From: Candidatus Zixiibacteriota bacterium
GTDB lineage: Bacteria > Zixibacteria > MSB-5A5 > GN15 > FEB-12
Assembly (NCBI GenBank): GCA_034439475.1
Contig: JAWXAN010000042.1
Location: 128,765-192,764, forward strand
Direction of reading: 5' to 3'
Length of the DNA stretch: 64,000 nt
How positions within the stretch are numbered: the first letter of the stretch is position 1; the number at the start of each line of letters is the position of its first letter. The notes under the pieces are model-generated. The model was given only the letters and a program-made list of their open reading frames with translations. It ran no database searches and had not been told where the DNA came from. Made by a program: the position numbers and the translations under genes. This document shows, piece by piece, positions 1 to 64,000 of this stretch.

Positions 1-198
1 CTCAAAGCGCCGCCCTCGGGTCCGACATGGGAAGAAAAGATAGAGATAACCAGTACCGACCAGATCTCTGTCTTTACCCGTCAACTTTCTGCAGACCTCG
101 CGGAACGGTTGGCTGAAAAGATTGCCTCCAAAATCGATCCTGATAAATTGATTCAACTTATTAAGTCCGAGCTTTTGGCGCGTCATCTCAAGCCCTGA
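1..198 (+). CDS. C-terminal end of an unknown protein (partial)
   Basis: The window opens inside a reading frame that runs from base 1 to a TGA at 196-198, giving 65 residues of a C-terminus. The tail is charged and helical, with a stretch reading LAERLAEKIASKIDPDKLIQ. Similar helical tails occur at the ends of response-regulator-like or chemotaxis-associated proteins in gliding bacteria, but I do not recognise the family. The start and most of the protein lie outside the window. The gene is separated from the next CDS by 185 bases that hold a promoter, so it belongs to a different transcription unit. Confidence 0.6.
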   Translation, partial: LKAPPSGPTWEEKIEITSTDQISVFTRQLSADLAERLAEKIASKIDPDKLIQLIKSELLARHLKP

Positions 199-293
199 TA
201 TTTTTTAACTGGTGACGCCTCTGCTATCTGAATCCCAACATTAGTTCGCTGCGTGACTTATGGGCGGCCATATATTTTGAGGAGGATTGTTCC

Positions 294-329
294 ATGGAAT
301 TATTTGTAAAAACATCTCATGACACTTGA
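294..329 (+). CDS. Possible 11-residue peptide with strong Shine-Dalgarno
   Basis: A full Shine-Dalgarno, GAGGAGGA at 279-286, sits 8 bases before ATG 294, which opens an 11-codon frame (MELFVKTSHDT) ending at TGA 327-329. Its stop overlaps the -35 box of the promoter for the next gene. This ribosome site is better than that of most full genes here. It could be a leader peptide, a real small protein, or the remnant of a lost gene. No known family is recognised. Confidence 0.3.
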   Translation: MELFVKTSHDT

Positions 330-354
330 CTGAATCATAGTAGCTTTTTATATT
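326..354 (+). promoter_or_regulatory. Sigma-70-type promoter for the DUF2064 gene
   Basis: TTGACT at 326-331 and TATATT at 349-354 are separated by exactly 17 bases. Transcription would begin near 361, about 23 bases before the ATG at 384. Confidence 0.6.
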
Positions 355-383
355 CTTATCAGAAATAACCATCAACGTCTGGT

Positions 384-1133
384 ATGGAAATGATGACTTC
401 AAAGAAGAATGGATCAGTAATTGCAATCTGCGTTCAGGAGCCCTCCGAGGATGGTTCTCGAATGGATTTGGGCGCCATCAAAGGTGAGGATCTCCATTTT
501 CTCCACCAGGCTTTTATTACCGACACCGTGGCCAATGCGCTGAGTATTATCGCGACAGAAGTGCGGCTTTATCATTCCGATCTTCAGGAACAGAAGCGCT
601 TCATTGCCATGATCGACGATCACCTCTGTAAGAAATTGAATGGCGCGAAAGCGCAGGGACTTAAAGATAGATTTACCACCCACGAACTTTCGCATGAAGG
701 ATGGGGAAATCGAATTGAGAAAGTTTTCAAAGACTGTTTCAGCCAGGGATACAGCAGCGTGCTTGTCATTGGCAGCCGTACTCCGACGATCACGCCGAAA
801 ATGATGAAGACAGCCCTCAAGATGCTCAAAGAGTGCGATGCCGTCTTCGGACCTACACCGGAAGGCCGATATTATATTATCGGAATGTCCGGCTCTGCGC
901 AGATAAATCTCTCTGAATTGGATTGGACGTCGCCGTCGGTTTACCACGACGTGGCCGCGGCCTTTACGCAAAAACATCTGACCTGGTCAGAGCTTGAGAT
1001 CTGGTATGCTGTCGAAAGCGCCGATGAGCTTGAATTTTTGGCGCGCGATATCAATCAGTACCGGTTCGAAGGGGACGAGGAAACCGCGAGAGAGACCGAA
1101 GCCGTGATGGAGCGGATAATAGCCCGGATGTAA
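384..1133 (+). CDS. DUF2064-family glycosyltransferase-like protein
   Basis: This 249-residue soluble protein resembles the DUF2064 (TIGR04282) family, which has a nucleotide-sugar-transferase (GT-A) fold. Visible landmarks are the region VLVIGSRTPTITPKMM (about residues 129-144), then VFGPTPEGRYYIIGM (about 152-166) and LDWTSPSVY, which match in order the family's GxDxP, GPxxDGGYYLLG and WSTP blocks. The usual aspartate of the first block and the D of the second are absent here (SRTP and PEGR), so metal or sugar-nucleotide binding may be altered. ATG 384 is followed in frame by ATGs at 390 and 393, and none has a clear ribosome site. The creatininase-family gene begins 5 bases after the stop, so the two are probably co-transcribed. 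The real substrate is unknown. Confidence 0.65.
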   Translation: MEMMTSKKNGSVIAICVQEPSEDGSRMDLGAIKGEDLHFLHQAFITDTVANALSIIATEVRLYHSDLQEQKRFIAMIDDHLCKKLNGAKAQGLKDRFTTHELSHEGWGNRIEKVFKDCFSQGYSSVLVIGSRTPTITPKMMKTALKMLKECDAVFGPTPEGRYYIIGMSGSAQINLSELDWTSPSVYHDVAAAFTQKHLTWSELEIWYAVESADELEFLARDINQYRFEGDEETARETEAVMERIIARM

Positions 1134-1138
1134 TTTAC

Positions 1139-1873
1139 ATGGAAAGACAGCTTCAGAAACTAAGCTGGCTGACAGTCCAGAAACTTGTCCCCGCTTCGAT
1201 AGACACGCTCATTCTGCCGGTCGGCACCGTCGAAGCTCATGGCTCGGCCTGTCTTGGAACCGACAATTTTATTCCCGAAACAATTTCAGATGGTATTGCC
1301 GAACAACTCAACGCGCTTATTGCGCCGACAGTGAACTACGGAATAACCCGTTCGCTGGCGCGCTATCCTGGCGGGTCAACAATCAAACCGGAAACATTCT
1401 CACTCTATATCAGAGATATTCTTGATTCTTCAGCTAACAGCGGATTTAAAAACATAATCATCATGAATGGACATGGCGGCAATAATTCGGCGCTGAAATC
1501 GACGGCACTGGATTTTCATTACGCCAAAAAATGTAACGTGGCCGTTATTCACTGGTGGGAACTGTGCGCTCAGATGACCGAGCAATTCTTCGGTCATGCC
1601 GGAGGACACGCAGGAACCGATGAAACGGCGATGGTTCATGCTGTCGACCCGTCCCTCGCCGGCAGATCGACCTACTCGCCTGAACTCGCTTACACCTTCA
1701 GGGCGGGCGCGGATATATATCCTGTCCCGGGCACTATTCTTCTCTATAAAGAAGGGGAAGGATATCCTGAATTTGATGAGGAGAAGGCACGCCAGTACCG
1801 CTTGAAAGTCATCGAGACTGTCGGTGCGTTTTGTGTGTCGGTGGTCGATCGCTGGCGCAAAGCCGGGTTTTAG
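1139..1873 (+). CDS. Creatininase-family amidohydrolase
   Basis: The 244-residue product matches the creatininase (creatinine amidohydrolase, also MftE) family of metal-dependent amidohydrolases. Family landmarks are LPVGTVEAHG with its metal-binding Glu and His (about residues 25-35), a following GTDN that supplies an Asp, NGHGGNNSALK (about 110-120), and GGHAGTDETAMV (about 153-164), whose Glu is the last metal ligand. All expected ligands appear present. Length is typical for the family. The gene starts 5 bases after the DUF2064-like gene. Family members open cyclic amides or trim peptides such as mycofactocin precursor, but no mycofactocin gene is nearby, so the substrate stays open. Confidence 0.85.
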   Translation: MERQLQKLSWLTVQKLVPASIDTLILPVGTVEAHGSACLGTDNFIPETISDGIAEQLNALIAPTVNYGITRSLARYPGGSTIKPETFSLYIRDILDSSANSGFKNIIIMNGHGGNNSALKSTALDFHYAKKCNVAVIHWWELCAQMTEQFFGHAGGHAGTDETAMVHAVDPSLAGRSTYSPELAYTFRAGADIYPVPGTILLYKEGEGYPEFDEEKARQYRLKVIETVGAFCVSVVDRWRKAGF

Positions 1874-1946
1874 CTCTTTATCCAATACTATGCCTTTATC
1901 CTGTCAGTCTCCCAGTGAGATAGAGTAGGACAAAGGGGCAGTTCAG

Positions 1947-1995
1947 TTTTAATCTATTCGCGCGGTACGTACCGGTTTGCGCGTTCAGATTAAAA
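1947..1995. repeat. Nested inverted repeat between convergent genes
   Basis: TTTTAATCT (1947-1955) pairs with AGATTAAAA (1987-1995). After a 3-by-3 internal loop, CGCGC (1959-1963) pairs with GCGCG (1979-1983), and the loop holds the palindrome GGTACGTACC (1964-1973). It lies between the plus-strand creatininase gene and the minus-strand outer-membrane protein gene. There is no long T run on either side, so it is either an atypical bidirectional terminator or a protein-binding or cruciform site. Confidence 0.55.
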
Positions 1996-2006
1996 TCACA
2001 CCACCA

Positions 2007-2037
2007 GGCAAGCCTGCCCGCTATGGCGGGGTTTGCC
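2007..2037. repeat. Dispersed hairpin repeat, copy A
   Basis: The hairpin pairs GGCAA (2007-2011) with TTGCC (2033-2037) and CCCGC (2017-2021) with GCGGG (2026-2030) around a TATG loop. The core GCCTGCCCGCTATGGCGG recurs in related form at 55124 and 60317, always between genes. Confidence 0.5.
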
Positions 2038-2064
2038 ATAAGAAATCAAGATAGAATGTACATC

Positions 2065-2904
2065 TTAAAAATGGTCGATATAGACGATTCGCATCTCACG
2101 GGCGAAGGTCTCTGCTTCTCGTCGGTTCACAAAGAGATCGCGTGCCATGATTTCAATTTCAAGATTTTCAGTGAAAAGCCATTTGAGCGACATATTCATG
2201 TAGCCGCGTCCCCGACCTGAAATTTCAGAGAATGTCCCGTTGTCATCATTGAAGGCGGCATCGTATTCGACAAGGAAAGCCATGTTGTCGTAGAAGGTGG
2301 CATCGAATCCTGCAAAGAGATTTACTTCTTTGTCAGCGTCTATTTTATTCTCAAGCGAGTAATTTATGCCAAGGTGCCAGCCTGACGTCCAATTGAAGAA
2401 ATAGAAATTGCGGCTCGCGACAGCGTAAAATCCGCGAGACTTAAAGGTATATCTCTCATAGAGGTCACTGTAGTTTCCCATCCCTTGGTCGGTGAAGCCG
2501 ACGGTCATGGCGGGCAGATAGGCCAGTTCATCGACAATGCGGAATTTCAGACTAAATCCGATTCTCGGATTTGAATTTAGCGTTCTATTTGACAGGACAT
2601 TGTCGCCCCCGAATGAAATGCCAAGCTGAAATCTATTGGAGAGGCCGATATCTGTATACCCAAGTCCGCCACCATTTTGATAGAGACGCACACCGATATT
2701 AAAGTTGGCGCGGGGAAGAGTGCCCGCGGTCGGCAAGTCGACCAATGTTCGGGGCGGAATGTCGTAAAGGGTGTGACGGCCGTCATTAACAGACGCAGGC
2801 TGACGATTGTCGTATGGCTCCTGGGCGCTGGAGAACTGGAATAGCGAGAGTAAAAATATTGTGCTCGCCCCAAGTAAAGACAGTGTTCGCTCTCTAATAT
2901 TCAT
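2065..2904 (-). CDS. Putative outer-membrane protein with signal peptide
   Basis: The 279-residue product starts with a signal peptide (positive N-region, hydrophobic core, cleavage likely after SSAQ near residue 28). The mature part has a proline-rich segment with LVDLPTAGTLPRANF, then many alternating polar/hydrophobic strands rich in aromatic residues and glycine (for example NIGVRLYQNGGGLGY and LGISFGG), which suggests a small beta-barrel or YjbH-like outer-membrane protein. I do not recognise a named family. It is downstream of pabB-pabC on the same strand but has its own strong promoter at 2913-2942. The start codon lies only 1-3 bases after the predicted transcription start, so the mRNA may be leaderless. 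Confidence 0.65.
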   Translation of the reverse strand: MNIRERTLSLLGASTIFLLSLFQFSSAQEPYDNRQPASVNDGRHTLYDIPPRTLVDLPTAGTLPRANFNIGVRLYQNGGGLGYTDIGLSNRFQLGISFGGDNVLSNRTLNSNPRIGFSLKFRIVDELAYLPAMTVGFTDQGMGNYSDLYERYTFKSRGFYAVASRNFYFFNWTSGWHLGINYSLENKIDADKEVNLFAGFDATFYDNMAFLVEYDAAFNDDNGTFSEISGRGRGYMNMSLKWLFTENLEIEIMARDLFVNRREAETFAREMRIVYIDHF

Positions 2905-2912
2905 AATAATTG

Positions 2913-2942
2913 AGTATAGAGAGGATGCAAAAAGTTTGTCAA
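2913..2942 (-). promoter_or_regulatory. Promoter of the outer-membrane protein gene (leaderless type)
   Basis: Read on the minus strand, TTGACA (2942-2937) and TATACT (2918-2913) are 18 bases apart. The predicted transcription start is near 2906 and the ATG is 2904-2902. Confidence 0.6.
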
Positions 2943-2984
2943 TTAAAACAATTGAGGAAATGACCGTACAAAAGATTTTTTTGA

Positions 2985-3842
2985 CTAAAGCCGGACAAGG
3001 TGCCTAAACTCTTGTGACAACGAATCGGTCACAGGCCCCGCCGGGAATAAACTTACTGTATTACTGTGCTTGAGCTTAGCAACCCCCACAATGAGTTTTA
3101 AAGAGCTCGATATGAAGATTTCATCCGCTTTGAGAATTTCTGTGAGGGTGCCGCTTTTCTCAATTAAACGAAAATTCAATTTCTGACAGGCCTTAAATAC
3201 GTGCCGCCGCGTCACCCCGTCAAGACAGCCATCGTCAAGCGAGGGTGTGTAGATGCGGTTGCGTTTCACCCAGAAGAAATTAGCAGATGTTACTTCGGCG
3301 GCGTGTTTTTTTTCGTTGAGCATAAGCGCGTCATCGCACTTGTGTCGTTTGGCCTCATCGAGAGCGGTCGCCTGAATGGCGTATGAAATAGTTTTTATCC
3401 GTCTGAAAATTGATTTCTGATCGACCTTAAAAGTTGAGAGGAAGAGTGTAAACGGGTTGACAGGCATTGTGTGACTCGCCGCGCTGAGAATGATTTGCGG
3501 CGCGCCCTGCGTGCCGAGCCACCGGGCAGATTCTCCAGCGGTTATTGTCAATCGCAGTTTTTTGATTCGCGACGGATGTGCTTTCAACGTAAGATTCATC
3601 CACTCAATCAGCGTTGTCTTGCTGATCGGTATTTTGAGATCGATAACTTTCGCCCCTGTATACAGACGCTCCAAGTGGTCGCTGACAAATATGATTCGAT
3701 TATCAATCACCAAAAAGGTTTCAAATAACCCCTGTGCATAGAGGAGAGCGTTGTCGAAGACAGAAACGACAGCCTTTTCATGTCTCACCAGTTTTCCATT
3801 TATCGAAGTGGCCACATCTATGCCGCGAAGTGAATCTTTCAC
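2985..3842 (-). CDS. pabC: Class IV aminotransferase, probable aminodeoxychorismate lyase
   Basis: This 285-residue PLP-dependent fold-type IV protein probably cleaves 4-amino-4-deoxychorismate to p-aminobenzoate and pyruvate for folate synthesis. The N-terminal block DNALLYAQGLFETFLV (about residues 30-45) and the PLP lysine in RRIKTISYAIQATALDEAK are visible, followed by the family's DDALMLNEKKHAAEVTSANFFW. The start is GTG at 3842, which overlaps the TGA of pabB by four bases (GTGA), so translation is probably coupled. The fold is shared with branched-chain and D-amino acid aminotransferases; the pabB overlap is the main reason for the pabC call. Confidence 0.8.
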   Translation of the reverse strand: MKDSLRGIDVATSINGKLVRHEKAVVSVFDNALLYAQGLFETFLVIDNRIIFVSDHLERLYTGAKVIDLKIPISKTTLIEWMNLTLKAHPSRIKKLRLTITAGESARWLGTQGAPQIILSAASHTMPVNPFTLFLSTFKVDQKSIFRRIKTISYAIQATALDEAKRHKCDDALMLNEKKHAAEVTSANFFWVKRNRIYTPSLDDGCLDGVTRRHVFKACQKLNFRLIEKSGTLTEILKADEIFISSSLKLIVGVAKLKHSNTVSLFPAGPVTDSLSQEFRHLVRL

Positions 3843-5170
3843 AAGGTTGCTCCAACTGCCAGGAGTTGATTTTTTGCTTTGAGCATCATTTCGGCGTACT
3901 CCGAGTGAGCATCGCTATCGGCGACAATTCCGCCGCCTGCATGAGCGGTATAGATGCCGTTGCGGCAAGTCAGAGTTCGGATGGCGATATTAAATTCAGC
4001 GGTTTCGGCGGAAATATATCCAATTGCCCCGGTATATACCCCGCGAGGCTCGGATTCATTTTCCAACAGTATTTCCGCCGCGCGTTTTTTCGGTGTGCCC
4101 GTAATCGAGCCCCCCGGGGCAAGGGCTGTCATGATTTGACCGAGTGTCACATTGTCCGGCAATTCGCATGAAATATCGGCAACCAGGTGGATAAGGGATG
4201 AATATATTTCGCAGCCGTACAGACGGTCCACAGACACCGTGCCGGGCTTGGCGAATTTTCCCAAATCGTTGCGCACAAGGTCGACGATCATCAGCAGTTC
4301 AGCCCGGTCTTTGGCTGAACTTAATAAGGTGAGGACATTTGATTCCTGCGCTGCCAGTGTAGAGCCGCGCTCGATTGTCCCTTTGATGGGTGATGATGTC
4401 AGCCGTGTTCCATTTTTCTTCAGCAGTCGCTCCGGTGAAGAAGAAAGAATCTGGTAGGTGCCACAGTTGAGATAAGCCGAATACGGCGCAGGGTTTAATT
4501 GTCGCAGGCGATTGTAGACTGTCAAAGGATCGGTGTTGCTCCTAATATTAAAACCGGCGGTGAAATTTGCCTGATAGATGTCACCCTCGTATATATGTCG
4601 TTTAAGCAATTTTACCGAGCGTTCATATTCAGGCCATTTAGGGTGTGCCAATAGGGTGGCAGGAGATTGAGTCGGGTCGCCTGCGATTGACTCTTTTTCA
4701 CCATGTTCATGACAAAAATTGTCGGAATGTGTAGTTGTTTTGTTTTGAGAACTTTCATGTGCTCTATGTTCGAAACTCATAACCGAATCATATAGATAAA
4801 AACATGCCGAAGGAAAAGAAGATTCACGCTGATTTGTTGTGAGGTTAATCAGTGGCAGCATACCTTCGTAACTGATAAAGCCAAGGGCAGTTTGTTTGGA
4901 ATTTCGTATGATTGCTTCAAGATAATCAAGCAGTTGCGTTACCCCGCCTTTTGTAATTTCGCGCAAAACCCCTTTTCTTCTTTCAAGAACGCAACCGTTT
5001 TGAACTCTTAATTCGGCTGTTGGGTTACATGCAATAAACGACTGGCTCCCTCGATCGCCGATTTTCAGCGATGAGTCAAGCCACACCGCGCCGGGCCGGT
5101 GTGAAAGCGGACGAAAGAGTTCCAAGGGGCGGCTCTCTTGTACATTTTTGTCATGAGCAAATGTTCGCAT
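3839..5170 (-). CDS. pabB: Aminodeoxychorismate synthase component I
   Basis: The 443-residue product is a chorismate-binding enzyme that adds ammonia to chorismate to make 4-amino-4-deoxychorismate. The C-terminal chorismate-binding domain shows SPIKGTIERG; the Lys of PIKGT is characteristic of PabB, whereas anthranilate synthase TrpE has PIAGT. It also shows PGGSITGTPKKRAAEIL and AHAGGGIVADSDAHSEYAEM. It would need a glutamine amidotransferase partner (PabA/TrpG), which is not in the window. A TTGACA-N16-TAGATT promoter lies just upstream, with transcription predicted to start about 3 bases before the ATG. Confidence 0.9.
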   Translation of the reverse strand: MRTFAHDKNVQESRPLELFRPLSHRPGAVWLDSSLKIGDRGSQSFIACNPTAELRVQNGCVLERRKGVLREITKGGVTQLLDYLEAIIRNSKQTALGFISYEGMLPLINLTTNQRESSFPSACFYLYDSVMSFEHRAHESSQNKTTTHSDNFCHEHGEKESIAGDPTQSPATLLAHPKWPEYERSVKLLKRHIYEGDIYQANFTAGFNIRSNTDPLTVYNRLRQLNPAPYSAYLNCGTYQILSSSPERLLKKNGTRLTSSPIKGTIERGSTLAAQESNVLTLLSSAKDRAELLMIVDLVRNDLGKFAKPGTVSVDRLYGCEIYSSLIHLVADISCELPDNVTLGQIMTALAPGGSITGTPKKRAAEILLENESEPRGVYTGAIGYISAETAEFNIAIRTLTCRNGIYTAHAGGGIVADSDAHSEYAEMMLKAKNQLLAVGATL

Positions 5171-5179
5171 AGTTGGGGA

Positions 5180-5207
5180 AATCTATCGCGCGTCACACGA
5201 ATGTCAA
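5180..5207 (-). promoter_or_regulatory. pabB promoter
   Basis: On the minus strand TTGACA (5207-5202) and TAGATT (5185-5180) are 16 bases apart. The -10 ends 9 bases before the ATG at 5170, leaving almost no leader. It stands back to back with the DUF401 promoter. Confidence 0.5.
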
Positions 5208-5225
5208 GTTCATTCATATGATTCA

Positions 5226-5253
5226 TTGACTTTGCGTTTTTGTGAGATTTATT
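5226..5253 (+). promoter_or_regulatory. Promoter of the DUF401 gene (leaderless type)
   Basis: TTGACT (5226-5231) and TTTATT (5248-5253) are 16 bases apart. The predicted start of transcription, about 5260, coincides with the A of the preferred ATG. Confidence 0.45.
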
Positions 5254-5259
5254 GTCCCG

Positions 5260-6498
5260 ATGGATGGACTCAAGCTTCTCGTAATTTTCATCGTTATCCT
5301 GTACGCCCTGTACCGCAAATTTTCAGTCGGTGTGACGATGCTCTTTGCCGCGGTACTGACCGCCTTGCTCTATCAGGTGGAATTTCCACGACTTGTGCAG
5401 GCTATGAAAATTTTGGTTCTCTCAGGAGATCTTCTTCTGCTGACAGCTATTGTCATTCTTGTCACTATCCTCGGCGCCCTTTTGAAAGACCTTGGTTATC
5501 TTCAGAGGCTTTCACATGCCTGTCAGGGACTCTATGGCGGCAAACGAACTGCGGTGACTATCTTGCCGCCATTAGTCGGTCTGATGCCTATGCCCGGCGG
5601 TTCGCTTCTATCTGCGCCGCTTGTTGAAAATGTGCTTGCCGACGGCAATTACTTACCGGAGTTTAAAGTATCAGCCAACTATTGGTTTCGTCACATGGTC
5701 GAATTTTCATGGCCAATCTATCCGGGGATTATATTGGCCCATGCCATCACTGGTATGTCCATCGGTCAGATTGCGCTCCTACAATTACCGCTGGCGATTA
5801 TCATGCTCGTGCTTGGTCTGATATGTTTCACACGGAAAATTGAGCCATCGAAAAACCGTCCGGTAAGTCTGCCCATTACCATAGTCGGGATTCTTGAAGC
5901 GATTTGGCCGATTGGACTGGCGATGGCTCTCTTTGGTGTTTTTGGAGTGAATTTGTCGCTCGCGCTTGTTGTGTCGATTGTGTCAGTGTTGCTTATCAAC
6001 CGCCCGAGCCGCAAGAGTACTACAGCTTCGTTCAGAAGCGGGTTTTCTTATTCGCTTGTCCTGCTTATCTTCGGTATTCTGACTTTTCAAATGGTACTGG
6101 ATCTATCCGGGGCGGTCGGTTCCATTCCGGCTTTGGCGCAAAGATACGCCCTTCCGTCTGAACTTGTGATTTTTCTGGTCTGTTTTACCATTGGACTGCT
6201 GACATCGATGTCATCCGGGGTTGTCGGTTTGGGCTACATTCTATTGGCCGGATTTCTGTATGACCCGATACTCTCGCCATCGTCTATTCTGTTAGCCTAT
6301 TTGTCAGGGTATATTGGTATGATGCTCTCGCCCACGCACCTTTGTCTTGTTCTTACCACTGATTATTTTAAGGCAAATCTTGGGGCCGTCTATAGAACCA
6401 TAATCCCACCATTATTATTGCTCTCTGGATTAGGATTTTTATTGTATTTAAGTCCGTGGGGGCGTATAATTAATAGTTATGTTGTTGTAATCAAATAA
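5260..6498 (+). CDS. DUF401-family polytopic membrane protein
   Basis: The 412-residue protein is almost entirely hydrophobic, with about 10-12 predicted membrane helices, and resembles the DUF401 family of putative permeases in the ion transporter superfamily. A conserved-looking block, PPLVGLMPMPGGSLLSAPLVE, lies near residues 106-126, and a second reentrant-like segment, SSGVVGLGYILLAGF, near residues 318-332. Substrate is unknown. The frame can be extended to a GTG at 5242, but I chose ATG 5260 because it gives the usual N-terminus and coincides with the predicted transcription start. The gene is divergent from pabB and is followed by 131 bases before the sigma factor start. Confidence 0.7.
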   Translation: MDGLKLLVIFIVILYALYRKFSVGVTMLFAAVLTALLYQVEFPRLVQAMKILVLSGDLLLLTAIVILVTILGALLKDLGYLQRLSHACQGLYGGKRTAVTILPPLVGLMPMPGGSLLSAPLVENVLADGNYLPEFKVSANYWFRHMVEFSWPIYPGIILAHAITGMSIGQIALLQLPLAIIMLVLGLICFTRKIEPSKNRPVSLPITIVGILEAIWPIGLAMALFGVFGVNLSLALVVSIVSVLLINRPSRKSTTASFRSGFSYSLVLLIFGILTFQMVLDLSGAVGSIPALAQRYALPSELVIFLVCFTIGLLTSMSSGVVGLGYILLAGFLYDPILSPSSILLAYLSGYIGMMLSPTHLCLVLTTDYFKANLGAVYRTIIPPLLLLSGLGFLLYLSPWGRIINSYVVVIK

Positions 6499-6542
6499 CT
6501 TAGATCAGAGTTCTTGGCTTTATGGAGTGTGCAATCACATTC

Positions 6543-6557
6543 AGGTCTCAAAGACCT
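6543..6557. repeat. Short palindrome upstream of the ECF sigma gene
   Basis: AGGTCT (6543-6548) and AGACCT (6552-6557) form a perfect 6-bp stem around CAA, followed by ATATTTTGTT. It may be a weak terminator of the DUF401 gene or an operator for the sigma factor operon. Confidence 0.4.
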
Positions 6558-6567
6558 ATATTTTGTT

Positions 6568-6593
6568 GGAACTACTCAGAGCTTTTCGGGTAC
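6568..6593 (+). promoter_or_regulatory. Possible ECF-type promoter (autoregulation)
   Basis: GGAAC at 6568-6572 resembles the GAAC -35 core of group IV sigma factors, and GGTAC at 6589-6593 follows after 16 bases. It is 36 bases upstream of the sigma factor ATG. The match is short and this is a guess. Confidence 0.25.
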
Positions 6594-6629
6594 GAGATTA
6601 GAATAAGACCTACTACAAGAGGGTTCGAC

Positions 6630-7232
6630 ATGTCAAAAGGAACAGAAAAAGATATTGATTTTGCGCTTATAAGGGCCGTCCAGAACGGGGACATGGTTGC
6701 CTTTAATGGTTTAGTGGATCGGTATAAAGAACGTCTCATGAATGTCATCGGCCGCATGCTCTCCTCCACGGAAGAGGCTGAAGACATTGTCCAGGAAACC
6801 TTCGTTCGGGTTTACCAGCATCGCCAATCATTTAATTTTCAGCATTGTTTTTCCACGTGGATTTACACGATTTGCTTGAATCTTGCGCGAAACGAACTTC
6901 GCAAACGCAAGAAATTCAAATTTTACGATATCAATGAAATGCAAGGGAACGAAGCGGAGTTTGCCGTTGAAGCGAAGCTTCCGAGTCGGCTTCCGCAGGC
7001 CATTGACACCGCGGTAAAGGGTCTTCCCGAGAAATACCGGCTCGCCTTTATTCTCCGCGATGTGCAAGAAATGCCGTATGAAGAGGTTGCACAGGTTCTT
7101 GGGGTACCGCTGGGAACTGTCAAATCACGTGTCAATCGGGCACGTCTGATTTTGCGTGATAAATTACAGCCGAGAATGGAGGAATATAATGCACTGTCGA
7201 AAAGTACGCTCCTTCCTGTCAGCTTTCTCTAA
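6630..7232 (+). CDS. ECF-type RNA polymerase sigma factor
   Basis: The product (200 residues from ATG 6630) is a group IV sigma-70 factor. Region 2 includes MVAFNGLVDRYKERLMN and EEAEDIVQETFVRVYQH; region 4 includes LPEKYRLAFILRDVQEMPYE and VAQVLGVPLGTVKSRVNRAR, the DNA-binding helix-turn-helix. ATG 6630 has an AGAGGG ribosome site 6 bases upstream. An upstream in-frame extension to 6522 lacks family similarity. The 3' end overlaps the anti-sigma gene by 44 bases, the usual arrangement for a sigma factor with its membrane-bound inhibitor. It heads an envelope gene block running to 15209 and probably controls it. Confidence 0.9.
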   Translation: MSKGTEKDIDFALIRAVQNGDMVAFNGLVDRYKERLMNVIGRMLSSTEEAEDIVQETFVRVYQHRQSFNFQHCFSTWIYTICLNLARNELRKRKKFKFYDINEMQGNEAEFAVEAKLPSRLPQAIDTAVKGLPEKYRLAFILRDVQEMPYEEVAQVLGVPLGTVKSRVNRARLILRDKLQPRMEEYNALSKSTLLPVSFL

Positions 7233-7875
7233 CGAAGAAATGACCGGTCGCGTACAGCTGGCCGTTTGTGAGCATCTCTCGACATGCTCCGCCTGCCGAG
7301 CTGAGGAGGGGAGATATAATTCCTTGAAGCATGCTGTTTCGGAATTGCCTCGAACGAACCTCTCCCGTGACTTCAATACCCAGTTGTTGAACCGCATCGG
7401 ACACGAACAATTTGCTGAGACACGAACAAAGGCTTATATGCCGCGTCTCGCACCGCGTTTTGCCTGGCGGTCGCTTGTACCCGTAACTGTCAGCGCGCTC
7501 GGAGTTGCAGTTGTTTTTGTTGGACTTTTCGGTGGGGAAACCTTCTCAGGTTGGAAATCTTCTACGGAAGGCTTCAAATTAGGCCAGAATGATGCCTATA
7601 TCACCGCCGAACCGACTTTCAACCCGAATATGGCTAAGGATTGGTCTCTGGATAAATCAATGGCCCAGAACGAACGTTTGTCTGCTTTGACGAATGGGCT
7701 GATTTTACAGTCAGGCTTTAGCGGCCAGTCTCTGACATCAGGTTACGGTGGCTACTCGGTATATGATAACTCCAGGGCTCCGTATATAATGAAAACCTAC
7801 CGGCTCCAGCCGGTCTACAGGATATACCACTTCTCAGGGAACTCACATTCTCGGGGGGTTGGCTCGGAATTCTAA
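7189..7875 (+). CDS. Zinc-finger anti-sigma factor, membrane-anchored
   Basis: The 228-residue product begins MHCRKVRSFL and carries the zinc-binding motif CEHLSTCSAC (residues about 26-35), i.e. the HxxxCxxC motif of ZAS-type anti-sigma factors. One membrane helix, about residues 88-108 (VPVTVSALGVAVVFVGLF), places the remaining C-terminal part in the periplasm; that part is rich in Ser, Gly and Tyr. ATG 7189 has GGAGG 4-5 bases upstream inside the sigma gene. A GTG at 7156 is possible but unlikely. It should hold the co-encoded sigma factor inactive at the inner membrane until an envelope signal releases it. Confidence 0.8.
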   Translation: MHCRKVRSFLSAFSNEEMTGRVQLAVCEHLSTCSACRAEEGRYNSLKHAVSELPRTNLSRDFNTQLLNRIGHEQFAETRTKAYMPRLAPRFAWRSLVPVTVSALGVAVVFVGLFGGETFSGWKSSTEGFKLGQNDAYITAEPTFNPNMAKDWSLDKSMAQNERLSALTNGLILQSGFSGQSLTSGYGGYSVYDNSRAPYIMKTYRLQPVYRIYHFSGNSHSRGVGSEF

Positions 7876-7876
7876 G

Positions 7877-9046
7877 ATGATAAATTTTAGTCGTTGGACA
7901 GTCCGAAACCTAATGTACGCATTATTTCTGGCGGTCTTTTTTTCATACAGCCCCTCTCAGGCTCAATCACCTCTGAACAACTTGGAATCGGGACTTTCCG
8001 ATCTGGTCGTCCGTTTATCGCAGTCTATCGTTACAGTCGAAGCAGCACAAACATTCGAAGCTGGCAATCTTTCTGCGACAACCTCAAAAGCGTTTCAGCG
8101 TCTTATTGCATCCGGAATTGTGTGTGACACGTCTGGTCATATCATTGTTGCCGCCTCAAGCGTACATGGTTATGATCGATTCACGATTATTTTCGAGAAC
8201 CGCAAAGTCGCCGCCAAGCTGGTTGGGGTCGATTTCTGTAATAGAATCGCTGTACTCAAACCAGAACGGGCAATTGGCCAGCCGGTCAAAATCGCGGAAC
8301 GTCAGCTTTGCGCTGGTTCAATGGTAATCGCGCTTGGAAATGCCTATGGTCTTCGGGCCTCACCCACACTTGGATTTTGCGCTGGGACTCGTCAGGATGG
8401 CAGTCTTCAATTTTCGCTTCCAGTAACCTCAGGAAGTGCTGGCGGCGGGGTTTTTGATCTTTCGGGCAGGTTGCTTGGTGTTATAACCGGGGGAGTGGAT
8501 CAGGATGACCGTCTCGCCGTAGCTATCCCGTCGATTCAAATCCCAAAAATTGTAAGTTTTCTGATAGAGCACGGAGACCGGCAGGCTGGCCACATTGGTC
8601 TGTCATCAGCCGATGTTGAGATATCTCCGGCCTTTGATATTAAATCCTCCTTGGTGATGGCCAAATCAGGAGGTCAGCCCTCGATTCGTATTGACCGGGG
8701 AGTGGTTGTGACTGGTGTGGGTAATCAGTCACCGGCTGAGCGGGCTGGACTAAGAAAAGGTGACATCGTTATCGGCGTCAATGGTCGACCGATAACTCTG
8801 GCCGCTGAGTTATATAACATTGTTAGACAAAGCTGTCCGGGGAATTCGCTCGAGATTGATCTTATCAGAAATAGTCATCCTCTCACTATAGCTGTCGTAG
8901 TGGGGAATAAGTCGATAAAACCCCAATCCGCGGCCCAGTCTTTTTCAGCAAACGAATCATTGGCCGCAGATTCACTTCTCAATATCCTCAATTTCCTCAA
9001 GGCTGAAATCACCAGACTTGAAGAGCGATTAAATATCGTCGATTAG
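7877..9046 (+). CDS. HtrA/DegP-like protein lacking the catalytic triad, with PDZ
   Basis: The 389-residue protein has a signal peptide (residues 1 to about 29), a trypsin-like domain (about 40-230), a PDZ domain (about 270-345, GVVVTGVGNQSPAERAGLRK) and a short C-terminal coiled coil. The fold match to HtrA is clear from SGIVCDTSGHIIVAAS, KLVGVDFCNRIAVLK and VIALGNAYGL. By alignment to those motifs the catalytic His is Ser95 (AASSVHG for TNNHVV), the Asp is Arg123 (NRIAVLK for TDLAVLK) and the Ser is Ala188 (GSAGGG for GNSGGP). It is therefore likely a pseudoprotease acting as a periplasmic binding or sensor protein for the adjacent sigma/anti-sigma pair. A TTG at 7859 is an alternative start. 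Confidence 0.8.
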   Translation: MINFSRWTVRNLMYALFLAVFFSYSPSQAQSPLNNLESGLSDLVVRLSQSIVTVEAAQTFEAGNLSATTSKAFQRLIASGIVCDTSGHIIVAASSVHGYDRFTIIFENRKVAAKLVGVDFCNRIAVLKPERAIGQPVKIAERQLCAGSMVIALGNAYGLRASPTLGFCAGTRQDGSLQFSLPVTSGSAGGGVFDLSGRLLGVITGGVDQDDRLAVAIPSIQIPKIVSFLIEHGDRQAGHIGLSSADVEISPAFDIKSSLVMAKSGGQPSIRIDRGVVVTGVGNQSPAERAGLRKGDIVIGVNGRPITLAAELYNIVRQSCPGNSLEIDLIRNSHPLTIAVVVGNKSIKPQSAAQSFSANESLAADSLLNILNFLKAEITRLEERLNIVD

Positions 9047-9088
9047 TTTACAATTGCCATCCGCGATAATCGGACGTTACTTGTTGGG

Positions 9089-9769
9089 ATGTATAGTCCT
9101 GCAAATAATAACGCCTTCAGGGAGCGTCTGCGCTCAAAACCCGCATCATCAGATCAATCGCATTTTCAACCATTGCAGCTTTGCCTTTATGCTGCGTCGA
9201 TTGCCTTCTCAGACGAAGAATCAATGTCTCTAAGCGTTATGTCGGCGCGTGAACATAAAATAGCACGAACGGCGTTATATGAAGTAATGTTGCAATCCTA
9301 TTTGTTTCTTGGATTTCCTCGAATGCTTACTGCCGCCGAGAGTCTTGCGGAATCATGGCCGGAAGAATCTAACGATTCGACGGTAAACCAATACACAAGC
9401 AAAGAGACGACAAAATGGTTTACCGAAGGGACTGAATTGTACAAACGGGTCTATGCAGGCAATTTCGAGAAACTCCAGCATCGAATTACTGGTTTTGCCC
9501 CTGAGGCTTTTCGGTGGATGATACATGATGGTTATGGAAAGGTACTGAGTCGCCCAGGCCTCAGCATTATCGAGCGCGAACTGGCAATAATGGCCTATCT
9601 CATTGTTGATTTCCGTCCGAGGCAATTGGTCTCACATATCCGCGGAGCACTCAATCTCGGCGCACAGCCAGACCTTGTATTGGATGCTATCACTGTCCTG
9701 GGTACTGAAACGGGCGAGGGCTTTCTTTTTGCTCAGGATACGCTGAAGAATCTTACGGTGTCAGGATGA
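9089..9769 (+). CDS. Carboxymuconolactone decarboxylase-like (CMD) protein
   Basis: The 226-residue helical protein resembles the CMD/AhpD fold, with two halves that look related. The second half contains ERELAIMAYLIVDFRPRQLV and SHIRGALNLGAQPDLVLDAI, the usual helix pattern around the conserved His of the family. The redox CxxC of AhpD peroxidase partners is absent, so peroxidase-reductase activity is unlikely. It overlaps tamB by four bases (ATGA at 9766-9769) and so is translationally coupled to the outer-membrane assembly genes. The role is unknown. Confidence 0.6.
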   Translation: MYSPANNNAFRERLRSKPASSDQSHFQPLQLCLYAASIAFSDEESMSLSVMSAREHKIARTALYEVMLQSYLFLGFPRMLTAAESLAESWPEESNDSTVNQYTSKETTKWFTEGTELYKRVYAGNFEKLQHRITGFAPEAFRWMIHDGYGKVLSRPGLSIIERELAIMAYLIVDFRPRQLVSHIRGALNLGAQPDLVLDAITVLGTETGEGFLFAQDTLKNLTVSG

Positions 9770-12700
9770 AGCTCTTTTTCAAGGTTCTGCTTGTCGGAAT
9801 CTGTATTGTATTTATTGGAATAGCCGCTCTGTCATACTATCTCATAAATGCTGGCGGCATAGAGCGTCTCACCATCTCTCAAATCAACAAACTGCTCGGG
9901 GAGGACTCTCGATTTATCGTATCATTGGGCTCTATCGGAGGAAATTTCTACTCTGGGATATCTGTCGATGATCTTTCCGTCAGATACAGCGATTCAGATA
10001 TTTCCTTTACGCTGCTTCAGGTTCCTCGTGTGACGGCAGATTATTCTATCATGAATTTGATCGATGCCGATTACCGTTTCAATCTCATTTCGCTGGACTC
10101 ACCCATAGTTGAATTACATCGAGACAGCTCAGGGCGTTTTATCGGACTTGCTTCTCTGAACCAAAGGCCGGATTCAGCGCCTAAGGGAACACCGGCGATT
10201 GTCATTAGTGATTTTCGTCTGAAGAATGCATTCGTATCCCTGATCGATCCGGCTGATTCTCTCACAATCTATGATCTTAATCTCAATGCCGAGCTCTTGA
10301 CAGAAGGCGGAACCTATACAGGAAATATCCGTGAGCTCTATTTTAAATCAAATCGCCCAGGACTTGAATTGACCGATGCCGGAGGCAAGCTAACGGTCGC
10401 GGAGAAGAATATTGTATTTAAGGACTTGCGGCTTGTCCAAAATGAGTCGAGAGTTAAGCTTGATGGCGCACTTGCCCTTGGCTCGATGAGCGGGAATGTG
10501 ACGCTCGATGCCAACAATTTGAACTTGGCCGAACTATCTCCCTTGATCCGGGCAAACCTCAAGGGGATAATTGACCTTACTGGAGATATCGAACTCGATT
10601 CTGGATCTATTCGTGGCTCACTGTCTCTCGGCGGAAAATTCCAAAAAGTCGATCTGGAAAACCTCATGATAGATTTTCGGTATGCAAACAAGCATCTCAC
10701 ACTGGATACGGTCTATGGCACAATCCTCGGATCGACAGCCGTCGATGGACGGGGAGAAGTAGACTTCTCGAAGTCTGACAAAGAGTATTCTGTTTCAGCA
10801 TATGTGAGCAACTTCAATTTGCAGTCACTCATCTCGTCCAGCTTTGTATCTGACCTCAACGGCCAGATTGAACTGTCTGGCCGGTCATTCAAGACATCTG
10901 AACTAGAGCTTTCAATAACTGTAGATATTCACGAATCATCGTTTGACAACTATCCGATTCACTATACCAGTGGTGATATGGTGGTTACCGCCGATTCAAT
11001 CTTATTTGTCGAGGGATTTCAGGTTAATTTCTATGAGAATGAATTTGTTGTAGGCGGAAAAGTGGAATATCGGGATGAGATAGATTTGCGTGTCGATGCC
11101 AGGCTGGGAAGTCTCGAGAGGTGGAAGGACAAGTTTTTTCTTAAGGATATTGGCGGCCGTGCTGAGGGGAACGTTTGGTTTACGGGTGAGACAAAAAATC
11201 CAAACATTTCCGGTGTTCTGCGCTCAGACTCAATCAGGGTGTACGGACTATTGACCGATAGTCTCACATCTGAATTCAAAATCTTACGCATGCTTACTGC
11301 GCCTGCTGGCACTGTTCAATTCAACACCGCAAGCGGCAGCTTATGGGCTTTGGCTTTCGACAGCAGTTCGGGCTTGCTCGAGGTTGATTCCGGTTCAGTT
11401 CATTTTGATTCTCTTGATTTATACCTACCGTCGGTTGCATTCTCTGCGGGAGGAAACGTTCAATTTGAAGGACAGCAGAAAAGAATCACGGTTGACAACT
11501 TTCAGACAGTGCTTTTTGATCGCACACTTCACAATCGTTCTCCGCTTGTATTCGAAGCCGACGACAAAGGCTTCGATTTTAGGCGCTTCACTGTAGGTGA
11601 CACGTTATCCGAATTGACTGTAACTGGCAGACTAAACTTTAACGAGTCATTGGATCTTCGTCTATCCATCGCTTATCTCCCTTTAGAGCACTGGCTTTCT
11701 TTGTTGAAGAGAGAGATTCCGCTTTCAGGAAACCTGACAAGCGAAGCATCTGTCAGAGGGAGCTTTAACAATCCAATAATAAGTCTTTATGCCTCGGTTG
11801 ATTCTATGGTTTATAACCAACATTATGTCGGCATGACTACCCTGTCAGCGATTTATGAAAACAATCTCGTGACTCTCGATACCTTCAAAATTGAATCTTC
11901 GCCGGGTGATCTTGTAGCGAACGGAACATTCTCAGCCGATCTCTCGCTACGCAACGGTGTCGAGGAGCGGTTGCTTGACAGGCCGATCGATCTGACGGTG
12001 AGAGCAAGCCAGAACAATTTTGATTTGTTGCTGCTTGCGCTCCCTTCAATCGAAGAAATGGGCGGCGATTTCTCAGCCCAATTCAAGCTCAGCGGAACTC
12101 CAAATGACCCGCACCTTCAGGGAAAGGCGCTGTTGAAAAACGGCTGGCTCAAGTATCTTGATTTGGTCGATACGCTCTACTTTGATTCAAGTTTGATAGA
12201 GATGGTCAATAACCAGGTCGTTCTTGATGATGTGTCATTCTATATTAAAAACCCGCGCCACAAAAATAGAAAGAGTTATGTCGACCTTGACGGCAGTCTC
12301 AATGTACTAACGCTTGACAGTCTCTACCTTGATATCAATGTCAGTCTTCCGCGTGAAGTTCCATTTCGCTATGAACTTGAGGAGATAGACGGTGTCGTCG
12401 AGGGAGACCTCCACATTGAAGGATTTCTCCCGCCTAAAGTTACCGGTGATCTACAGATTCTCTCGGCCATGTATAGAGTGAACTTTGCCGATGCCAACCA
12501 GGGTTCGCCGCTTATGTCGGCGCTTTCATCTGGCGACCGGAGCTGGGACTTTGACCTCAATATTGAGATTATCTCCAATTATTGGATAAAAAACGATGAC
12601 ATCGACGCCGAATTTTCTGGAAATGTCAATATTATCCGCACCAATGGAAGTGACAGACTTCTCGGAGAAATGGAAATTCTGCGAGGAAAGGCTTATCTGT

Positions 12701-13290
12701 TCGACAAGACATTCCAGCTTGAACCGGGTGGGACTGTAGCGTTTACGGGAAGTGAGGCACTCAATCCGAATTTGGATATTGTCGCATGCACTCGCATTCC
12801 GGGGCAGCGTTTAGACAGCGCGGAGTCATCGGAGCAGCTTGAGTTGTGCATCCACGTTACCGGAACCCTCGAAAATCCTGAGATTAATCCAGCCGAAGAT
12901 TCTCCTTTCAATCGGGAAGATATCTTCCCATTGCTGGTTGCAAATTACTATGCGGGCGATTCGACCCGGGCTCAAAATAATATTGAACAAAGAATATCTA
13001 CCATAGTCTCTAATCAGTTTTCGCAGCTTGGAACGAGGCGGTTGGGCCAGTTGGTCGGCGTAGAAACTTTCGAAATAGATCCGACATCGAGCGGCAGTTT
13101 TGATCTAAGAAAAACATCGGTCACGCTGGGCTTTTATACTGCGCCGAACCTCTACGTCTATGGCAGATCTGCAACAACCGGGCAGGAGGTTGGATTCGAG
13201 TATCGCTTCCGAAAGGGATTTACATTTGAGGGCCGACGAGACGATGAAGACCTCTATCACGTGAACCTCAAATTGCATTGGGAGTATTAG
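9766..13290 (+). CDS. tamB: TamB-like translocation and assembly module protein
   Basis: This 1174-residue protein has one N-terminal membrane anchor (about residues 5-28) followed by a very long run of beta-strand repeats, the pattern of TamB and AsmA-like bridge proteins that span the periplasm. The C-terminal DUF490 region includes EMEILRGKAYLFDKTFQLEP and VAFTGSEALNPNLDI (about 965-1005) and ends in strands (YVYGRSATTGQEVGFEYRF) that would engage a barrel partner. The next gene is a POTRA-barrel protein whose start overlaps this stop by one base. That TamB-TamA pairing supports a role in outer-membrane protein insertion or lipid transport between membranes. Length is typical. Confidence 0.88.
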   Translation: MKLFFKVLLVGICIVFIGIAALSYYLINAGGIERLTISQINKLLGEDSRFIVSLGSIGGNFYSGISVDDLSVRYSDSDISFTLLQVPRVTADYSIMNLIDADYRFNLISLDSPIVELHRDSSGRFIGLASLNQRPDSAPKGTPAIVISDFRLKNAFVSLIDPADSLTIYDLNLNAELLTEGGTYTGNIRELYFKSNRPGLELTDAGGKLTVAEKNIVFKDLRLVQNESRVKLDGALALGSMSGNVTLDANNLNLAELSPLIRANLKGIIDLTGDIELDSGSIRGSLSLGGKFQKVDLENLMIDFRYANKHLTLDTVYGTILGSTAVDGRGEVDFSKSDKEYSVSAYVSNFNLQSLISSSFVSDLNGQIELSGRSFKTSELELSITVDIHESSFDNYPIHYTSGDMVVTADSILFVEGFQVNFYENEFVVGGKVEYRDEIDLRVDARLGSLERWKDKFFLKDIGGRAEGNVWFTGETKNPNISGVLRSDSIRVYGLLTDSLTSEFKILRMLTAPAGTVQFNTASGSLWALAFDSSSGLLEVDSGSVHFDSLDLYLPSVAFSAGGNVQFEGQQKRITVDNFQTVLFDRTLHNRSPLVFEADDKGFDFRRFTVGDTLSELTVTGRLNFNESLDLRLSIAYLPLEHWLSLLKREIPLSGNLTSEASVRGSFNNPIISLYASVDSMVYNQHYVGMTTLSAIYENNLVTLDTFKIESSPGDLVANGTFSADLSLRNGVEERLLDRPIDLTVRASQNNFDLLLLALPSIEEMGGDFSAQFKLSGTPNDPHLQGKALLKNGWLKYLDLVDTLYFDSSLIEMVNNQVVLDDVSFYIKNPRHKNRKSYVDLDGSLNVLTLDSLYLDINVSLPREVPFRYELEEIDGVVEGDLHIEGFLPPKVTGDLQILSAMYRVNFADANQGSPLMSALSSGDRSWDFDLNIEIISNYWIKNDDIDAEFSGNVNIIRTNGSDRLLGEMEILRGKAYLFDKTFQLEPGGTVAFTGSEALNPNLDIVACTRIPGQRLDSAESSEQLELCIHVTGTLENPEINPAEDSPFNREDIFPLLVANYYAGDSTRAQNNIEQRISTIVSNQFSQLGTRRLGQLVGVETFEIDPTSSGSFDLRKTSVTLGFYTAPNLYVYGRSATTGQEVGFEYRFRKGFTFEGRRDDEDLYHVNLKLHWEY

Positions 13291-15209
13291 TGCGAAAACT
13301 CCTTCTTCTGCTGCTCATTGCTGGGCATTATCCATCCTTCACCGAGGCTCAAACTGTCAATCGCGCGTTTTTGCGATGGATGAGAAGCGATCCGGTCATC
13401 AGAAAGATAGTAATAGAGGGGAATAATTACTTTGAAGATTCAGAAATCAAAAAGCGACTTTATAGTGTCGAGCGTAACTTTTGGCAGTCTGTTAAGGGGG
13501 ACAGGCGAAGCCGGGTCCAGGCAGAAACGCAGGATCGTGATACTCTTGAGGTAAAATATCTATATCTGACAAGTGGATTTCTCAATGTAGAAGTAAATCA
13601 CGTAATTGAGGTTATTCCCGAAGATTCATCTGCGCGTATCCGGATTCAGGTAAAGGAGGGGGATTTCTTTCGATATGGCAATGTCCGAATCACAGGCAAT
13701 ATGCAGGAGGAGCTCCGCGAAGAAGCCGCTGAGATAGCCGAGCGTCTTGTGCTTGGTCAGCCAATGAATCCGCTTCAGATGAGCCAGGTTTCCACGGATA
13801 TAAAGACAGTATTTGCCAATGCTGGTTATCCCTATGCAGCAATAGATATCCAGCTTGATACCGCATCTTCAATTCCGCGCAGTGATGTCATTCTGGCAAT
13901 CGAGGCTGACTCTCTGGTGCATTTCGGTGAGGTTGAAATCACCGGAATACAAACCTACCCCTCGTATACAGCCGAGCGCGAGTTGGTTGTTCAGGAAGGA
14001 GACATCTATAAACGAGACGCAATTCTCAGATCGCAGAGAAGACTCTACGAGTCAGGTTACTTTACAACCTTGCGGTTGGTACAGGCCGATAGTTCAACAG
14101 ACAGGCTCAATCCGGATTTTGATTTGAGGGTACGCGAGCGCAAACCGCGTTATATAACCATCAAAACCGGTGCGGGACAATCAACAGTTCGTGATTTGGA
14201 ATGGGACTTTTCCGCCGGATTCGGCAAGAGAAATTTCTTTAGCTCACGCCGGTATGATGTTACCGCGCAGTATTCGTTCGGCCTGGGTGAAGACTCGCGC
14301 TTGCTGACACATCGCTATCTCGCGAGATACACTGAGCCATGGCTTCTCAAACTGCGTATCCCCATTACGATTGGTCTGGAATACAGTCCACCCTTGCGCG
14401 ATGAGGTGCGTGATTTCAAAGTTCGGCTTTTCGGAATAACCCTTGAAACCAAACAGCGTTTCGGAGATTATATTCGAACCACCCTTGGCTTTGAATACGC
14501 CTGGGTGAAATTCTCAGACTTTAGCCAATCGATTGATTCTATCAATGTTAGATCATCAGAACCCCAGCGGAGAAAGCTGTACGCTGATCTGATTCGTGAC
14601 TCAAGAGACAATCTCTTTTTGCCCCGAAGCGGCTCGGTGGCATCGCTTTTATCAGAATATTACGGCGGTTTTTTGGGAGGGGATGGTACATTTGTCAAAA
14701 TTCAAACCAGTCTATCGGGTTACAAAGTTGTCTGGCCGGGCTGGATTTCAGCGAGTAGGGCGCGGTTCGGTTTGGCGCGTCAATTCGGCAGTTCCGATTT
14801 TGTATTTAGCGATGAAGCGCAATATATCGGAGGAGCAAATTCTGTGCGCGGTTTCGACGAAAACCAGTTGGGTCCTAAAGACGCGACCGGAACCCCGATA
14901 GGCGCCCGGTATATCATAAATTTGAACCAAGAGTTTCGATGGAAAACTGTACAAGTTGTCCGCAAAGTACCGCTCATCGGCGGCCTCTTCGAGAAGCTCC
15001 CGCTGTGGCAATCTATCTTTTTCGATATCGGAAATGGATTTCTTACCCAATGGGAGATTGCGCTAAAGGATCTCGCGTACACCTATGGAACCGGTTTTCA
15101 GCTTCTCACCCCGGCAGGACCGGTCCGGCTTGACTATGCCAGAATCATTAAAAGCGAAAAATTTGATTTTGCTGATCGCTGGCACTTCACTATATTGTAT
15201 GCGTTCTAA
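13290..15209 (+). CDS. TamA/BamA-type outer-membrane barrel with POTRA domains
   Basis: The 639-residue product has a signal peptide (about residues 1-20), three POTRA-like domains (about 35-290; DPVIRKIVIEGNNYFEDSEI opens the first and FGEVEITG opens the third) and a C-terminal 16-strand-type barrel (about 295-639). The barrel has the SVRGFDENQLGP motif, the VRGF signature of the Omp85 lid loop, and ends in an aromatic residue (FTILYAF), as expected for a barrel C-terminus. GTG 13290 overlaps the tamB TAG and has GGAG 5-8 bases upstream; a TTG at 13278 is less likely. Pairing with tamB favours TamA over the essential BamA, but the window cannot exclude a BamA paralogue. Confidence 0.85.
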   Translation: MRKLLLLLLIAGHYPSFTEAQTVNRAFLRWMRSDPVIRKIVIEGNNYFEDSEIKKRLYSVERNFWQSVKGDRRSRVQAETQDRDTLEVKYLYLTSGFLNVEVNHVIEVIPEDSSARIRIQVKEGDFFRYGNVRITGNMQEELREEAAEIAERLVLGQPMNPLQMSQVSTDIKTVFANAGYPYAAIDIQLDTASSIPRSDVILAIEADSLVHFGEVEITGIQTYPSYTAERELVVQEGDIYKRDAILRSQRRLYESGYFTTLRLVQADSSTDRLNPDFDLRVRERKPRYITIKTGAGQSTVRDLEWDFSAGFGKRNFFSSRRYDVTAQYSFGLGEDSRLLTHRYLARYTEPWLLKLRIPITIGLEYSPPLRDEVRDFKVRLFGITLETKQRFGDYIRTTLGFEYAWVKFSDFSQSIDSINVRSSEPQRRKLYADLIRDSRDNLFLPRSGSVASLLSEYYGGFLGGDGTFVKIQTSLSGYKVVWPGWISASRARFGLARQFGSSDFVFSDEAQYIGGANSVRGFDENQLGPKDATGTPIGARYIINLNQEFRWKTVQVVRKVPLIGGLFEKLPLWQSIFFDIGNGFLTQWEIALKDLAYTYGTGFQLLTPAGPVRLDYARIIKSEKFDFADRWHFTILYAF

Positions 15210-15276
15210 TTTTTGACAAACGACTGCGTCTGCATGACTGTTGAATTTTGAGCCTGCGATACATGAGGAAGATTGA

Positions 15277-16449
15277 ATGAGCGAACATATCTATTTAGAT
15301 CATAACGCCACGACACCTGTCGATCCCAACGTCACACAGGCGATGCTTCCCTATTTGGGCGAAACGTACGGCAACGCCAGTTCGGTGCATACTTTTGGCC
15401 GCGACGCCAAAGTTGCGTTAGAGACATCCCGCGAAACAATTGCCAACTTTATTAACTGTGATCCAGCGGAACTGGTCTTTACTTCAGGGGGTACCGAGTC
15501 GGATAACATGGCCGTTATCGGTTCAGCCTATCATTTGCGACAGCGTAAAAATCATCTGGTGGTTGGGGCCGCGGAACACCATGCAGTAATAGAGCCAGCC
15601 GAATATCTCCATCACAAAGAAGATTTTGAACTCTCGCTCTTGGCGGTAAATAGCGAGGGATTCTCATCAGCAGATGAACTTCGGCGGTTAGTCACTGACA
15701 AAACAGCTCTGGTCTCAGTTATGCATGCCAATAATGAAAACGGCGCTATACAGGATATTGCAGGAATGGCCGAAGCCGCCCATGAGAAGAGCGCCCTTTT
15801 CCATACTGATGCCGTCCAATCAATAGGAAAAATCCCGGTAGATGTTCGGGCGATGGGGGTCGATTTGCTTTCTCTGACTGGCCACAAGATTTATGGCCCA
15901 AAAGGGACAGGCGCGCTCTTTATCCGGTCAGGGGTAAAAATTGCCCCACTCTTTTATGGCGGGTCACATGAGCGCCGTCGTCGGCCGGGAACAGAAAATG
16001 TTGCTGGCGCGGTCGGATTGGCAACAGCGCTCGATATTACTTCGCGTCGTATGGCCAATGACTTCAAGCATATGACCATGCTTTCCGATTATTTTCTGGA
16101 TAAGGTGCTCTCGACCATTCCTAACAGTTCACTTAATGGTGCCCGAAAGAACCGGATACCGCAAACGATGAACATCTCTTTTGTCGGGCTTGAAGGCGAA
16201 CCAATAATTCTCTCTCTCGATATGGAAGGCGTTGCTGTCTCATCCGGTTCGGCATGTACCTCAGGCGCTACCGAAGCCTCGCATGTTTTGACTGCTATGG
16301 GAATCACGAAGGCAGTCGCTCATGGGGCCGTCAGATTTTCAATGGGACGGGCGACGACACAGGGCAATTTGGATTATGTGTTGAATATACTGCCCGGAAT
16401 AGTTCAGCGTCTTCGTGAGCTATCACCATCGTATAATCATGCCGTTTAA
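15277..16449 (+). CDS. iscS: Cysteine desulfurase (IscS/NifS family)
   Basis: The 390-residue PLP enzyme takes sulfur from cysteine as an enzyme persulfide. Landmarks are YLDHNATTPVDP at the N-terminus, GNASSVHTFGRDAK, FTSGGTESDNMA, the PLP lysine in SLTGHKIYGPKGTGALF (about residue 205) and the persulfide Cys in SSGSACTSGATEASHVL (about 327). Start ATG 15277 follows GAGGAAG. It is directly upstream of mnmA, so its likely main sulfur sink is tRNA 2-thiouridine. No IscU scaffold is adjacent, so a role in Fe-S cluster assembly cannot be inferred from context. Confidence 0.9.
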   Translation: MSEHIYLDHNATTPVDPNVTQAMLPYLGETYGNASSVHTFGRDAKVALETSRETIANFINCDPAELVFTSGGTESDNMAVIGSAYHLRQRKNHLVVGAAEHHAVIEPAEYLHHKEDFELSLLAVNSEGFSSADELRRLVTDKTALVSVMHANNENGAIQDIAGMAEAAHEKSALFHTDAVQSIGKIPVDVRAMGVDLLSLTGHKIYGPKGTGALFIRSGVKIAPLFYGGSHERRRRPGTENVAGAVGLATALDITSRRMANDFKHMTMLSDYFLDKVLSTIPNSSLNGARKNRIPQTMNISFVGLEGEPIILSLDMEGVAVSSGSACTSGATEASHVLTAMGITKAVAHGAVRFSMGRATTQGNLDYVLNILPGIVQRLRELSPSYNHAV

Positions 16450-16488
16450 TCGAGGCCTTTATGAATCGATTCACCGTTGGTATTTCGT

Positions 16489-17577
16489 ATGAATAAGCGC
16501 GTATTGGTTGGCATGTCCGGCGGTGTGGATTCTTCGGTCGCCGCTCTGTTGTTGAAACAGCAGGGTTACGAAGTCATCGGGGCGCATATGAAGCTGTGGG
16601 ATTATGTCGAAGTCGGGGGTGATATCCACAAGGATGGGCGCTGTTGCACGATCGATTCTATTACAGACTGCCGTTTTGTGTGCGATAAAATCGGCGCCCC
16701 CTTTTATGTCCTCAATCTCTCCCGGCATTTTAAAGAGCAGGTTATCGATAATTTTGTCTCAGAGTACAAGGCCGGACGCACACCTAATCCATGCGTTCGC
16801 TGTAATTCTGAAGTGAAATGGGATGAATTTTTGATGAAAGCAAAATCTCTTGGCTGCGATTACATCGCGACCGGGCATTATGCCATCGTCGGGCAGAATT
16901 CGGAAAACCGCTGGCAATTGCAAAAAGGGATTGATTCAACGCGTGACCAGTCCTATGTACTCTGGGGGCTAAAACAAGAGGCGCTTGCTCGGACACTGAT
17001 GCCGCTGGGTGGGATGCTTAAATCAGAAGTACGCGCTATCGCTCGCCAGTTTGACCTCCGAACAGCAGCAAAGCCTGAATCGCGCGAGATCTGTTTTGTA
17101 TCTGACAATAACTATCGTCGTTTCCTGACAGATTTTGAGGCACGGCGAGGGAATGCATTTGAGACTGGTGATATTGTCCACGTCGATGGAAAAACTCTCG
17201 GGCGTCACAATGGGACGGCTTTCTACACTATCGGTCAGCGCAAGGGGCTCGGCATTACCCATCCGACTCCGCTTTATGTGCAGGAGATTGACACGGTGGC
17301 CAACCAAGTGATTGTCGGAGACAACGACACGCTATATAAATCTGAGACGGTTGTAGACAGTATGAATTGGATGGCGATTCATCCCAAAAGCGAACCGTTT
17401 GAGGCCGAGGTGAAGATCCGTTATTTGGCTGAGCCCGCTCGGGCCATTATAACCCCAATGTCGGACTCCCAGGCAGCCATTTCCTTTACCGACAGCCAGC
17501 GCGCTATCACACCGGGGCAGTCGGTCGCTTTCTATCGGGGGGATGTCCTGCTCGGTGGCGGATTAATCGTCAGCTAA
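16489..17577 (+). CDS. mnmA: tRNA-specific 2-thiouridylase
   Basis: The 362-residue enzyme adenylates and thiolates U34 of Lys, Glu and Gln tRNAs. It shows the ATP pyrophosphatase loop GMSGGVDSSVAALLL at the N-terminus, the first catalytic Cys in NPCVRCNSEVKW (about residue 100) and the second in SREICFVSDNNYRRFL (about 200), plus FYTIGQRKGLGI. ATG 16489 was chosen over a TTG at 16477 because the N-terminus then matches the family. It lies 39 bases after the cysteine desulfurase stop and very probably shares its transcript. Length is typical. Confidence 0.93.
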   Translation: MNKRVLVGMSGGVDSSVAALLLKQQGYEVIGAHMKLWDYVEVGGDIHKDGRCCTIDSITDCRFVCDKIGAPFYVLNLSRHFKEQVIDNFVSEYKAGRTPNPCVRCNSEVKWDEFLMKAKSLGCDYIATGHYAIVGQNSENRWQLQKGIDSTRDQSYVLWGLKQEALARTLMPLGGMLKSEVRAIARQFDLRTAAKPESREICFVSDNNYRRFLTDFEARRGNAFETGDIVHVDGKTLGRHNGTAFYTIGQRKGLGITHPTPLYVQEIDTVANQVIVGDNDTLYKSETVVDSMNWMAIHPKSEPFEAEVKIRYLAEPARAIITPMSDSQAAISFTDSQRAITPGQSVAFYRGDVLLGGGLIVS

Positions 17578-17825
17578 GCGACAGTTCGCTAATGTTCTTT
17601 CGTTTTCCAAAACAACTTTAAGACCATAAGCAACACAGACATCATTTGGGTATGAACTATATTCTCATACTTTCGATTGGTTTTGAGAAGAAAATGAGAA
17701 TTAGCGGGTAAGTGTGTCCGGAGTATGTGGCTGATATTGACCACATTTCTTGTTGATTGAAGCCCTGAGTAGTTATACCATCAAAAATTGTATAACCAAA
17801 ACCAGTACGGGGTGTAAAAGAGAAT

Positions 17826-20657
17826 ATGAAACGATTTCTGAAAATAGCTGCTTGGACACTCGGCATTGTGCTGGGTTTATTTGTGCTCTTAATAATCGGT
17901 ATAAAGCTATTCTATCCGATGGAGAAAGCGAAGGCTTTCGCCATCGAAAAAGGTATTGAGGCTCTTGGGCGGCCTATTACCATCGGCGAAGTTGACCTCT
18001 CTATTTGGGGCGGACTGGGTGTTAATCTTAAAGAGGTTGGCATCGGCAACCCGCCTGAAATAAGCGATGAGCAAGAATTGTTGACTGCTGAAGCTATAGA
18101 TGTAAAGCTTCAATTATTGCCCCTGTTGACGGGAAACTTTCGCATCGACAAATTTATAGTGGATCGGCCAGTAATTTACATGGTCAAACAGGCCGATGGC
18201 TTCACTAATTACTCGTTTGAGACTGCCGATTCTTCGCTGCCGCCGGAAGCCGCCAATCTTCCTGATGAGCAGAAGGCCGCGGCGGCAATCGTGTCATTTG
18301 ATGAACTCGAAATAAAAGATGGATTGTTTGTTTTTCAGAATGACTCATCGAATACAACACTGACAATCAATGGTCTCGACCTAACCAGTTCTTTACAGAC
18401 GCCATCGCAGAGTGTCTATAACTCCTCGGGTAAATTTAGCACTGACAGCCTGTCTATGAGCGGCGATGATGGCTTTTCATTGAGCGCAGTAAGTTTGAAT
18501 TACGAGGCCGGTTATGACCTTGAGGCCCGTCAATTGCTTGTCGACCGCGCAGATCTTGTTGTTGGCGGCTCGGTCATGCGCTTTACCGGACAAATAAATG
18601 ATCCAGCGGAGAATATGAAGGCCAAGGGAAATCTCATTGCTGACGATATTTCGATTTCGGATATGTTTGCCATTCTTCCGTCGAAACGCCAAGCGATGTT
18701 TGAGGACTATAATGTCAATGGCCGATTCTCCATGAATTTGGACTTCACCTACGACAGCGCTGCTGTACCTGCGGTGGGGTACTCAGGAACTGTGGTCCTC
18801 AATGATATAGCCATGTCAAAAGAAGGGATATCCGGAAAGCTTGAGATGCAAAAAGCCCTCCTTGATATCAAGCCCGATAATTTACGGTTCAATATTGAGG
18901 ATGGTCGATTTGATGGTCAGCCGCTTCGCGGTTATCTGGCGGTTGATAATTTCTCGAATCCATCAATTGCCGGAGAACTCGCCGGGTCACTAAATCTTGC
19001 CTTTGTGCAGCCATTTTTGCCCACAAAAAACAATCACCAGATAAGCGGTCAATCTCATTTCAATATCCAATTTTCTGGAAAGCTGAAACAAGTCCAGGCA
19101 ATCGACTTTTCCGGAACGCTTAAAGTTGAGAATGGGACCTACTCGTCAGAGATGGTCCCCGAGCCGATAGATGATTTGGCTCTTGATATATTTATGGACA
19201 GAGAAGTGCTGACAATCAACGCATTAAGCGGCAATTTTCCGTCCGGCCAATTCAGTCTCACCGGCCGCGTTGAAGATTTTATTCCTTACATGCTGGCTGA
19301 CTCGGTACAAGCACTGGCTATTTCTCCTATTCTCGATGGTCAGTTTAAGGGAGAGGTTAGCATGAAGATGGCCGAGAAGTATCTTCCGCCTAACGGAAAG
19401 CCTGAACTTGATGGACGGTTGGTAATGGATATGCGTGTGCGTGGCCCTATCTCGAGACCTGCCGAACTACGACCCGCAGGGAAATTATCAATTATCGATG
19501 CCTCATACAACGATTCGCTTCTGCCCGAACCGATTAAAAAGCTCAACGCCGAAATGTTGATAAATTATGACACGATTACGGTGCAGAGGATGGATGTTCA
19601 GTTTACCTCGAGCGATGTATCATTCAACGGTCGACTGACTAAACCATTCCCGTATCTTTTGCCGATACAGGACTTAAATCGCTCCCAAATGCAAAAGCCG
19701 TTCTTCTCTTTCACACTCTCATCCAACCGGTTCGACTTTGATAAGCTCTTTCCTGAGGCTGCCCCCGGAACGGAAAGCAATCGCGCCAGTGCCGCTCCCG
19801 ATTCTGTTTCAATGATACTTCTGCCTGATATTGATGGACAAGGGACATTTTCGATTGATACGCTTATCTATTCAAAGATTGATTTCACTCAGATAACCGG
19901 CAAAGTGAAAATCTATGACAGAAAGATTGAGTGTTACGATGTGAACGGGAAAGCCTACTCTGGTTCAGTCGCTGGAACCACTATCATTGACCTGAACGAT
20001 ATGTCGGCCCCTGGCTATTCGGGTGAATTCACAGCATCGCAAATTGAGGCCAATGATTTTCTGACTCGATTCACAAAATTTGGCGGCCACCTCTTTGGAA
20101 AAGTTAATCTTCAAGGCGCATACAATGCAAAAGGCTGGGAGCCTGAGCAATTTCTCAATTCGCTGACATTGAATGGCGAGGGAGATGTTGACAATGGGAA
20201 GCTTGTACTTTCGGGAGAGATATTGTCTACATTTAACAGTCTGGCAGACAAGCTTGGAATTGCATTCGACAAAGAGCAGGCCCTCAAAGATCTGTCGACC
20301 TTAATCAAGGTAGAAGATGGCAAGGTGCAAGTGAGCAATCTCAAAACCACCCTTGGCAGTCTTGGTAATGTCTCGATTGGCGGATTCTACGGTTTTGACG
20401 GTCAAATCGGATATACAGGGACTATTGACCTCAGTCGCGAGGCCGCTGAAAGTCTATCTTCCAGAGGCGGAGTGCTCGGTGGCCTCGCCTCGGTACTTAA
20501 AAATAAAGAAACAGCGAGTATCCGGCTGCCCCTAAAAATAGGAGGTACTTTAGACAAACCTGTTGTGGCTATCGATTACAACGCTCTGACAAATTCTCTC
20601 AAAGAGGGCCTTGGCGCAGAGGCTGGCGGACTGCTTCAGAAGCTTTTCAAGAAATAG
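17826..20657 (+). CDS. AsmA-family periplasmic bridge-like protein
   Basis: The 943-residue protein has one N-terminal membrane helix (about residues 8-30) and a long beta-rich periplasmic part. The start FYPMEKAKAFAIEKGIEALG and RPITIGEVDLSIWGGLGVNL is typical of AsmA, with IGNPPEISDEQELLTAEAID after it; the AsmA C-terminal domain with GEGDVDNGKLVLSGE (about 790) and VEDGKVQVSNLKTTLGSLG (about 825-843) is also visible. AsmA-like proteins are thought to move phospholipid between inner and outer membrane. It stands alone, 248 bases after mnmA and 170 before the next gene. ATG 17826 is preceded by AAGAGAA. Confidence 0.82.
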   Translation: MKRFLKIAAWTLGIVLGLFVLLIIGIKLFYPMEKAKAFAIEKGIEALGRPITIGEVDLSIWGGLGVNLKEVGIGNPPEISDEQELLTAEAIDVKLQLLPLLTGNFRIDKFIVDRPVIYMVKQADGFTNYSFETADSSLPPEAANLPDEQKAAAAIVSFDELEIKDGLFVFQNDSSNTTLTINGLDLTSSLQTPSQSVYNSSGKFSTDSLSMSGDDGFSLSAVSLNYEAGYDLEARQLLVDRADLVVGGSVMRFTGQINDPAENMKAKGNLIADDISISDMFAILPSKRQAMFEDYNVNGRFSMNLDFTYDSAAVPAVGYSGTVVLNDIAMSKEGISGKLEMQKALLDIKPDNLRFNIEDGRFDGQPLRGYLAVDNFSNPSIAGELAGSLNLAFVQPFLPTKNNHQISGQSHFNIQFSGKLKQVQAIDFSGTLKVENGTYSSEMVPEPIDDLALDIFMDREVLTINALSGNFPSGQFSLTGRVEDFIPYMLADSVQALAISPILDGQFKGEVSMKMAEKYLPPNGKPELDGRLVMDMRVRGPISRPAELRPAGKLSIIDASYNDSLLPEPIKKLNAEMLINYDTITVQRMDVQFTSSDVSFNGRLTKPFPYLLPIQDLNRSQMQKPFFSFTLSSNRFDFDKLFPEAAPGTESNRASAAPDSVSMILLPDIDGQGTFSIDTLIYSKIDFTQITGKVKIYDRKIECYDVNGKAYSGSVAGTTIIDLNDMSAPGYSGEFTASQIEANDFLTRFTKFGGHLFGKVNLQGAYNAKGWEPEQFLNSLTLNGEGDVDNGKLVLSGEILSTFNSLADKLGIAFDKEQALKDLSTLIKVEDGKVQVSNLKTTLGSLGNVSIGGFYGFDGQIGYTGTIDLSREAAESLSSRGGVLGGLASVLKNKETASIRLPLKIGGTLDKPVVAIDYNALTNSLKEGLGAEAGGLLQKLFKK

Positions 20658-20827
20658 ATATCCCCCGGAAAATCGATTTAAGGTTTAGCGCCATTCCTAT
20701 TGTAAAAAATTAATCTCTACTACTGCCATTTTAGCTCAATATTCTGGTCTTATTAGCCGATGATATTTGAAGAGAGAAAGAATCATAGATTGTTTAGCAT
20801 CATGCATATTTTTAGCCCGGGGATGCG

Positions 20828-21841
20828 ATGTCAAAAGAGCAGACAAAAACGCCCGAAACGACTGCCGTGGAACCTCGAGGGGTCAAACGCTGCGCGGTCT
20901 GCAAAATCGATCTCAAGGGACGATTTGTTCTGGTCAATGACGAGGCCGAACGGATTATTGGTCTCACAAAAGAGGAACTGTTTGGCAGATTCCTCTCCGA
21001 ATTTTTGCTTGAATCCGACCGTCAGATAATTCAGCAAATACTCCGACAACGCAACCATTATGACAGCTTTTTTGAGACAACGCACGTAACACTTATTGAT
21101 ACCAAACAAAATCCACTCGTTGCCAAGATTTTCATATCGCTCAATTACATTGCTGGTAATCCCGCGAATTACCAAATAATTTTTAGCGTGGACGAGGAAG
21201 AATTGGCATCCGGCCGGTCTCTCCACACGACAATTATCAGCCGCAGCCTGCTTCATAGACTGGCTCGAATAACACCGTCCAATCAGTGGGCAGAAGTCTC
21301 GAAACTCATCATCGAATTTGGTTCCATCCAGACCGTACTTGTATACTCTCTCAATGCCAAACACTCCCTCACTCCAATTGCGGCTGTCTCAGTTATTGGT
21401 GACAGCCTTGACTCATGCGCGTCCAGATTTCCGACGGGAAAGCTTCATACATTTGCGGCATCGTCTGGGACTTCGTATAGCTGCACGAACGATGAAGATG
21501 TCAGACTGTCCATCGAGCGGGAAGGTGCCGCGCCACATGAATTTGTGACGGTTTTAAAGAGCGCAGACATGGAAAGTGTCCTCCTGCGCATTGTCTTTGA
21601 GGCCGGAACAGAGTCTGCTGAAATCATTGAACTGGTCGGCCTTGCTCAAGCAGTCATGCGCTTCGTCGGTGCTGGCGGCCAGTCACAAATTAAAACAGGT
21701 TCGAATCAGCTGGCTCCATCGCTCCTGGTAATCACTGAAAAACTTGTCAGTGACCTTGGTGGTCATATGGAAGTGCATCAACAAGAGGGCGAAGGCATAC
21801 TTGTGACATATCAATTGCCTGCGGCCGCAGACAGTAAATAA
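20828..21841 (+). CDS. PAS-domain protein with degenerate kinase-like tail
   Basis: The 337-residue protein has a PAS domain at about residues 18-125 (LKGRFVLVNDEAERIIGLTK, then ELFGRFLSEFLL). A middle region resembles no family I can name. The tail, TEKLVSDLGGHMEVHQQEGE followed by GILVTYQLP, looks like the last strands of a histidine-kinase ATPase domain. The ATP-binding N, G1 and G2 boxes are not recognisable, so kinase activity is unlikely. It is soluble, with no membrane helix. Only 8 bases separate it from the next gene, which carries a histidine-kinase H-box without an ATPase domain. Confidence 0.6.
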   Translation: MSKEQTKTPETTAVEPRGVKRCAVCKIDLKGRFVLVNDEAERIIGLTKEELFGRFLSEFLLESDRQIIQQILRQRNHYDSFFETTHVTLIDTKQNPLVAKIFISLNYIAGNPANYQIIFSVDEEELASGRSLHTTIISRSLLHRLARITPSNQWAEVSKLIIEFGSIQTVLVYSLNAKHSLTPIAAVSVIGDSLDSCASRFPTGKLHTFAASSGTSYSCTNDEDVRLSIEREGAAPHEFVTVLKSADMESVLLRIVFEAGTESAEIIELVGLAQAVMRFVGAGGQSQIKTGSNQLAPSLLVITEKLVSDLGGHMEVHQQEGEGILVTYQLPAAADSK

Positions 21842-21849
21842 TAAATTCC

Positions 21850-22563
21850 ATGCGCATTTTAGTTCTCGAAAACAACCGCTATCATTCCCTGCTGATGGAG
21901 CGCGAACTGAGCAAACGCTATCCTGAGTGGGTTGTCTCGTTTTTTACCTCGGCCAACGCCGCTTTGGAAGAATTGACCCTTGCTCACTACGACGTATGTG
22001 TTGCAAGCATTTCTCTTTTAGGCAATAGACTCGATACAATGGTTGATGTGGTATCGGCTTATAATGGATCGACACAATCACTCATTTTTCTATCGACCTG
22101 CACAGAAGAAAGTAAGAGAGTCGCACATATTCATAACAGTCATTCCTTGATGAAAAACGAGTTCTTCTACCTTAGACTGCCAAACATTATTGACATGATT
22201 CTTGTGAAACTTCAGGGCGAAGCAACACATAATGAATTTGCAGAAGCAAGGGTGACGCCGGGTGTGGTCGTTATCCCGGTCGGCAAGAACGCTCTGGCCC
22301 ACGAAATGAATAACCCGCTCATGGCAATTCTTGGAATGGCGGAGTTGCTTGCTTCACCTCAATACCACCTTTCACCATCGGTAGAGAAGAAAACATCTTC
22401 CATCTATCACTCCGCACTGCGTATCCAATCATCGGTGGAACGACTTATCGTTATGAACGAGGGCGCTTTACAGCCCCCTACGTCATCGACCATTGGACCC
22501 GCATCGCCTTTGAAAAGAACCTCTCGTCTCCGGAAATCAGAGCCCCTCAAGATTATAAGTTGA
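21850..22563 (+). CDS. Degenerate receiver fused to HisKA-like dimerisation domain
   Basis: The 237-residue protein begins like a response-regulator receiver (MRILVLENNRYHSLLMEREL) but the phosphoacceptor Asp position reads YDVCVASISLLG instead of the usual YDxxLxDxxLPG, so the acidic residue is lost. After residue about 125 it has a clear H-box, ALAHEMNNPLMAILGMAELL (His about 151), of the HisKA dimerisation domain, and a second helix. No ATPase domain follows; the protein ends in a basic tail. A phosphorylatable His without a kinase resembles a phosphotransfer or decoy dimerisation protein. It probably works with the preceding PAS protein. Confidence 0.6.
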   Translation: MRILVLENNRYHSLLMERELSKRYPEWVVSFFTSANAALEELTLAHYDVCVASISLLGNRLDTMVDVVSAYNGSTQSLIFLSTCTEESKRVAHIHNSHSLMKNEFFYLRLPNIIDMILVKLQGEATHNEFAEARVTPGVVVIPVGKNALAHEMNNPLMAILGMAELLASPQYHLSPSVEKKTSSIYHSALRIQSSVERLIVMNEGALQPPTSSTIGPASPLKRTSRLRKSEPLKIIS

Positions 22564-22618
22564 CATTCTCGGTCATATCTCTATATTTGCGCCCTTTATT
22601 CCATAAGGGTACTTATAT

Positions 22619-23494
22619 ATGTATTCGATGACCGGGTTCGGGCGTGCCGAACTAAAAAGCCGCAAAGAAAAGTTTCTGGTTGAGATATCAACCGTGAATA
22701 ATCGTTTTTTGGAGTTCTCACTCCGCCTCCCGCGCCACCTTTCACCACTTGAAGCAAAAGTACGGCAGTTACTTAACGAACACCTCGAGCGCGGTAAAGT
22801 GCATTATTATCTATCCCTTGAGGATGCCGATGACGCACCAAAGAAATATCAGTTAAACACAACTGCCGCAACCGCCTATGCCAAGCAGATTCGACAATTG
22901 CAGAAAGAGCTCAAACTTACAGGCGAGTTGACTGTGTCTGACCTCCTTGTTTTCCCCCAAGTCGTTCAGGCTGACACTGAAGATGTGGATTTGGATGTCG
23001 TGTGGACTTCGCTTAAAAAAGTGACTGAGTCCGCGATCACTGAGTTAAACTCGATGCGGAAAAGCGAAGGACTGGCGATGGCCGCCGATATGAAAAAGCG
23101 GCTTGACCTTATGGCTAAATTGGTTGATACAATTGAAAAGACTGCTGAGAGTGCGGTTCCGAACTATGCGGAGAAACTGCGCCTGCGAATAAAAGAGCTC
23201 CTTGAAGTGCCGCTTCGTGAGTCAAGTAGGCTGGAAGAAGAGATTGCAATGTTTGCTGATCGCACCGATATCACAGAAGAATGCGTGCGCTTCCGCTCGC
23301 ATGTAGACCAGTACCGCCAAGCGTTAAAAGATAAGGAAGCCGTGGGGCGGCGCCTCAATTTCATTTTACAGGAAATGAACCGCGAGGCAAACACCATGGG
23401 TTCCAAATCGGCTGAGTTTGGCGTCTCAACTTTGGTTATATCGCTAAAAGAAGAACTCGAGAAAATTCGTGAGCTTGTTCAGAATGTCGAGTAG
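22619..23494 (+). CDS. yicC: YicC-family endoribonuclease-like protein
   Basis: The 291-residue product has the family's N-terminal MYSMTGFGRAELKSR and the C-terminal block GRRLNFILQEMNREANTMGS followed by KEELEKIRELVQNVE. YicC/YloC proteins are conserved RNA-cleaving enzymes linked to stationary-phase and small-RNA turnover. The gene is followed by gmk and rpoZ, an order conserved across many bacterial phyla. Length is typical (about 290). Confidence 0.9.
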   Translation: MYSMTGFGRAELKSRKEKFLVEISTVNNRFLEFSLRLPRHLSPLEAKVRQLLNEHLERGKVHYYLSLEDADDAPKKYQLNTTAATAYAKQIRQLQKELKLTGELTVSDLLVFPQVVQADTEDVDLDVVWTSLKKVTESAITELNSMRKSEGLAMAADMKKRLDLMAKLVDTIEKTAESAVPNYAEKLRLRIKELLEVPLRESSRLEEEIAMFADRTDITEECVRFRSHVDQYRQALKDKEAVGRRLNFILQEMNREANTMGSKSAEFGVSTLVISLKEELEKIRELVQNVE

Positions 23495-23512
23495 GCATCA
23501 GGGGATTCGGCG

Positions 23513-24142
23513 TTGAGCAGCAAAAAACTGGGTCGTCTTGTGATTCTGTCATCTCCGTCCGGGGGCGGAAAGACGTCGATCTGCCGTAAACTCCTGACTT
23601 CGACCCGAAAGAGATCAGGCTGGACGTTTTCAGTATCGTATACCACCCGTGCGCGTCGCAAGGGAGAGCGTGAGGGCCGAGAGTATTATTTCATCGATGA
23701 TGCTAAATTTCAGGAATTGGTAAGCAGAGACTTCTTCGCGGAACATTTTAAGGTGCACTTGTATAACTACGGAACCCCACGCCATCCGATTGACAGTGCT
23801 CGACGCTCAGGCGGAGTGATGTTGCTTGATGTTGACGTCCAAGGGGCGGCCCGTCTGAAACAGGCCTATCCTGATGCGATTGCGATTTTCATTTTACCCC
23901 CTTCGGCGGTTGCGCTGAAGAAAAGACTTCACCGGCGAGGAACCGAAACGAAGGAACAGCTCGCTTTGAGATTTCGGAACGCAACTAAAGAAATGCAGTC
24001 ATTTCGTGATTATGGATTTGATTATGCGGTAATAAATGACGACCTTAAAACCGCTGTCCAAAAAGTACTTGCCGTAATCGAGGCGCACCCCTGCCGGATT
24101 GAACGGCTTGACGAGGAACAATTAGCTAAACTCGCTCGTTAG
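23513..24142 (+). CDS. gmk: Guanylate kinase
   Basis: The 209-residue enzyme converts GMP to GDP with ATP. The P-loop SSPSGGGKTSICRKL is at residues about 11-25, the GMP-binding VSYTTRARRKGEREGREYYF at about 41-60, and MLLDVDVQGAARLKQ at about 103-117. The start is TTG at 23513, with a GGGGA ribosome site about 9 bases before it, 18 bases after yicC. No ATG is available near the family N-terminus. Confidence 0.94.
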   Translation: MSSKKLGRLVILSSPSGGGKTSICRKLLTSTRKRSGWTFSVSYTTRARRKGEREGREYYFIDDAKFQELVSRDFFAEHFKVHLYNYGTPRHPIDSARRSGGVMLLDVDVQGAARLKQAYPDAIAIFILPPSAVALKKRLHRRGTETKEQLALRFRNATKEMQSFRDYGFDYAVINDDLKTAVQKVLAVIEAHPCRIERLDEEQLAKLAR

Positions 24143-24166
24143 AGAGCGCATACAAGAGGAGAAATC

Positions 24167-24394
24167 ATGCCTTATCTGTCTATCGATGGCCTGGAAAAGG
24201 TCACCCGTAACCGGTATGAAGCCGTAATTATTGCCGCTCAACATGCCCGTCATCTTAACTCTCAGCGGCTACTCAAGATGGCAAAGCTTGAAGAAGGCGG
24301 CTCTTTCGACATTGACGGAAGAAAGATCACGATGGTCTCACTTCAGGATCTTATGGACGGCAAAGTAAAGTTTGTACGTCCGGAGTCGAAGTAA
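24167..24394 (+). CDS. rpoZ: RNA polymerase omega subunit
   Basis: The 75-residue protein matches RpoZ: a short N-terminus, NRYEAVIIAAQHARHLNSQR (the conserved helix that contacts beta-prime), and VSLQDLMDGKVKF at the end. It helps assemble RNA polymerase around the beta-prime subunit. A strong AGAGGAGA ribosome site precedes ATG 24167. It lies 24 bases after gmk, the usual gene order. Confidence 0.88.
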   Translation: MPYLSIDGLEKVTRNRYEAVIIAAQHARHLNSQRLLKMAKLEEGGSFDIDGRKITMVSLQDLMDGKVKFVRPESK

Positions 24395-24445
24395 GTACAA
24401 TAGGTCTCCTTAGGTAGTCGCTTACTTTCACACAGGAATGTGGTT

Positions 24446-26734
24446 ATGGCTAAAAACTTAGTAATAGTTGAATCTCCCGCCAAATCCAAGACCCTTGCGA
24501 AATTTCTGAGCAAGGATTTTGAGATTCTTTCAAGCGTGGGACATGTCGTCGATTTGCCAAAATCGAAAATTGGCGTCGATGTCAAAAATAACTTTGAACC
24601 TCAATATGAGATAATCAAAGGAAAAGAAAAGATCATCGCCGAACTCAGGAAGGCCGCCAAGTCCGCGACAACTGTCTATCTTGCCCCTGATCCTGACCGC
24701 GAAGGAGAGGCTATTGCATGGCATTTGGCCAATAGCCTTAAAGGAAAGGGAGTCAAGGCATCGTTTCTTCGTGTGACATTTAATGAAATCACAAAATCAG
24801 CCGTGACTGAGGCAATCAAGAATCCTCGAGATATCGATATCAATTTGGTCAATGCCCAGCAAGCCCGCAGAGTTCTCGACCGGCTCGTCGGCTATTCTGT
24901 TTCCCCATTCCTCTGGAAAACAGTCGCGCGAAATCTATCGGCTGGCAGAGTGCAGTCGGTAGCGCTTCGACTTATATGTGAACGTGAAGAAGAGATTAAA
25001 GCATTCATCCAGGAAGAATACTGGAAGATTTCCGTGCAGCTTGCAACTGGTAAAAAGCAAAAATTCACCGCGCAACTGTTCAAAATTGACGGCAAAACTG
25101 TCGTAGGAGCAGGCGAAGCCGGACCCAAGAAAATTGTCATTACCACACAGGCGGAAGCCGATAAGATTGTCGCCGAGCTTAAAGGACAAAAATATACTGT
25201 CTCTGACATCACCAAGAGCGAGCGCGTCCGCCGTCCGCTGCCTCCTTTTATTACTTCCACACTTCAGCAGGAGGCCGCAAAAGTATATGGCTTTTCACCA
25301 AAGCAGACAATGAGTGTCGCGCAGGGGCTTTACGAAGGAATCGAAATTGGCCAAGACGGCCCGACGGGTTTAATCACCTACATGCGTACCGATTCTACAC
25401 GCGTCTCCGATGAAGCGCTCAAAAATGTACGGGCCATGATTGGCAAAGAGTTCGGCAAGGAATATCTGCCAGAGAAAGCAATCCAGTACAGCAGTAAGAA
25501 GAATGCTCAGGATGCTCACGAAGCCGTTCGTCCGACCTATCTGGATTTGAGCCCTGAGAAAGTGAAGAAGCATCTTTCTCCCCAGCAATTAAAGCTCTAT
25601 ACATTAATTTGGAATCGTTTCATCGCATCGCAGATGAATCCGGCGATCTTTGACGTCGAAACTGTCGATATCACCGCTGGCAATTATCTTTTCCGCGCCT
25701 CGGCACAGAAAATCCGCTTTGATGGTTTCCTTCGTATTTATCATGAGGGACGCGAGGCCGATGAGAGTGTCGACGAGGATGATAGCCAGAAACTACCCGA
25801 CTTGAAGGTTGATGAGCTATTGACCCTTTTGAAGCTTGATCCGGTGCAGTCCTTCACAAAACCGCCAGCTCGCTATTCCGAGGCCATGCTTGTAAAACGG
25901 ATGGAATCCGATGGTATCGGGCGACCGTCGACTTACGCAAGTATTATCTCGACGCTCAAAGATAGAAAATACGCCGAACTTGAGCAGAAAAGGCTCCGTC
26001 CGACAGATCTCGGCACGACTGTCAATAAGATTTTGGTTGAGAATTTCCCTGATCTGTTCAATGTTGCATTTACTGCAAGCATGGAAAAAGAGCTCGATTT
26101 GGTCGAAGAAGGAACAGATGATTGGGTGAAAGTTCTGAAAGACTTTTATAAGCCATTCATCAAAACCCTCAATGGGCTCAAGGGTAAGGAAAAAGATATA
26201 AAAGCGTCAATGACGGAAGTCACTGACATACCGTGCGATAAATGCGCCCAGCCGATGATTATCAAAATGGGACGCAATGGACGCTTTTTGGCCTGTTCCG
26301 GTTATCCGGAATGCAAGTCCACAAAGCCGCTTCCTGAAGATGAAGCAAAAACGCACAGTGATGAAAAATGCGAAAAATGCGGCTCTGCGATGGTTATTAA
26401 AACTGGACGGTTTGGACGTTTCCTTGCCTGTTCCGGCTATCCGGAATGTAAATCAACCAAACCGGTCACTCTTGGTATCAGTTGCCCGAAGCCTGGCTGT
26501 GGCGGTAAGATTCTTGAAAAGCAGACAAAAACCAAACGGCTTTTCTATGGTTGCACAAGTTATCCTAAATGCGATTTCGCTTCATGGGATAAACCAATAA
26601 ATCAACCCTGCCCGGTCTGCAAACATGTCTATGTGCTTCAGAAAATATCTAAAGCCAAGGGCGATTATTTCCGCTGCCCTGAATGCAGACATGAGATGTC
26701 TGAGGACACACCAGTCGTGAAGACCGTCGCATAA
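24446..26734 (+). CDS. topA: DNA topoisomerase I
   Basis: The 762-residue type IA topoisomerase relaxes negative supercoils. It shows the Toprim start NLVIVESPAKSKTLAKFL, the Toprim acidic motif APDPDREGEAIAWHL, and the active-site Tyr in TGLITYMRTDSTRVS (about residue 312). The C-terminus has four zinc-ribbon modules (about residues 593-755): two near-identical ones containing GRFLACSGYPECKSTKP, a third with CTSYPKCDFASW and a fourth ending CPECRHEM. ATG 24446 has AGGA 8 bases upstream; a GTG at 24440 is a weaker choice. Confidence 0.95.
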   Translation: MAKNLVIVESPAKSKTLAKFLSKDFEILSSVGHVVDLPKSKIGVDVKNNFEPQYEIIKGKEKIIAELRKAAKSATTVYLAPDPDREGEAIAWHLANSLKGKGVKASFLRVTFNEITKSAVTEAIKNPRDIDINLVNAQQARRVLDRLVGYSVSPFLWKTVARNLSAGRVQSVALRLICEREEEIKAFIQEEYWKISVQLATGKKQKFTAQLFKIDGKTVVGAGEAGPKKIVITTQAEADKIVAELKGQKYTVSDITKSERVRRPLPPFITSTLQQEAAKVYGFSPKQTMSVAQGLYEGIEIGQDGPTGLITYMRTDSTRVSDEALKNVRAMIGKEFGKEYLPEKAIQYSSKKNAQDAHEAVRPTYLDLSPEKVKKHLSPQQLKLYTLIWNRFIASQMNPAIFDVETVDITAGNYLFRASAQKIRFDGFLRIYHEGREADESVDEDDSQKLPDLKVDELLTLLKLDPVQSFTKPPARYSEAMLVKRMESDGIGRPSTYASIISTLKDRKYAELEQKRLRPTDLGTTVNKILVENFPDLFNVAFTASMEKELDLVEEGTDDWVKVLKDFYKPFIKTLNGLKGKEKDIKASMTEVTDIPCDKCAQPMIIKMGRNGRFLACSGYPECKSTKPLPEDEAKTHSDEKCEKCGSAMVIKTGRFGRFLACSGYPECKSTKPVTLGISCPKPGCGGKILEKQTKTKRLFYGCTSYPKCDFASWDKPINQPCPVCKHVYVLQKISKAKGDYFRCPECRHEMSEDTPVVKTVA

Positions 26735-26816
26735 GCGTTTCCTCATTTGCCCTCATACATTTGACGCCTGCACTGACCGGGCTTTCCCTGTGATAATCCA
26801 ACGCGCGTGAAACCGC

Positions 26817-26845
26817 TTGACCAGCGTTGAGGTTTGCGATATTCT
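26817..26845 (+). promoter_or_regulatory. xerC promoter (leaderless type)
   Basis: TTGACC (26817-26822) and TATTCT (26840-26845) are 17 bases apart. Transcription would begin at about 26852, the A of the xerC ATG. Confidence 0.5.
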
Positions 26846-26851
26846 CACACT

Positions 26852-27763
26852 ATGCTACACAAGGCGTTGGGAGAGTATTTAAGGTTTTTAGGGACTCAAA
26901 AGAGAGCTTCAAAGACAATTGAGGCTTACACACGGGATTTGACACCGTGGCTTGAGTTCTGCGAGAGTCAATATACACTGCTACCGACATCGAAGAAAAA
27001 TGATCCGCTTTTCCTCCGGTTGTATCTGAGAAAACGATCCGAAGCCAAAGTATCCAATCGTTCCATAGCCAGATTTCTCTCAGCAGTTTCATCATTTCAA
27101 CAATTCCTGGCGACCAAGCCGCACACGAAGGATTATATCTTCGTATTGCCGAAAATCAAATACTCTTCGGCTTTGCCTTCTTTTGTATCGCAGGCCGAAG
27201 CCGCAAACTTCTTCTCGCATGAGAATACGCGCGAAGACAAATCAACATACAGTTATGTTCGAGATTACACGATGCTTGCTCTGTTGTATGTTACCGGTTT
27301 GAGACGAGAAGAGCTTGCCGAATTGACAGTCTCCAGACTTGATCTCTCTCGCGGTCTTGTGACAACGATCGGTAAGGGAAACAAAGAGCGTATAGTGCCA
27401 GTCGGCCCGGCAACGGTGACTGATTTGCAGAGCTACATTACGAAGCGGGAAGAGTTTTTAGCGAAACTACACACAAACTCAGGCAGACTTTTCCTGAATA
27501 AGGACGGGGAGGGTTTGTCAGTTAGATCAGTTGACAGACTTGTCAAGCAGTTTGCGAAATCATGCGGAAGCAGTCTGACTCCGCACACGCTGCGGCATTC
27601 GTTCGCCACTCATTTGCTTGAAAATGGCGCAGATTTGGTATTGATTAAAGAGATTCTGGGACACTCTTCATTGTCGACAACACAAAAATATACCCATGTG
27701 ACAGTTGAAAAAATGAAGCAGGTTTATCGCACGGCTCATCCGCGCTCAGGGTCGAAGACCTAA
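26852..27763 (+). CDS. xerC: Tyrosine recombinase of the XerC/XerD type
   Basis: The 303-residue recombinase probably resolves chromosome dimers. It has an N-terminal SAM-like domain (about residues 1-90, KRASKTIEAYTRDL) and a catalytic domain with all active residues: Arg in VTGLRREELAEL, Lys in GKGNKERIVPVG, HTLRHSFATHLLENGADL with the H-x-x-R, GHSSLSTT and the nucleophile Tyr in YTHV. ATG 26852 fits the family and the predicted transcription start; a TTG at 26834 is possible. The order topA-xerC-hslV-hslU is like Bacillus topA-trmFO-xerC-clpQ-clpY. XerC versus XerD is decided on synteny alone. Confidence 0.9.
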   Translation: MLHKALGEYLRFLGTQKRASKTIEAYTRDLTPWLEFCESQYTLLPTSKKNDPLFLRLYLRKRSEAKVSNRSIARFLSAVSSFQQFLATKPHTKDYIFVLPKIKYSSALPSFVSQAEAANFFSHENTREDKSTYSYVRDYTMLALLYVTGLRREELAELTVSRLDLSRGLVTTIGKGNKERIVPVGPATVTDLQSYITKREEFLAKLHTNSGRLFLNKDGEGLSVRSVDRLVKQFAKSCGSSLTPHTLRHSFATHLLENGADLVLIKEILGHSSLSTTQKYTHVTVEKMKQVYRTAHPRSGSKT

Positions 27764-27765
27764 CT

Positions 27766-28317
27766 ATGGAAAGAAAAATGCAGAAGACGAGAAGCACAAC
27801 AATCATAGCAGTGTTGCACAACGGCAAGGCCGCCATTGCAGGCGACGGCCAGGTTTCAGTTGAAGACACCATCATCAAACGCACGGCCATGAAGATACGC
27901 ACGATAAATGACGGAAAAATACTGGCCGGCTACGCCGGAACCGCAGGTGATGCCCTCGCGCTCTTTGAGATTTTCGAGAAAAAACTTGGAGAATACTCAA
28001 ACGATCTTCAGCGGGCATCGGTCGAACTTGTGAAGGAATGGCGCACCGACAAGGCCCTGCAGACGCTTGAAGCTCTCATCGCCGTGACCGACGGCAAGCA
28101 TGTTTTGCTTATCAGCGGAAATGGGGACGTGGTTGAGCCGGACGACGGTATTGTCGCCATTGGCTCTGGCGGCGTCTACGCCCTTGCCGCTGCGCGGGCA
28201 ATTATCTGGGCGAATCCTAAATTGACGGCTGATAAGATCGCACGGCGCGCATTGGAAATCGCTGCCGATATATGCGTTTACACAAACAATCATATCAGTG
28301 TGGAAACTATTAAATGA
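27766..28317 (+). CDS. hslV: ATP-dependent protease peptidase subunit HslV
   Basis: The 183-residue proteasome-like peptidase forms the proteolytic chamber of HslUV. The block [20 protein letters not shown] places the catalytic N-terminal Thr after a short propeptide. Also visible are [20 protein letters not shown] and [20 protein letters not shown]. Two ATGs (27766 and 27778) can start it. It begins 2 bases after xerC and overlaps hslU by four bases (ATGA). Confidence 0.94.
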
Positions 28318-29660
28318 ACAAATACCCCACGCCCAAAGAGATAGTTGAACACCTTGATAAATATATTGTGGGCCAGGATAACGCAAAAAAATCAGTCGCG
28401 ATTGCCCTTCGTAACCGTTGGCGGCGCCAAAACGCCGCAGAAGATATCCGTGATGAAATCATGCCGAATAATATTATTCTCATTGGACCCACCGGAGTCG
28501 GCAAAACAGAGATAGCGCGACGATTGGCCGATCTGGCTGGTGCGCCGTTTATGAAGGTCGAGGCCTCAAAATTCACCGAGGTGGGTTATGTAGGACGAGA
28601 TGTCGAGTCAATGATCCGCGATTTGATTGATATCGCGGTGAATATGGTCAAGACTGAAAAGTTTGAGTTTGTAAAGGAGAAAGCTCAAAAAAGAACAGAT
28701 GAACGTTTGCTCGATTTGCTTATGGGGCCACCTTCAAGAACTTCAAGGGCGAGGCAAGCATCCGATCAGCTGATTGATTCACGCGTCGCGACTCGAGCCA
28801 AGCTTCGGGCAAAGCTTTTCTCAGGCATGCTTGATGAACATGAGATCGAGCTTGATACTCCTCAATCAAATTATCCTGTATTCGAGATATTTTCTCCGAT
28901 GGGGATGGAAGAGCTCGGGATGAATGTTCAGGAAATGTTCAGCGGGATGATGCCGAAGAAGTCAAAGCGGCGCACGATGGTAATAAAAGAGGCCCGAAAG
29001 TATCTGCTCACGGAAGAGATGGGCAAACTGGTCAATATGGACGATGTCATCACCGAAGCTCTGGGCCGCGCTCAACAGTCAGGGATTATCTTTATTGATG
29101 AACTTGATAAAATTGTTAGCGACGGCACTTCCGGCGGTCCGGATGTCAGCCGCCAAGGCGTTCAGCGAGATATTCTGCCTGTTATCGAAGGGTCAACGGT
29201 TTCAACCAAATATGGTTTGGTTCGCACCGACCACATTCTTTTCATTGCCGCCGGTGCCTTTCATGGTAAAAGTCCGTCGGACTTGATTCCTGAGCTTCAG
29301 GGACGTTTTCCAATCCGTGTCGAACTCGATTCGCTTACTGGTAAAGATTTTGTGCGAATCCTGACTGAACCCAAAACGGCTCTCATTAAGCAATACCAGG
29401 CATTGATGCTGACTGAAGGCATTCAGTTGGAGTTTACTGACGGTGCAATTGCCAAGATTGCAGACATTGCCGAGCGGGTTAATCAGCAGTCAGAAAATAT
29501 TGGCGCGCGGCGGCTTCATACGGTAATGACAACTTTGCTTGAAGATATTCTCTTTGAGCCGCCGCTCAAAAAAAAGAAACTGACTATTACCGACAAAACT
29601 GTCGAGTCGCGACTGTCAAATATTGTAGAAAATCAGGATTTGAGTAGGTATATCCTGTAG
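28314..29660 (+). CDS. hslU: HslU ATPase subunit of HslUV protease
   Basis: The 448-residue AAA+ unfoldase feeds substrates to HslV. It shows the N-terminal [20 protein letters not shown], Walker A in [17 protein letters not shown] (about residues 60-76), the pore motif [18 protein letters not shown], Walker B in [12 protein letters not shown], and the C-terminal end LSRYIL that docks into HslV. The insertion (I) domain at about 130-220 is of ordinary length. It shares a transcript with hslV by the ATGA overlap, and its stop is 4 bases from the convergent LiaF-like gene. Confidence 0.95.
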
Positions 29661-29664
29661 ATCA

Positions 29665-30417
29665 TTAGATCGTAATAATTTTGATTGCGCCCACGAAATG
29701 ATTTGTGGAAATATATAATTTAGAGTCAGCGGTCGCATAGTTCGAGGTTTGCACATCGACATTGTTTCCAATGCCCGATGATTTCTTGCCAAATATTTCC
29801 AATGATCCCGCAAAACTTGAACTGTGCGAGTATATCGGTAGGTCAGCCGGGGCGAATATCACGATCTCACCCATGAATCCAGAAATAATTAACCTATTCA
29901 ATCCTTTCGAAAGCCTGCACCCGTGGAGCCGTATCTCAACTGATCCAAGCACGGTTGAGACCTCGACATTCTGCATATCCATCCCGGAGCAATCGACATA
30001 CAAATCCCCCATGAATTTATCGAAGATTATTTTCCCGGACTCTTTGACTCGCGGAGCCTCGGAAAGTCTGGTGTTGCTCGAAAAAGGCGGAATGGAGGCG
30101 CCCGGCGAATACAGAGGCGCAATCGGGATGTTTGGCGACGATGGCTGAGGTATGTCTGGAGGTATCGGTCCTGAAAGAATACTCGGGATTGGGGTCAAAA
30201 CCCCGGATTGGTTTGCAACTCTGCCGGGCATTGTCTGCTCATTTTCGAGGAAGCGCCGTTTTCGAACCATCAACCAAGCTCCGACAGATATGAATAATAG
30301 CGGCCAGAAAAAGCGATGGAGTTCGCTCAAGTCGAACCATAGAATATCAAGACTTCGGAGGAAGAGTAATCCTCCGACGAGAATGAGAATTATGCCAAAA
30401 GTAACTTTTTGTGTCAT
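29665..30417 (-). CDS. LiaF-like membrane protein
   Basis: The 250-residue protein has two membrane helices (about residues 7-24 and 33-50) in the manner of DUF5668/LiaF N-terminal domains, then a basic patch (RKRRF), a proline-rich linker (about 60-115) and a C-terminal beta-helix-like domain (about 125-250) with KIIFDKFMGDLYVDCSGMDM, LGSVEIRLHGC and SGFMGEIVIFAPAD, resembling the LiaF C-terminal domain. LiaF proteins dampen cell-envelope stress systems, but no LiaRS-type pair is adjacent, so the role here is unknown. Confidence 0.6.
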   Translation of the reverse strand: MTQKVTFGIILILVGGLLFLRSLDILWFDLSELHRFFWPLLFISVGAWLMVRKRRFLENEQTMPGRVANQSGVLTPIPSILSGPIPPDIPQPSSPNIPIAPLYSPGASIPPFSSNTRLSEAPRVKESGKIIFDKFMGDLYVDCSGMDMQNVEVSTVLGSVEIRLHGCRLSKGLNRLIISGFMGEIVIFAPADLPIYSHSSSFAGSLEIFGKKSSGIGNNVDVQTSNYATADSKLYISTNHFVGAIKIITI

Positions 30418-30545
30418 AGTAACAGATACGTAATATCGAGTGCAGAGTTACGTTTGGCAAGCTGTTATCGGCGCAAAGAGGCAGCCGATTATTCTCCGTA
30501 AAGTCTGTGATTAGCAATTCGACCATAAACGAGATAGACCACTGC

Positions 30546-30574
30546 TTGACATTGGCTCTTTCAGCCCATTTATT
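30546..30574 (+). promoter_or_regulatory. argF promoter
   Basis: TTGACA (30546-30551) and TTTATT (30569-30574) are 17 bases apart. Transcription would begin near 30581, giving a 38-base leader with an AGGAGA ribosome site before ATG 30619. The rest of the 201-base gap (30418-30618) shows no other feature. Confidence 0.55.
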
Positions 30575-30618
30575 TTGCAAAAATTGATTCAGACTAGTTA
30601 TCCGTATAGGAGATTTTC

Positions 30619-31521
30619 ATGGCTCGCTCACTTACTCGCGAAACTGACCTCTCATCTAAAGAATGCCATCAACTGTTCGATCTTTGCGCAAAGATGAAAA
30701 AGAAAGAGATTGCGCCACGGCCATTGGAGAATAAATCCGTCGCCTGCATTTTCACAAAACAATCACTTCGCACCCGAATCTCATTTGAAGTCGGAATCTC
30801 CGAACTCGGGGGCTCGCCGATTTATATTACTGATGGCGAGATACAACTCGGCAAACGTGAAACTATTGCCGATGCCGCAAGGGTTTTATCCCGCTATGTC
30901 GGCCTCATTATGATTAGGACATTCGCTCAGTCCGATGTCGATGAGCTTGCAAAATATGCCTCAGTGCCGGTGATAAATGGCCTGACCGATTTATTACATC
31001 CGTGTCAGATATTTGGCGATTATTTCACCGCCATCGAGCACCTCTCCAAAAAAGAAAGATTCAGCATTGCCTATCTTGGAGACGGCAACAATATGGCCAA
31101 CAGCTGGCTGAATCTTGCTTCCTTAATTCCTATAGACCTTCGCATAGGCACCGATCAGGATTGCCAGCCTGAGCCTGAGCTGGTCGCGCTTGCAAAGACC
31201 AACAGTCAAAGTAAAGTGACCATTACCGGCGATCCTAAAGAAGCCGTTGCCAATGCCGATGTTGTCTATACCGATGTTTGGGCCTCAATGGGTCAGAAAC
31301 ATCTGGCTGAAGAAAAAGAGAGGAAATTAAGGAAGTTTCAAGTAAATAGCTCGTTGTTGGCAGGGGCGAATCGATCGGCAATTGTTATGCACTGTCTTCC
31401 GGCTGAGAGAGGAAAAGAGATAACCGATGAGGTCATGGATGGCCCGCAATCTGTTGTCTTCGACCAGGCCGAGAACAGGCTTCATATTCAGAAGGCCATC
31501 ATGGTTTTTCTGTTGCAATAG
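30619..31521 (+). CDS. argF: Ornithine carbamoyltransferase
   Basis: The 300-residue enzyme makes citrulline from ornithine and carbamoyl phosphate. It shows the carbamoyl-phosphate motif as SLRTRISFEVG (usual form STRTR), then GKRETIADAARVLSRYVG, GLTDLLHPCQIFGDYFT, the ornithine-binding DVWASMG (SMG loop) and MHCLPAERGKEI. The SMG loop and HCLP favour ornithine over aspartate or acetylornithine. The Thr-to-Leu change in STRTR occurs in some acetylornithine or succinylornithine transcarbamylases, so an altered substrate is possible. No other arg gene is adjacent. Confidence 0.88.
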   Translation: MARSLTRETDLSSKECHQLFDLCAKMKKKEIAPRPLENKSVACIFTKQSLRTRISFEVGISELGGSPIYITDGEIQLGKRETIADAARVLSRYVGLIMIRTFAQSDVDELAKYASVPVINGLTDLLHPCQIFGDYFTAIEHLSKKERFSIAYLGDGNNMANSWLNLASLIPIDLRIGTDQDCQPEPELVALAKTNSQSKVTITGDPKEAVANADVVYTDVWASMGQKHLAEEKERKLRKFQVNSSLLAGANRSAIVMHCLPAERGKEITDEVMDGPQSVVFDQAENRLHIQKAIMVFLLQ

Positions 31522-31577
31522 GCATCGACGCGCTATCCGGCTAATGGAGGGCACCACTTTTTGAAAGGAGTCGCTCT

Positions 31578-32411
31578 ATGCGCGTCCGCACATTGTCCCA
31601 ACTGCGGGGTTTGGCCCTTCTTATTGTCTCGGTTACCGTCATCTCAGGGTGCGGCGACGATAAGAACAACCCTATCGAAACACCCCTTGGCTTTACTGAC
31701 GAAGCCGCCTATGTGGCCGTAACGGCCGAAGTCGGTCAATCGGTTGATAACCTGCTTGGGCTTATCAACGACGGATTTGAGTCAGCAACACCGACTTCAA
31801 TCGAGGATCTTGATGATGTCCTGTATAACCCTCAGCCCGCTGACTCAGTAGATACCGGTGGCGGGTGGACGGTTCTCTTCCTCAGCAAACTTGCCCTCGG
31901 AACGACCACGATCAAAATTGATTCCATCCAGTATCTCGAAGGTGGCAATCCTCAGTCCAACGCAGTTGGAGCAGATGCCGTTAGCTACCGTCATATCCTC
32001 CAGCAGAATATCACCGATACAACAGTCAGCTATCGCATTGGTCAGATCCGGTCAAGCGTCGATATTACGGACTTAGACACCGATATGGCCACAGTCAATG
32101 GAACAAAATTATTTGAGTTGTCCCAGAAGAAGGTGACTGGCGCTTCAACCGAGTGGTTTGACTTTGATATGGACGTTACTGTGAGCGAACTGATGGTTAG
32201 CCGAGGCGAAGGAAATTGGAATCAAGGTTGTCCGACATCGGGTACGGTGCAGGTCAACCTCGAATATACCTACGATAACCTCGTGATTGCCCCGGTTTCG
32301 ACCTCATGGACAATCGATGTTGTCTTTGATAATGGTTCAGCTACAGTTACCGTGACTCGCGGCGAACAATCAGCTAACTACGTCACAGATTTCTGCACTG
32401 TCGCAAACTAA
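31578..32411 (+). CDS. Hypothetical lipoprotein
   Basis: The 277-residue product has a lipoprotein signal (hydrophobic GLALLIVSVTVISGC, lipid-accepting Cys about residue 25). The mature part is acidic, rich in Asp and Thr and predicted mostly beta, with short repeats of charged turns; no family is recognised. A strong GAAAGGAG ribosome site precedes ATG 31578, and an intrinsic terminator follows at 32434, so it is a monocistronic unit or the end of the argF unit, 56 bases after argF. Confidence 0.6.
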   Translation: MRVRTLSQLRGLALLIVSVTVISGCGDDKNNPIETPLGFTDEAAYVAVTAEVGQSVDNLLGLINDGFESATPTSIEDLDDVLYNPQPADSVDTGGGWTVLFLSKLALGTTTIKIDSIQYLEGGNPQSNAVGADAVSYRHILQQNITDTTVSYRIGQIRSSVDITDLDTDMATVNGTKLFELSQKKVTGASTEWFDFDMDVTVSELMVSRGEGNWNQGCPTSGTVQVNLEYTYDNLVIAPVSTSWTIDVVFDNGSATVTVTRGEQSANYVTDFCTVAN

Positions 32412-32433
32412 GACAAATGTGTCAACGACTCGT

Positions 32434-32459
32434 AAAGCCCCGACCGCGGGGTTTTTTTA
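32434..32459 (+). terminator. Rho-independent terminator after the lipoprotein gene
   Basis: CCCCG (32438-32442) pairs with CGGGG (32447-32451) around ACCG, extended by flanking A-T pairs, and is followed by a run of seven T. Confidence 0.85.
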
Positions 32460-32501
32460 TTTGTTTTTCAACTGATGAATGACAAGTTTTAAGGCAATTC
32501 T

Positions 32502-32933
32502 ATGAAAGAAATAATCAAATACAGCGGTTGTTTTATTTGCGGTGATCTCAACAACAGCGGCGTCAAGGCTCGGTTCTATTACGACGGCGATAAGGCATTC
32601 ACGGAAATCACTGCGGATATCTTATTCGAAGGATATAAGGGAATTTTTCATGGCGGTGTGATGGCCGGTCTGCTTGATGAAGTCATGGTTAAAGCTTTGT
32701 TGGCCCGAGGAATATATGTAATGACCGCTGAAATGACGACCAACTACTTGCTGCCGGTTAAAACTGGAGCTTCGTTGACTATTACCGGCAAAGTTATTGA
32801 GGAACGGGGAAGACTCTTCCTCTGCGAAGCCAACGCTGTTGGCAAAGACTCAAAAGTGTATGCGAAAGCGACCGGGAAATACCTTCGGGTCAAAAACCAT
32901 CTGCACGAGCTTCTGCTACATTCAATCGATTAG
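32502..32933 (+). CDS. Hotdog-fold thioesterase (PaaI/4HBT-like)
   Basis: The 143-residue protein matches the acyl-CoA thioesterase hotdog fold: residues EGYKGIFHGGVMAGLLDEVM (about 45-64) include the HGG motif and the central helix, and TAEMTTNYLLPVKTGASL forms the following strands. The N-terminus CFICGDLNNSGVKARFYYDG is the usual CFxCG start of this subfamily. The substrate is unknown. It stands alone between a terminator and rpsT. Confidence 0.75.
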   Translation: MKEIIKYSGCFICGDLNNSGVKARFYYDGDKAFTEITADILFEGYKGIFHGGVMAGLLDEVMVKALLARGIYVMTAEMTTNYLLPVKTGASLTITGKVIEERGRLFLCEANAVGKDSKVYAKATGKYLRVKNHLHELLLHSID

Positions 32934-33029
32934 CTGACGTAAACACTGTTCTGGTCACGGTCAGTTCTGTCGGATCCAAAATACTTATAGTTGAAAAGCC
33001 CTGAACTTCTACGTAGGTTGTGTAGAAAT

Positions 33030-33066
33030 AAAAAAGCCGTTCCAAACGATGATATTGGAGACGGCT
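33030..33066 (-). terminator. Rho-independent terminator of rpsT
   Basis: On the minus strand AGCCGT and TCCAA (from 33066) pair with TTGGA and ACGGCT (to 33035), about 11 pairs with one bulge, and are followed by a T run (A run 33030-33035 on the plus strand). Confidence 0.8.
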
Positions 33067-33114
33067 TGGAAATCTTTGAGAACTCCAGCTTGAAGCCTAA
33101 AGATGTTAGCTAAA

Positions 33115-33369
33115 TTAACCGAGCTTCTGAATAAAGAGAGACAACCGCGATTTATTGCGGTCGGCATTCCTTTTATGTATAAGACCGCTTGCGGCGGCTT
33201 TATCAAGAATGACAGTAGCTTCGGAGAGCCTTTTTGTCGCTTCGCTCTTGTCTTTTTCGCCTCGAACTGCTTTGAGCGCCGAACGGAGGGCTGTTCGCAT
33301 CGATCGATTACGAGTACGAGCCCTCTCAGAGGTCTTCATACGTTTTTTGCACGACTTATGATTTGGCAA
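33115..33369 (-). CDS. rpsT: 30S ribosomal protein S20
   Basis: The 84-residue very basic protein matches bS20: PNHKSCKKRMKTSERARTRN at the start and HKRNADRNKSRLSLFIQKLG at the end. It binds 16S rRNA early in 30S assembly. The start codon is TTG (33369-33367), with AAGGA 7-8 bases upstream. A UUG start is also used for Escherichia coli rpsT, where it takes part in autoregulation. It has its own promoter and terminator and is divergent from murJ. Confidence 0.93.
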   Translation of the reverse strand: MPNHKSCKKRMKTSERARTRNRSMRTALRSALKAVRGEKDKSEATKRLSEATVILDKAAASGLIHKRNADRNKSRLSLFIQKLG

Positions 33370-33416
33370 ATGGTTATCCTTTCAATTTCACACAAACTAT
33401 TCAATTATAACCTACA

Positions 33417-33444
33417 AATATATACAGAAGTTTCGGCTTGTCAA
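33417..33444 (-). promoter_or_regulatory. rpsT promoter, overlapping the murJ start
   Basis: On the minus strand TTGACA (33444-33439) and TATATT (33422-33417) are 16 bases apart. The -35 box overlaps the first base of the murJ ATG on the other strand. Confidence 0.55.
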
Positions 33445-35009
33445 TGAGTAAACTAACCACAAAGTCATTTGCCCGTTCTGTTGGGTTGGTCTCCATCGCG
33501 ACCTTTGTCTCACGTATAACCGGGCTAATTCGTGAACAGGTAATAGCTTACTATTTTGGGGCTTCCACAGCGACCGATGCCTTTTTCACGGCATTTCGGA
33601 TTCCCAATCTTTTGCGAGATATGTTCGCGGAGGGAGCTCTTTCATCGGCTTTTGTGCCGGTTTTCAAGGAAAAGCTGGTAAAATCAACTGAGCCCGAGGC
33701 TTTCAGACTCGTCAATGTCGTTATGACTTTTCTCATCTTGGTCGTCGGCCTTGTTACGTTGCTCGGTATTTTGGCGTCACCGGCCATAATATTTCTCACA
33801 GCTCATGGCTTTACCAGCGACCCAATGAAATATGAACTCACCGTTTCTCTCACAAGAGTAATGTTTCCTTTTTTGCTTTTAGTTTCGGTTGGCGCCTTAG
33901 TGATGGGAATCCTAAACTCATTTGGACGGTTCGGCGTTCCGGCTTTCTCATCGGCGATGTTCAATATCGGTTCGATTGCCACATTGATTATTCTCTACGC
34001 CTTTATGGACACGCCCATCTACGCGCTCGCCATTGGCGTTCTTGTCGGGGGATTTGCCCAGCTTGTTATACAACTGCCTCAGTTACATAAGATTGGTTTC
34101 AGGCCCCGCTTTCGACTTGAGTTTTTTAACGAAGACCTCAGAAAGATTCTGCGCCTGTTCACGCCGATAGTGATAGGGCTCTCAGCAGGCAGAATAAACA
34201 TCCTTGTGAGTACATTGTTGGCCTCGTTTCTTATTGAAGGCTCTATCTCTTATTTGAACTATTCCTTTCGCCTCATGCATTTTCCACTCGGCGTCTTTGC
34301 AGTAGCCCTTGGGACAGTAGCGCTTCCCCGACTCACAGAGCTTGTCGTCAATGGTAAAATCACAGAACTCGCGGACTCGTTTGAGAAGACCATCAATGTG
34401 AATATGCTTTTGATTATCCCATCGACTGTCTTTCTGGCAATCATGGGCCGCGATTTGGTCACTCTTATTTATCAATGGGGAGCGTTTACGGAGACGGCAG
34501 TTGATGGCACGGCGCTTACACTTCTTCACTATTCCTACGGCCTGATAGGCTTTGCGGCGGTCCGAGTGACGGTTCCGATCTTTTACGCATTGGGCGACTC
34601 AAAATTGCCGATGATCGTCTCGGTTATTTCAGTTGGTGTCAATTTAGCATTATATTACCCACTTATCCGTATACTGGACTTCGCCGGACTCGCCGCCGCT
34701 ACTTCGCTGGCCGCTCTGCTGAATTTCGGTTTGCTACTGTATCTGCTCCCTCGCAAAGGCGTCCCTGTCCCGGTTGAGCGGCTCATGGTTGAATGGCTCA
34801 AAATATTGCTTGCCTCACTTCTGGCTTTCTATATCGCAAACCTGATTCCAGTCGATCAATTTGTTCACTCATCAGTTCTCGTTGAAAGAATGGCAAATCT
34901 GTTTATCCCGATGTTTGTTGCTCTGCTTCTATTCGTCGGCCTTGGCGCTGCATTAAAAATACATTCGCTTAATAGTCTCGCCCAGCGAATCATAAAACTC
35001 AAACGGTAG
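33444..35009 (+). CDS. murJ: Lipid II flippase MurJ
   Basis: The 521-residue protein has about 14 membrane helices and the MviN/MurJ N-terminal motif (SIATFVSRITGLIREQVIAY; ATDAFFTAFRIPNLLRDMFA; EGALSSAFVPVF). Conserved Arg residues of the central cavity lie in these segments. It moves lipid II across the inner membrane for peptidoglycan synthesis. ATG 33444 is preferred to a TTG six bases upstream. The downstream comEC-like gene starts 12 bases after the stop, so both are probably on one transcript. Confidence 0.92.
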   Translation: MSKLTTKSFARSVGLVSIATFVSRITGLIREQVIAYYFGASTATDAFFTAFRIPNLLRDMFAEGALSSAFVPVFKEKLVKSTEPEAFRLVNVVMTFLILVVGLVTLLGILASPAIIFLTAHGFTSDPMKYELTVSLTRVMFPFLLLVSVGALVMGILNSFGRFGVPAFSSAMFNIGSIATLIILYAFMDTPIYALAIGVLVGGFAQLVIQLPQLHKIGFRPRFRLEFFNEDLRKILRLFTPIVIGLSAGRINILVSTLLASFLIEGSISYLNYSFRLMHFPLGVFAVALGTVALPRLTELVVNGKITELADSFEKTINVNMLLIIPSTVFLAIMGRDLVTLIYQWGAFTETAVDGTALTLLHYSYGLIGFAAVRVTVPIFYALGDSKLPMIVSVISVGVNLALYYPLIRILDFAGLAAATSLAALLNFGLLLYLLPRKGVPVPVERLMVEWLKILLASLLAFYIANLIPVDQFVHSSVLVERMANLFIPMFVALLLFVGLGAALKIHSLNSLAQRIIKLKR

Positions 35010-35021
35010 ACGGAAAATGAA

Positions 35022-37346
35022 ATGCTGAGGAAGTTTCCCACTCTTTTCCCTTTGGTGATGCTCGTGCTGGGTATTACCCTGGCGGACAGCATCAGCCTTT
35101 CGGCGTGGACATACCTCTTGTTTGGACTTATTGGCCTAGTCGGCGCCTTGATTTTCTTTACGAAGGATTTACAAACGGCTTCTATATTCTTTTTTGCCTT
35201 TGCGCTCTGTTTTTGGGCGGGTTCATATTACACGGTGCGGGTTGTCGATCACGGACCGAATAATATCAGCGCCGTGATAAATGCCAAAGAAATCGTTCAT
35301 ATTTCGGGTAAAATTGTTGAGTGGCCTGACATGAAAGCAAACCGGACAGAATTGACAATCGAAATCGACTCGGTTGCTTCTAAAAGCAGCGTGCGTGTCA
35401 ACGGCCGCATTTTGCTTAAAGTTGCCGATACGACAACGGCGCTCCAGCGGGGGGACCGGGTACATTTCTTCGGGCGTATCTATCCGGTAAGTTCAAGAGA
35501 GGTAAAGACAGGTTTTAATTATGGCCGTTTTCTAAGGCTTAAAGGAATATCTGGCACGGTCTATCTTTCCAGCATCTTGAACGTTAAACTTGAGCGCAGG
35601 TCACAGAGCGGTTATTTTGCGGCAATAGATAAACTGCGAAACGGTACCCTCAATACATTCCAATCAACCTTGTCACCGCAAGCCGCAGCGCTTGCATCGG
35701 GTTTTCTTATTGGTCATACCCGCGATATTTCCCAAGACGTCTATACGCTTTTCAGGGAGACTGGTACTTTGCATTTGTTGGCGGTCTCCGGATCGAATGT
35801 AGCCTTGGTACTTCTTTTTTTCATGCTTATCATGCGTCCGTTTCCGATAAAACCCATCAAGCGAGGCATCGTTCTGCTTATTGTGCTGCTTCTCTTCACC
35901 TTTGTTTCATACAGCGAACCGTCGGTCGTGCGAGCGTCGGTTATGGCCGCTCTGGTTATTATCGCAAGGCTCATGGGGAGAAAAGTAAGTCTCACCAACA
36001 TTATTGCCTTGGCCGCACTTATTATTCTGGTCTATGATCCGGGCCAACTATTTGATATTGGCTTCCAGCTTTCTTTTGTAACAGCGTGGGGACTTATACT
36101 ACTCGTACCGCCTATAATTGAGGTTTTGGGCAAATCCAAGCAGCGTGGACAGGCACTCTGGTTCCGGTTCCTGATGATTCCGCTTATTGTTTCGTTGGTC
36201 GCGCAAATCTGCTCGGCTCCATTGATAGCCTTTTATTTTGGTGCCGTTCCGCTAATCTCGATTGCCGCAAATATTTTTCTCGTGCCGCTCGTTTCATTGG
36301 CTGTAATCGGCTCACTGGTTGTCATTGTCGCTTTTCTTGCCTGGCCGGGATTGGGTTTGTTTCTTGGCAGTCTGGTTAATGCTCTTCTGGTTTTCGGGCT
36401 GTATCTCCTAAATATGTTTGGACATGAGCACCTCCCAATGCTACGGTTTGGCGGTGAGAACGAAAGTATCTTCGGAATTACAGCCTTCGCTCTTTTATAT
36501 CTTTTCATTGTCCTCACAGTTTTCTCGTTGGGCAAAAAGTCCATTCGCCGCTACGCAGTTATCGTGTTGTTCGTGCTTCTGAATACATTATTTGTACCGG
36601 CGGTTATGAGCGCCAAACGGCATCAGTTGGATATTATCGCCGTGACAACCCTCCAATCAGGATTGGCTGTCATGACAGGCAGGGAAGGAGCCGGCACAGC
36701 CGATCTATACCTTACCGGAATCGTAGCACGGGATTATCTTCAGGATGAACGGATTCTTCTACCGCTTATTACTGCAGAAAAGTTTTCAGCCTTGAAAAAT
36801 CTATTTGTTGTGACCGCCGGCTTTGGCGGCATCGACGATGTTATCCGTCTGGCCAACAAGACATCAACAGAAGCGCTCTGGTTTCCAAATGATCTTCAAG
36901 CAAGCGTAACCGATATTCTTACCCGAGATTTCTTCTCTGCGAATCAATTCAACATTCAGTATTATTCTCGAGGCCCCTTGAGTCAGCCTGTCAACTCTGT
37001 CGGGCATTTTCCTGGCTTATTAGGGGTCATTCGAAATGACAGCATTTCATTGCTGATTGTGACGCATAAACTTACGCCGGAGCATTTTCAGGTGGTCTTG
37101 CCGAAAAAACAAACAATTCTTGTCATCGGCTCAGGCTCTCGGTTGTCGGCTGACGAGTGGATAGCCCTCCACGAACTCGGCTATGACCTTCTGATTTGTT
37201 CAATGATTGAACAGAGTGAGTTCTCGACATCCGACGCATTGTCAGTCAGTGTTGACAATGAGCCTCCGCAGTATGTGATTGATATGCGTCGTCGGGGCTC
37301 AATCACCTTTCGAGCGCATTCCCAAGCAGGCTATATAATTCGCTGA
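35022..37346 (+). CDS. comEC: ComEC/Rec2-family DNA uptake channel
   Basis: The 774-residue polytopic protein has an N-terminal DUF4131-like domain (about residues 20-190) and the competence channel domain (about 215-510) with SGFLIGHTRDISQDVYTLFR and TGTLHLLAVSGSNVALVLLF. The C-terminal region (about 525-774) occupies the place of the metallo-beta-lactamase-like nuclease domain of full ComEC, but the HxHxDHxGG metal motif is not there; the aligned site reads VVTAGFGGIDDVIRL. The protein may transport DNA without degrading one strand itself. No comEA or other competence gene is adjacent, but the type IV pilus genes follow. Confidence 0.82.
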   Translation: MLRKFPTLFPLVMLVLGITLADSISLSAWTYLLFGLIGLVGALIFFTKDLQTASIFFFAFALCFWAGSYYTVRVVDHGPNNISAVINAKEIVHISGKIVEWPDMKANRTELTIEIDSVASKSSVRVNGRILLKVADTTTALQRGDRVHFFGRIYPVSSREVKTGFNYGRFLRLKGISGTVYLSSILNVKLERRSQSGYFAAIDKLRNGTLNTFQSTLSPQAAALASGFLIGHTRDISQDVYTLFRETGTLHLLAVSGSNVALVLLFFMLIMRPFPIKPIKRGIVLLIVLLLFTFVSYSEPSVVRASVMAALVIIARLMGRKVSLTNIIALAALIILVYDPGQLFDIGFQLSFVTAWGLILLVPPIIEVLGKSKQRGQALWFRFLMIPLIVSLVAQICSAPLIAFYFGAVPLISIAANIFLVPLVSLAVIGSLVVIVAFLAWPGLGLFLGSLVNALLVFGLYLLNMFGHEHLPMLRFGGENESIFGITAFALLYLFIVLTVFSLGKKSIRRYAVIVLFVLLNTLFVPAVMSAKRHQLDIIAVTTLQSGLAVMTGREGAGTADLYLTGIVARDYLQDERILLPLITAEKFSALKNLFVVTAGFGGIDDVIRLANKTSTEALWFPNDLQASVTDILTRDFFSANQFNIQYYSRGPLSQPVNSVGHFPGLLGVIRNDSISLLIVTHKLTPEHFQVVLPKKQTILVIGSGSRLSADEWIALHELGYDLLICSMIEQSEFSTSDALSVSVDNEPPQYVIDMRRRGSITFRAHSQAGYIIR

Positions 37347-37455
37347 CATCTAAACGGTCTTTTCGCTTAAGGAATATGTCTTTTCGCCCGATACTTAATT
37401 CGAGTAACTCGGAATGGACTAAGTATGTAAAAATCTGGCCGAATGGAACTAAACG

Positions 37456-38661
37456 ATGAGCCTATCCGGAAATCTTAAGACAGTCGCTTTCCCCGACATT
37501 CTTCAATTGCTGGCGACGGGCAAGAAAACAGGTATTCTTGAATGCAGAACCAATACCCGACAGAAGGAAGTCGCATTCAAGGATGGCAACATCACCTACG
37601 CATCAAGCGTCAACAGCAGTGAAGATCTGCTGGGGCAAATGCTTCTCAAACGCGGGCGCATTTCAAAGACGGATTTGGAGCGCGCGATTCTCTTACATAA
37701 GCAGACCGGTCGCCAGTTGGGCACGACGCTCATGGATATGAATCTCTTCGAAAAGCAGGAAGTCGGAGAGTGCTTAAAGCTTCAGATCGAAGAAACAGTC
37801 TATAACTTATTTTCGTGGAGAGAAGGAGACTTCATCTTTCATGAAGGAGCGTCTCCAAAGAATGCCCAGTTTTTCATTGAGCTGAGCACGATGACTGTCA
37901 TTATGGAAGGCACCCGCCGAATAGATGAGTGGCTTGAGATTCAAAAGGTGCTCCCGCCAGACGAATCCTTGCTTCGTCTATCATCATCTCCTAAAACGCA
38001 TTCGGATGAAGTTGTGCTGACTCTCGATGAATTCCGAATGTTGGCTCTCATAAACGGCGAACGCACGATGACTGAGCTCATCGACCACTCGTCAATGGGC
38101 GAGTTTGTGACCTGCCGCGCCTTGTACAAGCTTATTGTCGATAACCTCGTAGAGGTGGTAGGGCGTCGCGAGACAGTTGCAGAAGTCCATCACGAGGATG
38201 AAGAGGAAGTTATACTTGCGGTTGTTTTCCAGCTTTACAGCAACTGCTTTTTCCAAATCAGATCGCATGTCCAGGAAATGTTCGGAGAGCATAACTCAGG
38301 CTTCTCGAATTTCGCAAGTCAATATCGCAGCGGGATTCTGAATTTCTTTACGGGTGTCGATCCACAGTCAGACCTCATGCCGCCTTTCGAAAAATTTCTT
38401 ACCGCAGTGCGAACAATACCTCAAGCGATACGATTCTATACCGTCATGTCTTCGCTTGATCGCATGCTTTGCGAGCAACTGGTGTTTGTATACCAAACGC
38501 TTGGCGAGGGAGCGTTCAAAAACGCTGTGAGCGATGTCAAGAAAGAGATTGCCGACCCGCTCACTTTGCGACGCGATGCTGTCAAACGGTTCAATCTTGA
38601 GGATAGTTTCTATACGAGTATAAAACGCGCGGATAAAGTAGTAAAATTAGTGAGAGGTTAA
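37456..38661 (+). CDS. DUF4388 (PATAN-like) protein with GspE-N-like repeat
   Basis: The 401-residue protein starts with a DUF4388 domain (SLSGNLKTVAFPDILQLLAT, then GILECRTNTRQKEVAFKDGN). Residues about 58-105 carry paired motifs LLGQMLLKRGRISKTDLERA and RQLGTTLMDMNLF, like the N-terminal domain of PilB/GspE/MshE ATPases. A winged-helix-like stretch follows (about 195-235). DUF4388 proteins in gliding bacteria and cyanobacteria (PATAN of PatA) act with pilus and roadblock systems. It opens the pilus locus and overlaps the next gene by one base. Confidence 0.7.
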   Translation: MSLSGNLKTVAFPDILQLLATGKKTGILECRTNTRQKEVAFKDGNITYASSVNSSEDLLGQMLLKRGRISKTDLERAILLHKQTGRQLGTTLMDMNLFEKQEVGECLKLQIEETVYNLFSWREGDFIFHEGASPKNAQFFIELSTMTVIMEGTRRIDEWLEIQKVLPPDESLLRLSSSPKTHSDEVVLTLDEFRMLALINGERTMTELIDHSSMGEFVTCRALYKLIVDNLVEVVGRRETVAEVHHEDEEEVILAVVFQLYSNCFFQIRSHVQEMFGEHNSGFSNFASQYRSGILNFFTGVDPQSDLMPPFEKFLTAVRTIPQAIRFYTVMSSLDRMLCEQLVFVYQTLGEGAFKNAVSDVKKEIADPLTLRRDAVKRFNLEDSFYTSIKRADKVVKLVRG

Positions 38662-39026
38662 TGATGAAACAGATTATTCTTTTGACAATTTCGGTAATCG
38701 CAATTTCAGCAGAGCAAGCCAGCTCGGCTAATATTGCGGCCATTATTCAGCCCCCGGCTTTTCTTAGTCTGTTCATTCTGGTCGCGGCCGCTGCCTGTGC
38801 TGTCGTCTGTTTCCAGGTTGTCCAGTTGGTCCGGGGCGGACATCTGAGCAAGAGCTGGCAGATTTTCCTTGGCGGGTTCATTGTTCTGGCGCTCAGCCAA
38901 TTCTTTACTCTGTGCAACAATCTCGAACTTTTCACTACTCCAGGTTGGATTGTGCCCGTTCTTTTGCTGGCAATGAGCGGGCTGTTCTTTTACGGGCTCT
39001 TTGAATTGCGTCGGATTTTAGAGTAG
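38661..39026 (+). CDS. Small three-helix membrane protein
   Basis: This 121-residue protein has an N-terminal hydrophobic segment that may be a signal peptide (cleavage near SSA), then three membrane helices (about residues 32-56, 68-84 and 95-112). No family is recognised. It overlaps the DUF4388 gene by one base and is followed, after 109 bases, by the TPR-roadblock gene, so it may anchor a cytoplasmic partner of the pilus system. Confidence 0.6.
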   Translation: MMKQIILLTISVIAISAEQASSANIAAIIQPPAFLSLFILVAAAACAVVCFQVVQLVRGGHLSKSWQIFLGGFIVLALSQFFTLCNNLELFTTPGWIVPVLLLAMSGLFFYGLFELRRILE

Positions 39027-39135
39027 AAGGTTATTAAAGTTGACACAACCAATTGGACGGTTTATCATTGCCAGTTCAGATGCGACGAGGTTTCGCTAAG
39101 GCAGTGTTTGGAAAGACATTACATAGTATTGAAGT

Positions 39136-39999
39136 ATGATAGATTCGACTTACATTGACGTGCGAATAGAGAAGTGCCAGAAAATTCTGGAAACAGACCC
39201 GAATTCCCAAATTTTTGCGGCTTTGGCAGAAGCGTATCGGAAAAAAGGGGAATTCGAGAAGGCCTTTCGCATTTGTCAGAGTGGATTGCGAATTCATCCT
39301 TCATATGGTTCAGCGCACTTGGTCATGGCAAAAATTAATTTAGACAGAGGCTTGTACGACTGGGCTGAAGCTGAGATAAATAAAGCTATCGCAATCGATG
39401 GCAACAGCCGGGTTATCGAGCTCCTGTTGGCGGAAATATACATCTATAGGGGCGAGTTCGATGCCGCGATTAAACTTCTTCGACGACTTCATCAGTCTGA
39501 TCCGAATAATGATCAGATAAAGAAACTGTTGGAGATTGCCCTCAAGATTCCTTCGGAACTGGACGTCGGCATGAGTGGGTCGGGTACAGGCCGCCAAAAG
39601 ATATCCAAAGCAGTAATTGAAAAGGCGGTCAATGTTGAAGCTGCCTCGGCTCCATCTCTGACAGCCCATCAGGTTGTCAGCCGCGCAGTCGCTATACCGG
39701 ATATCCAGGCCGCACTATTTATTAACCCTGACGGACTGCCCGGAGACTCTGAATGGTCAATTCCTCTTGATCCCACTGTCTGTGCGGCGTCAATTGCCGA
39801 ACTTGACCGCTTCCTGACTCAAGAGCGAGTCAGAATCCTCTTTGGCGCGGGCAAGACTATTATGTTAGAATCTATAGGGCCATTGCTGTATATGGTCCAT
39901 GTAAATGGCGGATCTTTTCTGTTTGCCTGCGATAAGAAAATAAACCTGGGCACACTTCGTACAAAGATTGCCGCCCTTACCGATGGCTATGTGTCCTGA
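39136..39999 (+). CDS. TPR-repeat protein with C-terminal roadblock-like domain
   Basis: The 287-residue soluble protein has about four tetratricopeptide repeats (residues 5-140; ALAEAYRKKGEFEKAFRICQ and AEIYIYRGEFDAAIKLLRRL are typical) for protein binding. After a linker, the C-terminus (about 195-287) resembles a roadblock/LC7 fold and ends GGSFLFACDKKINLGTLRTK, matching the NLGLLRL-type end strand and helix of the free roadblock protein downstream (VVTAQKEVNIGLIRLEIK). Roadblock domains dimerise and bind MglA-type GTPases. The adjacent genes encode more roadblock proteins and the GTPase. Confidence 0.6.
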   Translation: MIDSTYIDVRIEKCQKILETDPNSQIFAALAEAYRKKGEFEKAFRICQSGLRIHPSYGSAHLVMAKINLDRGLYDWAEAEINKAIAIDGNSRVIELLLAEIYIYRGEFDAAIKLLRRLHQSDPNNDQIKKLLEIALKIPSELDVGMSGSGTGRQKISKAVIEKAVNVEAASAPSLTAHQVVSRAVAIPDIQAALFINPDGLPGDSEWSIPLDPTVCAASIAELDRFLTQERVRILFGAGKTIMLESIGPLLYMVHVNGGSFLFACDKKINLGTLRTKIAALTDGYVS

Positions 40000-40015
40000 T
40001 GACAAAGGAGCGAGT

Positions 40016-41038
40016 GTGAGAACGACTGCGAAAACATCCAGTGAAAGTAGACGATTGCTGACGCTTTTTTCATTGGTGTTGCTTATAGTGCCGATGATAG
40101 TATTTCCAGACCAGTTCGGAATGGATCTGGCGAGATTTTCGATGCCCGTAGTTGTCCTCGAATTCATTTACTTTGGGATGGCGAGCTTTTTTCTCAACCA
40201 TAAATTGTCGTCATTTGAAGTCTTCAAAACAGCCGTTTACTGTTTTATGTACCGAACCGGACTCGGTGTAATTCTTGGGCTTCTTATTGCTCTGACGTAT
40301 TCCTTGTCCATAGGTAATGCCATGACGCTCGCTCTGTGGAGTTATCTCCCGGCGATGTTTCTGCATATTGCTTCGACTCCCTTTGTCATGAAGCAAAGCA
40401 TCGCTGATCTCTATCGAACAAACCGTGTCCGTCCAATGGTCGATCCGGTTATCGCAGAGTCAAATTATTCTCCGCGTCCTGGCGCATCGGTTTCAAGACC
40501 GGCACATGCGCCGTCCTCAATGCCGATATCCTCCGGCCATGTCCCGGTCTACCTTAAAGACGAAGCGCGATCTCAGACATCATGGACTTCGCCATCAAGC
40601 CAGCTGAAAGCCAATGTCGAGCCGAACGGTTTTGAGCGCGCCACCCGGTATATCGGAGAGCATGGCTCAGTACTTCTCGCGGCGGTCGTTGATAACGAAG
40701 GCTTACTCCTCTCCAATTTTACACGCGGAAATATGAAAGCCGATGACTGGTCCCCATTGTCGCTTGTGCTCTTTGATTCAAGTGCCCAGGTTTTGTGCAA
40801 AGGAGATTTCGAGAGCGAGAGACTTGAGAAAGTTGATTTGATTTTTAAGGATAAACGATTAATCGCCGCTCGCGATCGCAATTTTACGCTTCTTGTCATT
40901 GCCGAGCGGTATGGTGATGACGTGCTTAATATTCGCACTCACCAAGGAATGGAAATTATAAGCAAATATCTCAACGAGCGATATAGATCGTCAGAAGAGA
41001 TAAACGCGGAGAATGAATATGTATCAAGTGCTCAGTGA
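40016..41038 (+). CDS. Membrane-anchored roadblock-like protein
   Basis: The 340-residue protein has an N-terminal membrane domain of about four helices (residues 12-125), a Pro/Ser-rich linker (about 145-205) and a C-terminal roadblock/LC7-like domain (about 205-325; GEHGSVLLAAVVDNEGLLLS). Translation starts at GTG 40016, with AAAGGAG 5 bases upstream; longer frames up to 39968 overlap the previous gene and lack a ribosome site. The 3' end overlaps the next roadblock gene by 26 bases. It could tether the roadblock-GTPase complex to the inner membrane near the pilus machine. Confidence 0.65.
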   Translation: MRTTAKTSSESRRLLTLFSLVLLIVPMIVFPDQFGMDLARFSMPVVVLEFIYFGMASFFLNHKLSSFEVFKTAVYCFMYRTGLGVILGLLIALTYSLSIGNAMTLALWSYLPAMFLHIASTPFVMKQSIADLYRTNRVRPMVDPVIAESNYSPRPGASVSRPAHAPSSMPISSGHVPVYLKDEARSQTSWTSPSSQLKANVEPNGFERATRYIGEHGSVLLAAVVDNEGLLLSNFTRGNMKADDWSPLSLVLFDSSAQVLCKGDFESERLEKVDLIFKDKRLIAARDRNFTLLVIAERYGDDVLNIRTHQGMEIISKYLNERYRSSEEINAENEYVSSAQ

Positions 41039-41360
41039 ATTGAACAAAACGCCTGGTATCACCGGATCGATGGTGGTCGGTAACGACGGCATTCTTATTG
41101 CCGCAGACCTCGAAGCCGGTCTTGAAGGAGAGACCGTGGGCGCCTTGGCGGCGTCGATAACCGCAAGTATCCAAAAGTCACTGGATCGTTTGCACATTAG
41201 TCCCCTGTCACAGGTGACTATAGAGACCGAAGACGCCAAGCTCTTTTTTACCGATGCCGGACTGGGCATTTTGGTGGTGACGGCTCAAAAAGAGGTCAAC
41301 ATTGGACTTATACGGCTCGAAATAAAGCATGCTATCAACAGACTGAAGGTAGCCTGTTAA
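41013..41360 (+). CDS. Roadblock/LC7-domain protein (MglB-like)
   Basis: The 115-residue single-domain protein has the MglB-like roadblock pattern: NKTPGITGSMVVGNDGILIA at the start, a central helix (GALAASITASIQKSLDRL) and the final strand-helix NIGLIRLEIKHAINRL. MglB homodimers act as GTPase-activating or localising partners of MglA. ATG 41013 or 41019 may start it. It lies 30 bases before the GTPase gene, the usual mglB-mglA order. Confidence 0.85.
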   Translation: MNMYQVLSELNKTPGITGSMVVGNDGILIAADLEAGLEGETVGALAASITASIQKSLDRLHISPLSQVTIETEDAKLFFTDAGLGILVVTAQKEVNIGLIRLEIKHAINRLKVAC

Positions 41361-41390
41361 CAACTCGTTAACGATACAGGGTAAAGAACT

Positions 41391-42380
41391 ATGGTATCAA
41401 TAAATTATTCAGCGCGAGAAGTCTGCTGCAAGATTGTCTACTATGGACCCGGATTGTCAGGTAAGACGACAAATCTGCAGTATATTCACGCCAAAGTACC
41501 CCAGACCACACGCGGGAAACTTATATCGCTTGCAACCGAAGCCGACCGGACCCTCTATTTTGATTTTCTGCCAATCAATATAGGCACGATCAATGGTTTC
41601 AACGCGAAATTCCAATTATATACCGTGCCAGGACAAGTGTATTACAACGCCACGCGTAAGTTGGTGTTAAGAGGTGTCGACGGACTTGTTTTCGTGGCTG
41701 ACAGTCAGCCGGGCAAAATGGATGAAAATATCGAGTCCCTGACAAACCTCGAGGAAAACCTTTGCGAGTACGGCTACAATCTTGATGAACTTCCGATGGT
41801 CATCCAATACAACAAACGAGATTTACCGGGAGTTCTCTCAGTCGAAGAGCTGAACGAACGTCTGAACGTACGTGGCCGTCCGACGTACGAAGCGTCTGCG
41901 ACAATCGGAAATGGCGTGTTCGATACACTCAAACTGATTATCAAGCTGGTGCTTGATAAGGCAAAGCAAACGAGTGTGCGCTCGGCGCCGGCATCTATGG
42001 TCACCGCTGCTGAACGTCCGTCGCCTGAGAGAGTATCGGCAGACTATCCCACACCCACGCGAACCGAAGTGAGTCCTGCCGCACCTGCGGCGTATGCCGC
42101 TGAGCCGGCCGGTAAACCTGCCCCGGAACCATTTCGGCCATATCCCGGCATGGGTCAGACTGGAAAAGTTGAGAGAACAACTGGGTCTGGGGTTGCTGTA
42201 GCCCGGAGACCTGAATCCTCTACAGTCTCAGCGATTGGAGACAAGCGAATAAATGAGAGTGCTCAAGACAGTGGCGCCGGTTTTGGAGGAAAAACTTCTC
42301 CACATATGGCGCCGTCCTTACGCCGTCGCAACGAAGTGAAAAAGCGCGGCTTCTTAAAAAAATTGTTTGGTATTAAATAG
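41391..42380 (+). CDS. mglA: MglA-type small GTPase with C-terminal extension
   Basis: The first 195 residues form a Ras-like GTPase: P-loop YYGPGLSGKTTNLQYI (about 18-33), switch region LATEADRTLYFDFLPINIG, TVPGQVYYNATRK at the place of the DxxG motif (TVPG as in MglA), NKRDLP for guanine specificity and EASA near the end. A further 134 residues are unusual for MglA, which is normally about 195 long: a Pro/Ala/Ser-rich linker (about 196-300) and a basic tail (RRRNEVKKRGFLKKLFGIK) that could be a membrane-binding amphipathic helix. MglA sets cell polarity and controls type IV pili; roadblock genes flank it on both sides. Confidence 0.88.
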   Translation: MVSINYSAREVCCKIVYYGPGLSGKTTNLQYIHAKVPQTTRGKLISLATEADRTLYFDFLPINIGTINGFNAKFQLYTVPGQVYYNATRKLVLRGVDGLVFVADSQPGKMDENIESLTNLEENLCEYGYNLDELPMVIQYNKRDLPGVLSVEELNERLNVRGRPTYEASATIGNGVFDTLKLIIKLVLDKAKQTSVRSAPASMVTAAERPSPERVSADYPTPTRTEVSPAAPAAYAAEPAGKPAPEPFRPYPGMGQTGKVERTTGSGVAVARRPESSTVSAIGDKRINESAQDSGAGFGGKTSPHMAPSLRRRNEVKKRGFLKKLFGIK

Positions 42381-42397
42381 CAAGTCTGGAGGCATAC

Positions 42398-42880
42398 GTG
42401 GCTGACGATAGTTTGATAATTTACGAAGAGGAGATCACGAAAATCGATGCTCTTCTCAACAAAATGCTCAAGGGAGCCGATGCAAAATGCGCGCTTCTTG
42501 TTGACAAGGACGGATATCTTATAACCCGACAGGGGTTCACACATTCGCTTGACACGACCGCCCTGGCTGCATTGCTGGCTGGATCATTTGCGTCGACCAA
42601 GGAAATCGCCCGTCTCGTGGGTGAAGCGGAATTCTCGGTCTTATTTCATCAAGGTAAGAAAGACCATATCCACATGTCGATTGTTGGCGAGCGTTCGATT
42701 CTCGTGGTCATTTTTGATGACCGGACTACAATCGGTATGGTGAGACTCTATGCCAAGGAATCCGCCATCGAGCTTGGCAAGGTTTTCCAGGATGTCTCGA
42801 CCAAGAGCAAACCGCAGGAACTTTCGAAGGACTTCGGGGATATTGCTCAAACCAAGTTGGATGATATTTTTCAGGATTAG
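42398..42880 (+). CDS. mglB: Second roadblock/LC7-domain protein (MglB-like)
   Basis: The 160-residue protein has the roadblock pattern ADAKCALLVDKDGYLITRQG at about residues 28-47, TTALAALLAGSFASTKEIAR in the central helix and RSILVVIFDDRTTIGMVRLY near residue 115. A C-terminal acidic/amphipathic tail (about 130-160) is added. Its GTG start at 42398 has a GGAGG ribosome site 6-10 bases upstream. It is 17 bases after the GTPase gene and 72 before pilB; it is the member most likely to be MglB in the strict sense, but the upstream single-domain protein is an equal candidate. Confidence 0.82.
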   Translation: MADDSLIIYEEEITKIDALLNKMLKGADAKCALLVDKDGYLITRQGFTHSLDTTALAALLAGSFASTKEIARLVGEAEFSVLFHQGKKDHIHMSIVGERSILVVIFDDRTTIGMVRLYAKESAIELGKVFQDVSTKSKPQELSKDFGDIAQTKLDDIFQD

Positions 42881-42952
42881 CCAATGCCAGTGATTTTTAT
42901 CTGAAAAAGCATATCTCGGCACCATGACACTTTGATTGCGGAATAAATAACT

Positions 42953-44650
42953 ATGTCTGCTGAACTCAGCGCAATGCTCGTCCAAGCCGGTAAAATAACG
43001 CCGGAACAAGGGGAGAAAGCGCTTTCCATATCCAAAGAAAAGAAAGAAAAGTTCGAGACTATTCTTGTTCAGCTCGGCGCGGTTACCAGCGAAGAGGAGA
43101 TATCAACTTTTATCGGTAAGCATCTCAAAATAGGCGCTCTCAGATTAGGCGATGTCGAACTCAACCCTGACATTGTCAAACTTATTCCGTTAGATATTGC
43201 CCGCAAATTCAAAGTCATCGCTATCTCCAAAATCAACAAGACCCTTCTTGTTGCGGTCAGTGATCCGAATAATATCTACGTTCTCGACGCCATAAAGTTT
43301 ATAACCGGATGTACCATTCAGCCGGTCATATCTCCGGAAAAGGCAATCGAGAAAGCGATTGACGCCTACTATTCTGATAAGGGCGGATTATCTGAAATAG
43401 TGAGGGGAATGGAAGAAGACGGCGGACTCGAGGTTCTCGAATCTGAGTCCGGACCAACCGATACCGATCTACTCTCCGCGATTCAGGATAAGCCGCTTGT
43501 CAAACTGGTCGATTCAATCATTGGCGATGCCATCCGCATGGGAGCCTCTGATATTCATTTTGAAATGTATGAAAAGCGAATCCGCGTGCGGTACAGAATA
43601 GATGGCGATCTTGAGGAGATGGCACCTCTTCCGTTTAAATACCGTGCGGCGATTGTTTCGCGCATAAAGATCATGGCCGAGCTTGATATTTCCGAGCGGC
43701 GTCTGCCGCAGGATGGTCGTATCAAAGTCAAGATTTCAGGTCGAACGGTTGATCTCCGCGTATCATCACTGCCGACCATTTTTGGCGAAAAAGTGGTGAT
43801 GCGAATTCTCGATCCTATGGCGCTGAAAGTCGATATGACCAAGCTTGGATTCCGCGTTGAGGACCTTTCAAAATTTGAAGACAAAATACGCCTTCCGTAC
43901 GGAATCATTTTGGTTACCGGACCGACAGGATCAGGAAAGACCACCACGCTCTATTCGGCATTGCAGCAGCTCAATACGGTAGATGTCAATATCATGACTG
44001 CCGAAGACCCTGTGGAGTTTAACTTTGAAGGTATAAATCAGGTTGCCGTTAAATCAGAAATAGGGCTGACGTTTGCAGCGGCTCTACGCTCGTTCTTGCG
44101 GCAGGATCCGGACATCATAATGCTTGGAGAGATTCGTGACAGCGAAACGGCTGAGATTGCAATCAAAGCCGCGTTGACCGGGCATTTGGTCTTCTCCACG
44201 CTTCACACCAATGATGCCCCGTCGTCGGTGACTCGTCTCATTGATATGGGAACGCCCTACTATCTGGTTGCGTCGGCGACCAAACTCATTATGGCTCAAC
44301 GGATGACTCGCAAAATCTGTCAGAACTGCAAGGAGGAGGTCAATCTTACTCAGGAGCAGGTTGACAGTCTCAAGATTCCCGCGGATGTGAAGAGAAATAT
44401 TCGATCCTTCAAAGGAATGGGTTGTAAGGACTGTAATAACACAGGTAAGGCCGGGCGAATTGGTATCTATGAGGTTATGCCTATCACAGCAGCGATTGAG
44501 GCCGCGATATTATCCAAGGCATCTGACACTGAGCTACGTAAAATAGCTATGGATGAAGGTATGTTTAGTTTGCGTATGTCCGCTGTTGATAAAATGAAAC
44601 AGGGGATAATCAGTCTTGATGAAGTCTTTGCCGTGACCGCTGGCAATTAG
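42953..44650 (+). CDS. pilB: Type IV pilus extension ATPase
   Basis: The 565-residue secretion-type ATPase powers pilus assembly. It has a GspE-N/MshEN domain (about residues 1-140, SAELSAMLVQAGKITPEQGE), Walker A in VTGPTGSGKTTTLYSAL (about 319-335), the Asp box EDPVEFNFEGINQVAV, Walker B in ILGEIRDSET form (MLGEIRDSETAEIA) and a four-Cys zinc motif CQNC...CKDC (about 460-490), which separates PilB/GspE from PilT. ATG 42953. The upstream roadblock and GTPase genes suggest direct control of this motor. Confidence 0.93.
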   Translation: MSAELSAMLVQAGKITPEQGEKALSISKEKKEKFETILVQLGAVTSEEEISTFIGKHLKIGALRLGDVELNPDIVKLIPLDIARKFKVIAISKINKTLLVAVSDPNNIYVLDAIKFITGCTIQPVISPEKAIEKAIDAYYSDKGGLSEIVRGMEEDGGLEVLESESGPTDTDLLSAIQDKPLVKLVDSIIGDAIRMGASDIHFEMYEKRIRVRYRIDGDLEEMAPLPFKYRAAIVSRIKIMAELDISERRLPQDGRIKVKISGRTVDLRVSSLPTIFGEKVVMRILDPMALKVDMTKLGFRVEDLSKFEDKIRLPYGIILVTGPTGSGKTTTLYSALQQLNTVDVNIMTAEDPVEFNFEGINQVAVKSEIGLTFAAALRSFLRQDPDIIMLGEIRDSETAEIAIKAALTGHLVFSTLHTNDAPSSVTRLIDMGTPYYLVASATKLIMAQRMTRKICQNCKEEVNLTQEQVDSLKIPADVKRNIRSFKGMGCKDCNNTGKAGRIGIYEVMPITAAIEAAILSKASDTELRKIAMDEGMFSLRMSAVDKMKQGIISLDEVFAVTAGN

Positions 44651-44742
44651 TCTTTTTTCGGCGATGAAACGTCGCTCATAATCCATCGTTTACCCTATTT
44701 CTTCCGGCCCTTTTCACGTCAAGAATTCACTCTAATTACCGA

Positions 44743-44748
44743 TATAAT
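44743..44748 (+). promoter_or_regulatory. Possible -10 box upstream of pilT
   Basis: A perfect TATAAT lies 56 bases before the pilT ATG in the 154-base pilB-pilT gap. The best -35 candidate (TCAAGA at 44719-44724, 18-base spacing) is weak. It may give pilT extra transcription. Confidence 0.35.
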
Positions 44749-44804
44749 GCATAGACAGCCATTCGGCACGATTATGAAATATTAAACGTGTAGTGGAGAT
44801 ATGC

Positions 44805-45881
44805 ATGAGTTCATTGCGTGAATTATTGGAACAGATGGTAAAGATGGGCGCTTCGGACCTGCATTTGACCACAGGCTCGCCACCCGTCCTCCGTGTTGAT
44901 GGAAAACTTCAGCGCCTGAAGCTTGATATACTTACCCCTGAGCAGACTCGAAAAATCGCTTATTCAATGCTCAATGAGAAGCAGAAACTCAAATTTGAGC
45001 AAACTTGGGAGCTCGATTTTTCGTTTGGAATTGAAGCGCTGAGCCGGTTTCGCGCAAATATGTTTATGCAGAGAGGAAATGTCGCCGTTGCGCTGCGGCA
45101 AATTCCCTATAAAATAAAGACATTTGAGGAACTCGGTCTGCCTAAAGTCATCGCGGAATTTGCTTCTCTTCCTCGGGGCTTAATTCTTGTCACCGGCCCG
45201 ACCGGATCAGGAAAGTCATCGACGCTCGCGGCGATAATAGACAAGATAAATCGTGAGCGCGCAGTTCATATCATCACTATCGAAGACCCAATCGAATATC
45301 TGCACCGCCATCAGATGGCATTGGTAAACCAGCGCGAGGTCTACTCGGATACTAACTCCTTCTCGACCGCTCTGAAATATGCGCTCCGTGAAGATCCCGA
45401 TGTTGTTCTTGTTGGTGAAATGCGCGACTTGGAAACCATTGAAGCAGCGCTATCCATCTCCGAGACCGGACACTTGGCTTTCGCGACGTTACATACCAAC
45501 TCATGCGCTGAAACCATCAATCGAATTGTGGACGTCTTTCCGACCAACCAACAGGAACAGATTCGCATTGGCCTCTCATTTACCCTGCAGGCGGTTGTCT
45601 CACAGATATTGATACCGCGAATCAGCGGGGGACGGGTAATGGCTATGGAAATCATGGTTGTCACACCGGCTATCCGGGCAATCATTCGAGACGACAAGGT
45701 TCATCAATTGTATTCGATGATTCAAGCCGGACAGAAATTTGGTATGAAGACAATGAATCAGTCGCTAGGTGAATTGTATCAAGGCGGGAAAATAACAATA
45801 AACGACGCAATGAGTTATTCCTCAAATACACAGGAGCTTTCGGAAATGCTCCAGCGTCAAAAAACCCCGGCTTATTCCTGA
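44805..45881 (+). CDS. pilT: Type IV pilus retraction ATPase
   Basis: The 358-residue hexameric ATPase disassembles pili to drive twitching. It shows MVKMGASDLHLTTGSPPVLR at the start, Walker A VTGPTGSGKSSTLAAII (about 129-145), EDPIEYLHRHQMALVNQREV, Walker B LVGEMRDLETIEAALSISET (the PilT form of the Asp/His boxes) and no four-Cys motif. ATG 44805 has GTGGAG 6 bases upstream; a GTG at 44793 is a poorer start. Confidence 0.94.
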   Translation: MSSLRELLEQMVKMGASDLHLTTGSPPVLRVDGKLQRLKLDILTPEQTRKIAYSMLNEKQKLKFEQTWELDFSFGIEALSRFRANMFMQRGNVAVALRQIPYKIKTFEELGLPKVIAEFASLPRGLILVTGPTGSGKSSTLAAIIDKINRERAVHIITIEDPIEYLHRHQMALVNQREVYSDTNSFSTALKYALREDPDVVLVGEMRDLETIEAALSISETGHLAFATLHTNSCAETINRIVDVFPTNQQEQIRIGLSFTLQAVVSQILIPRISGGRVMAMEIMVVTPAIRAIIRDDKVHQLYSMIQAGQKFGMKTMNQSLGELYQGGKITINDAMSYSSNTQELSEMLQRQKTPAYS

Positions 45882-45908
45882 GCTCTACGATAAGAAAGGA
45901 TTTGCGCG

Positions 45909-47105
45909 ATGCCAGTATTTGAATACAAGGGTAAGACGCTCGCGGGAGCGACAGTTCATGGCCAAATGAAGGCTAACACCAAGGCCGACCTTGAACGCGT
46001 ACTCAGACAAAACCGTATATTGGTTTCTTCGATTAACAAGAAAGCCGCCGAGATACAAATAAAATTCGGCACAGGTATCAAGCGAATTGAAATCTCGCGC
46101 TTCACGCGTCAGTTTGCGACCATGATCGGAGCCGGACTTCCGATGGTACAGTGTCTCGATATTCTCTCCCAGCAGAGTGAGAATAAGGAGATGGCCAAAA
46201 TTGTCACCCAGGTTAAAGAGTCGGTTCAGGGGGGAGCGACGCTTTCAGATGCAATGTCACGTCATCCCAAAATCTTTGACCAGCTCTATACCAATATGGT
46301 CGAAGCCGGAGAGGTTGGCGGCGCGCTTGACACCATCCTGATACGACTTGCAGTCTATCGCGAAAAAGCTGACCAGCTCATTCGAAAAGTAAAGAGCGCG
46401 ATGGTTTATCCAAGCGTGATCGTGATTGTTGCGGCTGGCGTCACGTTCGGTATGTTGACCTTCATCGTCCCGGTTTTCGCCAAAATGTTTGCAGGCGTAG
46501 GCGCGGGATTACCAGGGCCTACGATGGTCGTGCTTGCAATTTCGAATTTTCTTCAAAACAATATCGTGTACATATTTCTTGGCCTGATTGCCACCTCAGC
46601 TCTTTTCGTCTGGTGGAAGAAATCCCCTTCCGGGGCATTGACATTTGATCAGATTTTGCTTGCGACTCCGATCTTCGGCACGCTGGTAAGAAAATCATCG
46701 GTAGCCCGGTTCACCCGAACGCTGAGCACACTTCTCTCATCGGGCGTCTCGATTCTTGAAGCCTTGGAAATTACGGCAAAGACGGCCGGCAACCTTGTGG
46801 TCGCAAAAGCCATTAACAAATCGGTCCTTGCCATCGCTGAAGGTGACACCATAACAGGTCCACTCAAAGAGACCGGTGTATTTCCTCCCATGGTCATTCA
46901 GATGATAGGTGTCGGCGAAAAGACGGGTGGTCTCGATGACATGCTGAGTAAAATTGCCGATTTCTACGACGAAGAAGTCAATGAGGCTGTAACAGCGCTG
47001 ACGTCGATTATCGAACCTGTGATTATTGTTTTTATGGGTGTTGTCATTGGCGGTATCCTTATCGCGATGTATCTCCCGATGTTCGACATCATCGGAAAGA
47101 TTTAG
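45909..47105 (+). CDS. pilC: Type IV pilus inner-membrane platform protein
   Basis: The 398-residue GspF-family protein anchors the pilus motor. It has the two repeated cytoplasmic helical domains, the first with RFTRQFATMIGAGLPMVQCL and the second with RFTRTLSTLLSSGVSILEAL, and three membrane helices (about 170-195, 215-235 and 370-395). Start ATG 45909, 27 bases after pilT. It completes pilB-pilT-pilC in the conserved order. Confidence 0.93.
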   Translation: MPVFEYKGKTLAGATVHGQMKANTKADLERVLRQNRILVSSINKKAAEIQIKFGTGIKRIEISRFTRQFATMIGAGLPMVQCLDILSQQSENKEMAKIVTQVKESVQGGATLSDAMSRHPKIFDQLYTNMVEAGEVGGALDTILIRLAVYREKADQLIRKVKSAMVYPSVIVIVAAGVTFGMLTFIVPVFAKMFAGVGAGLPGPTMVVLAISNFLQNNIVYIFLGLIATSALFVWWKKSPSGALTFDQILLATPIFGTLVRKSSVARFTRTLSTLLSSGVSILEALEITAKTAGNLVVAKAINKSVLAIAEGDTITGPLKETGVFPPMVIQMIGVGEKTGGLDDMLSKIADFYDEEVNEAVTALTSIIEPVIIVFMGVVIGGILIAMYLPMFDIIGKI

Positions 47106-47172
47106 GCACGACGCCAAGACAGCTATTTATCATGAAAAGTTATCGACCGGTAATCTGAAAAAGGCTGATGAG

Positions 47173-47194
47173 ACGGCGCCCTAATAGGCGCCGT
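47173..47194. promoter_or_regulatory. Perfect 8-bp hairpin just before pilS
   Basis: ACGGCGCC (47173-47180) pairs with GGCGCCGT (47187-47194) around a 6-base loop. Only TTTACTCGT separates it from the pilS ATG at 47203, so it may terminate the pilC transcript weakly or hide the pilS ribosome site. No Shine-Dalgarno is visible before pilS. Confidence 0.5.
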
Positions 47195-47202
47195 TTACTC
47201 GT

Positions 47203-48921
47203 ATGCAAGCAGAAGAACGGTTAAAGCGTTTAGGTTGGTTTCTCCCGCTCCGGCTTGCCTCCTATGTCATAATCATGGCAGTGGTGGTAGTCTGGATGCG
47301 CTATCCGACTTTTCTCCAGCCCCTCATTATTCTGTATTCTCTACTCACCCTCGGTTTCACTTTTACCATTGCATCTCAACGTAGACTCAAACTTGACAGT
47401 CTTACCCAGGCGCTGGTTGCGCTCCAGTTCATATTTGAAATATCCATAGAATCCGGCATCATCTACGCGACAGGAAACGTCAATTCCCCGTTTTCTGGTC
47501 TATTCATTCTTACCATCGTCTCCGCCGCCTTGGCCTATCGCCTGATCGGAACGCTGGTCATTGCCTCATTTGTTTCGTTCGCATATGCATTCATTGTAAA
47601 GTTCGGCTATGATCAAGTCGGTTCCGTCGCGTTCTCCTTTGATTCAATAGCATCATTTCTATCCATACCGGAACAGGTCCTGTACTCGATATTTCTGCAT
47701 GTTCTGATATTTTTTCTGATCGCCTTTATTTCGGGTTATCTTGCCGAGCGTTTGAGCAAGCAGGACAAAAGACTCGCCGATGCCTCAAGAGCGCTTAAAC
47801 GAGCTCAACTTGAGACTGACGATATTTTACGCCACCTAAATTCTGGACTGCTTACGCTCGATGCTCAAGGTTATCTCATTTATTTCAATCGAGCAGCAGA
47901 GCGGATACTGGGCTACTCTGAGGCGACCGTAAAAGGCCTGCTTTGTAGCGAAGTATTTGCCGAGCGCATGCCATACCTTTCGACAGCTTTGCTTGATGGC
48001 CTTCATTCCCACCTTGGTTATCCGCGAAAAGAAGTTGAGATAATTGACAATGAAGGCAAGGTTGTACCCCTAGGATTGTCAACATCCGTACTGCTCGAAG
48101 AAAACGGTAGCCTACGTGGAGTCATTGCCATCTTCTCTGATCTTACCGAAGCCAAAGAAATGGAGAACAAAGTTCGTGCCGCCGATCGAATGGCTGCCAT
48201 AGGAGAACTTTCGGCCTCGATAGCCCATGAGATAAGAAATCCGCTTGCAGCGATCTCAGGATCGGTTGAAGTCCTAAATCAAGAACTTCGCCTCAGCGGA
48301 GATAACGGCCGGCTTATGGACCTGATTGTCAAAGAATCGCACCGGCTCGGCAAGATTCTCAGCGAATTTCTTACCTATGCCCGTATCGACCGGCCCGTCT
48401 ACCGCAAGGTAGAATTGTGCCACATTATAAGCGATGTCATCGAACTGGTTCGTCACCATGATTCATATCGTCCGAATATTACTATGTCGCTCAACAGTCA
48501 GGAATCGACTGTTTATGTGTTCAGCGATGAAGACCTTATCAAACATCTCTTGATAAATTTAGCGCTCAATGCCTGCGAGTCGTTCGAAGGCGTCGAAGGC
48601 AAAGTCACATTTGTTGTATCACTGCACCCATCGGGTTCAATTGTGGATCTCTGCGTACAAGACGACGGCCCCGGAATCCCTGAGCATATCCATGACAAAG
48701 TATTTCAGCCATTTTTCTCCACCAAAAAAGAAGGAACAGGTCTTGGATTGGCAATTGTCCATAGAATCGCGTCATCGCTGAGGCTTCAGATAGGCCTCGA
48801 GTCCTCTTATCAAAATGGGACTTCCTTCATGATCCATTTCCAAGGATACCCAACTGGGAAGACAGATAATCCGCGAGAGCAATACCGCGAGAAAGCCAAT
48901 TTGCTTCCTGTTGGTCGATAG
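47203..48921 (+). CDS. pilS: PilS-type sensor histidine kinase
   Basis: The 572-residue membrane kinase has about six membrane helices (residues 15-185), a short coiled coil, a PAS domain (about 200-315; LNSGLLTLDAQGYLIYFNRA), HisKA with SASIAHEIRNPLAAISGSVE (His about 347) and an ATPase domain with LINLALNACESFEG (N box), QDDGPGIPE (G1) and TKKEGTGLGLAIVHRI (G2). This is the architecture of PilS, which controls pilin transcription with PilR. No response regulator follows. ATG 47203 sits directly after a hairpin; later starts would lose the first membrane helix. Confidence 0.85.
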   Translation: MQAEERLKRLGWFLPLRLASYVIIMAVVVVWMRYPTFLQPLIILYSLLTLGFTFTIASQRRLKLDSLTQALVALQFIFEISIESGIIYATGNVNSPFSGLFILTIVSAALAYRLIGTLVIASFVSFAYAFIVKFGYDQVGSVAFSFDSIASFLSIPEQVLYSIFLHVLIFFLIAFISGYLAERLSKQDKRLADASRALKRAQLETDDILRHLNSGLLTLDAQGYLIYFNRAAERILGYSEATVKGLLCSEVFAERMPYLSTALLDGLHSHLGYPRKEVEIIDNEGKVVPLGLSTSVLLEENGSLRGVIAIFSDLTEAKEMENKVRAADRMAAIGELSASIAHEIRNPLAAISGSVEVLNQELRLSGDNGRLMDLIVKESHRLGKILSEFLTYARIDRPVYRKVELCHIISDVIELVRHHDSYRPNITMSLNSQESTVYVFSDEDLIKHLLINLALNACESFEGVEGKVTFVVSLHPSGSIVDLCVQDDGPGIPEHIHDKVFQPFFSTKKEGTGLGLAIVHRIASSLRLQIGLESSYQNGTSFMIHFQGYPTGKTDNPREQYREKANLLPVGR

Positions 48922-49005
48922 GATTCTACTTTTACCTTGCTTTTCTGAATATCCTGCGTAATTTATTTGCCGTCGCTTCACCGATTAGGGAGCGGCGGTA
49001 TAAGT

Positions 49006-50787
49006 ATGAATAAAAACACACGTCTAAGTCGTCTTCTTTATGCCGGTTCTGTAATTACAGCGCTTTTGTGTGCCGTCTGCGGAAGCCCCCCTCCGCCGAT
49101 TTCTTTTGAAAGTACTCTGGATTCAACTTTTGTTGTCGCTCGAGCGGCAAATGATGTTGTTGTCACCAATCAAGATGTGTTTGCCGCACTGAAAAGAAGT
49201 GAATTGGTTTCTAACGGAGGAACCGTCGAAGCCTCGGAAATTCAGGCCATGCTCGACAGTGTTATCCTTGATACCCTCGCCGGTCTCGATGTGATCTCGG
49301 TCGACCTTATACGGCACTATCACGACTACCGCCTCTTTCAGCAGTCGTACTACGACAAATTAATCGACGCCTTTTGGGAGGAAGTCGTGAATAAAAAAGT
49401 CACGGCCGATTCTTCCGAAGCCATTCAATTCTATCACGAGCACAAAGAGTTGTTCAGTGTGAAAGAACAAGTAGATCTCTATCATATTCTTGTCTCTTGG
49501 CTTGGCTTTGCCACTGGCCCTGATTCATTGACATACCGAACAATGACAAGAGAACAGTTGGAGGCTGAAGCCAAAGAACTTGCATTCAGAATGCACCGCC
49601 TTATTGATTCCGGCGAGTATTTCGAAAATGTTGCCTATACCCTCTCGCATGATATCTCATCGCGTGAAAAAGGCGGCCATATCGGCTGGACGGGAAGAGG
49701 AGTCTACCTTGATCCTTTTGATTCTGTAGCCTTTTTACTCAAAGAAGGAGAGCATTCGCTTCCCTATCAGGATGCGGACGGCTGGCATTTAATTAAAGTT
49801 GCGAGTTATTTGCCTGAGGGGCCTGTTCCGATAGATTCGCCGCAGGTGTATGAGTCTGCGCGATTGTCACTGTTGACTACCAAGGCCAATATTATTAGCG
49901 ACTCTATTATCGATAGTCTGAGGCTGGAAGTAAACGTCGCGCCCAATCCGGCCATTCTTGACACAAACATTTATTTCGTCCATGACACCGTCTGGGCCGG
50001 AGTCGTAAATGGCGTTGACACCATAGACTCTCGTCGAATGAAGGAGCTTGAAGAAAATTTCCGCGCACGACACGGGGTCGATAATACTGATTCCACAATT
50101 AAGAAAGAGATGCTTGCATTTGCCGCCGAAAGATGGCTTTTGGTTCAAGTCGCAAGATCGCATGGTATCGATACACTGCCATATATGAAGGAACGTTGGA
50201 AAAGTCTCTGGCATCATCGAAGCAAAGCAGTTGTGATGCGCCGCGCCACGGATCCGGACTGGTCTCCCAGCGAAGCTCAGATAGAAAAACATTACAAAGA
50301 CAATCTCTCACGTTTCGTTTATGATAAGCCTTTGACTTTTGATCTATTAACCGTCAACGATTCAACGATGGCTGCGTTCTTTCGCGAACAGCTTCTCACG
50401 GGTCTTGAATTTTCCGACTTAGTTGAGGAGTATGGAAAGCAGCCAGAGATAACTCTAACCGTAGAACATGTCGCAAATGTTGGCCAAGAGGACATTCCCA
50501 GAGAAGTTTATAATGCCGCCCTGCAGTCAAGAATCGGCACAGTCTCGCGTCCGTTCAAGTCGAACAAGGGCCATCATTTATTAAAGCTCATCGAGCATAA
50601 TCAATCCCGCACGTTCATGGAAGCCAAAGGAACTCTTCTCTCAGAATTGCAGAGACAGCACCGAAGCGAAGTTTGGCAGAAATACCGTGATGATCTCTTC
50701 CGCCGATATTCCGTAACATTCCCCGGACAACTGACCGGTTCCATGGCAATGGAGCCCCGTTGGACACGACTACCGCGCGAGAGATAG
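49006..50787 (+). CDS. SurA/PrsA-like periplasmic peptidyl-prolyl isomerase
   Basis: The 593-residue protein has a signal peptide (about residues 1-25 from ATG 49006) ending in LLCAVCGSPPPP; a lipid-modified Cys is possible, but the residue before it (Val) is unusual for a lipobox. The chaperone part has a parvulin-type domain around residues 160-290 (VDLYHILVSW; REKGGHIGWTGRGVYLDPFD) and a second, shorter one near the C-terminus (about 465-575; SRIGTVSRPFKSNKGHHLLK). It probably folds outer-membrane or surface proteins. A frame upstream to TTG 48967 is not supported. Confidence 0.75.
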   Translation: MNKNTRLSRLLYAGSVITALLCAVCGSPPPPISFESTLDSTFVVARAANDVVVTNQDVFAALKRSELVSNGGTVEASEIQAMLDSVILDTLAGLDVISVDLIRHYHDYRLFQQSYYDKLIDAFWEEVVNKKVTADSSEAIQFYHEHKELFSVKEQVDLYHILVSWLGFATGPDSLTYRTMTREQLEAEAKELAFRMHRLIDSGEYFENVAYTLSHDISSREKGGHIGWTGRGVYLDPFDSVAFLLKEGEHSLPYQDADGWHLIKVASYLPEGPVPIDSPQVYESARLSLLTTKANIISDSIIDSLRLEVNVAPNPAILDTNIYFVHDTVWAGVVNGVDTIDSRRMKELEENFRARHGVDNTDSTIKKEMLAFAAERWLLVQVARSHGIDTLPYMKERWKSLWHHRSKAVVMRRATDPDWSPSEAQIEKHYKDNLSRFVYDKPLTFDLLTVNDSTMAAFFREQLLTGLEFSDLVEEYGKQPEITLTVEHVANVGQEDIPREVYNAALQSRIGTVSRPFKSNKGHHLLKLIEHNQSRTFMEAKGTLLSELQRQHRSEVWQKYRDDLFRRYSVTFPGQLTGSMAMEPRWTRLPRER

Positions 50788-51413
50788 CTGTGGCGAAGAC
50801 CTCCGCGCCGAAACAGATAAGCTTTCAACAAGAGCTCATCCGTAAAACTTTTCATTTGGGCGCTCTAATTGTCCCGGCAAGCTACTATCTACTCGGCCTT
50901 TCCAAACTTCAGATGCTCGCTATGATGATCCCGGTCTTTCTTGGCATGTTCATAATCGACGTCTCCCGTCTTCGTAACTGGTGGTTGTGGCGTGTGATAT
51001 GCTCCAAATTCATTGGCCAGCTGATTCGCCGCCATGAAAGGAAAGGGGATTTTATCGGGGCGACCTATATTCTTCTTTCGACTTGTTGCACCATCGCTTT
51101 ATATAGCATGCCCATAGCCGTTGCCGCGCTGTCATTTATAATTGTTGGGGATGCCTTTGCGGCAATAATTGGACGAAAGTTCGGCAGGCATTGGTTTGGG
51201 AGGAAGTCCCTTGAAGGCTCGCTCGCATGCCTCGCCGGAACCATAATTGTGGCCGTGTGCGCCCCTGAACTGCCATTTGCGGTAGCTCTAATTGGAGCTG
51301 CGACCGCGACAATAGTGGAAGCTTTTTCCGTAAAAGTCGATGACAACATCACGGTTCCGATCGCATCGGGACTGATTATGACAATTTTTAATAAAATTTT
51401 CACAAATCTATAA
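50760..51413 (+). CDS. Polyprenol/dolichol kinase-like membrane protein
   Basis: The 217-residue protein has about six membrane helices and resembles the dolichol/phytol kinase family. ELIRKTFHLGALIVPASYYL near residue 25, IIVGDAFAAIIGRKFGRH (about 126-143) and GRKSLEGSLACLAGTIIVAV form the family's nucleotide-binding core. It would phosphorylate a lipid alcohol. TTG 50760 has GGAG 5 bases upstream and overlaps the previous gene by 28 bases; GTG 50790 is a second choice. A CTP-dependent lipid kinase would fit with cdsA and uppS nearby. Confidence 0.7.
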   Translation: MDTTTAREIAVAKTSAPKQISFQQELIRKTFHLGALIVPASYYLLGLSKLQMLAMMIPVFLGMFIIDVSRLRNWWLWRVICSKFIGQLIRRHERKGDFIGATYILLSTCCTIALYSMPIAVAALSFIIVGDAFAAIIGRKFGRHWFGRKSLEGSLACLAGTIIVAVCAPELPFAVALIGAATATIVEAFSVKVDDNITVPIASGLIMTIFNKIFTNL

Positions 51414-51445
51414 TATTTTTACCGCAATCCATCTTTAGATCTGCG

Positions 51446-51451
51446 TATAAT
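51446..51451 (+). promoter_or_regulatory. -10 box of the cold-shock gene
   Basis: A perfect TATAAT, with transcription predicted near 51458 and a 41-base leader. No good -35 box lies at the normal spacing. Confidence 0.4.
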
Positions 51452-51498
51452 ACATCGAAAGTGCGACCACGAAACTGCGCAATTTTGACGGAGGTAGA

Positions 51499-51705
51499 AT
51501 GTCAAAGGGTAAAGTTAAGTACTTTAATGAGCACAAGGGATGGGGAATTATCGCGGGTGATGGCTCAGACCAGGATGTCTATGTCCATTACACAGCGATA
51601 AACATGGAAGGGTACCGAACGCTTAAAGAAGGACAGGAAGTATTTTTCGAACTGGCCGGCTCTGACGGGGGTCCAAAAGCCCAGAATGTCATTCTGGCAA
51701 ATTAA
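51499..51705 (+). CDS. cspA: Cold-shock domain protein
   Basis: The 68-residue protein has the cold-shock fold with RNP1 as KGWGIIAGD (usual KGFGFI) and RNP2 as VYVHYTAI (usual VFVHFSAI). It binds single-stranded RNA or DNA. An AGGTAG-type ribosome site precedes ATG 51499. A strong terminator follows at 51734, so it is monocistronic. The symbol marks the family, not the paralogue. Confidence 0.92.
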   Translation: MSKGKVKYFNEHKGWGIIAGDGSDQDVYVHYTAINMEGYRTLKEGQEVFFELAGSDGGPKAQNVILAN

Positions 51706-51733
51706 GAGGTAGAAAAAGAAAGAAAATCAGGGA

Positions 51734-51759
51734 AGTCCGCCTATGGCGGACTTTTTTTA
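51734..51759 (+). terminator. Rho-independent terminator of the cold-shock gene
   Basis: AGTCCGCC (51734-51741) pairs perfectly with GGCGGACT (51745-51752) around TAT and is followed by seven T. Confidence 0.88.
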
Positions 51760-51828
51760 TGCCCAAGGCCAAAGTTATTCCGGTAACGTCTGCGAAAGAA
51801 ATCACGGTTCGAAACCGAAACTATCACG

Positions 51829-51834
51829 TATATT
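51829..51834 (+). promoter_or_regulatory. -10 box of ltaE (leaderless type)
   Basis: TATATT at 51829-51834 would start transcription near 51841, 3 bases before the ltaE ATG. The -35 region (GGTTCG) is weak. Confidence 0.35.
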
Positions 51835-51843
51835 GGCCCTAAT

Positions 51844-52893
51844 ATGAAAATTATAGACCTTCGCTCCGATACCGTAACCAGACCGTCCGATGCCATGCGG
51901 CAGGCAATAGCCAATGCCGTTGTCGGCGATGACGTTTTTGGCGATGACCCGACCGTCATTGAACTCGAAAATCAGACAGCAAAGCTCTTTGGCAGCGAAG
52001 CCGCGCTGTATGTTCCATCAGGCACGATGGGCAATCAAATCTGCCTGAAAGTCCATACCCGACACAGGGGAGAAGAGCTCCTGTGTGATCGGGAATGCCA
52101 TGTTGTGAACTACGAAGTTGCCGGGCCGGTGGTACATGCCGGGCTTTTGGTTAATCTCATTCAGACCGATAGGGGGATGATTACCGCCGAAATGGTCCGC
52201 GAGAATGTCCGGATAAAAAGCCTGCATTCACCCGAGACGCGAATTGTTGCGCTGGAAAACACCCATAACCGGCATGGCGGGACTGTCCTGCCGCAGGATG
52301 AAATCCTTAAAGTCCGCGAAGTCTGCGATGAATTCGGACTTGCCTTCCATCTTGATGGCGCGCGTATTTGGAATGCCCATATTGCAACCGAGATTCCACT
52401 GGCAGAACTTGCCCGGCCGTTTGATTCAATATCTGTTTGTCTCTCCAAAGGACTTGGGGCGCCGGTCGGCTCGCTGATTGTGAGCAGTCGTGAGTTTGTG
52501 GAGAAATGCCGCCGTGAGAGAAAACTGTTTGGCGGAGGAATGCGCCAGGCCGGCATTTTGGCCGCCGCTGGACTGTACGCGCTGAAAAATAACCTAACAC
52601 GGCTTGCCGATGACCACACCAATGCCCGTTACCTTGCGACCGAATTGAATGCGCTGGGACTTTTTGCGATCGATATGAGCCGGGTGGAGACAAACATAAT
52701 CGTGGCCAAACTCAATTCCGGAATGACACCAGAGAGCGTTATTGCCAAACTCAAATCCGCCGGGGTGCTCGCGGTTCCGTTTGGCCGGGACAAAATCCGC
52801 ATGGTCACACACTTGGATGTCACACGCGAGGACTGCCAAGCGGCCGTCGAGCGGATAAAGAAGTTGCTTGTAAAAGAGCAGACGGTAGGGTAG
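51844..52893 (+). CDS. ltaE: Low-specificity L-threonine aldolase
   Basis: The 349-residue PLP enzyme splits threonine or allo-threonine into glycine and acetaldehyde. It shows [20 protein letters not shown] at the start, [41 protein letters not shown] and the PLP lysine in [17 protein letters not shown] (about residue 203). Length is typical. It stands alone after the cold-shock terminator. Confidence 0.93.
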
Positions 52894-52944
52894 AGGGAGA
52901 GGCCACTGGCTTCAGACAAAAACATCACTTTTCTATTCGACGTT

Positions 52945-52961
52945 TAACAAGTAAATTGTTA
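52945..52961. promoter_or_regulatory. Inverted repeat before the methyltransferase gene
   Basis: TAACAA (52945-52950) and TTGTTA (52956-52961) flank GTAAA, ending two bases before the methyltransferase ATG. A TAAATT within it (52952-52957) could serve as a -10 box. A repressor or the methyltransferase itself could bind here. Confidence 0.35.
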
Positions 52962-52963
52962 GG

Positions 52964-54574
52964 ATGAACTCCCTATACTACGGCGATAATCTCGAGATAT
53001 TGCGCAAGCATATCGAGACCGAATCCGTTGATTTAATATATTTGGACCCCCCTTTTAACTCTCAAAGAGCCTACAATGTTATTTTTCAGGATAAGACGGG
53101 CAAGGCGTCCTCCGCTCAGATACAAGCATTCGAGGATACATGGGCATGGACGAACGAGACACAGCAAGTGTACGAGCAGATAATGCTCCGAACCGAAGCT
53201 TCCGCCGAATTGAAAGCCATGATGCAAGCCTTTAGATCCTTTATGGGTAACTCCGATTTGATGGCTTATCTGACTATGATGGCAATCCGATTAGTTGAAC
53301 TTCACAGGGTATTAAAACCAACGGGATCGCTCTATTTGCATTGCGATCCAACGGCAAGTCATTATTTAAAATTATTACTCGATCAGATTTTTGGAATTAG
53401 TAATTTCCGAAACGAGATAATTTGGAAACGGACAAGTGCTCACAGCAGTGCCAATAAGTGCGGATCAATCCATGACGTAATTCTTTTCTATTCGAGAACT
53501 GATAAATGTATCTGGAACGATATCTATCAAAAGTATGATTCTTCGTATCTGGAAACGTTCTTCGATACTGTTGACGAAGATGGTAGACACTATAAGCGAA
53601 GTGACCTTACTGGAGCCGGTGTCAGCCAAGGGGTTAGTGGTCAACCTTGGAAAGGATTGGATGTCACAACCAGAGGAAGGCACTGGATGTACATCCCAAG
53701 TACTCTCGACGAGTTGGATAAACAGGGTCGAATTCACTGGCCGAAGAAAAAGGGCGGTATGCCTCGGTTGAAACAATTTCCTGAAGATTTGCCGGGGGTT
53801 CCTCTGCAGGATATTTGGGATGATATCAGACCGATTCACAACCTAGCTCAGGAAAGATTAGGTTATCCGACACAAAAGCCAGTAGCACTTCTGGAACGGA
53901 TTTTGACAACCTCATCTAAACAATCCGATGTCGTACTCGATCCATTCTGTGGCTGTGGCACTGCAATCGTGGCGGCAGAAAAACTCGGACGCAAATGGAT
54001 CGGTATCGATATAACACACCTCGCTATTTCTCTCATCAAGAAGCGATTAAATGATCATTTCCCCGATTCCAAATTTGCGGTTGTAGGAGAACCTAAATCA
54101 GTCGATGCCGCAGAGATGCTTTTCCTCGATTCACCTTTCCAATTTGAAAGCTGGGCGGTCTCATTGCTTGGTGGACAACCTTTCAAGAGCAAGGGAGGCG
54201 GAGATGGTGGCATTGACGGATTGCTTTACTTTCAGGACTTTGAAAACAAGTTTCACCGTGCGATTATTGAAGTCAAGGGCGGCAAATATCAACCCAAAGA
54301 TATTCGTGCCCTTAAAGGCGTTCTAGAGCGAGAAGAAGCTCCGTTGGGAATTTTAATAGCCTTGCAGCCTCCTACAAAACCTATGCTTGCCGAGGCCGCC
54401 GCGATGGGCACTTGGACTCTACCCGGAGGAAGCAATTTCCCAATCATGCAGATCGTGACTATTGAGCAACTTTTTGGTGGTCGACTGCCGAAGCTTCCAG
54501 ATACAAGTACAACACTCAAAAAAGCAAAGCGCGAATACCGCGAATCGGAAAAAAAACCGCCGAAATTTTTATAG
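52964..54574 (+). CDS. DNA methyltransferase fused to a PD-(D/E)XK nuclease
   Basis: The 536-residue protein has a beta-class amino-methyltransferase domain: catalytic DPPF at residues 28-31, a target-recognition region (about 130-300), then the S-adenosylmethionine motif DPFCGCGTAI (326-335) and GRKWIGIDITHLAIS. Residues about 390-510 resemble a restriction-endonuclease-like domain: GGDGGIDG (D414, D418) and IIEVKGGK (E436, K438) form a D...ExK catalytic set. This could be a one-protein restriction-modification enzyme. ATG 52964 follows AGG directly, next to an inverted repeat. The region is more A/T-rich than its neighbours and is followed by a disrupted gene, which suggests transfer. Confidence 0.82.
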   Translation: MNSLYYGDNLEILRKHIETESVDLIYLDPPFNSQRAYNVIFQDKTGKASSAQIQAFEDTWAWTNETQQVYEQIMLRTEASAELKAMMQAFRSFMGNSDLMAYLTMMAIRLVELHRVLKPTGSLYLHCDPTASHYLKLLLDQIFGISNFRNEIIWKRTSAHSSANKCGSIHDVILFYSRTDKCIWNDIYQKYDSSYLETFFDTVDEDGRHYKRSDLTGAGVSQGVSGQPWKGLDVTTRGRHWMYIPSTLDELDKQGRIHWPKKKGGMPRLKQFPEDLPGVPLQDIWDDIRPIHNLAQERLGYPTQKPVALLERILTTSSKQSDVVLDPFCGCGTAIVAAEKLGRKWIGIDITHLAISLIKKRLNDHFPDSKFAVVGEPKSVDAAEMLFLDSPFQFESWAVSLLGGQPFKSKGGGDGGIDGLLYFQDFENKFHRAIIEVKGGKYQPKDIRALKGVLEREEAPLGILIALQPPTKPMLAEAAAMGTWTLPGGSNFPIMQIVTIEQLFGGRLPKLPDTSTTLKKAKREYRESEKKPPKFL

Positions 54575-54595
54575 TTTGCAATTTTGACAGACAGT

Positions 54596-55094
54596 ATGAA
54601 GAAACAATTGCCGAGAATACAGCGTGACGAAAAACAACTAGGACTATTTGTGCGAGTTTGGGACGAAATTCTCAAAGAGCACAAGATAACACGTCACCAG
54701 ACAAGGATACTCTTTCAACTCGACCTACTATCATTTGATCCGGATGTGCAGGAGCATTTGGCTGAGAACCAGCTTGATGAGTTATTGTTCACAAAGACTT
54801 TGTTAATTGATAGCGGCTCTTCCACAGAGCAGTGCTGTTGCCATGTTAAGCCAACTAGTACGGCCGTATTGCTATAGTTACGGACAAATATTTTGGGACT
54901 TTCAAACCGGAAGCTGGTGGAGTTTTGAGGGTCAATTCGAGATTATCAAATACAGAACAGGAATATGGCTTAGAGAATCGATTGAACAAGAGTTGGAACA
55001 TGCCGACCTCCAAACTATTGAAAGGCTTGAGCAAAGCATTCGCGGGGCATGTTTGCGATTGCTATTGGATGAAGCAGCCCGGAGCAAATCCTGA
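54596..55094 (+). pseudogene. Frame-disrupted companion of the methyltransferase
   Basis: Two overlapping frames together look like one protein of about 165 residues. The first (from ATG 54596, or TTG 54584) reads KKQLPRIQRDEKQLGLFVRV and helical text to about ELLFTKTLL near 54806, then turns into unlikely sequence and stops at 54877. The second frame, one base ahead, continues sensibly from about 54807 (AALPQSSAVAMLSQLVRPYC, FWDFQTGSWWSFEGQFEI) to the stop at 55094. A +1 shift near 54806 would join them: a mutation, a sequencing error or programmed frameshifting. No family is recognised. It follows the methyltransferase by 21 bases and may be its partner. Confidence 0.5.
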
Positions 55095-55123
55095 TCCCCG
55101 TGGCTGGCGTACCTTCCCTCCAC

Positions 55124-55148
55124 GCCTGCCCGCTGTGGTGGGGCGGAC
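55124..55148. repeat. Dispersed hairpin repeat, copy B
   Basis: GCCTGCCCGCTGTGG followed by TGGGGCGG matches copy A (2012-2030) at most positions and lies between the disrupted gene and uppS. The gap 55095-55304 holds this repeat and the uppS promoter and nothing else that I can see. Confidence 0.45.
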
Positions 55149-55265
55149 TTGAAAGCCTCGTGCGCCAACAAATCCTCAATTAAAAAAATGCCAACCCTCT
55201 CCCATTTTTTCTTTCACGCTTGCCCGCCTTTTATACCCCCCAATCCGCCTGCAATCCAATTGAGC

Positions 55266-55294
55266 TTGCCAAGCCATACCGCTCATCTTACTTT
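55266..55294 (+). promoter_or_regulatory. uppS promoter
   Basis: TTGCCA (55266-55271) and TACTTT (55289-55294) are 17 bases apart. Transcription would begin near 55301, leaving a leader of about 4 bases before ATG 55305. Confidence 0.4.
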
Positions 55295-55304
55295 TGGTTT
55301 ACCT

Positions 55305-56066
55305 ATGTACGAGCTTACTGACCTGAAAAATAGAATTCTGGCCGCCGCAACCCGCATTCCTCAGCATGTTGCAATTATAATGGATGGAAACGGACGCTGG
55401 GCCGCCCAGAGAAATCAGCCTCGCACAGCGGGGCATGAGGCCGGTGTCAAGGCTGTCAAGGAAGTTGTGAAGGTCTCCGGTGAACTTGGGATTAAATACC
55501 TCACTCTCTACACATTCTCACTAGAGAATTGGAAACGACCGAAAGACGAGGTCACAGCCATCATGTCACTGCTGACCCGAACAACCCTCAATGAGCTCGA
55601 TGAATTGATGAAAAACGATGTGAAACTCATCACAACCGGCCGCCTGAGTGGGCTTTCGCGAGTCAGGCGAGTGGCCCTTGACGAAGCTGTGCATCGAACC
55701 AGAAATAATAAAGGGCTGGTTCTGAACCTTGCCCTGAATTACGGCGGACGAGCGGAGATTCTTGACGCCGTGAAAGGTATAGCCAATTCAATCCGGGCCG
55801 GTATTCTCGATATTGCCGATATTGACGAGGAACTCTTTTCGAGTTTCCTCTACACCGCAGGCATACCCGATCCGGATTTATTGATACGAACATCGGGAGA
55901 GCTTCGTATTTCGAATTTCCTTCTCTGGCAGACCAGCTACACCGAGCTCTATATCATCGACACACTCTGGCCGGACTTTGGGCGCAGAGACCTATTCGAC
56001 GCTATCCTCAACTATCAGGGGCGCGAGCGGAGATTTGGTATGGTTTCTCAAAAAGAGGTCGATTAG
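55305..56066 (+). CDS. uppS: Isoprenyl transferase (undecaprenyl diphosphate synthase)
   Basis: The 253-residue cis-prenyltransferase extends farnesyl diphosphate to the C55 carrier used for peptidoglycan. It shows VAIIMDGNGRWAAQRNQPRT (catalytic Asp, about residues 23-42), GHEAGVKAVKEVV, YLTLYTFSLENWKRPKDEV, and the C-terminal DPDLLIRTSGELRISNFLLW with ELYI after it. ATG 55305 gives the normal length; a 52-residue extension to 55149 has no family match. cdsA starts 2 bases after the stop. Confidence 0.93.
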   Translation: MYELTDLKNRILAAATRIPQHVAIIMDGNGRWAAQRNQPRTAGHEAGVKAVKEVVKVSGELGIKYLTLYTFSLENWKRPKDEVTAIMSLLTRTTLNELDELMKNDVKLITTGRLSGLSRVRRVALDEAVHRTRNNKGLVLNLALNYGGRAEILDAVKGIANSIRAGILDIADIDEELFSSFLYTAGIPDPDLLIRTSGELRISNFLLWQTSYTELYIIDTLWPDFGRRDLFDAILNYQGRERRFGMVSQKEVD

Positions 56067-56068
56067 AT

Positions 56069-56950
56069 TTGCTGATCAGTAAAAATCTTGTTACGCGAAT
56101 TATCGTAGCGGCCATCGCGATTCCGGCTATTCTTTGGATCTCAGATCAGGGCGGATTTTGGCTTTTTGGACTGGTGACCGTTTTGTCAGTCCTGGCTATG
56201 ACCGAGATTCTTTCTGGTGAAGGGTATGGCTTCGACCATCCCTTATTTTGGCTTGCCCAAGTCTGTTTGCTTGCGGCCCTTGTGTCATCGGCACGCTCAT
56301 TATTCTGGACGACAGAGGCTGGTGATATCCTGCAATCAATGAGTCTTTTCCTTTTTACTCTGCCGATTATTACAATTTTTTTTCTCTTGAGCGGACTTTA
56401 TTTTTCACTTGGGACGCAACCGCCGGAAGAACTATTCCGCAGACATAGCCGTCTCGTGTGGGGGATAGGATATATTCTGATGCTCTATCCCTATGTCTTC
56501 GCTTTGGGCGATTTCAGCAGAATGTTCGCCATCGATGGTTTTACCGGGGGAGATTGCCTCCTTTTATTGTTTGGCATTCTCTGGCTGGGAGATACAGCTG
56601 CCATGTGGGTCGGATCGACCTTTGGACGACACAAACTTGCCCCCGGCGTGTCGCCTAACAAAACTATCGAAGGCTTTCTTGGAGGACTCGCGGCGGCTGT
56701 AGTCGTCGGCATTGTTATCGGCCTCTGGAAATTTCAATCCCTTTCTCTGATACATCTTATATTCATTGCACTCGGTTGCTCGATTTTCGGCCAGCTTGGC
56801 GATCTGGTGGAATCAATGTGGAAACGGTCGCTCGGTAAAAAAGACTCATCGGGACTTATTCCCGGTCATGGCGGAGTACTGGATAGGTTTGATTCGCTGC
56901 TCTTTGCCGCGCCATTTATGTACGGATACCTCATTTTATTAGTGACATGA
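56069..56950 (+). CDS. cdsA: Phosphatidate cytidylyltransferase
   Basis: The 293-residue membrane enzyme makes CDP-diacylglycerol from phosphatidate and CTP. It has about eight membrane helices and the CDP-diacylglycerol synthase signature near the C-terminus, SMWKRSLGKKDSSGLIPGHG followed by GVLDRFDSLL (about residues 250-278). The start is TTG at 56069, two bases after uppS, and the 3' end overlaps the next gene by four bases (ATGA). The uppS-cdsA pair is widely conserved. Confidence 0.93.
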   Translation: MLISKNLVTRIIVAAIAIPAILWISDQGGFWLFGLVTVLSVLAMTEILSGEGYGFDHPLFWLAQVCLLAALVSSARSLFWTTEAGDILQSMSLFLFTLPIITIFFLLSGLYFSLGTQPPEELFRRHSRLVWGIGYILMLYPYVFALGDFSRMFAIDGFTGGDCLLLLFGILWLGDTAAMWVGSTFGRHKLAPGVSPNKTIEGFLGGLAAAVVVGIVIGLWKFQSLSLIHLIFIALGCSIFGQLGDLVESMWKRSLGKKDSSGLIPGHGGVLDRFDSLLFAAPFMYGYLILLVT

Positions 56951-57858
56951 AAGCGCTCGATTATTTCTTCGCTGCAAGACCGCTCCTGCACCTGCCAATC
57001 TGGTCGATCTATCTGGTAGCAGTTAAATATCATCATGACCTTACCGGGCAATCTTTTGATCTGAGCGATTTGGGCATTATGGCAGGTTGGAGTCTTTTGG
57101 CTACTTCAGCGTTATATATCAACCAGATATATGATTATGAATCTGATCGAATCAACCAAAAGCTCGGCTTTTTGCAGAATAACATTGTAGAGCAGAGCGC
57201 GCTCTATAAGGGTTTCCTACTCACCTCCGCGTCTGCTATTGCTCTGACACTCTTGTATCCGGCGGCGACCCGCCTTATATTCTTACAAGCCTTTCTACTC
57301 AGTTACATTTATTCTGTACCGCCTGTGCGACTCAAAAACCGGCCGTTTTGGGGTCTGTTCGCCAACGCGTATGCCTGCGGAACGCTGATTTCGTTTTCTG
57401 TGATGCCCGAGCTTTCTGTTCACAATGCCGGCCTTCTCGGTTGGGACAACCCGCTTTATTTTGGCCTGTCAGTGGGAGCAATCTACCTTTTGACAACGAT
57501 ACCCGATGTCGCCGGAGATAAGGCTACCGGCAAAAAAACTCTTGCGATAGCGCTGGGAATGACCGGCGAAAAATGTCTTGCTCTGCTTTTCATGCTCGGC
57601 TCGGCCCTCTTTGCCTTTAGCTCAAATTTCATAGCGCTCTTAGTGCTCTCTCTCATTTCGTCCGCTCTCATTTGTCTGACCATATTTATCAAATCCGAAA
57701 AAATAATCTTGCTGGCGATTAAATTACCGCTTCTGCTTCTCACATTATTCGCCGGCTACTGGTATCCGCTCTATTTTGTGTTTGTTGTTGTCTTGGTCGG
57801 GTGCACCAGACTATATTTCAAAGTTCGATTTAACATCATCTACCCGAGGCTGGCATAA
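56947..57858 (+). CDS. UbiA-family prenyltransferase
   Basis: The 303-residue protein has about eight membrane helices and both Asp-rich motifs of UbiA transferases: NQIYDYESDRINQK (about residues 59-72, an NxxxDxxxD form) and IPDVAGDKATGKKTLAIALG (about 184-203). UbiA enzymes attach a prenyl chain to an aromatic ring or to a glycerol phosphate. No quinone gene lies near, and the neighbours make phospholipid and isoprenoid, so the acceptor cannot be named. It overlaps cdsA by four bases and the next gene by one. Confidence 0.85.
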   Translation: MKALDYFFAARPLLHLPIWSIYLVAVKYHHDLTGQSFDLSDLGIMAGWSLLATSALYINQIYDYESDRINQKLGFLQNNIVEQSALYKGFLLTSASAIALTLLYPAATRLIFLQAFLLSYIYSVPPVRLKNRPFWGLFANAYACGTLISFSVMPELSVHNAGLLGWDNPLYFGLSVGAIYLLTTIPDVAGDKATGKKTLAIALGMTGEKCLALLFMLGSALFAFSSNFIALLVLSLISSALICLTIFIKSEKIILLAIKLPLLLLTLFAGYWYPLYFVFVVVLVGCTRLYFKVRFNIIYPRLA

Positions 57859-58391
57859 TGATAAGAGTCCTCTTTGCTATAATTGTATGCGCCATGTTAA
57901 TCGCCTGTCAAGGCATTCAGCGCTATGGCACGCGCGGAAATCCGGGCTCTGCTTCTGAACGCCCGAAGCAATCTACGGTATCAGGTTCGACTTCGGTTCA
58001 GGGACTATCCACAAATGATCATATTCGATTGGGACTTATTCTTCAGAAACAACTCGGCAAGCCGTACGTTGGCTCCTCGGCATACGAGCAAGGGATTGAC
58101 TGCTCAAAATTTACCCGCGATGCCTTTGCCTCCTTTGGCAATATAAGCCTTCCTCGTACCGCTTTCGAGCAATTCTCCTCTGGAGCAATAGTCCATCAGA
58201 AATCGCTCCGCTATGGGGACCTTGTGTTTTTCAAAACCGATGGCGACCAGATTTCCCATGTCGGCGTGTATGTTGGATTTGGTGAATTTATCCATGCTTC
58301 TTCATCGCGGGGCGTGATAGTCAGCGGACTATCCGAAGAGTATTGGTCACGTCGTTTTGTCGGGGCGCGGCGCATTCTGGTATCGCAGTAA
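57858..58391 (+). CDS. NlpC/P60-family peptidoglycan hydrolase lipoprotein
   Basis: The 177-residue product has a lipoprotein signal ending MLIAC (Cys about residue 16), a Ser/Thr-rich linker, and an NlpC/P60 domain with the full catalytic set: Cys in GIDCSKFTRDAF (about 78), His in QISHVGVYVGFGEF (about 131) and the third residue in FIHASSSRGV. These enzymes cut D-Glu-meso-diaminopimelate bonds in the cell wall. It is translationally coupled to the UbiA gene (one-base overlap). Confidence 0.85.
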   Translation: MIRVLFAIIVCAMLIACQGIQRYGTRGNPGSASERPKQSTVSGSTSVQGLSTNDHIRLGLILQKQLGKPYVGSSAYEQGIDCSKFTRDAFASFGNISLPRTAFEQFSSGAIVHQKSLRYGDLVFFKTDGDQISHVGVYVGFGEFIHASSSRGVIVSGLSEEYWSRRFVGARRILVSQ

Positions 58392-58432
58392 CCACAAAGA
58401 AACTCTGATAGCACATTCGTGTTCTCAGAGAG

Positions 58433-60268
58433 ATGGCAAGCTCATTGGAATCACTCGAAGCAAAACTCAAAAATCTCCCGAATTCTCATGGCGTCTATAT
58501 CTTCAAAAACGTCAAAGGGGAGATAATTTACATCGGCAAAGCGAACAGCCTCCGCAACCGTGTCCGAAGTTACTTTCGTCCTGCCGACAAACTCGATGTC
58601 AAAACCCAACGTTTGGCATTCCACATCACCGACCTTGACATGATGGCGACCGATAATGAAATAGAATCGCTTATCCTCGAAGCAAATCTCGTCCGACAGC
58701 ACAAGCCGCGCTATAATGTCCGTCTCAAAGATGACAAGCATTTCCCGTATATCAAAATCACCACCAATGAGCCTTTCCCGCGTATCCTTGTGGTCCGAAG
58801 ACTTTTGAAAGACGGCGCGACCTACTTTGGTCCCTACACGAACAGCCAAGGGATGTGGAGGACTGTCAGAGCCCTCTCCAGACTGTTTACCATTCGTACC
58901 TGTAACCTCACAATTCCTCATCCAACCGCCAAGCAGTACAAAGTCTGTTTGGACTATCACATAAAGCGTTGTGGCGGGCCATGCGAAAATTTTCAGTCAA
59001 AGGCCGAATATGATAAACTCGTTCAGTCCGTGATTATGGCGCTTTCCGGGCGGTCGCGGGAACTTATGAATGAACTCACCGAACGGATGAGAAGCGCCTC
59101 GGAAAATCTCCGCTTTGAAGAAGCTCGCATACTCCGCGATCAAATAGACGCGCTGGAAAGCATCACCGATCGCCAACAGCGAGCCGATGCCGGAGAAGTT
59201 GTCGACCGAGACATAATCTCCATTGCCCGTGAAAGCTCCGATGCTGTCGCTGTTGTCATGCAAATCCGGCAGGGTGTTCTTCTTGGCCGACAGGATTTTC
59301 AATTGAGCGCCGAGCCCGATGAGACTGACGAGGCAATGCTTGAGACTTTCATCACCCAGTATTACAACAATCAGCCGAACTTGCCCGAGGAGATATATTT
59401 CCCGCTTGAACTACAAACAGTGAGGATAATTGCAAGCTGGCTTAAGAAGGTAAAAGGGAAGCCGGTTCGAATATACACCCCGAAGATAGGCGTCAAACTT
59501 AAAATGGTTGACCTTGCCGCCATCAACGCTCGCATGCTTCTTGACGAATTGCTGATACACAAACGCATTCAGTCTGAGAGAACCAGCAAGATGGTCACGG
59601 ACCTCAAGGATGCCCTCCGACTGCCAATTTCGCCGCGTACCATTGCCTGTTTTGATATTTCAAACACCGGAGAGACAGACACCGTCGGCTCATGTGCCTA
59701 TTTTGACAACGGAAGGCAAAAAAAGACCGAGTATCGACACTTCAAAATCAAAGGCGTGTCGGGGCAGGACGATTTCAGCATGATGCGCGAAATAGTCGGG
59801 CGGTATTTTCACCGACTAAAAGAGGAAGAGAAACAACCTCCGGATTTGGTGGTTGTCGATGGCGGCAAAGGACAATTGTCGGCGGCAAAAGCCGAGCTTG
59901 AGTCTCTTGGATTTCCCGACCAGCTTATCATTTCGCTCGCAAAACGACTGGAAGAGATATTCTTGCCCGGCAATTCCGATTCAATAACGATTCCCCGAAG
60001 TTCTCCGGCTCTTATGCTACTAAAGCGCGTTCGAGACGAAGCTCATCGCTTCGCTATAACCTACAACCGCAAGGTGAGAGGTAAACGGACTATCAAATCC
60101 GCCCTCGATGATATTAACGGAGTCGGCCCGGCCAAAGCCCGCGCTCTTCTGCGTCATTTTGGTTCGGTTGAGCGGATAAAATCCGCAACACGGGATGAGC
60201 TGACATCGATAAAAGGGATAAACCCCTCGATGGCAGACAAGATTCTCTCGAGCCTTCAGACCCAGTAA
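58433..60268 (+). CDS. uvrC: Excinuclease ABC subunit C
   Basis: The 611-residue nuclease makes the two cuts in nucleotide-excision repair. It shows the GIY-YIG domain (GVYIFKNVKGEIIYIGKANS, about residues 20-39), the UvrB-binding UVR helix (MRSASENLRFEEARILRDQI), the RNase H-like second nuclease domain (ACFDISNTGETDTVGS; LVVVDGGKGQLSAA) and C-terminal helix-hairpin-helix repeats (DDINGVGPAKARALLRHFGS; IKGINPSMADKIL). ATG 58433. It follows the NlpC gene by 41 bases. Confidence 0.95.
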   Translation: MASSLESLEAKLKNLPNSHGVYIFKNVKGEIIYIGKANSLRNRVRSYFRPADKLDVKTQRLAFHITDLDMMATDNEIESLILEANLVRQHKPRYNVRLKDDKHFPYIKITTNEPFPRILVVRRLLKDGATYFGPYTNSQGMWRTVRALSRLFTIRTCNLTIPHPTAKQYKVCLDYHIKRCGGPCENFQSKAEYDKLVQSVIMALSGRSRELMNELTERMRSASENLRFEEARILRDQIDALESITDRQQRADAGEVVDRDIISIARESSDAVAVVMQIRQGVLLGRQDFQLSAEPDETDEAMLETFITQYYNNQPNLPEEIYFPLELQTVRIIASWLKKVKGKPVRIYTPKIGVKLKMVDLAAINARMLLDELLIHKRIQSERTSKMVTDLKDALRLPISPRTIACFDISNTGETDTVGSCAYFDNGRQKKTEYRHFKIKGVSGQDDFSMMREIVGRYFHRLKEEEKQPPDLVVVDGGKGQLSAAKAELESLGFPDQLIISLAKRLEEIFLPGNSDSITIPRSSPALMLLKRVRDEAHRFAITYNRKVRGKRTIKSALDDINGVGPAKARALLRHFGSVERIKSATRDELTSIKGINPSMADKILSSLQTQ

Positions 60269-60315
60269 CGTCAATCACTTAATCCGTCCTCTGAGCGTCT
60301 TACAATGTCGCTCCC

Positions 60316-60335
60316 GTGCCTGCCCACTATGACGG
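60316..60335. repeat. Dispersed hairpin repeat, copy C
   Basis: GTGCCTGCCCACTATGACGG is a degenerate relative of copies A and B (shared core GCCTGCCCrCTrTG). Its right half is too mutated to pair fully. Confidence 0.35.
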
Positions 60336-60548
60336 AAAAAAGAGATTCCAAACATTCTCCGATATTTGGTAGAGTAGGTCCGTCTTCGAACCTGCCGAAG
60401 AGGTTTGCAACAGTCAGCCAACCTTACATCGTTAAATAATAACCCAACCGTTGGGGGACTACAAAGAAATAAATTTGCGCGAAGTGGCGGTTATCTCTGA
60501 TCGACACGCCAATATCTCCTCCGCTGCCGAAAACCCCTCTCTTTATCA

Positions 60549-60578
60549 TTGCATAATCGCGCCTATCTCACCTAATTT
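60549..60578 (+). promoter_or_regulatory. Possible xseA promoter (leaderless type)
   Basis: TTGCAT (60549-60554) and TAATTT (60573-60578) are 18 bases apart. Transcription would begin at about 60585, the A of the xseA ATG. Both boxes are imperfect. Confidence 0.35.
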
Positions 60579-60584
60579 CACCCT

Positions 60585-61799
60585 ATGATTGATTCACCAC
60601 AGGCCTATACCGTGTCGGCCGTCACGAGAATGATAAAGGGAGCGCTCGAAGACAGATTCGCCGGTGTCTGGATCGAAGGCGAAATCACCGGCTATATCCA
60701 CCATTCATCCGGTCACAGATATTTTTCACTTAAAGACGAGCAAGCCGTGCTCAAAGCAACTTGCTGGAAATCGGTCGGCCAAACTCTGAAATTTACTCCA
60801 ACAAACGGACAGAAGGTTTTGATCTTCGGAGATATTAACGTCTACGAAAAAGGCGGAAATTATCAGTTAAACTGTAAAAAAATTGTGCCAGTTGGTGTCG
60901 GCCCGCTCGAGCTGGCCTTCAGACAATTGCATGAGCGGCTCTCACGCGAGGGGCTTTTCGATTCCGCCCGAAAGCGACCTTTGCCGCTATTCCCCGAACG
61001 CATAGGAATCGTAACCTCGCCTACCGGAGCCGCAATTCGTGACTTAATACATATTGCTCAGCGCCGAAACAATTCGATTCAATTGATAATATATCCCGCT
61101 CGCGTCCAAGGAGACGGCGCGGAAAATGAAATAGCCGCTGGCATCGCATTTTTCAACGCCCGTCTTGAGGTCAATCTCATCATAGCCGGGCGGGGTGGAG
61201 GCTCTCTCGAAGACTTATGGGCGTTCAATACCGAAACCGTCGTTCGGGCCATAGTTGGCTCGCGCATACCGGTTGTTTCGGCAGTTGGCCATGAGGTCGA
61301 TACAACCCTTTCTGACCTCGCGGCCGATTTGCGCGCCTCGACTCCCTCAGCCGCCGCCGAACTGACAGTCTGGTCAAAGCAGGATTTCAAGGACCATCTC
61401 AGTTCACTCAAAACAAGTTACCGCCGTTTCATGGAACAAAAGCTCAATGAATTCCGCGAGTCGCTCAACTTCCTCAAATCTCGATCGGCATGGATTCGGC
61501 CGTTGGATTTTGTCAATCAGAAACGCCAGTATCTCGATAGCCTTAGTCGGGTTCATTCCTCAGCCGGAAAAAACCGTTTTGAACTCCACAAAAACAGGTT
61601 ATCTTTGGCCGTCTCAAGATTGGAGACCTTGTCGCCTCTGAAAACCCTTGCGCGGGGCTATTCGGTCAGCCAGCGTTTGGACGGAGATGGGGGGCTGATT
61701 CGAACGATTGCTGATATAGAAATCGGTGCCCGGATGGAAACGATTGTTGCCGACGGGCGGTTACAGTCTGTGATCGAAAGAAAGCAAAAGAGTAGCTGA
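60585..61799 (+). CDS. xseA: Exodeoxyribonuclease VII large subunit
   Basis: The 404-residue subunit degrades single-stranded DNA together with XseB. It has an N-terminal OB fold (YTVSAVTRMIKGALEDRFAG; GHRYFSLKDEQAVLKATCWK), the catalytic region RIGIVTSPTGAAIRDLIHIA (about residues 136-155), IIAGRGGGSLEDLWAFN, and PVVSAVGHEVDTTLSDLAAD with RASTPSAAAEL, then a helical C-terminus. xseB starts 17 bases after the stop. Confidence 0.95.
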   Translation: MIDSPQAYTVSAVTRMIKGALEDRFAGVWIEGEITGYIHHSSGHRYFSLKDEQAVLKATCWKSVGQTLKFTPTNGQKVLIFGDINVYEKGGNYQLNCKKIVPVGVGPLELAFRQLHERLSREGLFDSARKRPLPLFPERIGIVTSPTGAAIRDLIHIAQRRNNSIQLIIYPARVQGDGAENEIAAGIAFFNARLEVNLIIAGRGGGSLEDLWAFNTETVVRAIVGSRIPVVSAVGHEVDTTLSDLAADLRASTPSAAAELTVWSKQDFKDHLSSLKTSYRRFMEQKLNEFRESLNFLKSRSAWIRPLDFVNQKRQYLDSLSRVHSSAGKNRFELHKNRLSLAVSRLETLSPLKTLARGYSVSQRLDGDGGLIRTIADIEIGARMETIVADGRLQSVIERKQKSS

Positions 61800-61816
61800 G
61801 GAAGCGTTTACCGGCC

Positions 61817-62056
61817 GTGAAAAAATTCAAAGACTACGAGTCAGCAGTAGGGCGGCTTGAGGAGATTACCAATCTTCTCGAGTCCGGTGATTCCGGACTT
61901 GAGCAATCCCTTCAGCTTTATATCGAAGGGGTTGAAATAGCAAAACTCTGCGATGAAAAACTCAATCAGGTCGCGAAGTCAGTTAAAATTATCTCCGAGG
62001 AAAACGGCATGCTTGAAAAAGATTTCAAACGCAGTGCAGACGAGGATGAATCCTAA
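61817..62056 (+). CDS. xseB: Exodeoxyribonuclease VII small subunit
   Basis: The 79-residue helical protein has the XseB pattern YESAVGRLEEITNLLESGDS and GLEQSLQLYIEGVEIAKLCD. It binds the coiled coil of XseA. The start is GTG at 61817, and the TAA overlaps the ispA ATG by one base, so xseA-xseB-ispA form one unit. Confidence 0.92.
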   Translation: MKKFKDYESAVGRLEEITNLLESGDSGLEQSLQLYIEGVEIAKLCDEKLNQVAKSVKIISEENGMLEKDFKRSADEDES

Positions 62057-62940
62057 TGCCGGTTGATACAACCCCCGGACTCGAATACTTGCAAAAGAGC
62101 CGACAGCTTGTCGAAGGCCTGCTCGATCAACTTATCCCATCCGAGGAGACCGAACCGAAATCGCTACATCAGGCAATGCGCTATTCTGCCATGGCCGGAG
62201 GCAAACGGCTTCGACCATCCCTCGCTCTTGCCGCATATGAATATTGCGGCGGTGAACAAAGAGCGGCTCCCAGATCGATACATCTTGCAATGGCCGCCCT
62301 TGAAATGGTTCACACCTATTCATTGATCCACGATGACCTTCCTTGCATGGATGACGATGACCTTCGCCGCGGAATGCCCACCTGTCACAAAAAGTTTGGA
62401 GAGGCGCTTGCCGTACTTGCTGGTGACGGCCTCCATGTCATTGCTTTTCATTTAATGGCCCAGACCGGCTCCACACAAGCAGTGATTGAACTTGCCGACG
62501 CCATCGGCACAAGCGGAATGCTTGGCGGACAAATTGCCGACCTTGAGGCCGAAGGCAGACAAGTAACACGGGAACAGGTCATCCATATTCATTCCCTTAA
62601 GACCGGATCATTAATTAGAGCATCGGTGCGAGTCGGCGCTATTTTGGCAGGCGCGGATAGCCGTGAACTAGCCCGATTAACCCAATATGCAGAAAAAATA
62701 GGTTTGGCTTTTCAGATAATAGATGATCTTCTCGATATTGAAGGAGACCACAGAATACTTGGAAAACAAACCGGCTCCGATTGTAAAAATCAAAAGGCGA
62801 CATACCCGGGAACTGTAGGTATAGAACGCGCTCGCGCTGAAGCGGCTCAACTTATTGATGAGGCCCTGGCTCTTTTTACAGATTACGATGACAACCCCCT
62901 CAAATATCTGGCGCGTTATATCGGCCAGCGAGAACGCTAA
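62056..62940 (+). CDS. ispA: Farnesyl diphosphate synthase-type polyprenyl synthetase
   Basis: The 294-residue trans-prenyltransferase makes C15 (possibly C20) diphosphate. It shows the first Asp-rich motif in SLIHDDLPCMDDDDLRRGMP (about residues 91-110), GKRLRPSLALAAYEYCGGE, and the second Asp-rich motif in FQIIDDLLDIEGD (about 219-231). The xseB-ispA-dxs order is common. The product would feed uppS and the UbiA-family enzyme upstream. Confidence 0.93.
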   Translation: MPVDTTPGLEYLQKSRQLVEGLLDQLIPSEETEPKSLHQAMRYSAMAGGKRLRPSLALAAYEYCGGEQRAAPRSIHLAMAALEMVHTYSLIHDDLPCMDDDDLRRGMPTCHKKFGEALAVLAGDGLHVIAFHLMAQTGSTQAVIELADAIGTSGMLGGQIADLEAEGRQVTREQVIHIHSLKTGSLIRASVRVGAILAGADSRELARLTQYAEKIGLAFQIIDDLLDIEGDHRILGKQTGSDCKNQKATYPGTVGIERARAEAAQLIDEALALFTDYDDNPLKYLARYIGQRER

Positions 62941-62959
62941 CCACTCTGTCTGATACATT

Positions 62960-64000
62960 ATGAATATTTTGCAGAAGATAAAAAGTCCCAAAGACATAAA
63001 AGCTCTCTCGCAGGAAGACCTGCTCGAACTTGCCGTTGAACTCAGACAGGCGATAATCGGCTCGGTTTGCGAAACAGGCGGACACCTCGCCTCAAATCTT
63101 GGCACAGTCGAACTAACCGTCGCCCTTCATAATGTCTATGACACACCTCATGATAGAATCATTTGGGATGTCTCGCATCAGACCTACAGCCATAAAGCCT
63201 TGACCGGACGCCTCGACCGACTTCACACCCTTCGCCAGTATCATGGCCTTGCCGGTTATACCAAACGAAGCGAGTCTGAATACGATCACTTCGGAGCGGG
63301 ACACGCCTCGACCTCGATTTCTGCCGCCCTCGGTTTTGCGGCGGCCCGCGATATGGCCAACTCAGATCATAAAGTTATCGCTGTCATTGGCGATGGTTCA
63401 ATGACCGGCGGGCTGGCTTTCGAAGGTATGAATAATGCTGGCTCGCTAAAAAAAAATCTGCTGGTTATTCTCAATGACAACACCTGGTCGATCTCAAAAA
63501 ATGTCGGAGCAATCTCTAAATATATGACCGGCATCATGGCCGATGAAAAGATGATCAAGCTCCGCAACGAAGTCTGGGAGCTTACTGGCAAATTCAAACG
63601 ACGTGACAAAATTCGTGAGACAATCCGAGGCATCGAAAACTCAATCAAAGGCCTGCTTGTGCCGGGAATGCTTTTTGAAAAGCTTGGGTTCCGATATTTC
63701 GGACCAATCGACGGGCATGACCTGCCTCTATTGATTAAGACGTTAAAAGACCTCAAACAAATCCCCGGCCCGGTTATGCTTCATATTGCCACAGTGAAAG
63801 GCAAAGGGTATCTGCCCGCCGAAGCGGATGCCTTCAAATATCACGGGGTCAGCAAGTTTGACAAAATAACCGGCACAATGGCCAAAGGCGCTCCGAGCGC
63901 GCCGTCGTACACCAAGATTTTTGGCGACACGATGGTCGAGTTGGCCGCTAAGAATGAAAAAGTGGTCGCCATCACAGCCGCCATGTCCAGCGGCACTGGC
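62960..64000 (+). CDS. dxs: 1-deoxy-D-xylulose-5-phosphate synthase (partial, 3' end missing)
   Basis: The first 347 codons of a thiamine diphosphate enzyme that joins pyruvate and glyceraldehyde 3-phosphate, the first step of the MEP isoprenoid pathway. Landmarks are HLASNLGTVELTVALHNVYD, IIWDVSHQTYSHKALTGR (usually DVGHQAYPHK), HFGAGHASTSISAALGFAAA, and the cofactor motif VIGDGSMTGGLAFEGMNNAG with LVILNDNTWSISKNVGAISK. The Gly-to-Ser and Pro-to-Ser changes near the first His motif are unusual. The reading frame is open to the end of the window. It starts 19 bases after ispA. Confidence 0.92.
   Translation, partial: MNILQKIKSPKDIKALSQEDLLELAVELRQAIIGSVCETGGHLASNLGTVELTVALHNVYDTPHDRIIWDVSHQTYSHKALTGRLDRLHTLRQYHGLAGYTKRSESEYDHFGAGHASTSISAALGFAAARDMANSDHKVIAVIGDGSMTGGLAFEGMNNAGSLKKNLLVILNDNTWSISKNVGAISKYMTGIMADEKMIKLRNEVWELTGKFKRRDKIRETIRGIENSIKGLLVPGMLFEKLGFRYFGPIDGHDLPLLIKTLKDLKQIPGPVMLHIATVKGKGYLPAEADAFKYHGVSKFDKITGTMAKGAPSAPSYTKIFGDTMVELAAKNEKVVAITAAMSSGTG

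Follow-up and report, generated by a model that had tools for sequence, protein, structure and literature searches.

We found a variant form of the envelope stress module that consists of a sigma factor, an anti-sigma factor, and an HtrA in a 64,000-nucleotide stretch of DNA from a Candidatus Zixiibacteriota bacterium (contig JAWXAN010000042.1; we refer to the whole stretch as the window). In this variant, the genes for an ECF sigma factor and a membrane-anchored anti-sigma factor are followed by a gene for an HtrA-like protein without the catalytic triad, which we call pseudo-HtrA. The presence of pseudo-HtrA covaries with an aromatic residue at the end of the adjacent anti-sigma factor. We propose that pseudo-HtrA descends from a DegS- or DegQ-like HtrA, acts in the periplasm as a pseudoprotease, and may bind the tail of the anti-sigma factor. 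We lean modestly towards this explanation as a whole, tail binding included.

The gene order is (DUF401), ECF sigma factor, zf-HC2 membrane anti-sigma factor, pseudo-HtrA, a protein of the carboxymuconolactone-decarboxylase (CMD) family, a TamB-like protein, and an Omp85 protein. The features of the operon are as follows (positions in the window, strand, and description):

6568..6595, +, GGAACT-N15-GGTAnnA, a predicted promoter of the ECF type that precedes the sigma gene
6630..7232, +, ECF sigma factor (Pfam Sigma70_r2 and Sigma70_r4_2)
7189..7875, +, membrane-anchored zf-HC2 anti-sigma factor (Pfam zf-HC2, 25.3 bits)
7870..7872, +, codon for the last residue of the anti-sigma factor, a Phe that is a candidate ligand for the PDZ domain (final F/Y in 87 of 91 loci with HtrA)
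7877..9046, +, pseudo-HtrA, 389 amino acids: signal peptide, trypsin-like domain, one PDZ domain, C-terminal helix
8156..8158, +, Ser94, at the position of the catalytic His (codon TCA)
8243..8245, +, Arg123, at the position of the catalytic Asp (codon AGA)
8438..8440, +, Ala188, at the position of the catalytic Ser (codon GCT)
8579..8602, +, PDZ carboxylate-binding loop R235-QAG-HIGL, of the form R-xxx-[GY]-hydrophobic-G-hydrophobic
9089..9769, +, CMD-family protein (Pfam CMD, 32.3 bits; its place is order-wide)
9766..13290, +, TamB-like protein (NCBIfam TamB, 82 bits, under the equivalog cut-off; also by synteny)
13278..15209, +, Omp85-family outer-membrane protein, BamA/TamA-like (NCBIfam OM_YaeT, 261.6 bits against a cut-off of 297; also by synteny)

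Pseudo-HtrA is an HtrA by its fold, but by a defining feature that we tested it is neither an HtrA protease nor a DegS. A trypsin-like domain is followed by a C-terminal PDZ domain, as in HtrA and DegP. The Trypsin_2 match is degenerate (39.5 bits; the Pfam cut-off is 27.6), and the single PDZ domain scores 44.6 bits, also above its cut-off. Profiles of PDB entries match it with E = 2.7e-53. An AlphaFold2 model (pLDDT of 86) is most similar to DegS among PDB entries (Foldseek E = 1.2e-24), and its best Foldseek matches are DegS, DegP, and Deg1. The NCBIfam models for DegS give 84-88 bits, versus cut-offs of 408-423.

We placed the catalytic columns by aligning pseudo-HtrA with DegP, DegQ, DegS, and intact HtrAs. 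An initial annotation of this DNA, made from the sequence alone, had claimed that all three catalytic residues are replaced, and it had proposed an alignment with DegP, DegS, and HtrA as a check. All three positions are indeed substituted. The replacements of Asp by Arg123 and of Ser by Ala188 are as originally described, but the residue in the His column is Ser94, not Ser95 (an error of one position), because DGYILTNAHVV and SGHIIVAASSV align without gaps. We found no intact triad elsewhere in the domain. So pseudo-HtrA lacks the His-Asp-Ser triad of an active protease, and with it the residues with which DegS cuts an anti-sigma factor. The invariant residues of the fold (G80, G87, D119, G147, G154, G166, G189, G197, and G201) are all present. 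The annotation had also described the signal peptide, the PDZ domain, and the flanking motifs as intact in an open frame; the frame of 389 codons is indeed open and encodes a signal peptide. From its sequence, pseudo-HtrA is almost certainly dead as a protease.

Within the window's family, 52 of 54 genomes carry the gene, with an open frame in almost every case, and nearly all of these relatives are 38-46% identical to pseudo-HtrA from the window. Further families of the same order also carry it. The catalytic His and Ser are both missing from all 60 of the 60 orthologues, which come from the four families of the order, and this puts these losses beyond chance or sequencing error; a check of relatives had been proposed for just this purpose of seeing whether the losses are conserved. 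The Asp is retained in seven of the 60. We rejected the idea that the order shares particular replacement residues, as the His and Ser columns vary freely. Among close pairs, dN/dS of the HtrA gene is 0.06-0.27, so the protein is being maintained. With the order-wide loss of catalytic residues and the retention of the fold, this bears out the earlier suggestion that pseudo-HtrA is under selection as a non-protease. The carboxylate-binding loop of the PDZ domain, which in DegS serves C-terminal ligands, is present and conserved: within the family, R235 is conserved in 96%, G238 in 100%, and G241 in 100%, and G241 is at 100% class-wide as well. (The motif for this loop is described in PMC11642142.) As a separate observation, 49 of 49 family members share C145 (8309-8311) and C168 (8378-8380), two cysteines that are almost absent from other families and from ordinary HtrAs. 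They possibly form a disulfide.

We then looked across the class, by combining a search of the phylum with reading the neighborhoods of the sigma genes. (Families are numbered with an f.) The slot of sigma factor, anti-sigma factor, and HtrA is also found in families f6-f19. In f10, which is represented by three genomes (loci L212, L213, and L214), the HtrA in the slot has the full His-Asp-Ser triad. This is likely to be the ancestral form, competent as a protease. Most slot proteins from f6, f11-f17, and f19 keep the Ser, while the His and usually the Asp are replaced. In f9, the Ser column is Ala in all three sequences. In a phylogenetic tree, all the slot proteins that could be placed, including those from f10, form one clade (99*), apart from ordinary HtrAs. 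Given a single clade that includes the intact f10 proteins, the simplest reading is that an active ancestor was followed by several later losses, although the deep forks of the tree are poorly supported. A scan of named genomes, with a 10-row alignment, gave relatives named Candidatus Zixiibacteriota or candidate division GN15. Matches from outside Zixibacteria were rejected as family members: those that we checked are ordinary HtrAs with intact triads. In f7 (L243 and L244), the slot is occupied by an expanded HtrA: the operon's frame is 684-756 amino acids long, with 8 residues inserted at the His loop.

The initial annotation had also placed the gene next to an ECF sigma/anti-sigma pair. 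More precisely, it directly follows the anti-sigma gene, on the same strand, at all of the loci that we examined in the class and that have both genes. In the window, the start codon of pseudo-HtrA is 1 nt past the stop codon of the anti-sigma factor. Pseudo-HtrA thus shares with DegS its association with an ECF sigma factor and a membrane anti-sigma factor, with a gene order that is conserved class-wide.

The anti-sigma factor has cytoplasmic zinc-finger helices, one transmembrane helix (around 7465-7530), and a periplasmic tail that ends in ...GVGSEF. In its AlphaFold2 model, residues 4-83 and 94-115 are helical, while residues 173-229 of the tail have pLDDT under 50, and the periplasmic tail is predicted to be disordered. 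In an alignment of the anti-sigma factors, the last residue is conserved and the preceding ones are variable. This pattern, a conserved end after variable and disordered residues, is expected of a C-terminal ligand.

The final residue is Phe or Tyr at 87 of the 91 loci with HtrA, which are spread over the families of the class, but at only 5 of the 14 loci without it (p = 3.9e-7, Fisher exact test, which ignores relatedness). The 14 loci without HtrA are from f4 and f5, plus one from f14. Among other zf-HC2 proteins with transmembrane anchors in the same genomes, 3 of 23 end in F or Y. On a tree of the sigma factors, four of the six losses of the aromatic end map to HtrA-less branches, although these branches account for just 3.6% of the at-risk length (p = 2.4e-5; this branch-length test used a quick tree and parsimony). 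In a strict phylogenetic sign test, on average 2.2 of 3 pairs have the expected direction and 0.0 the opposite, but HtrA was lost independently only three times, so significance is unreachable. The exceptions among loci with HtrA are three from f2 and one from f1. In the f2 anti-sigma factors (L107, L109, and L114), an early stop gives an end of ...NYLVIP or NYLISP with HtrA present; we looked for a frameshifted tail in these three and saw none. In the f10 loci with an intact triad, the anti-sigma factor ends in an aromatic residue too.

Because the aromatic end covaries with the HtrA gene, we infer that pseudo-HtrA binds the tail. The PDZ domain would be a receptor for the end of the anti-sigma factor from the same operon, and a DegS-type protease would have become a guard or sensor that resembles RseB. 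We consider this slightly more likely than not. The initial annotation had guessed that a dead HtrA might sense or protect, and the C-terminus of the anti-sigma factor now lends that guess indirect support. It is known that the PDZ domains of DegS and AlgW bind C-termini of the form YxF or WVF, and that MucB and RseB bind MucA and RseA and block their site-1 cleavage (PMC8545111). By analogy, the PDZ domain of pseudo-HtrA would bind the free aromatic C-terminus of the anti-sigma factor, and pseudo-HtrA would act as a non-cutting co-factor that shields the anti-sigma factor from site-1 cleavage, as RseB and MucB do. More speculatively, unfolded outer-membrane proteins (OMPs), which have aromatic C-termini too, might compete for the PDZ groove and free the tail. 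The freed anti-sigma factor might then be degraded by another protease and by a site-2 protease that resembles RseP. The window's genome does encode, elsewhere, two HtrAs with full triads, one of which could be the other protease, and an RseP-like M50 protease. Such an envelope stress switch would be of the sigma-E type but would operate through a swap of PDZ ligands rather than by activating a protease, with a dead DegS-like cap that is released by the C-termini of unfolded OMPs. We offer this fuller scheme tentatively, and it may well be wrong.

Several other explanations need to be weighed. Pseudo-HtrA could be a protease-free chaperone or escort for OMPs that serves the TamB/Omp85 module and has no direct role with the sigma factor. 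The genes for TamB and Omp85 do lie downstream in most families, inactive variants of HtrA retain chaperone-like activity (PMC11642142), and the PDZ domain could bind the C-termini of OMPs. But in f11 and f13-f16, HtrA is kept together with the sigma and anti-sigma factors while TamAB is not nearby (within the 2.4-7.5 kb that we read downstream, at most loci), and in f4 and f5, HtrA is gone and TamAB is retained. This argues that the main tie of pseudo-HtrA is to regulation rather than to OMP assembly. A chaperone also does not account for the changes in the anti-sigma tail when HtrA is lost, and we think this explanation is unlikely. As HtrAs form oligomers, and as MamO offers a precedent in promoting MamE-dependent proteolysis (PMC4794232), another idea is that pseudo-HtrA is a regulatory subunit or activator of an intact HtrA in the same cell, of which the genome has two with full triads. 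We see no specific link to those two proteins: the link is always to the sigma and anti-sigma factors, and the anti-sigma tail would be left unexplained. This seems quite improbable. We give even less weight to the possibility that the aromatic end is a signal for a different PDZ protease, such as RseP or a Prc-type (tail-specific) protease, with pseudo-HtrA having an unrelated role. An RseP-like M50 protein is encoded, and the five HtrA-less loci with an aromatic end fit with this possibility, but the losses of the aromatic end cluster in lineages that have lost the HtrA gene, and RseP and other proteases presumably persist in those genomes.

We consider two further explanations very improbable. 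With three catalytic residues gone and free to vary among relatives, pseudo-HtrA might look like a decaying remnant without a function. The selection data refute this: the gene persists as an open frame in nearly all of the family, its dN/dS is low, and both domains have invariant residues. Conversely, pseudo-HtrA might still cut proteins, with an active site that is rearranged or of another kind, given that many class members outside the order keep the Ser while the His and Asp are replaced. This is scarcely credible for the order, where 0 of 60 sequences have the Ser or the His. No other conserved nucleophile paired with a base is apparent; C145 and C168 are family-specific.

We compared the preferred explanation, a pseudoprotease that binds the anti-sigma tail, to known systems. 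Like DegS and AlgW, pseudo-HtrA is periplasmic, has one trypsin-like domain and one PDZ domain, is linked to an ECF sigma factor and a membrane anti-sigma factor, and has a PDZ groove like those known to bind aromatic C-termini; DegS is also its best structural match. Unlike them, it has no triad, has a signal peptide of the cleavable type, and is encoded within the sigma operon. Also, the aromatic C-terminus is on the anti-sigma factor itself, whereas the ligand for DegS or AlgW comes from OMPs or MucE. As proposed, pseudo-HtrA would be similar to RseB and MucB in being a non-catalytic periplasmic partner, encoded after the anti-sigma factor, that controls its cleavage. However, the contact would be between a PDZ domain and a C-terminus, and RseB has a fold that is unrelated to HtrA, while the model of pseudo-HtrA is HtrA-like.

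In Mycobacterium tuberculosis, an HtrA gene, Rv1223, lies near the SigE/RseA pair, and we know of no loss of its triad. Unlike pseudo-HtrA, Rv1223 has a large cytoplasmic domain, and it is not described as inactive. (It has been described as HtrA-like; PMC3062566.) The closest described HtrA pseudoprotease is MamO, which belongs to a different system. MamO, from magnetotactic bacteria, has non-catalytic roles beside active HtrAs (PMC4794232). It retains the His and the Asp, carries Thr in place of Ser, and is a metal-binding protein with a transporter domain. Unlike pseudo-HtrA, MamO is outside of any sigma operon. We found no pseudoprotease in a sigma/anti-sigma system in the openly accessible literature that we searched.

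In the textbook example, DegS, a protease reads the stress signal. This class keeps a DegS-like protein in the operon of a stress switch with catalysis removed, and intermediate stages are visible in living lineages. If the proposal is correct, then the series from an intact triad to complete loss is a record of a protease becoming a receptor. Binding of the tail would separate sensing by the PDZ domain from proteolysis, a natural experiment on the change from enzyme to receptor. The intact HtrA of f10 provides a natural comparison for the dead proteins in the same slot.

Finally, we examined the promoter and the other genes of the operon. GGAACT is found upstream of the sigma gene at 51 of 57 loci (versus 7% of background 240-nt windows), and in about 98%, GGTA and the following A are at a fixed spacing from it. 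The full pattern has a single match in the window, versus 0.01 expected. This suggests that the operon is autoregulated through the predicted promoter. The position of the element, at 6568-6595, also favors the ATG at 6630 over 6522 as the start of the sigma frame. Genome-wide, the pattern matched three sites, versus two for a reversed control, so we do not claim a regulon beyond the operon; neither of the two sites outside the operon clearly precedes matching genes. Within the order, the sigma factor is 65-86% identical. The CMD-family protein has no known role but is kept between HtrA and TamB across the order; in one genus (L088, L089, and L094), the operon lacks it.
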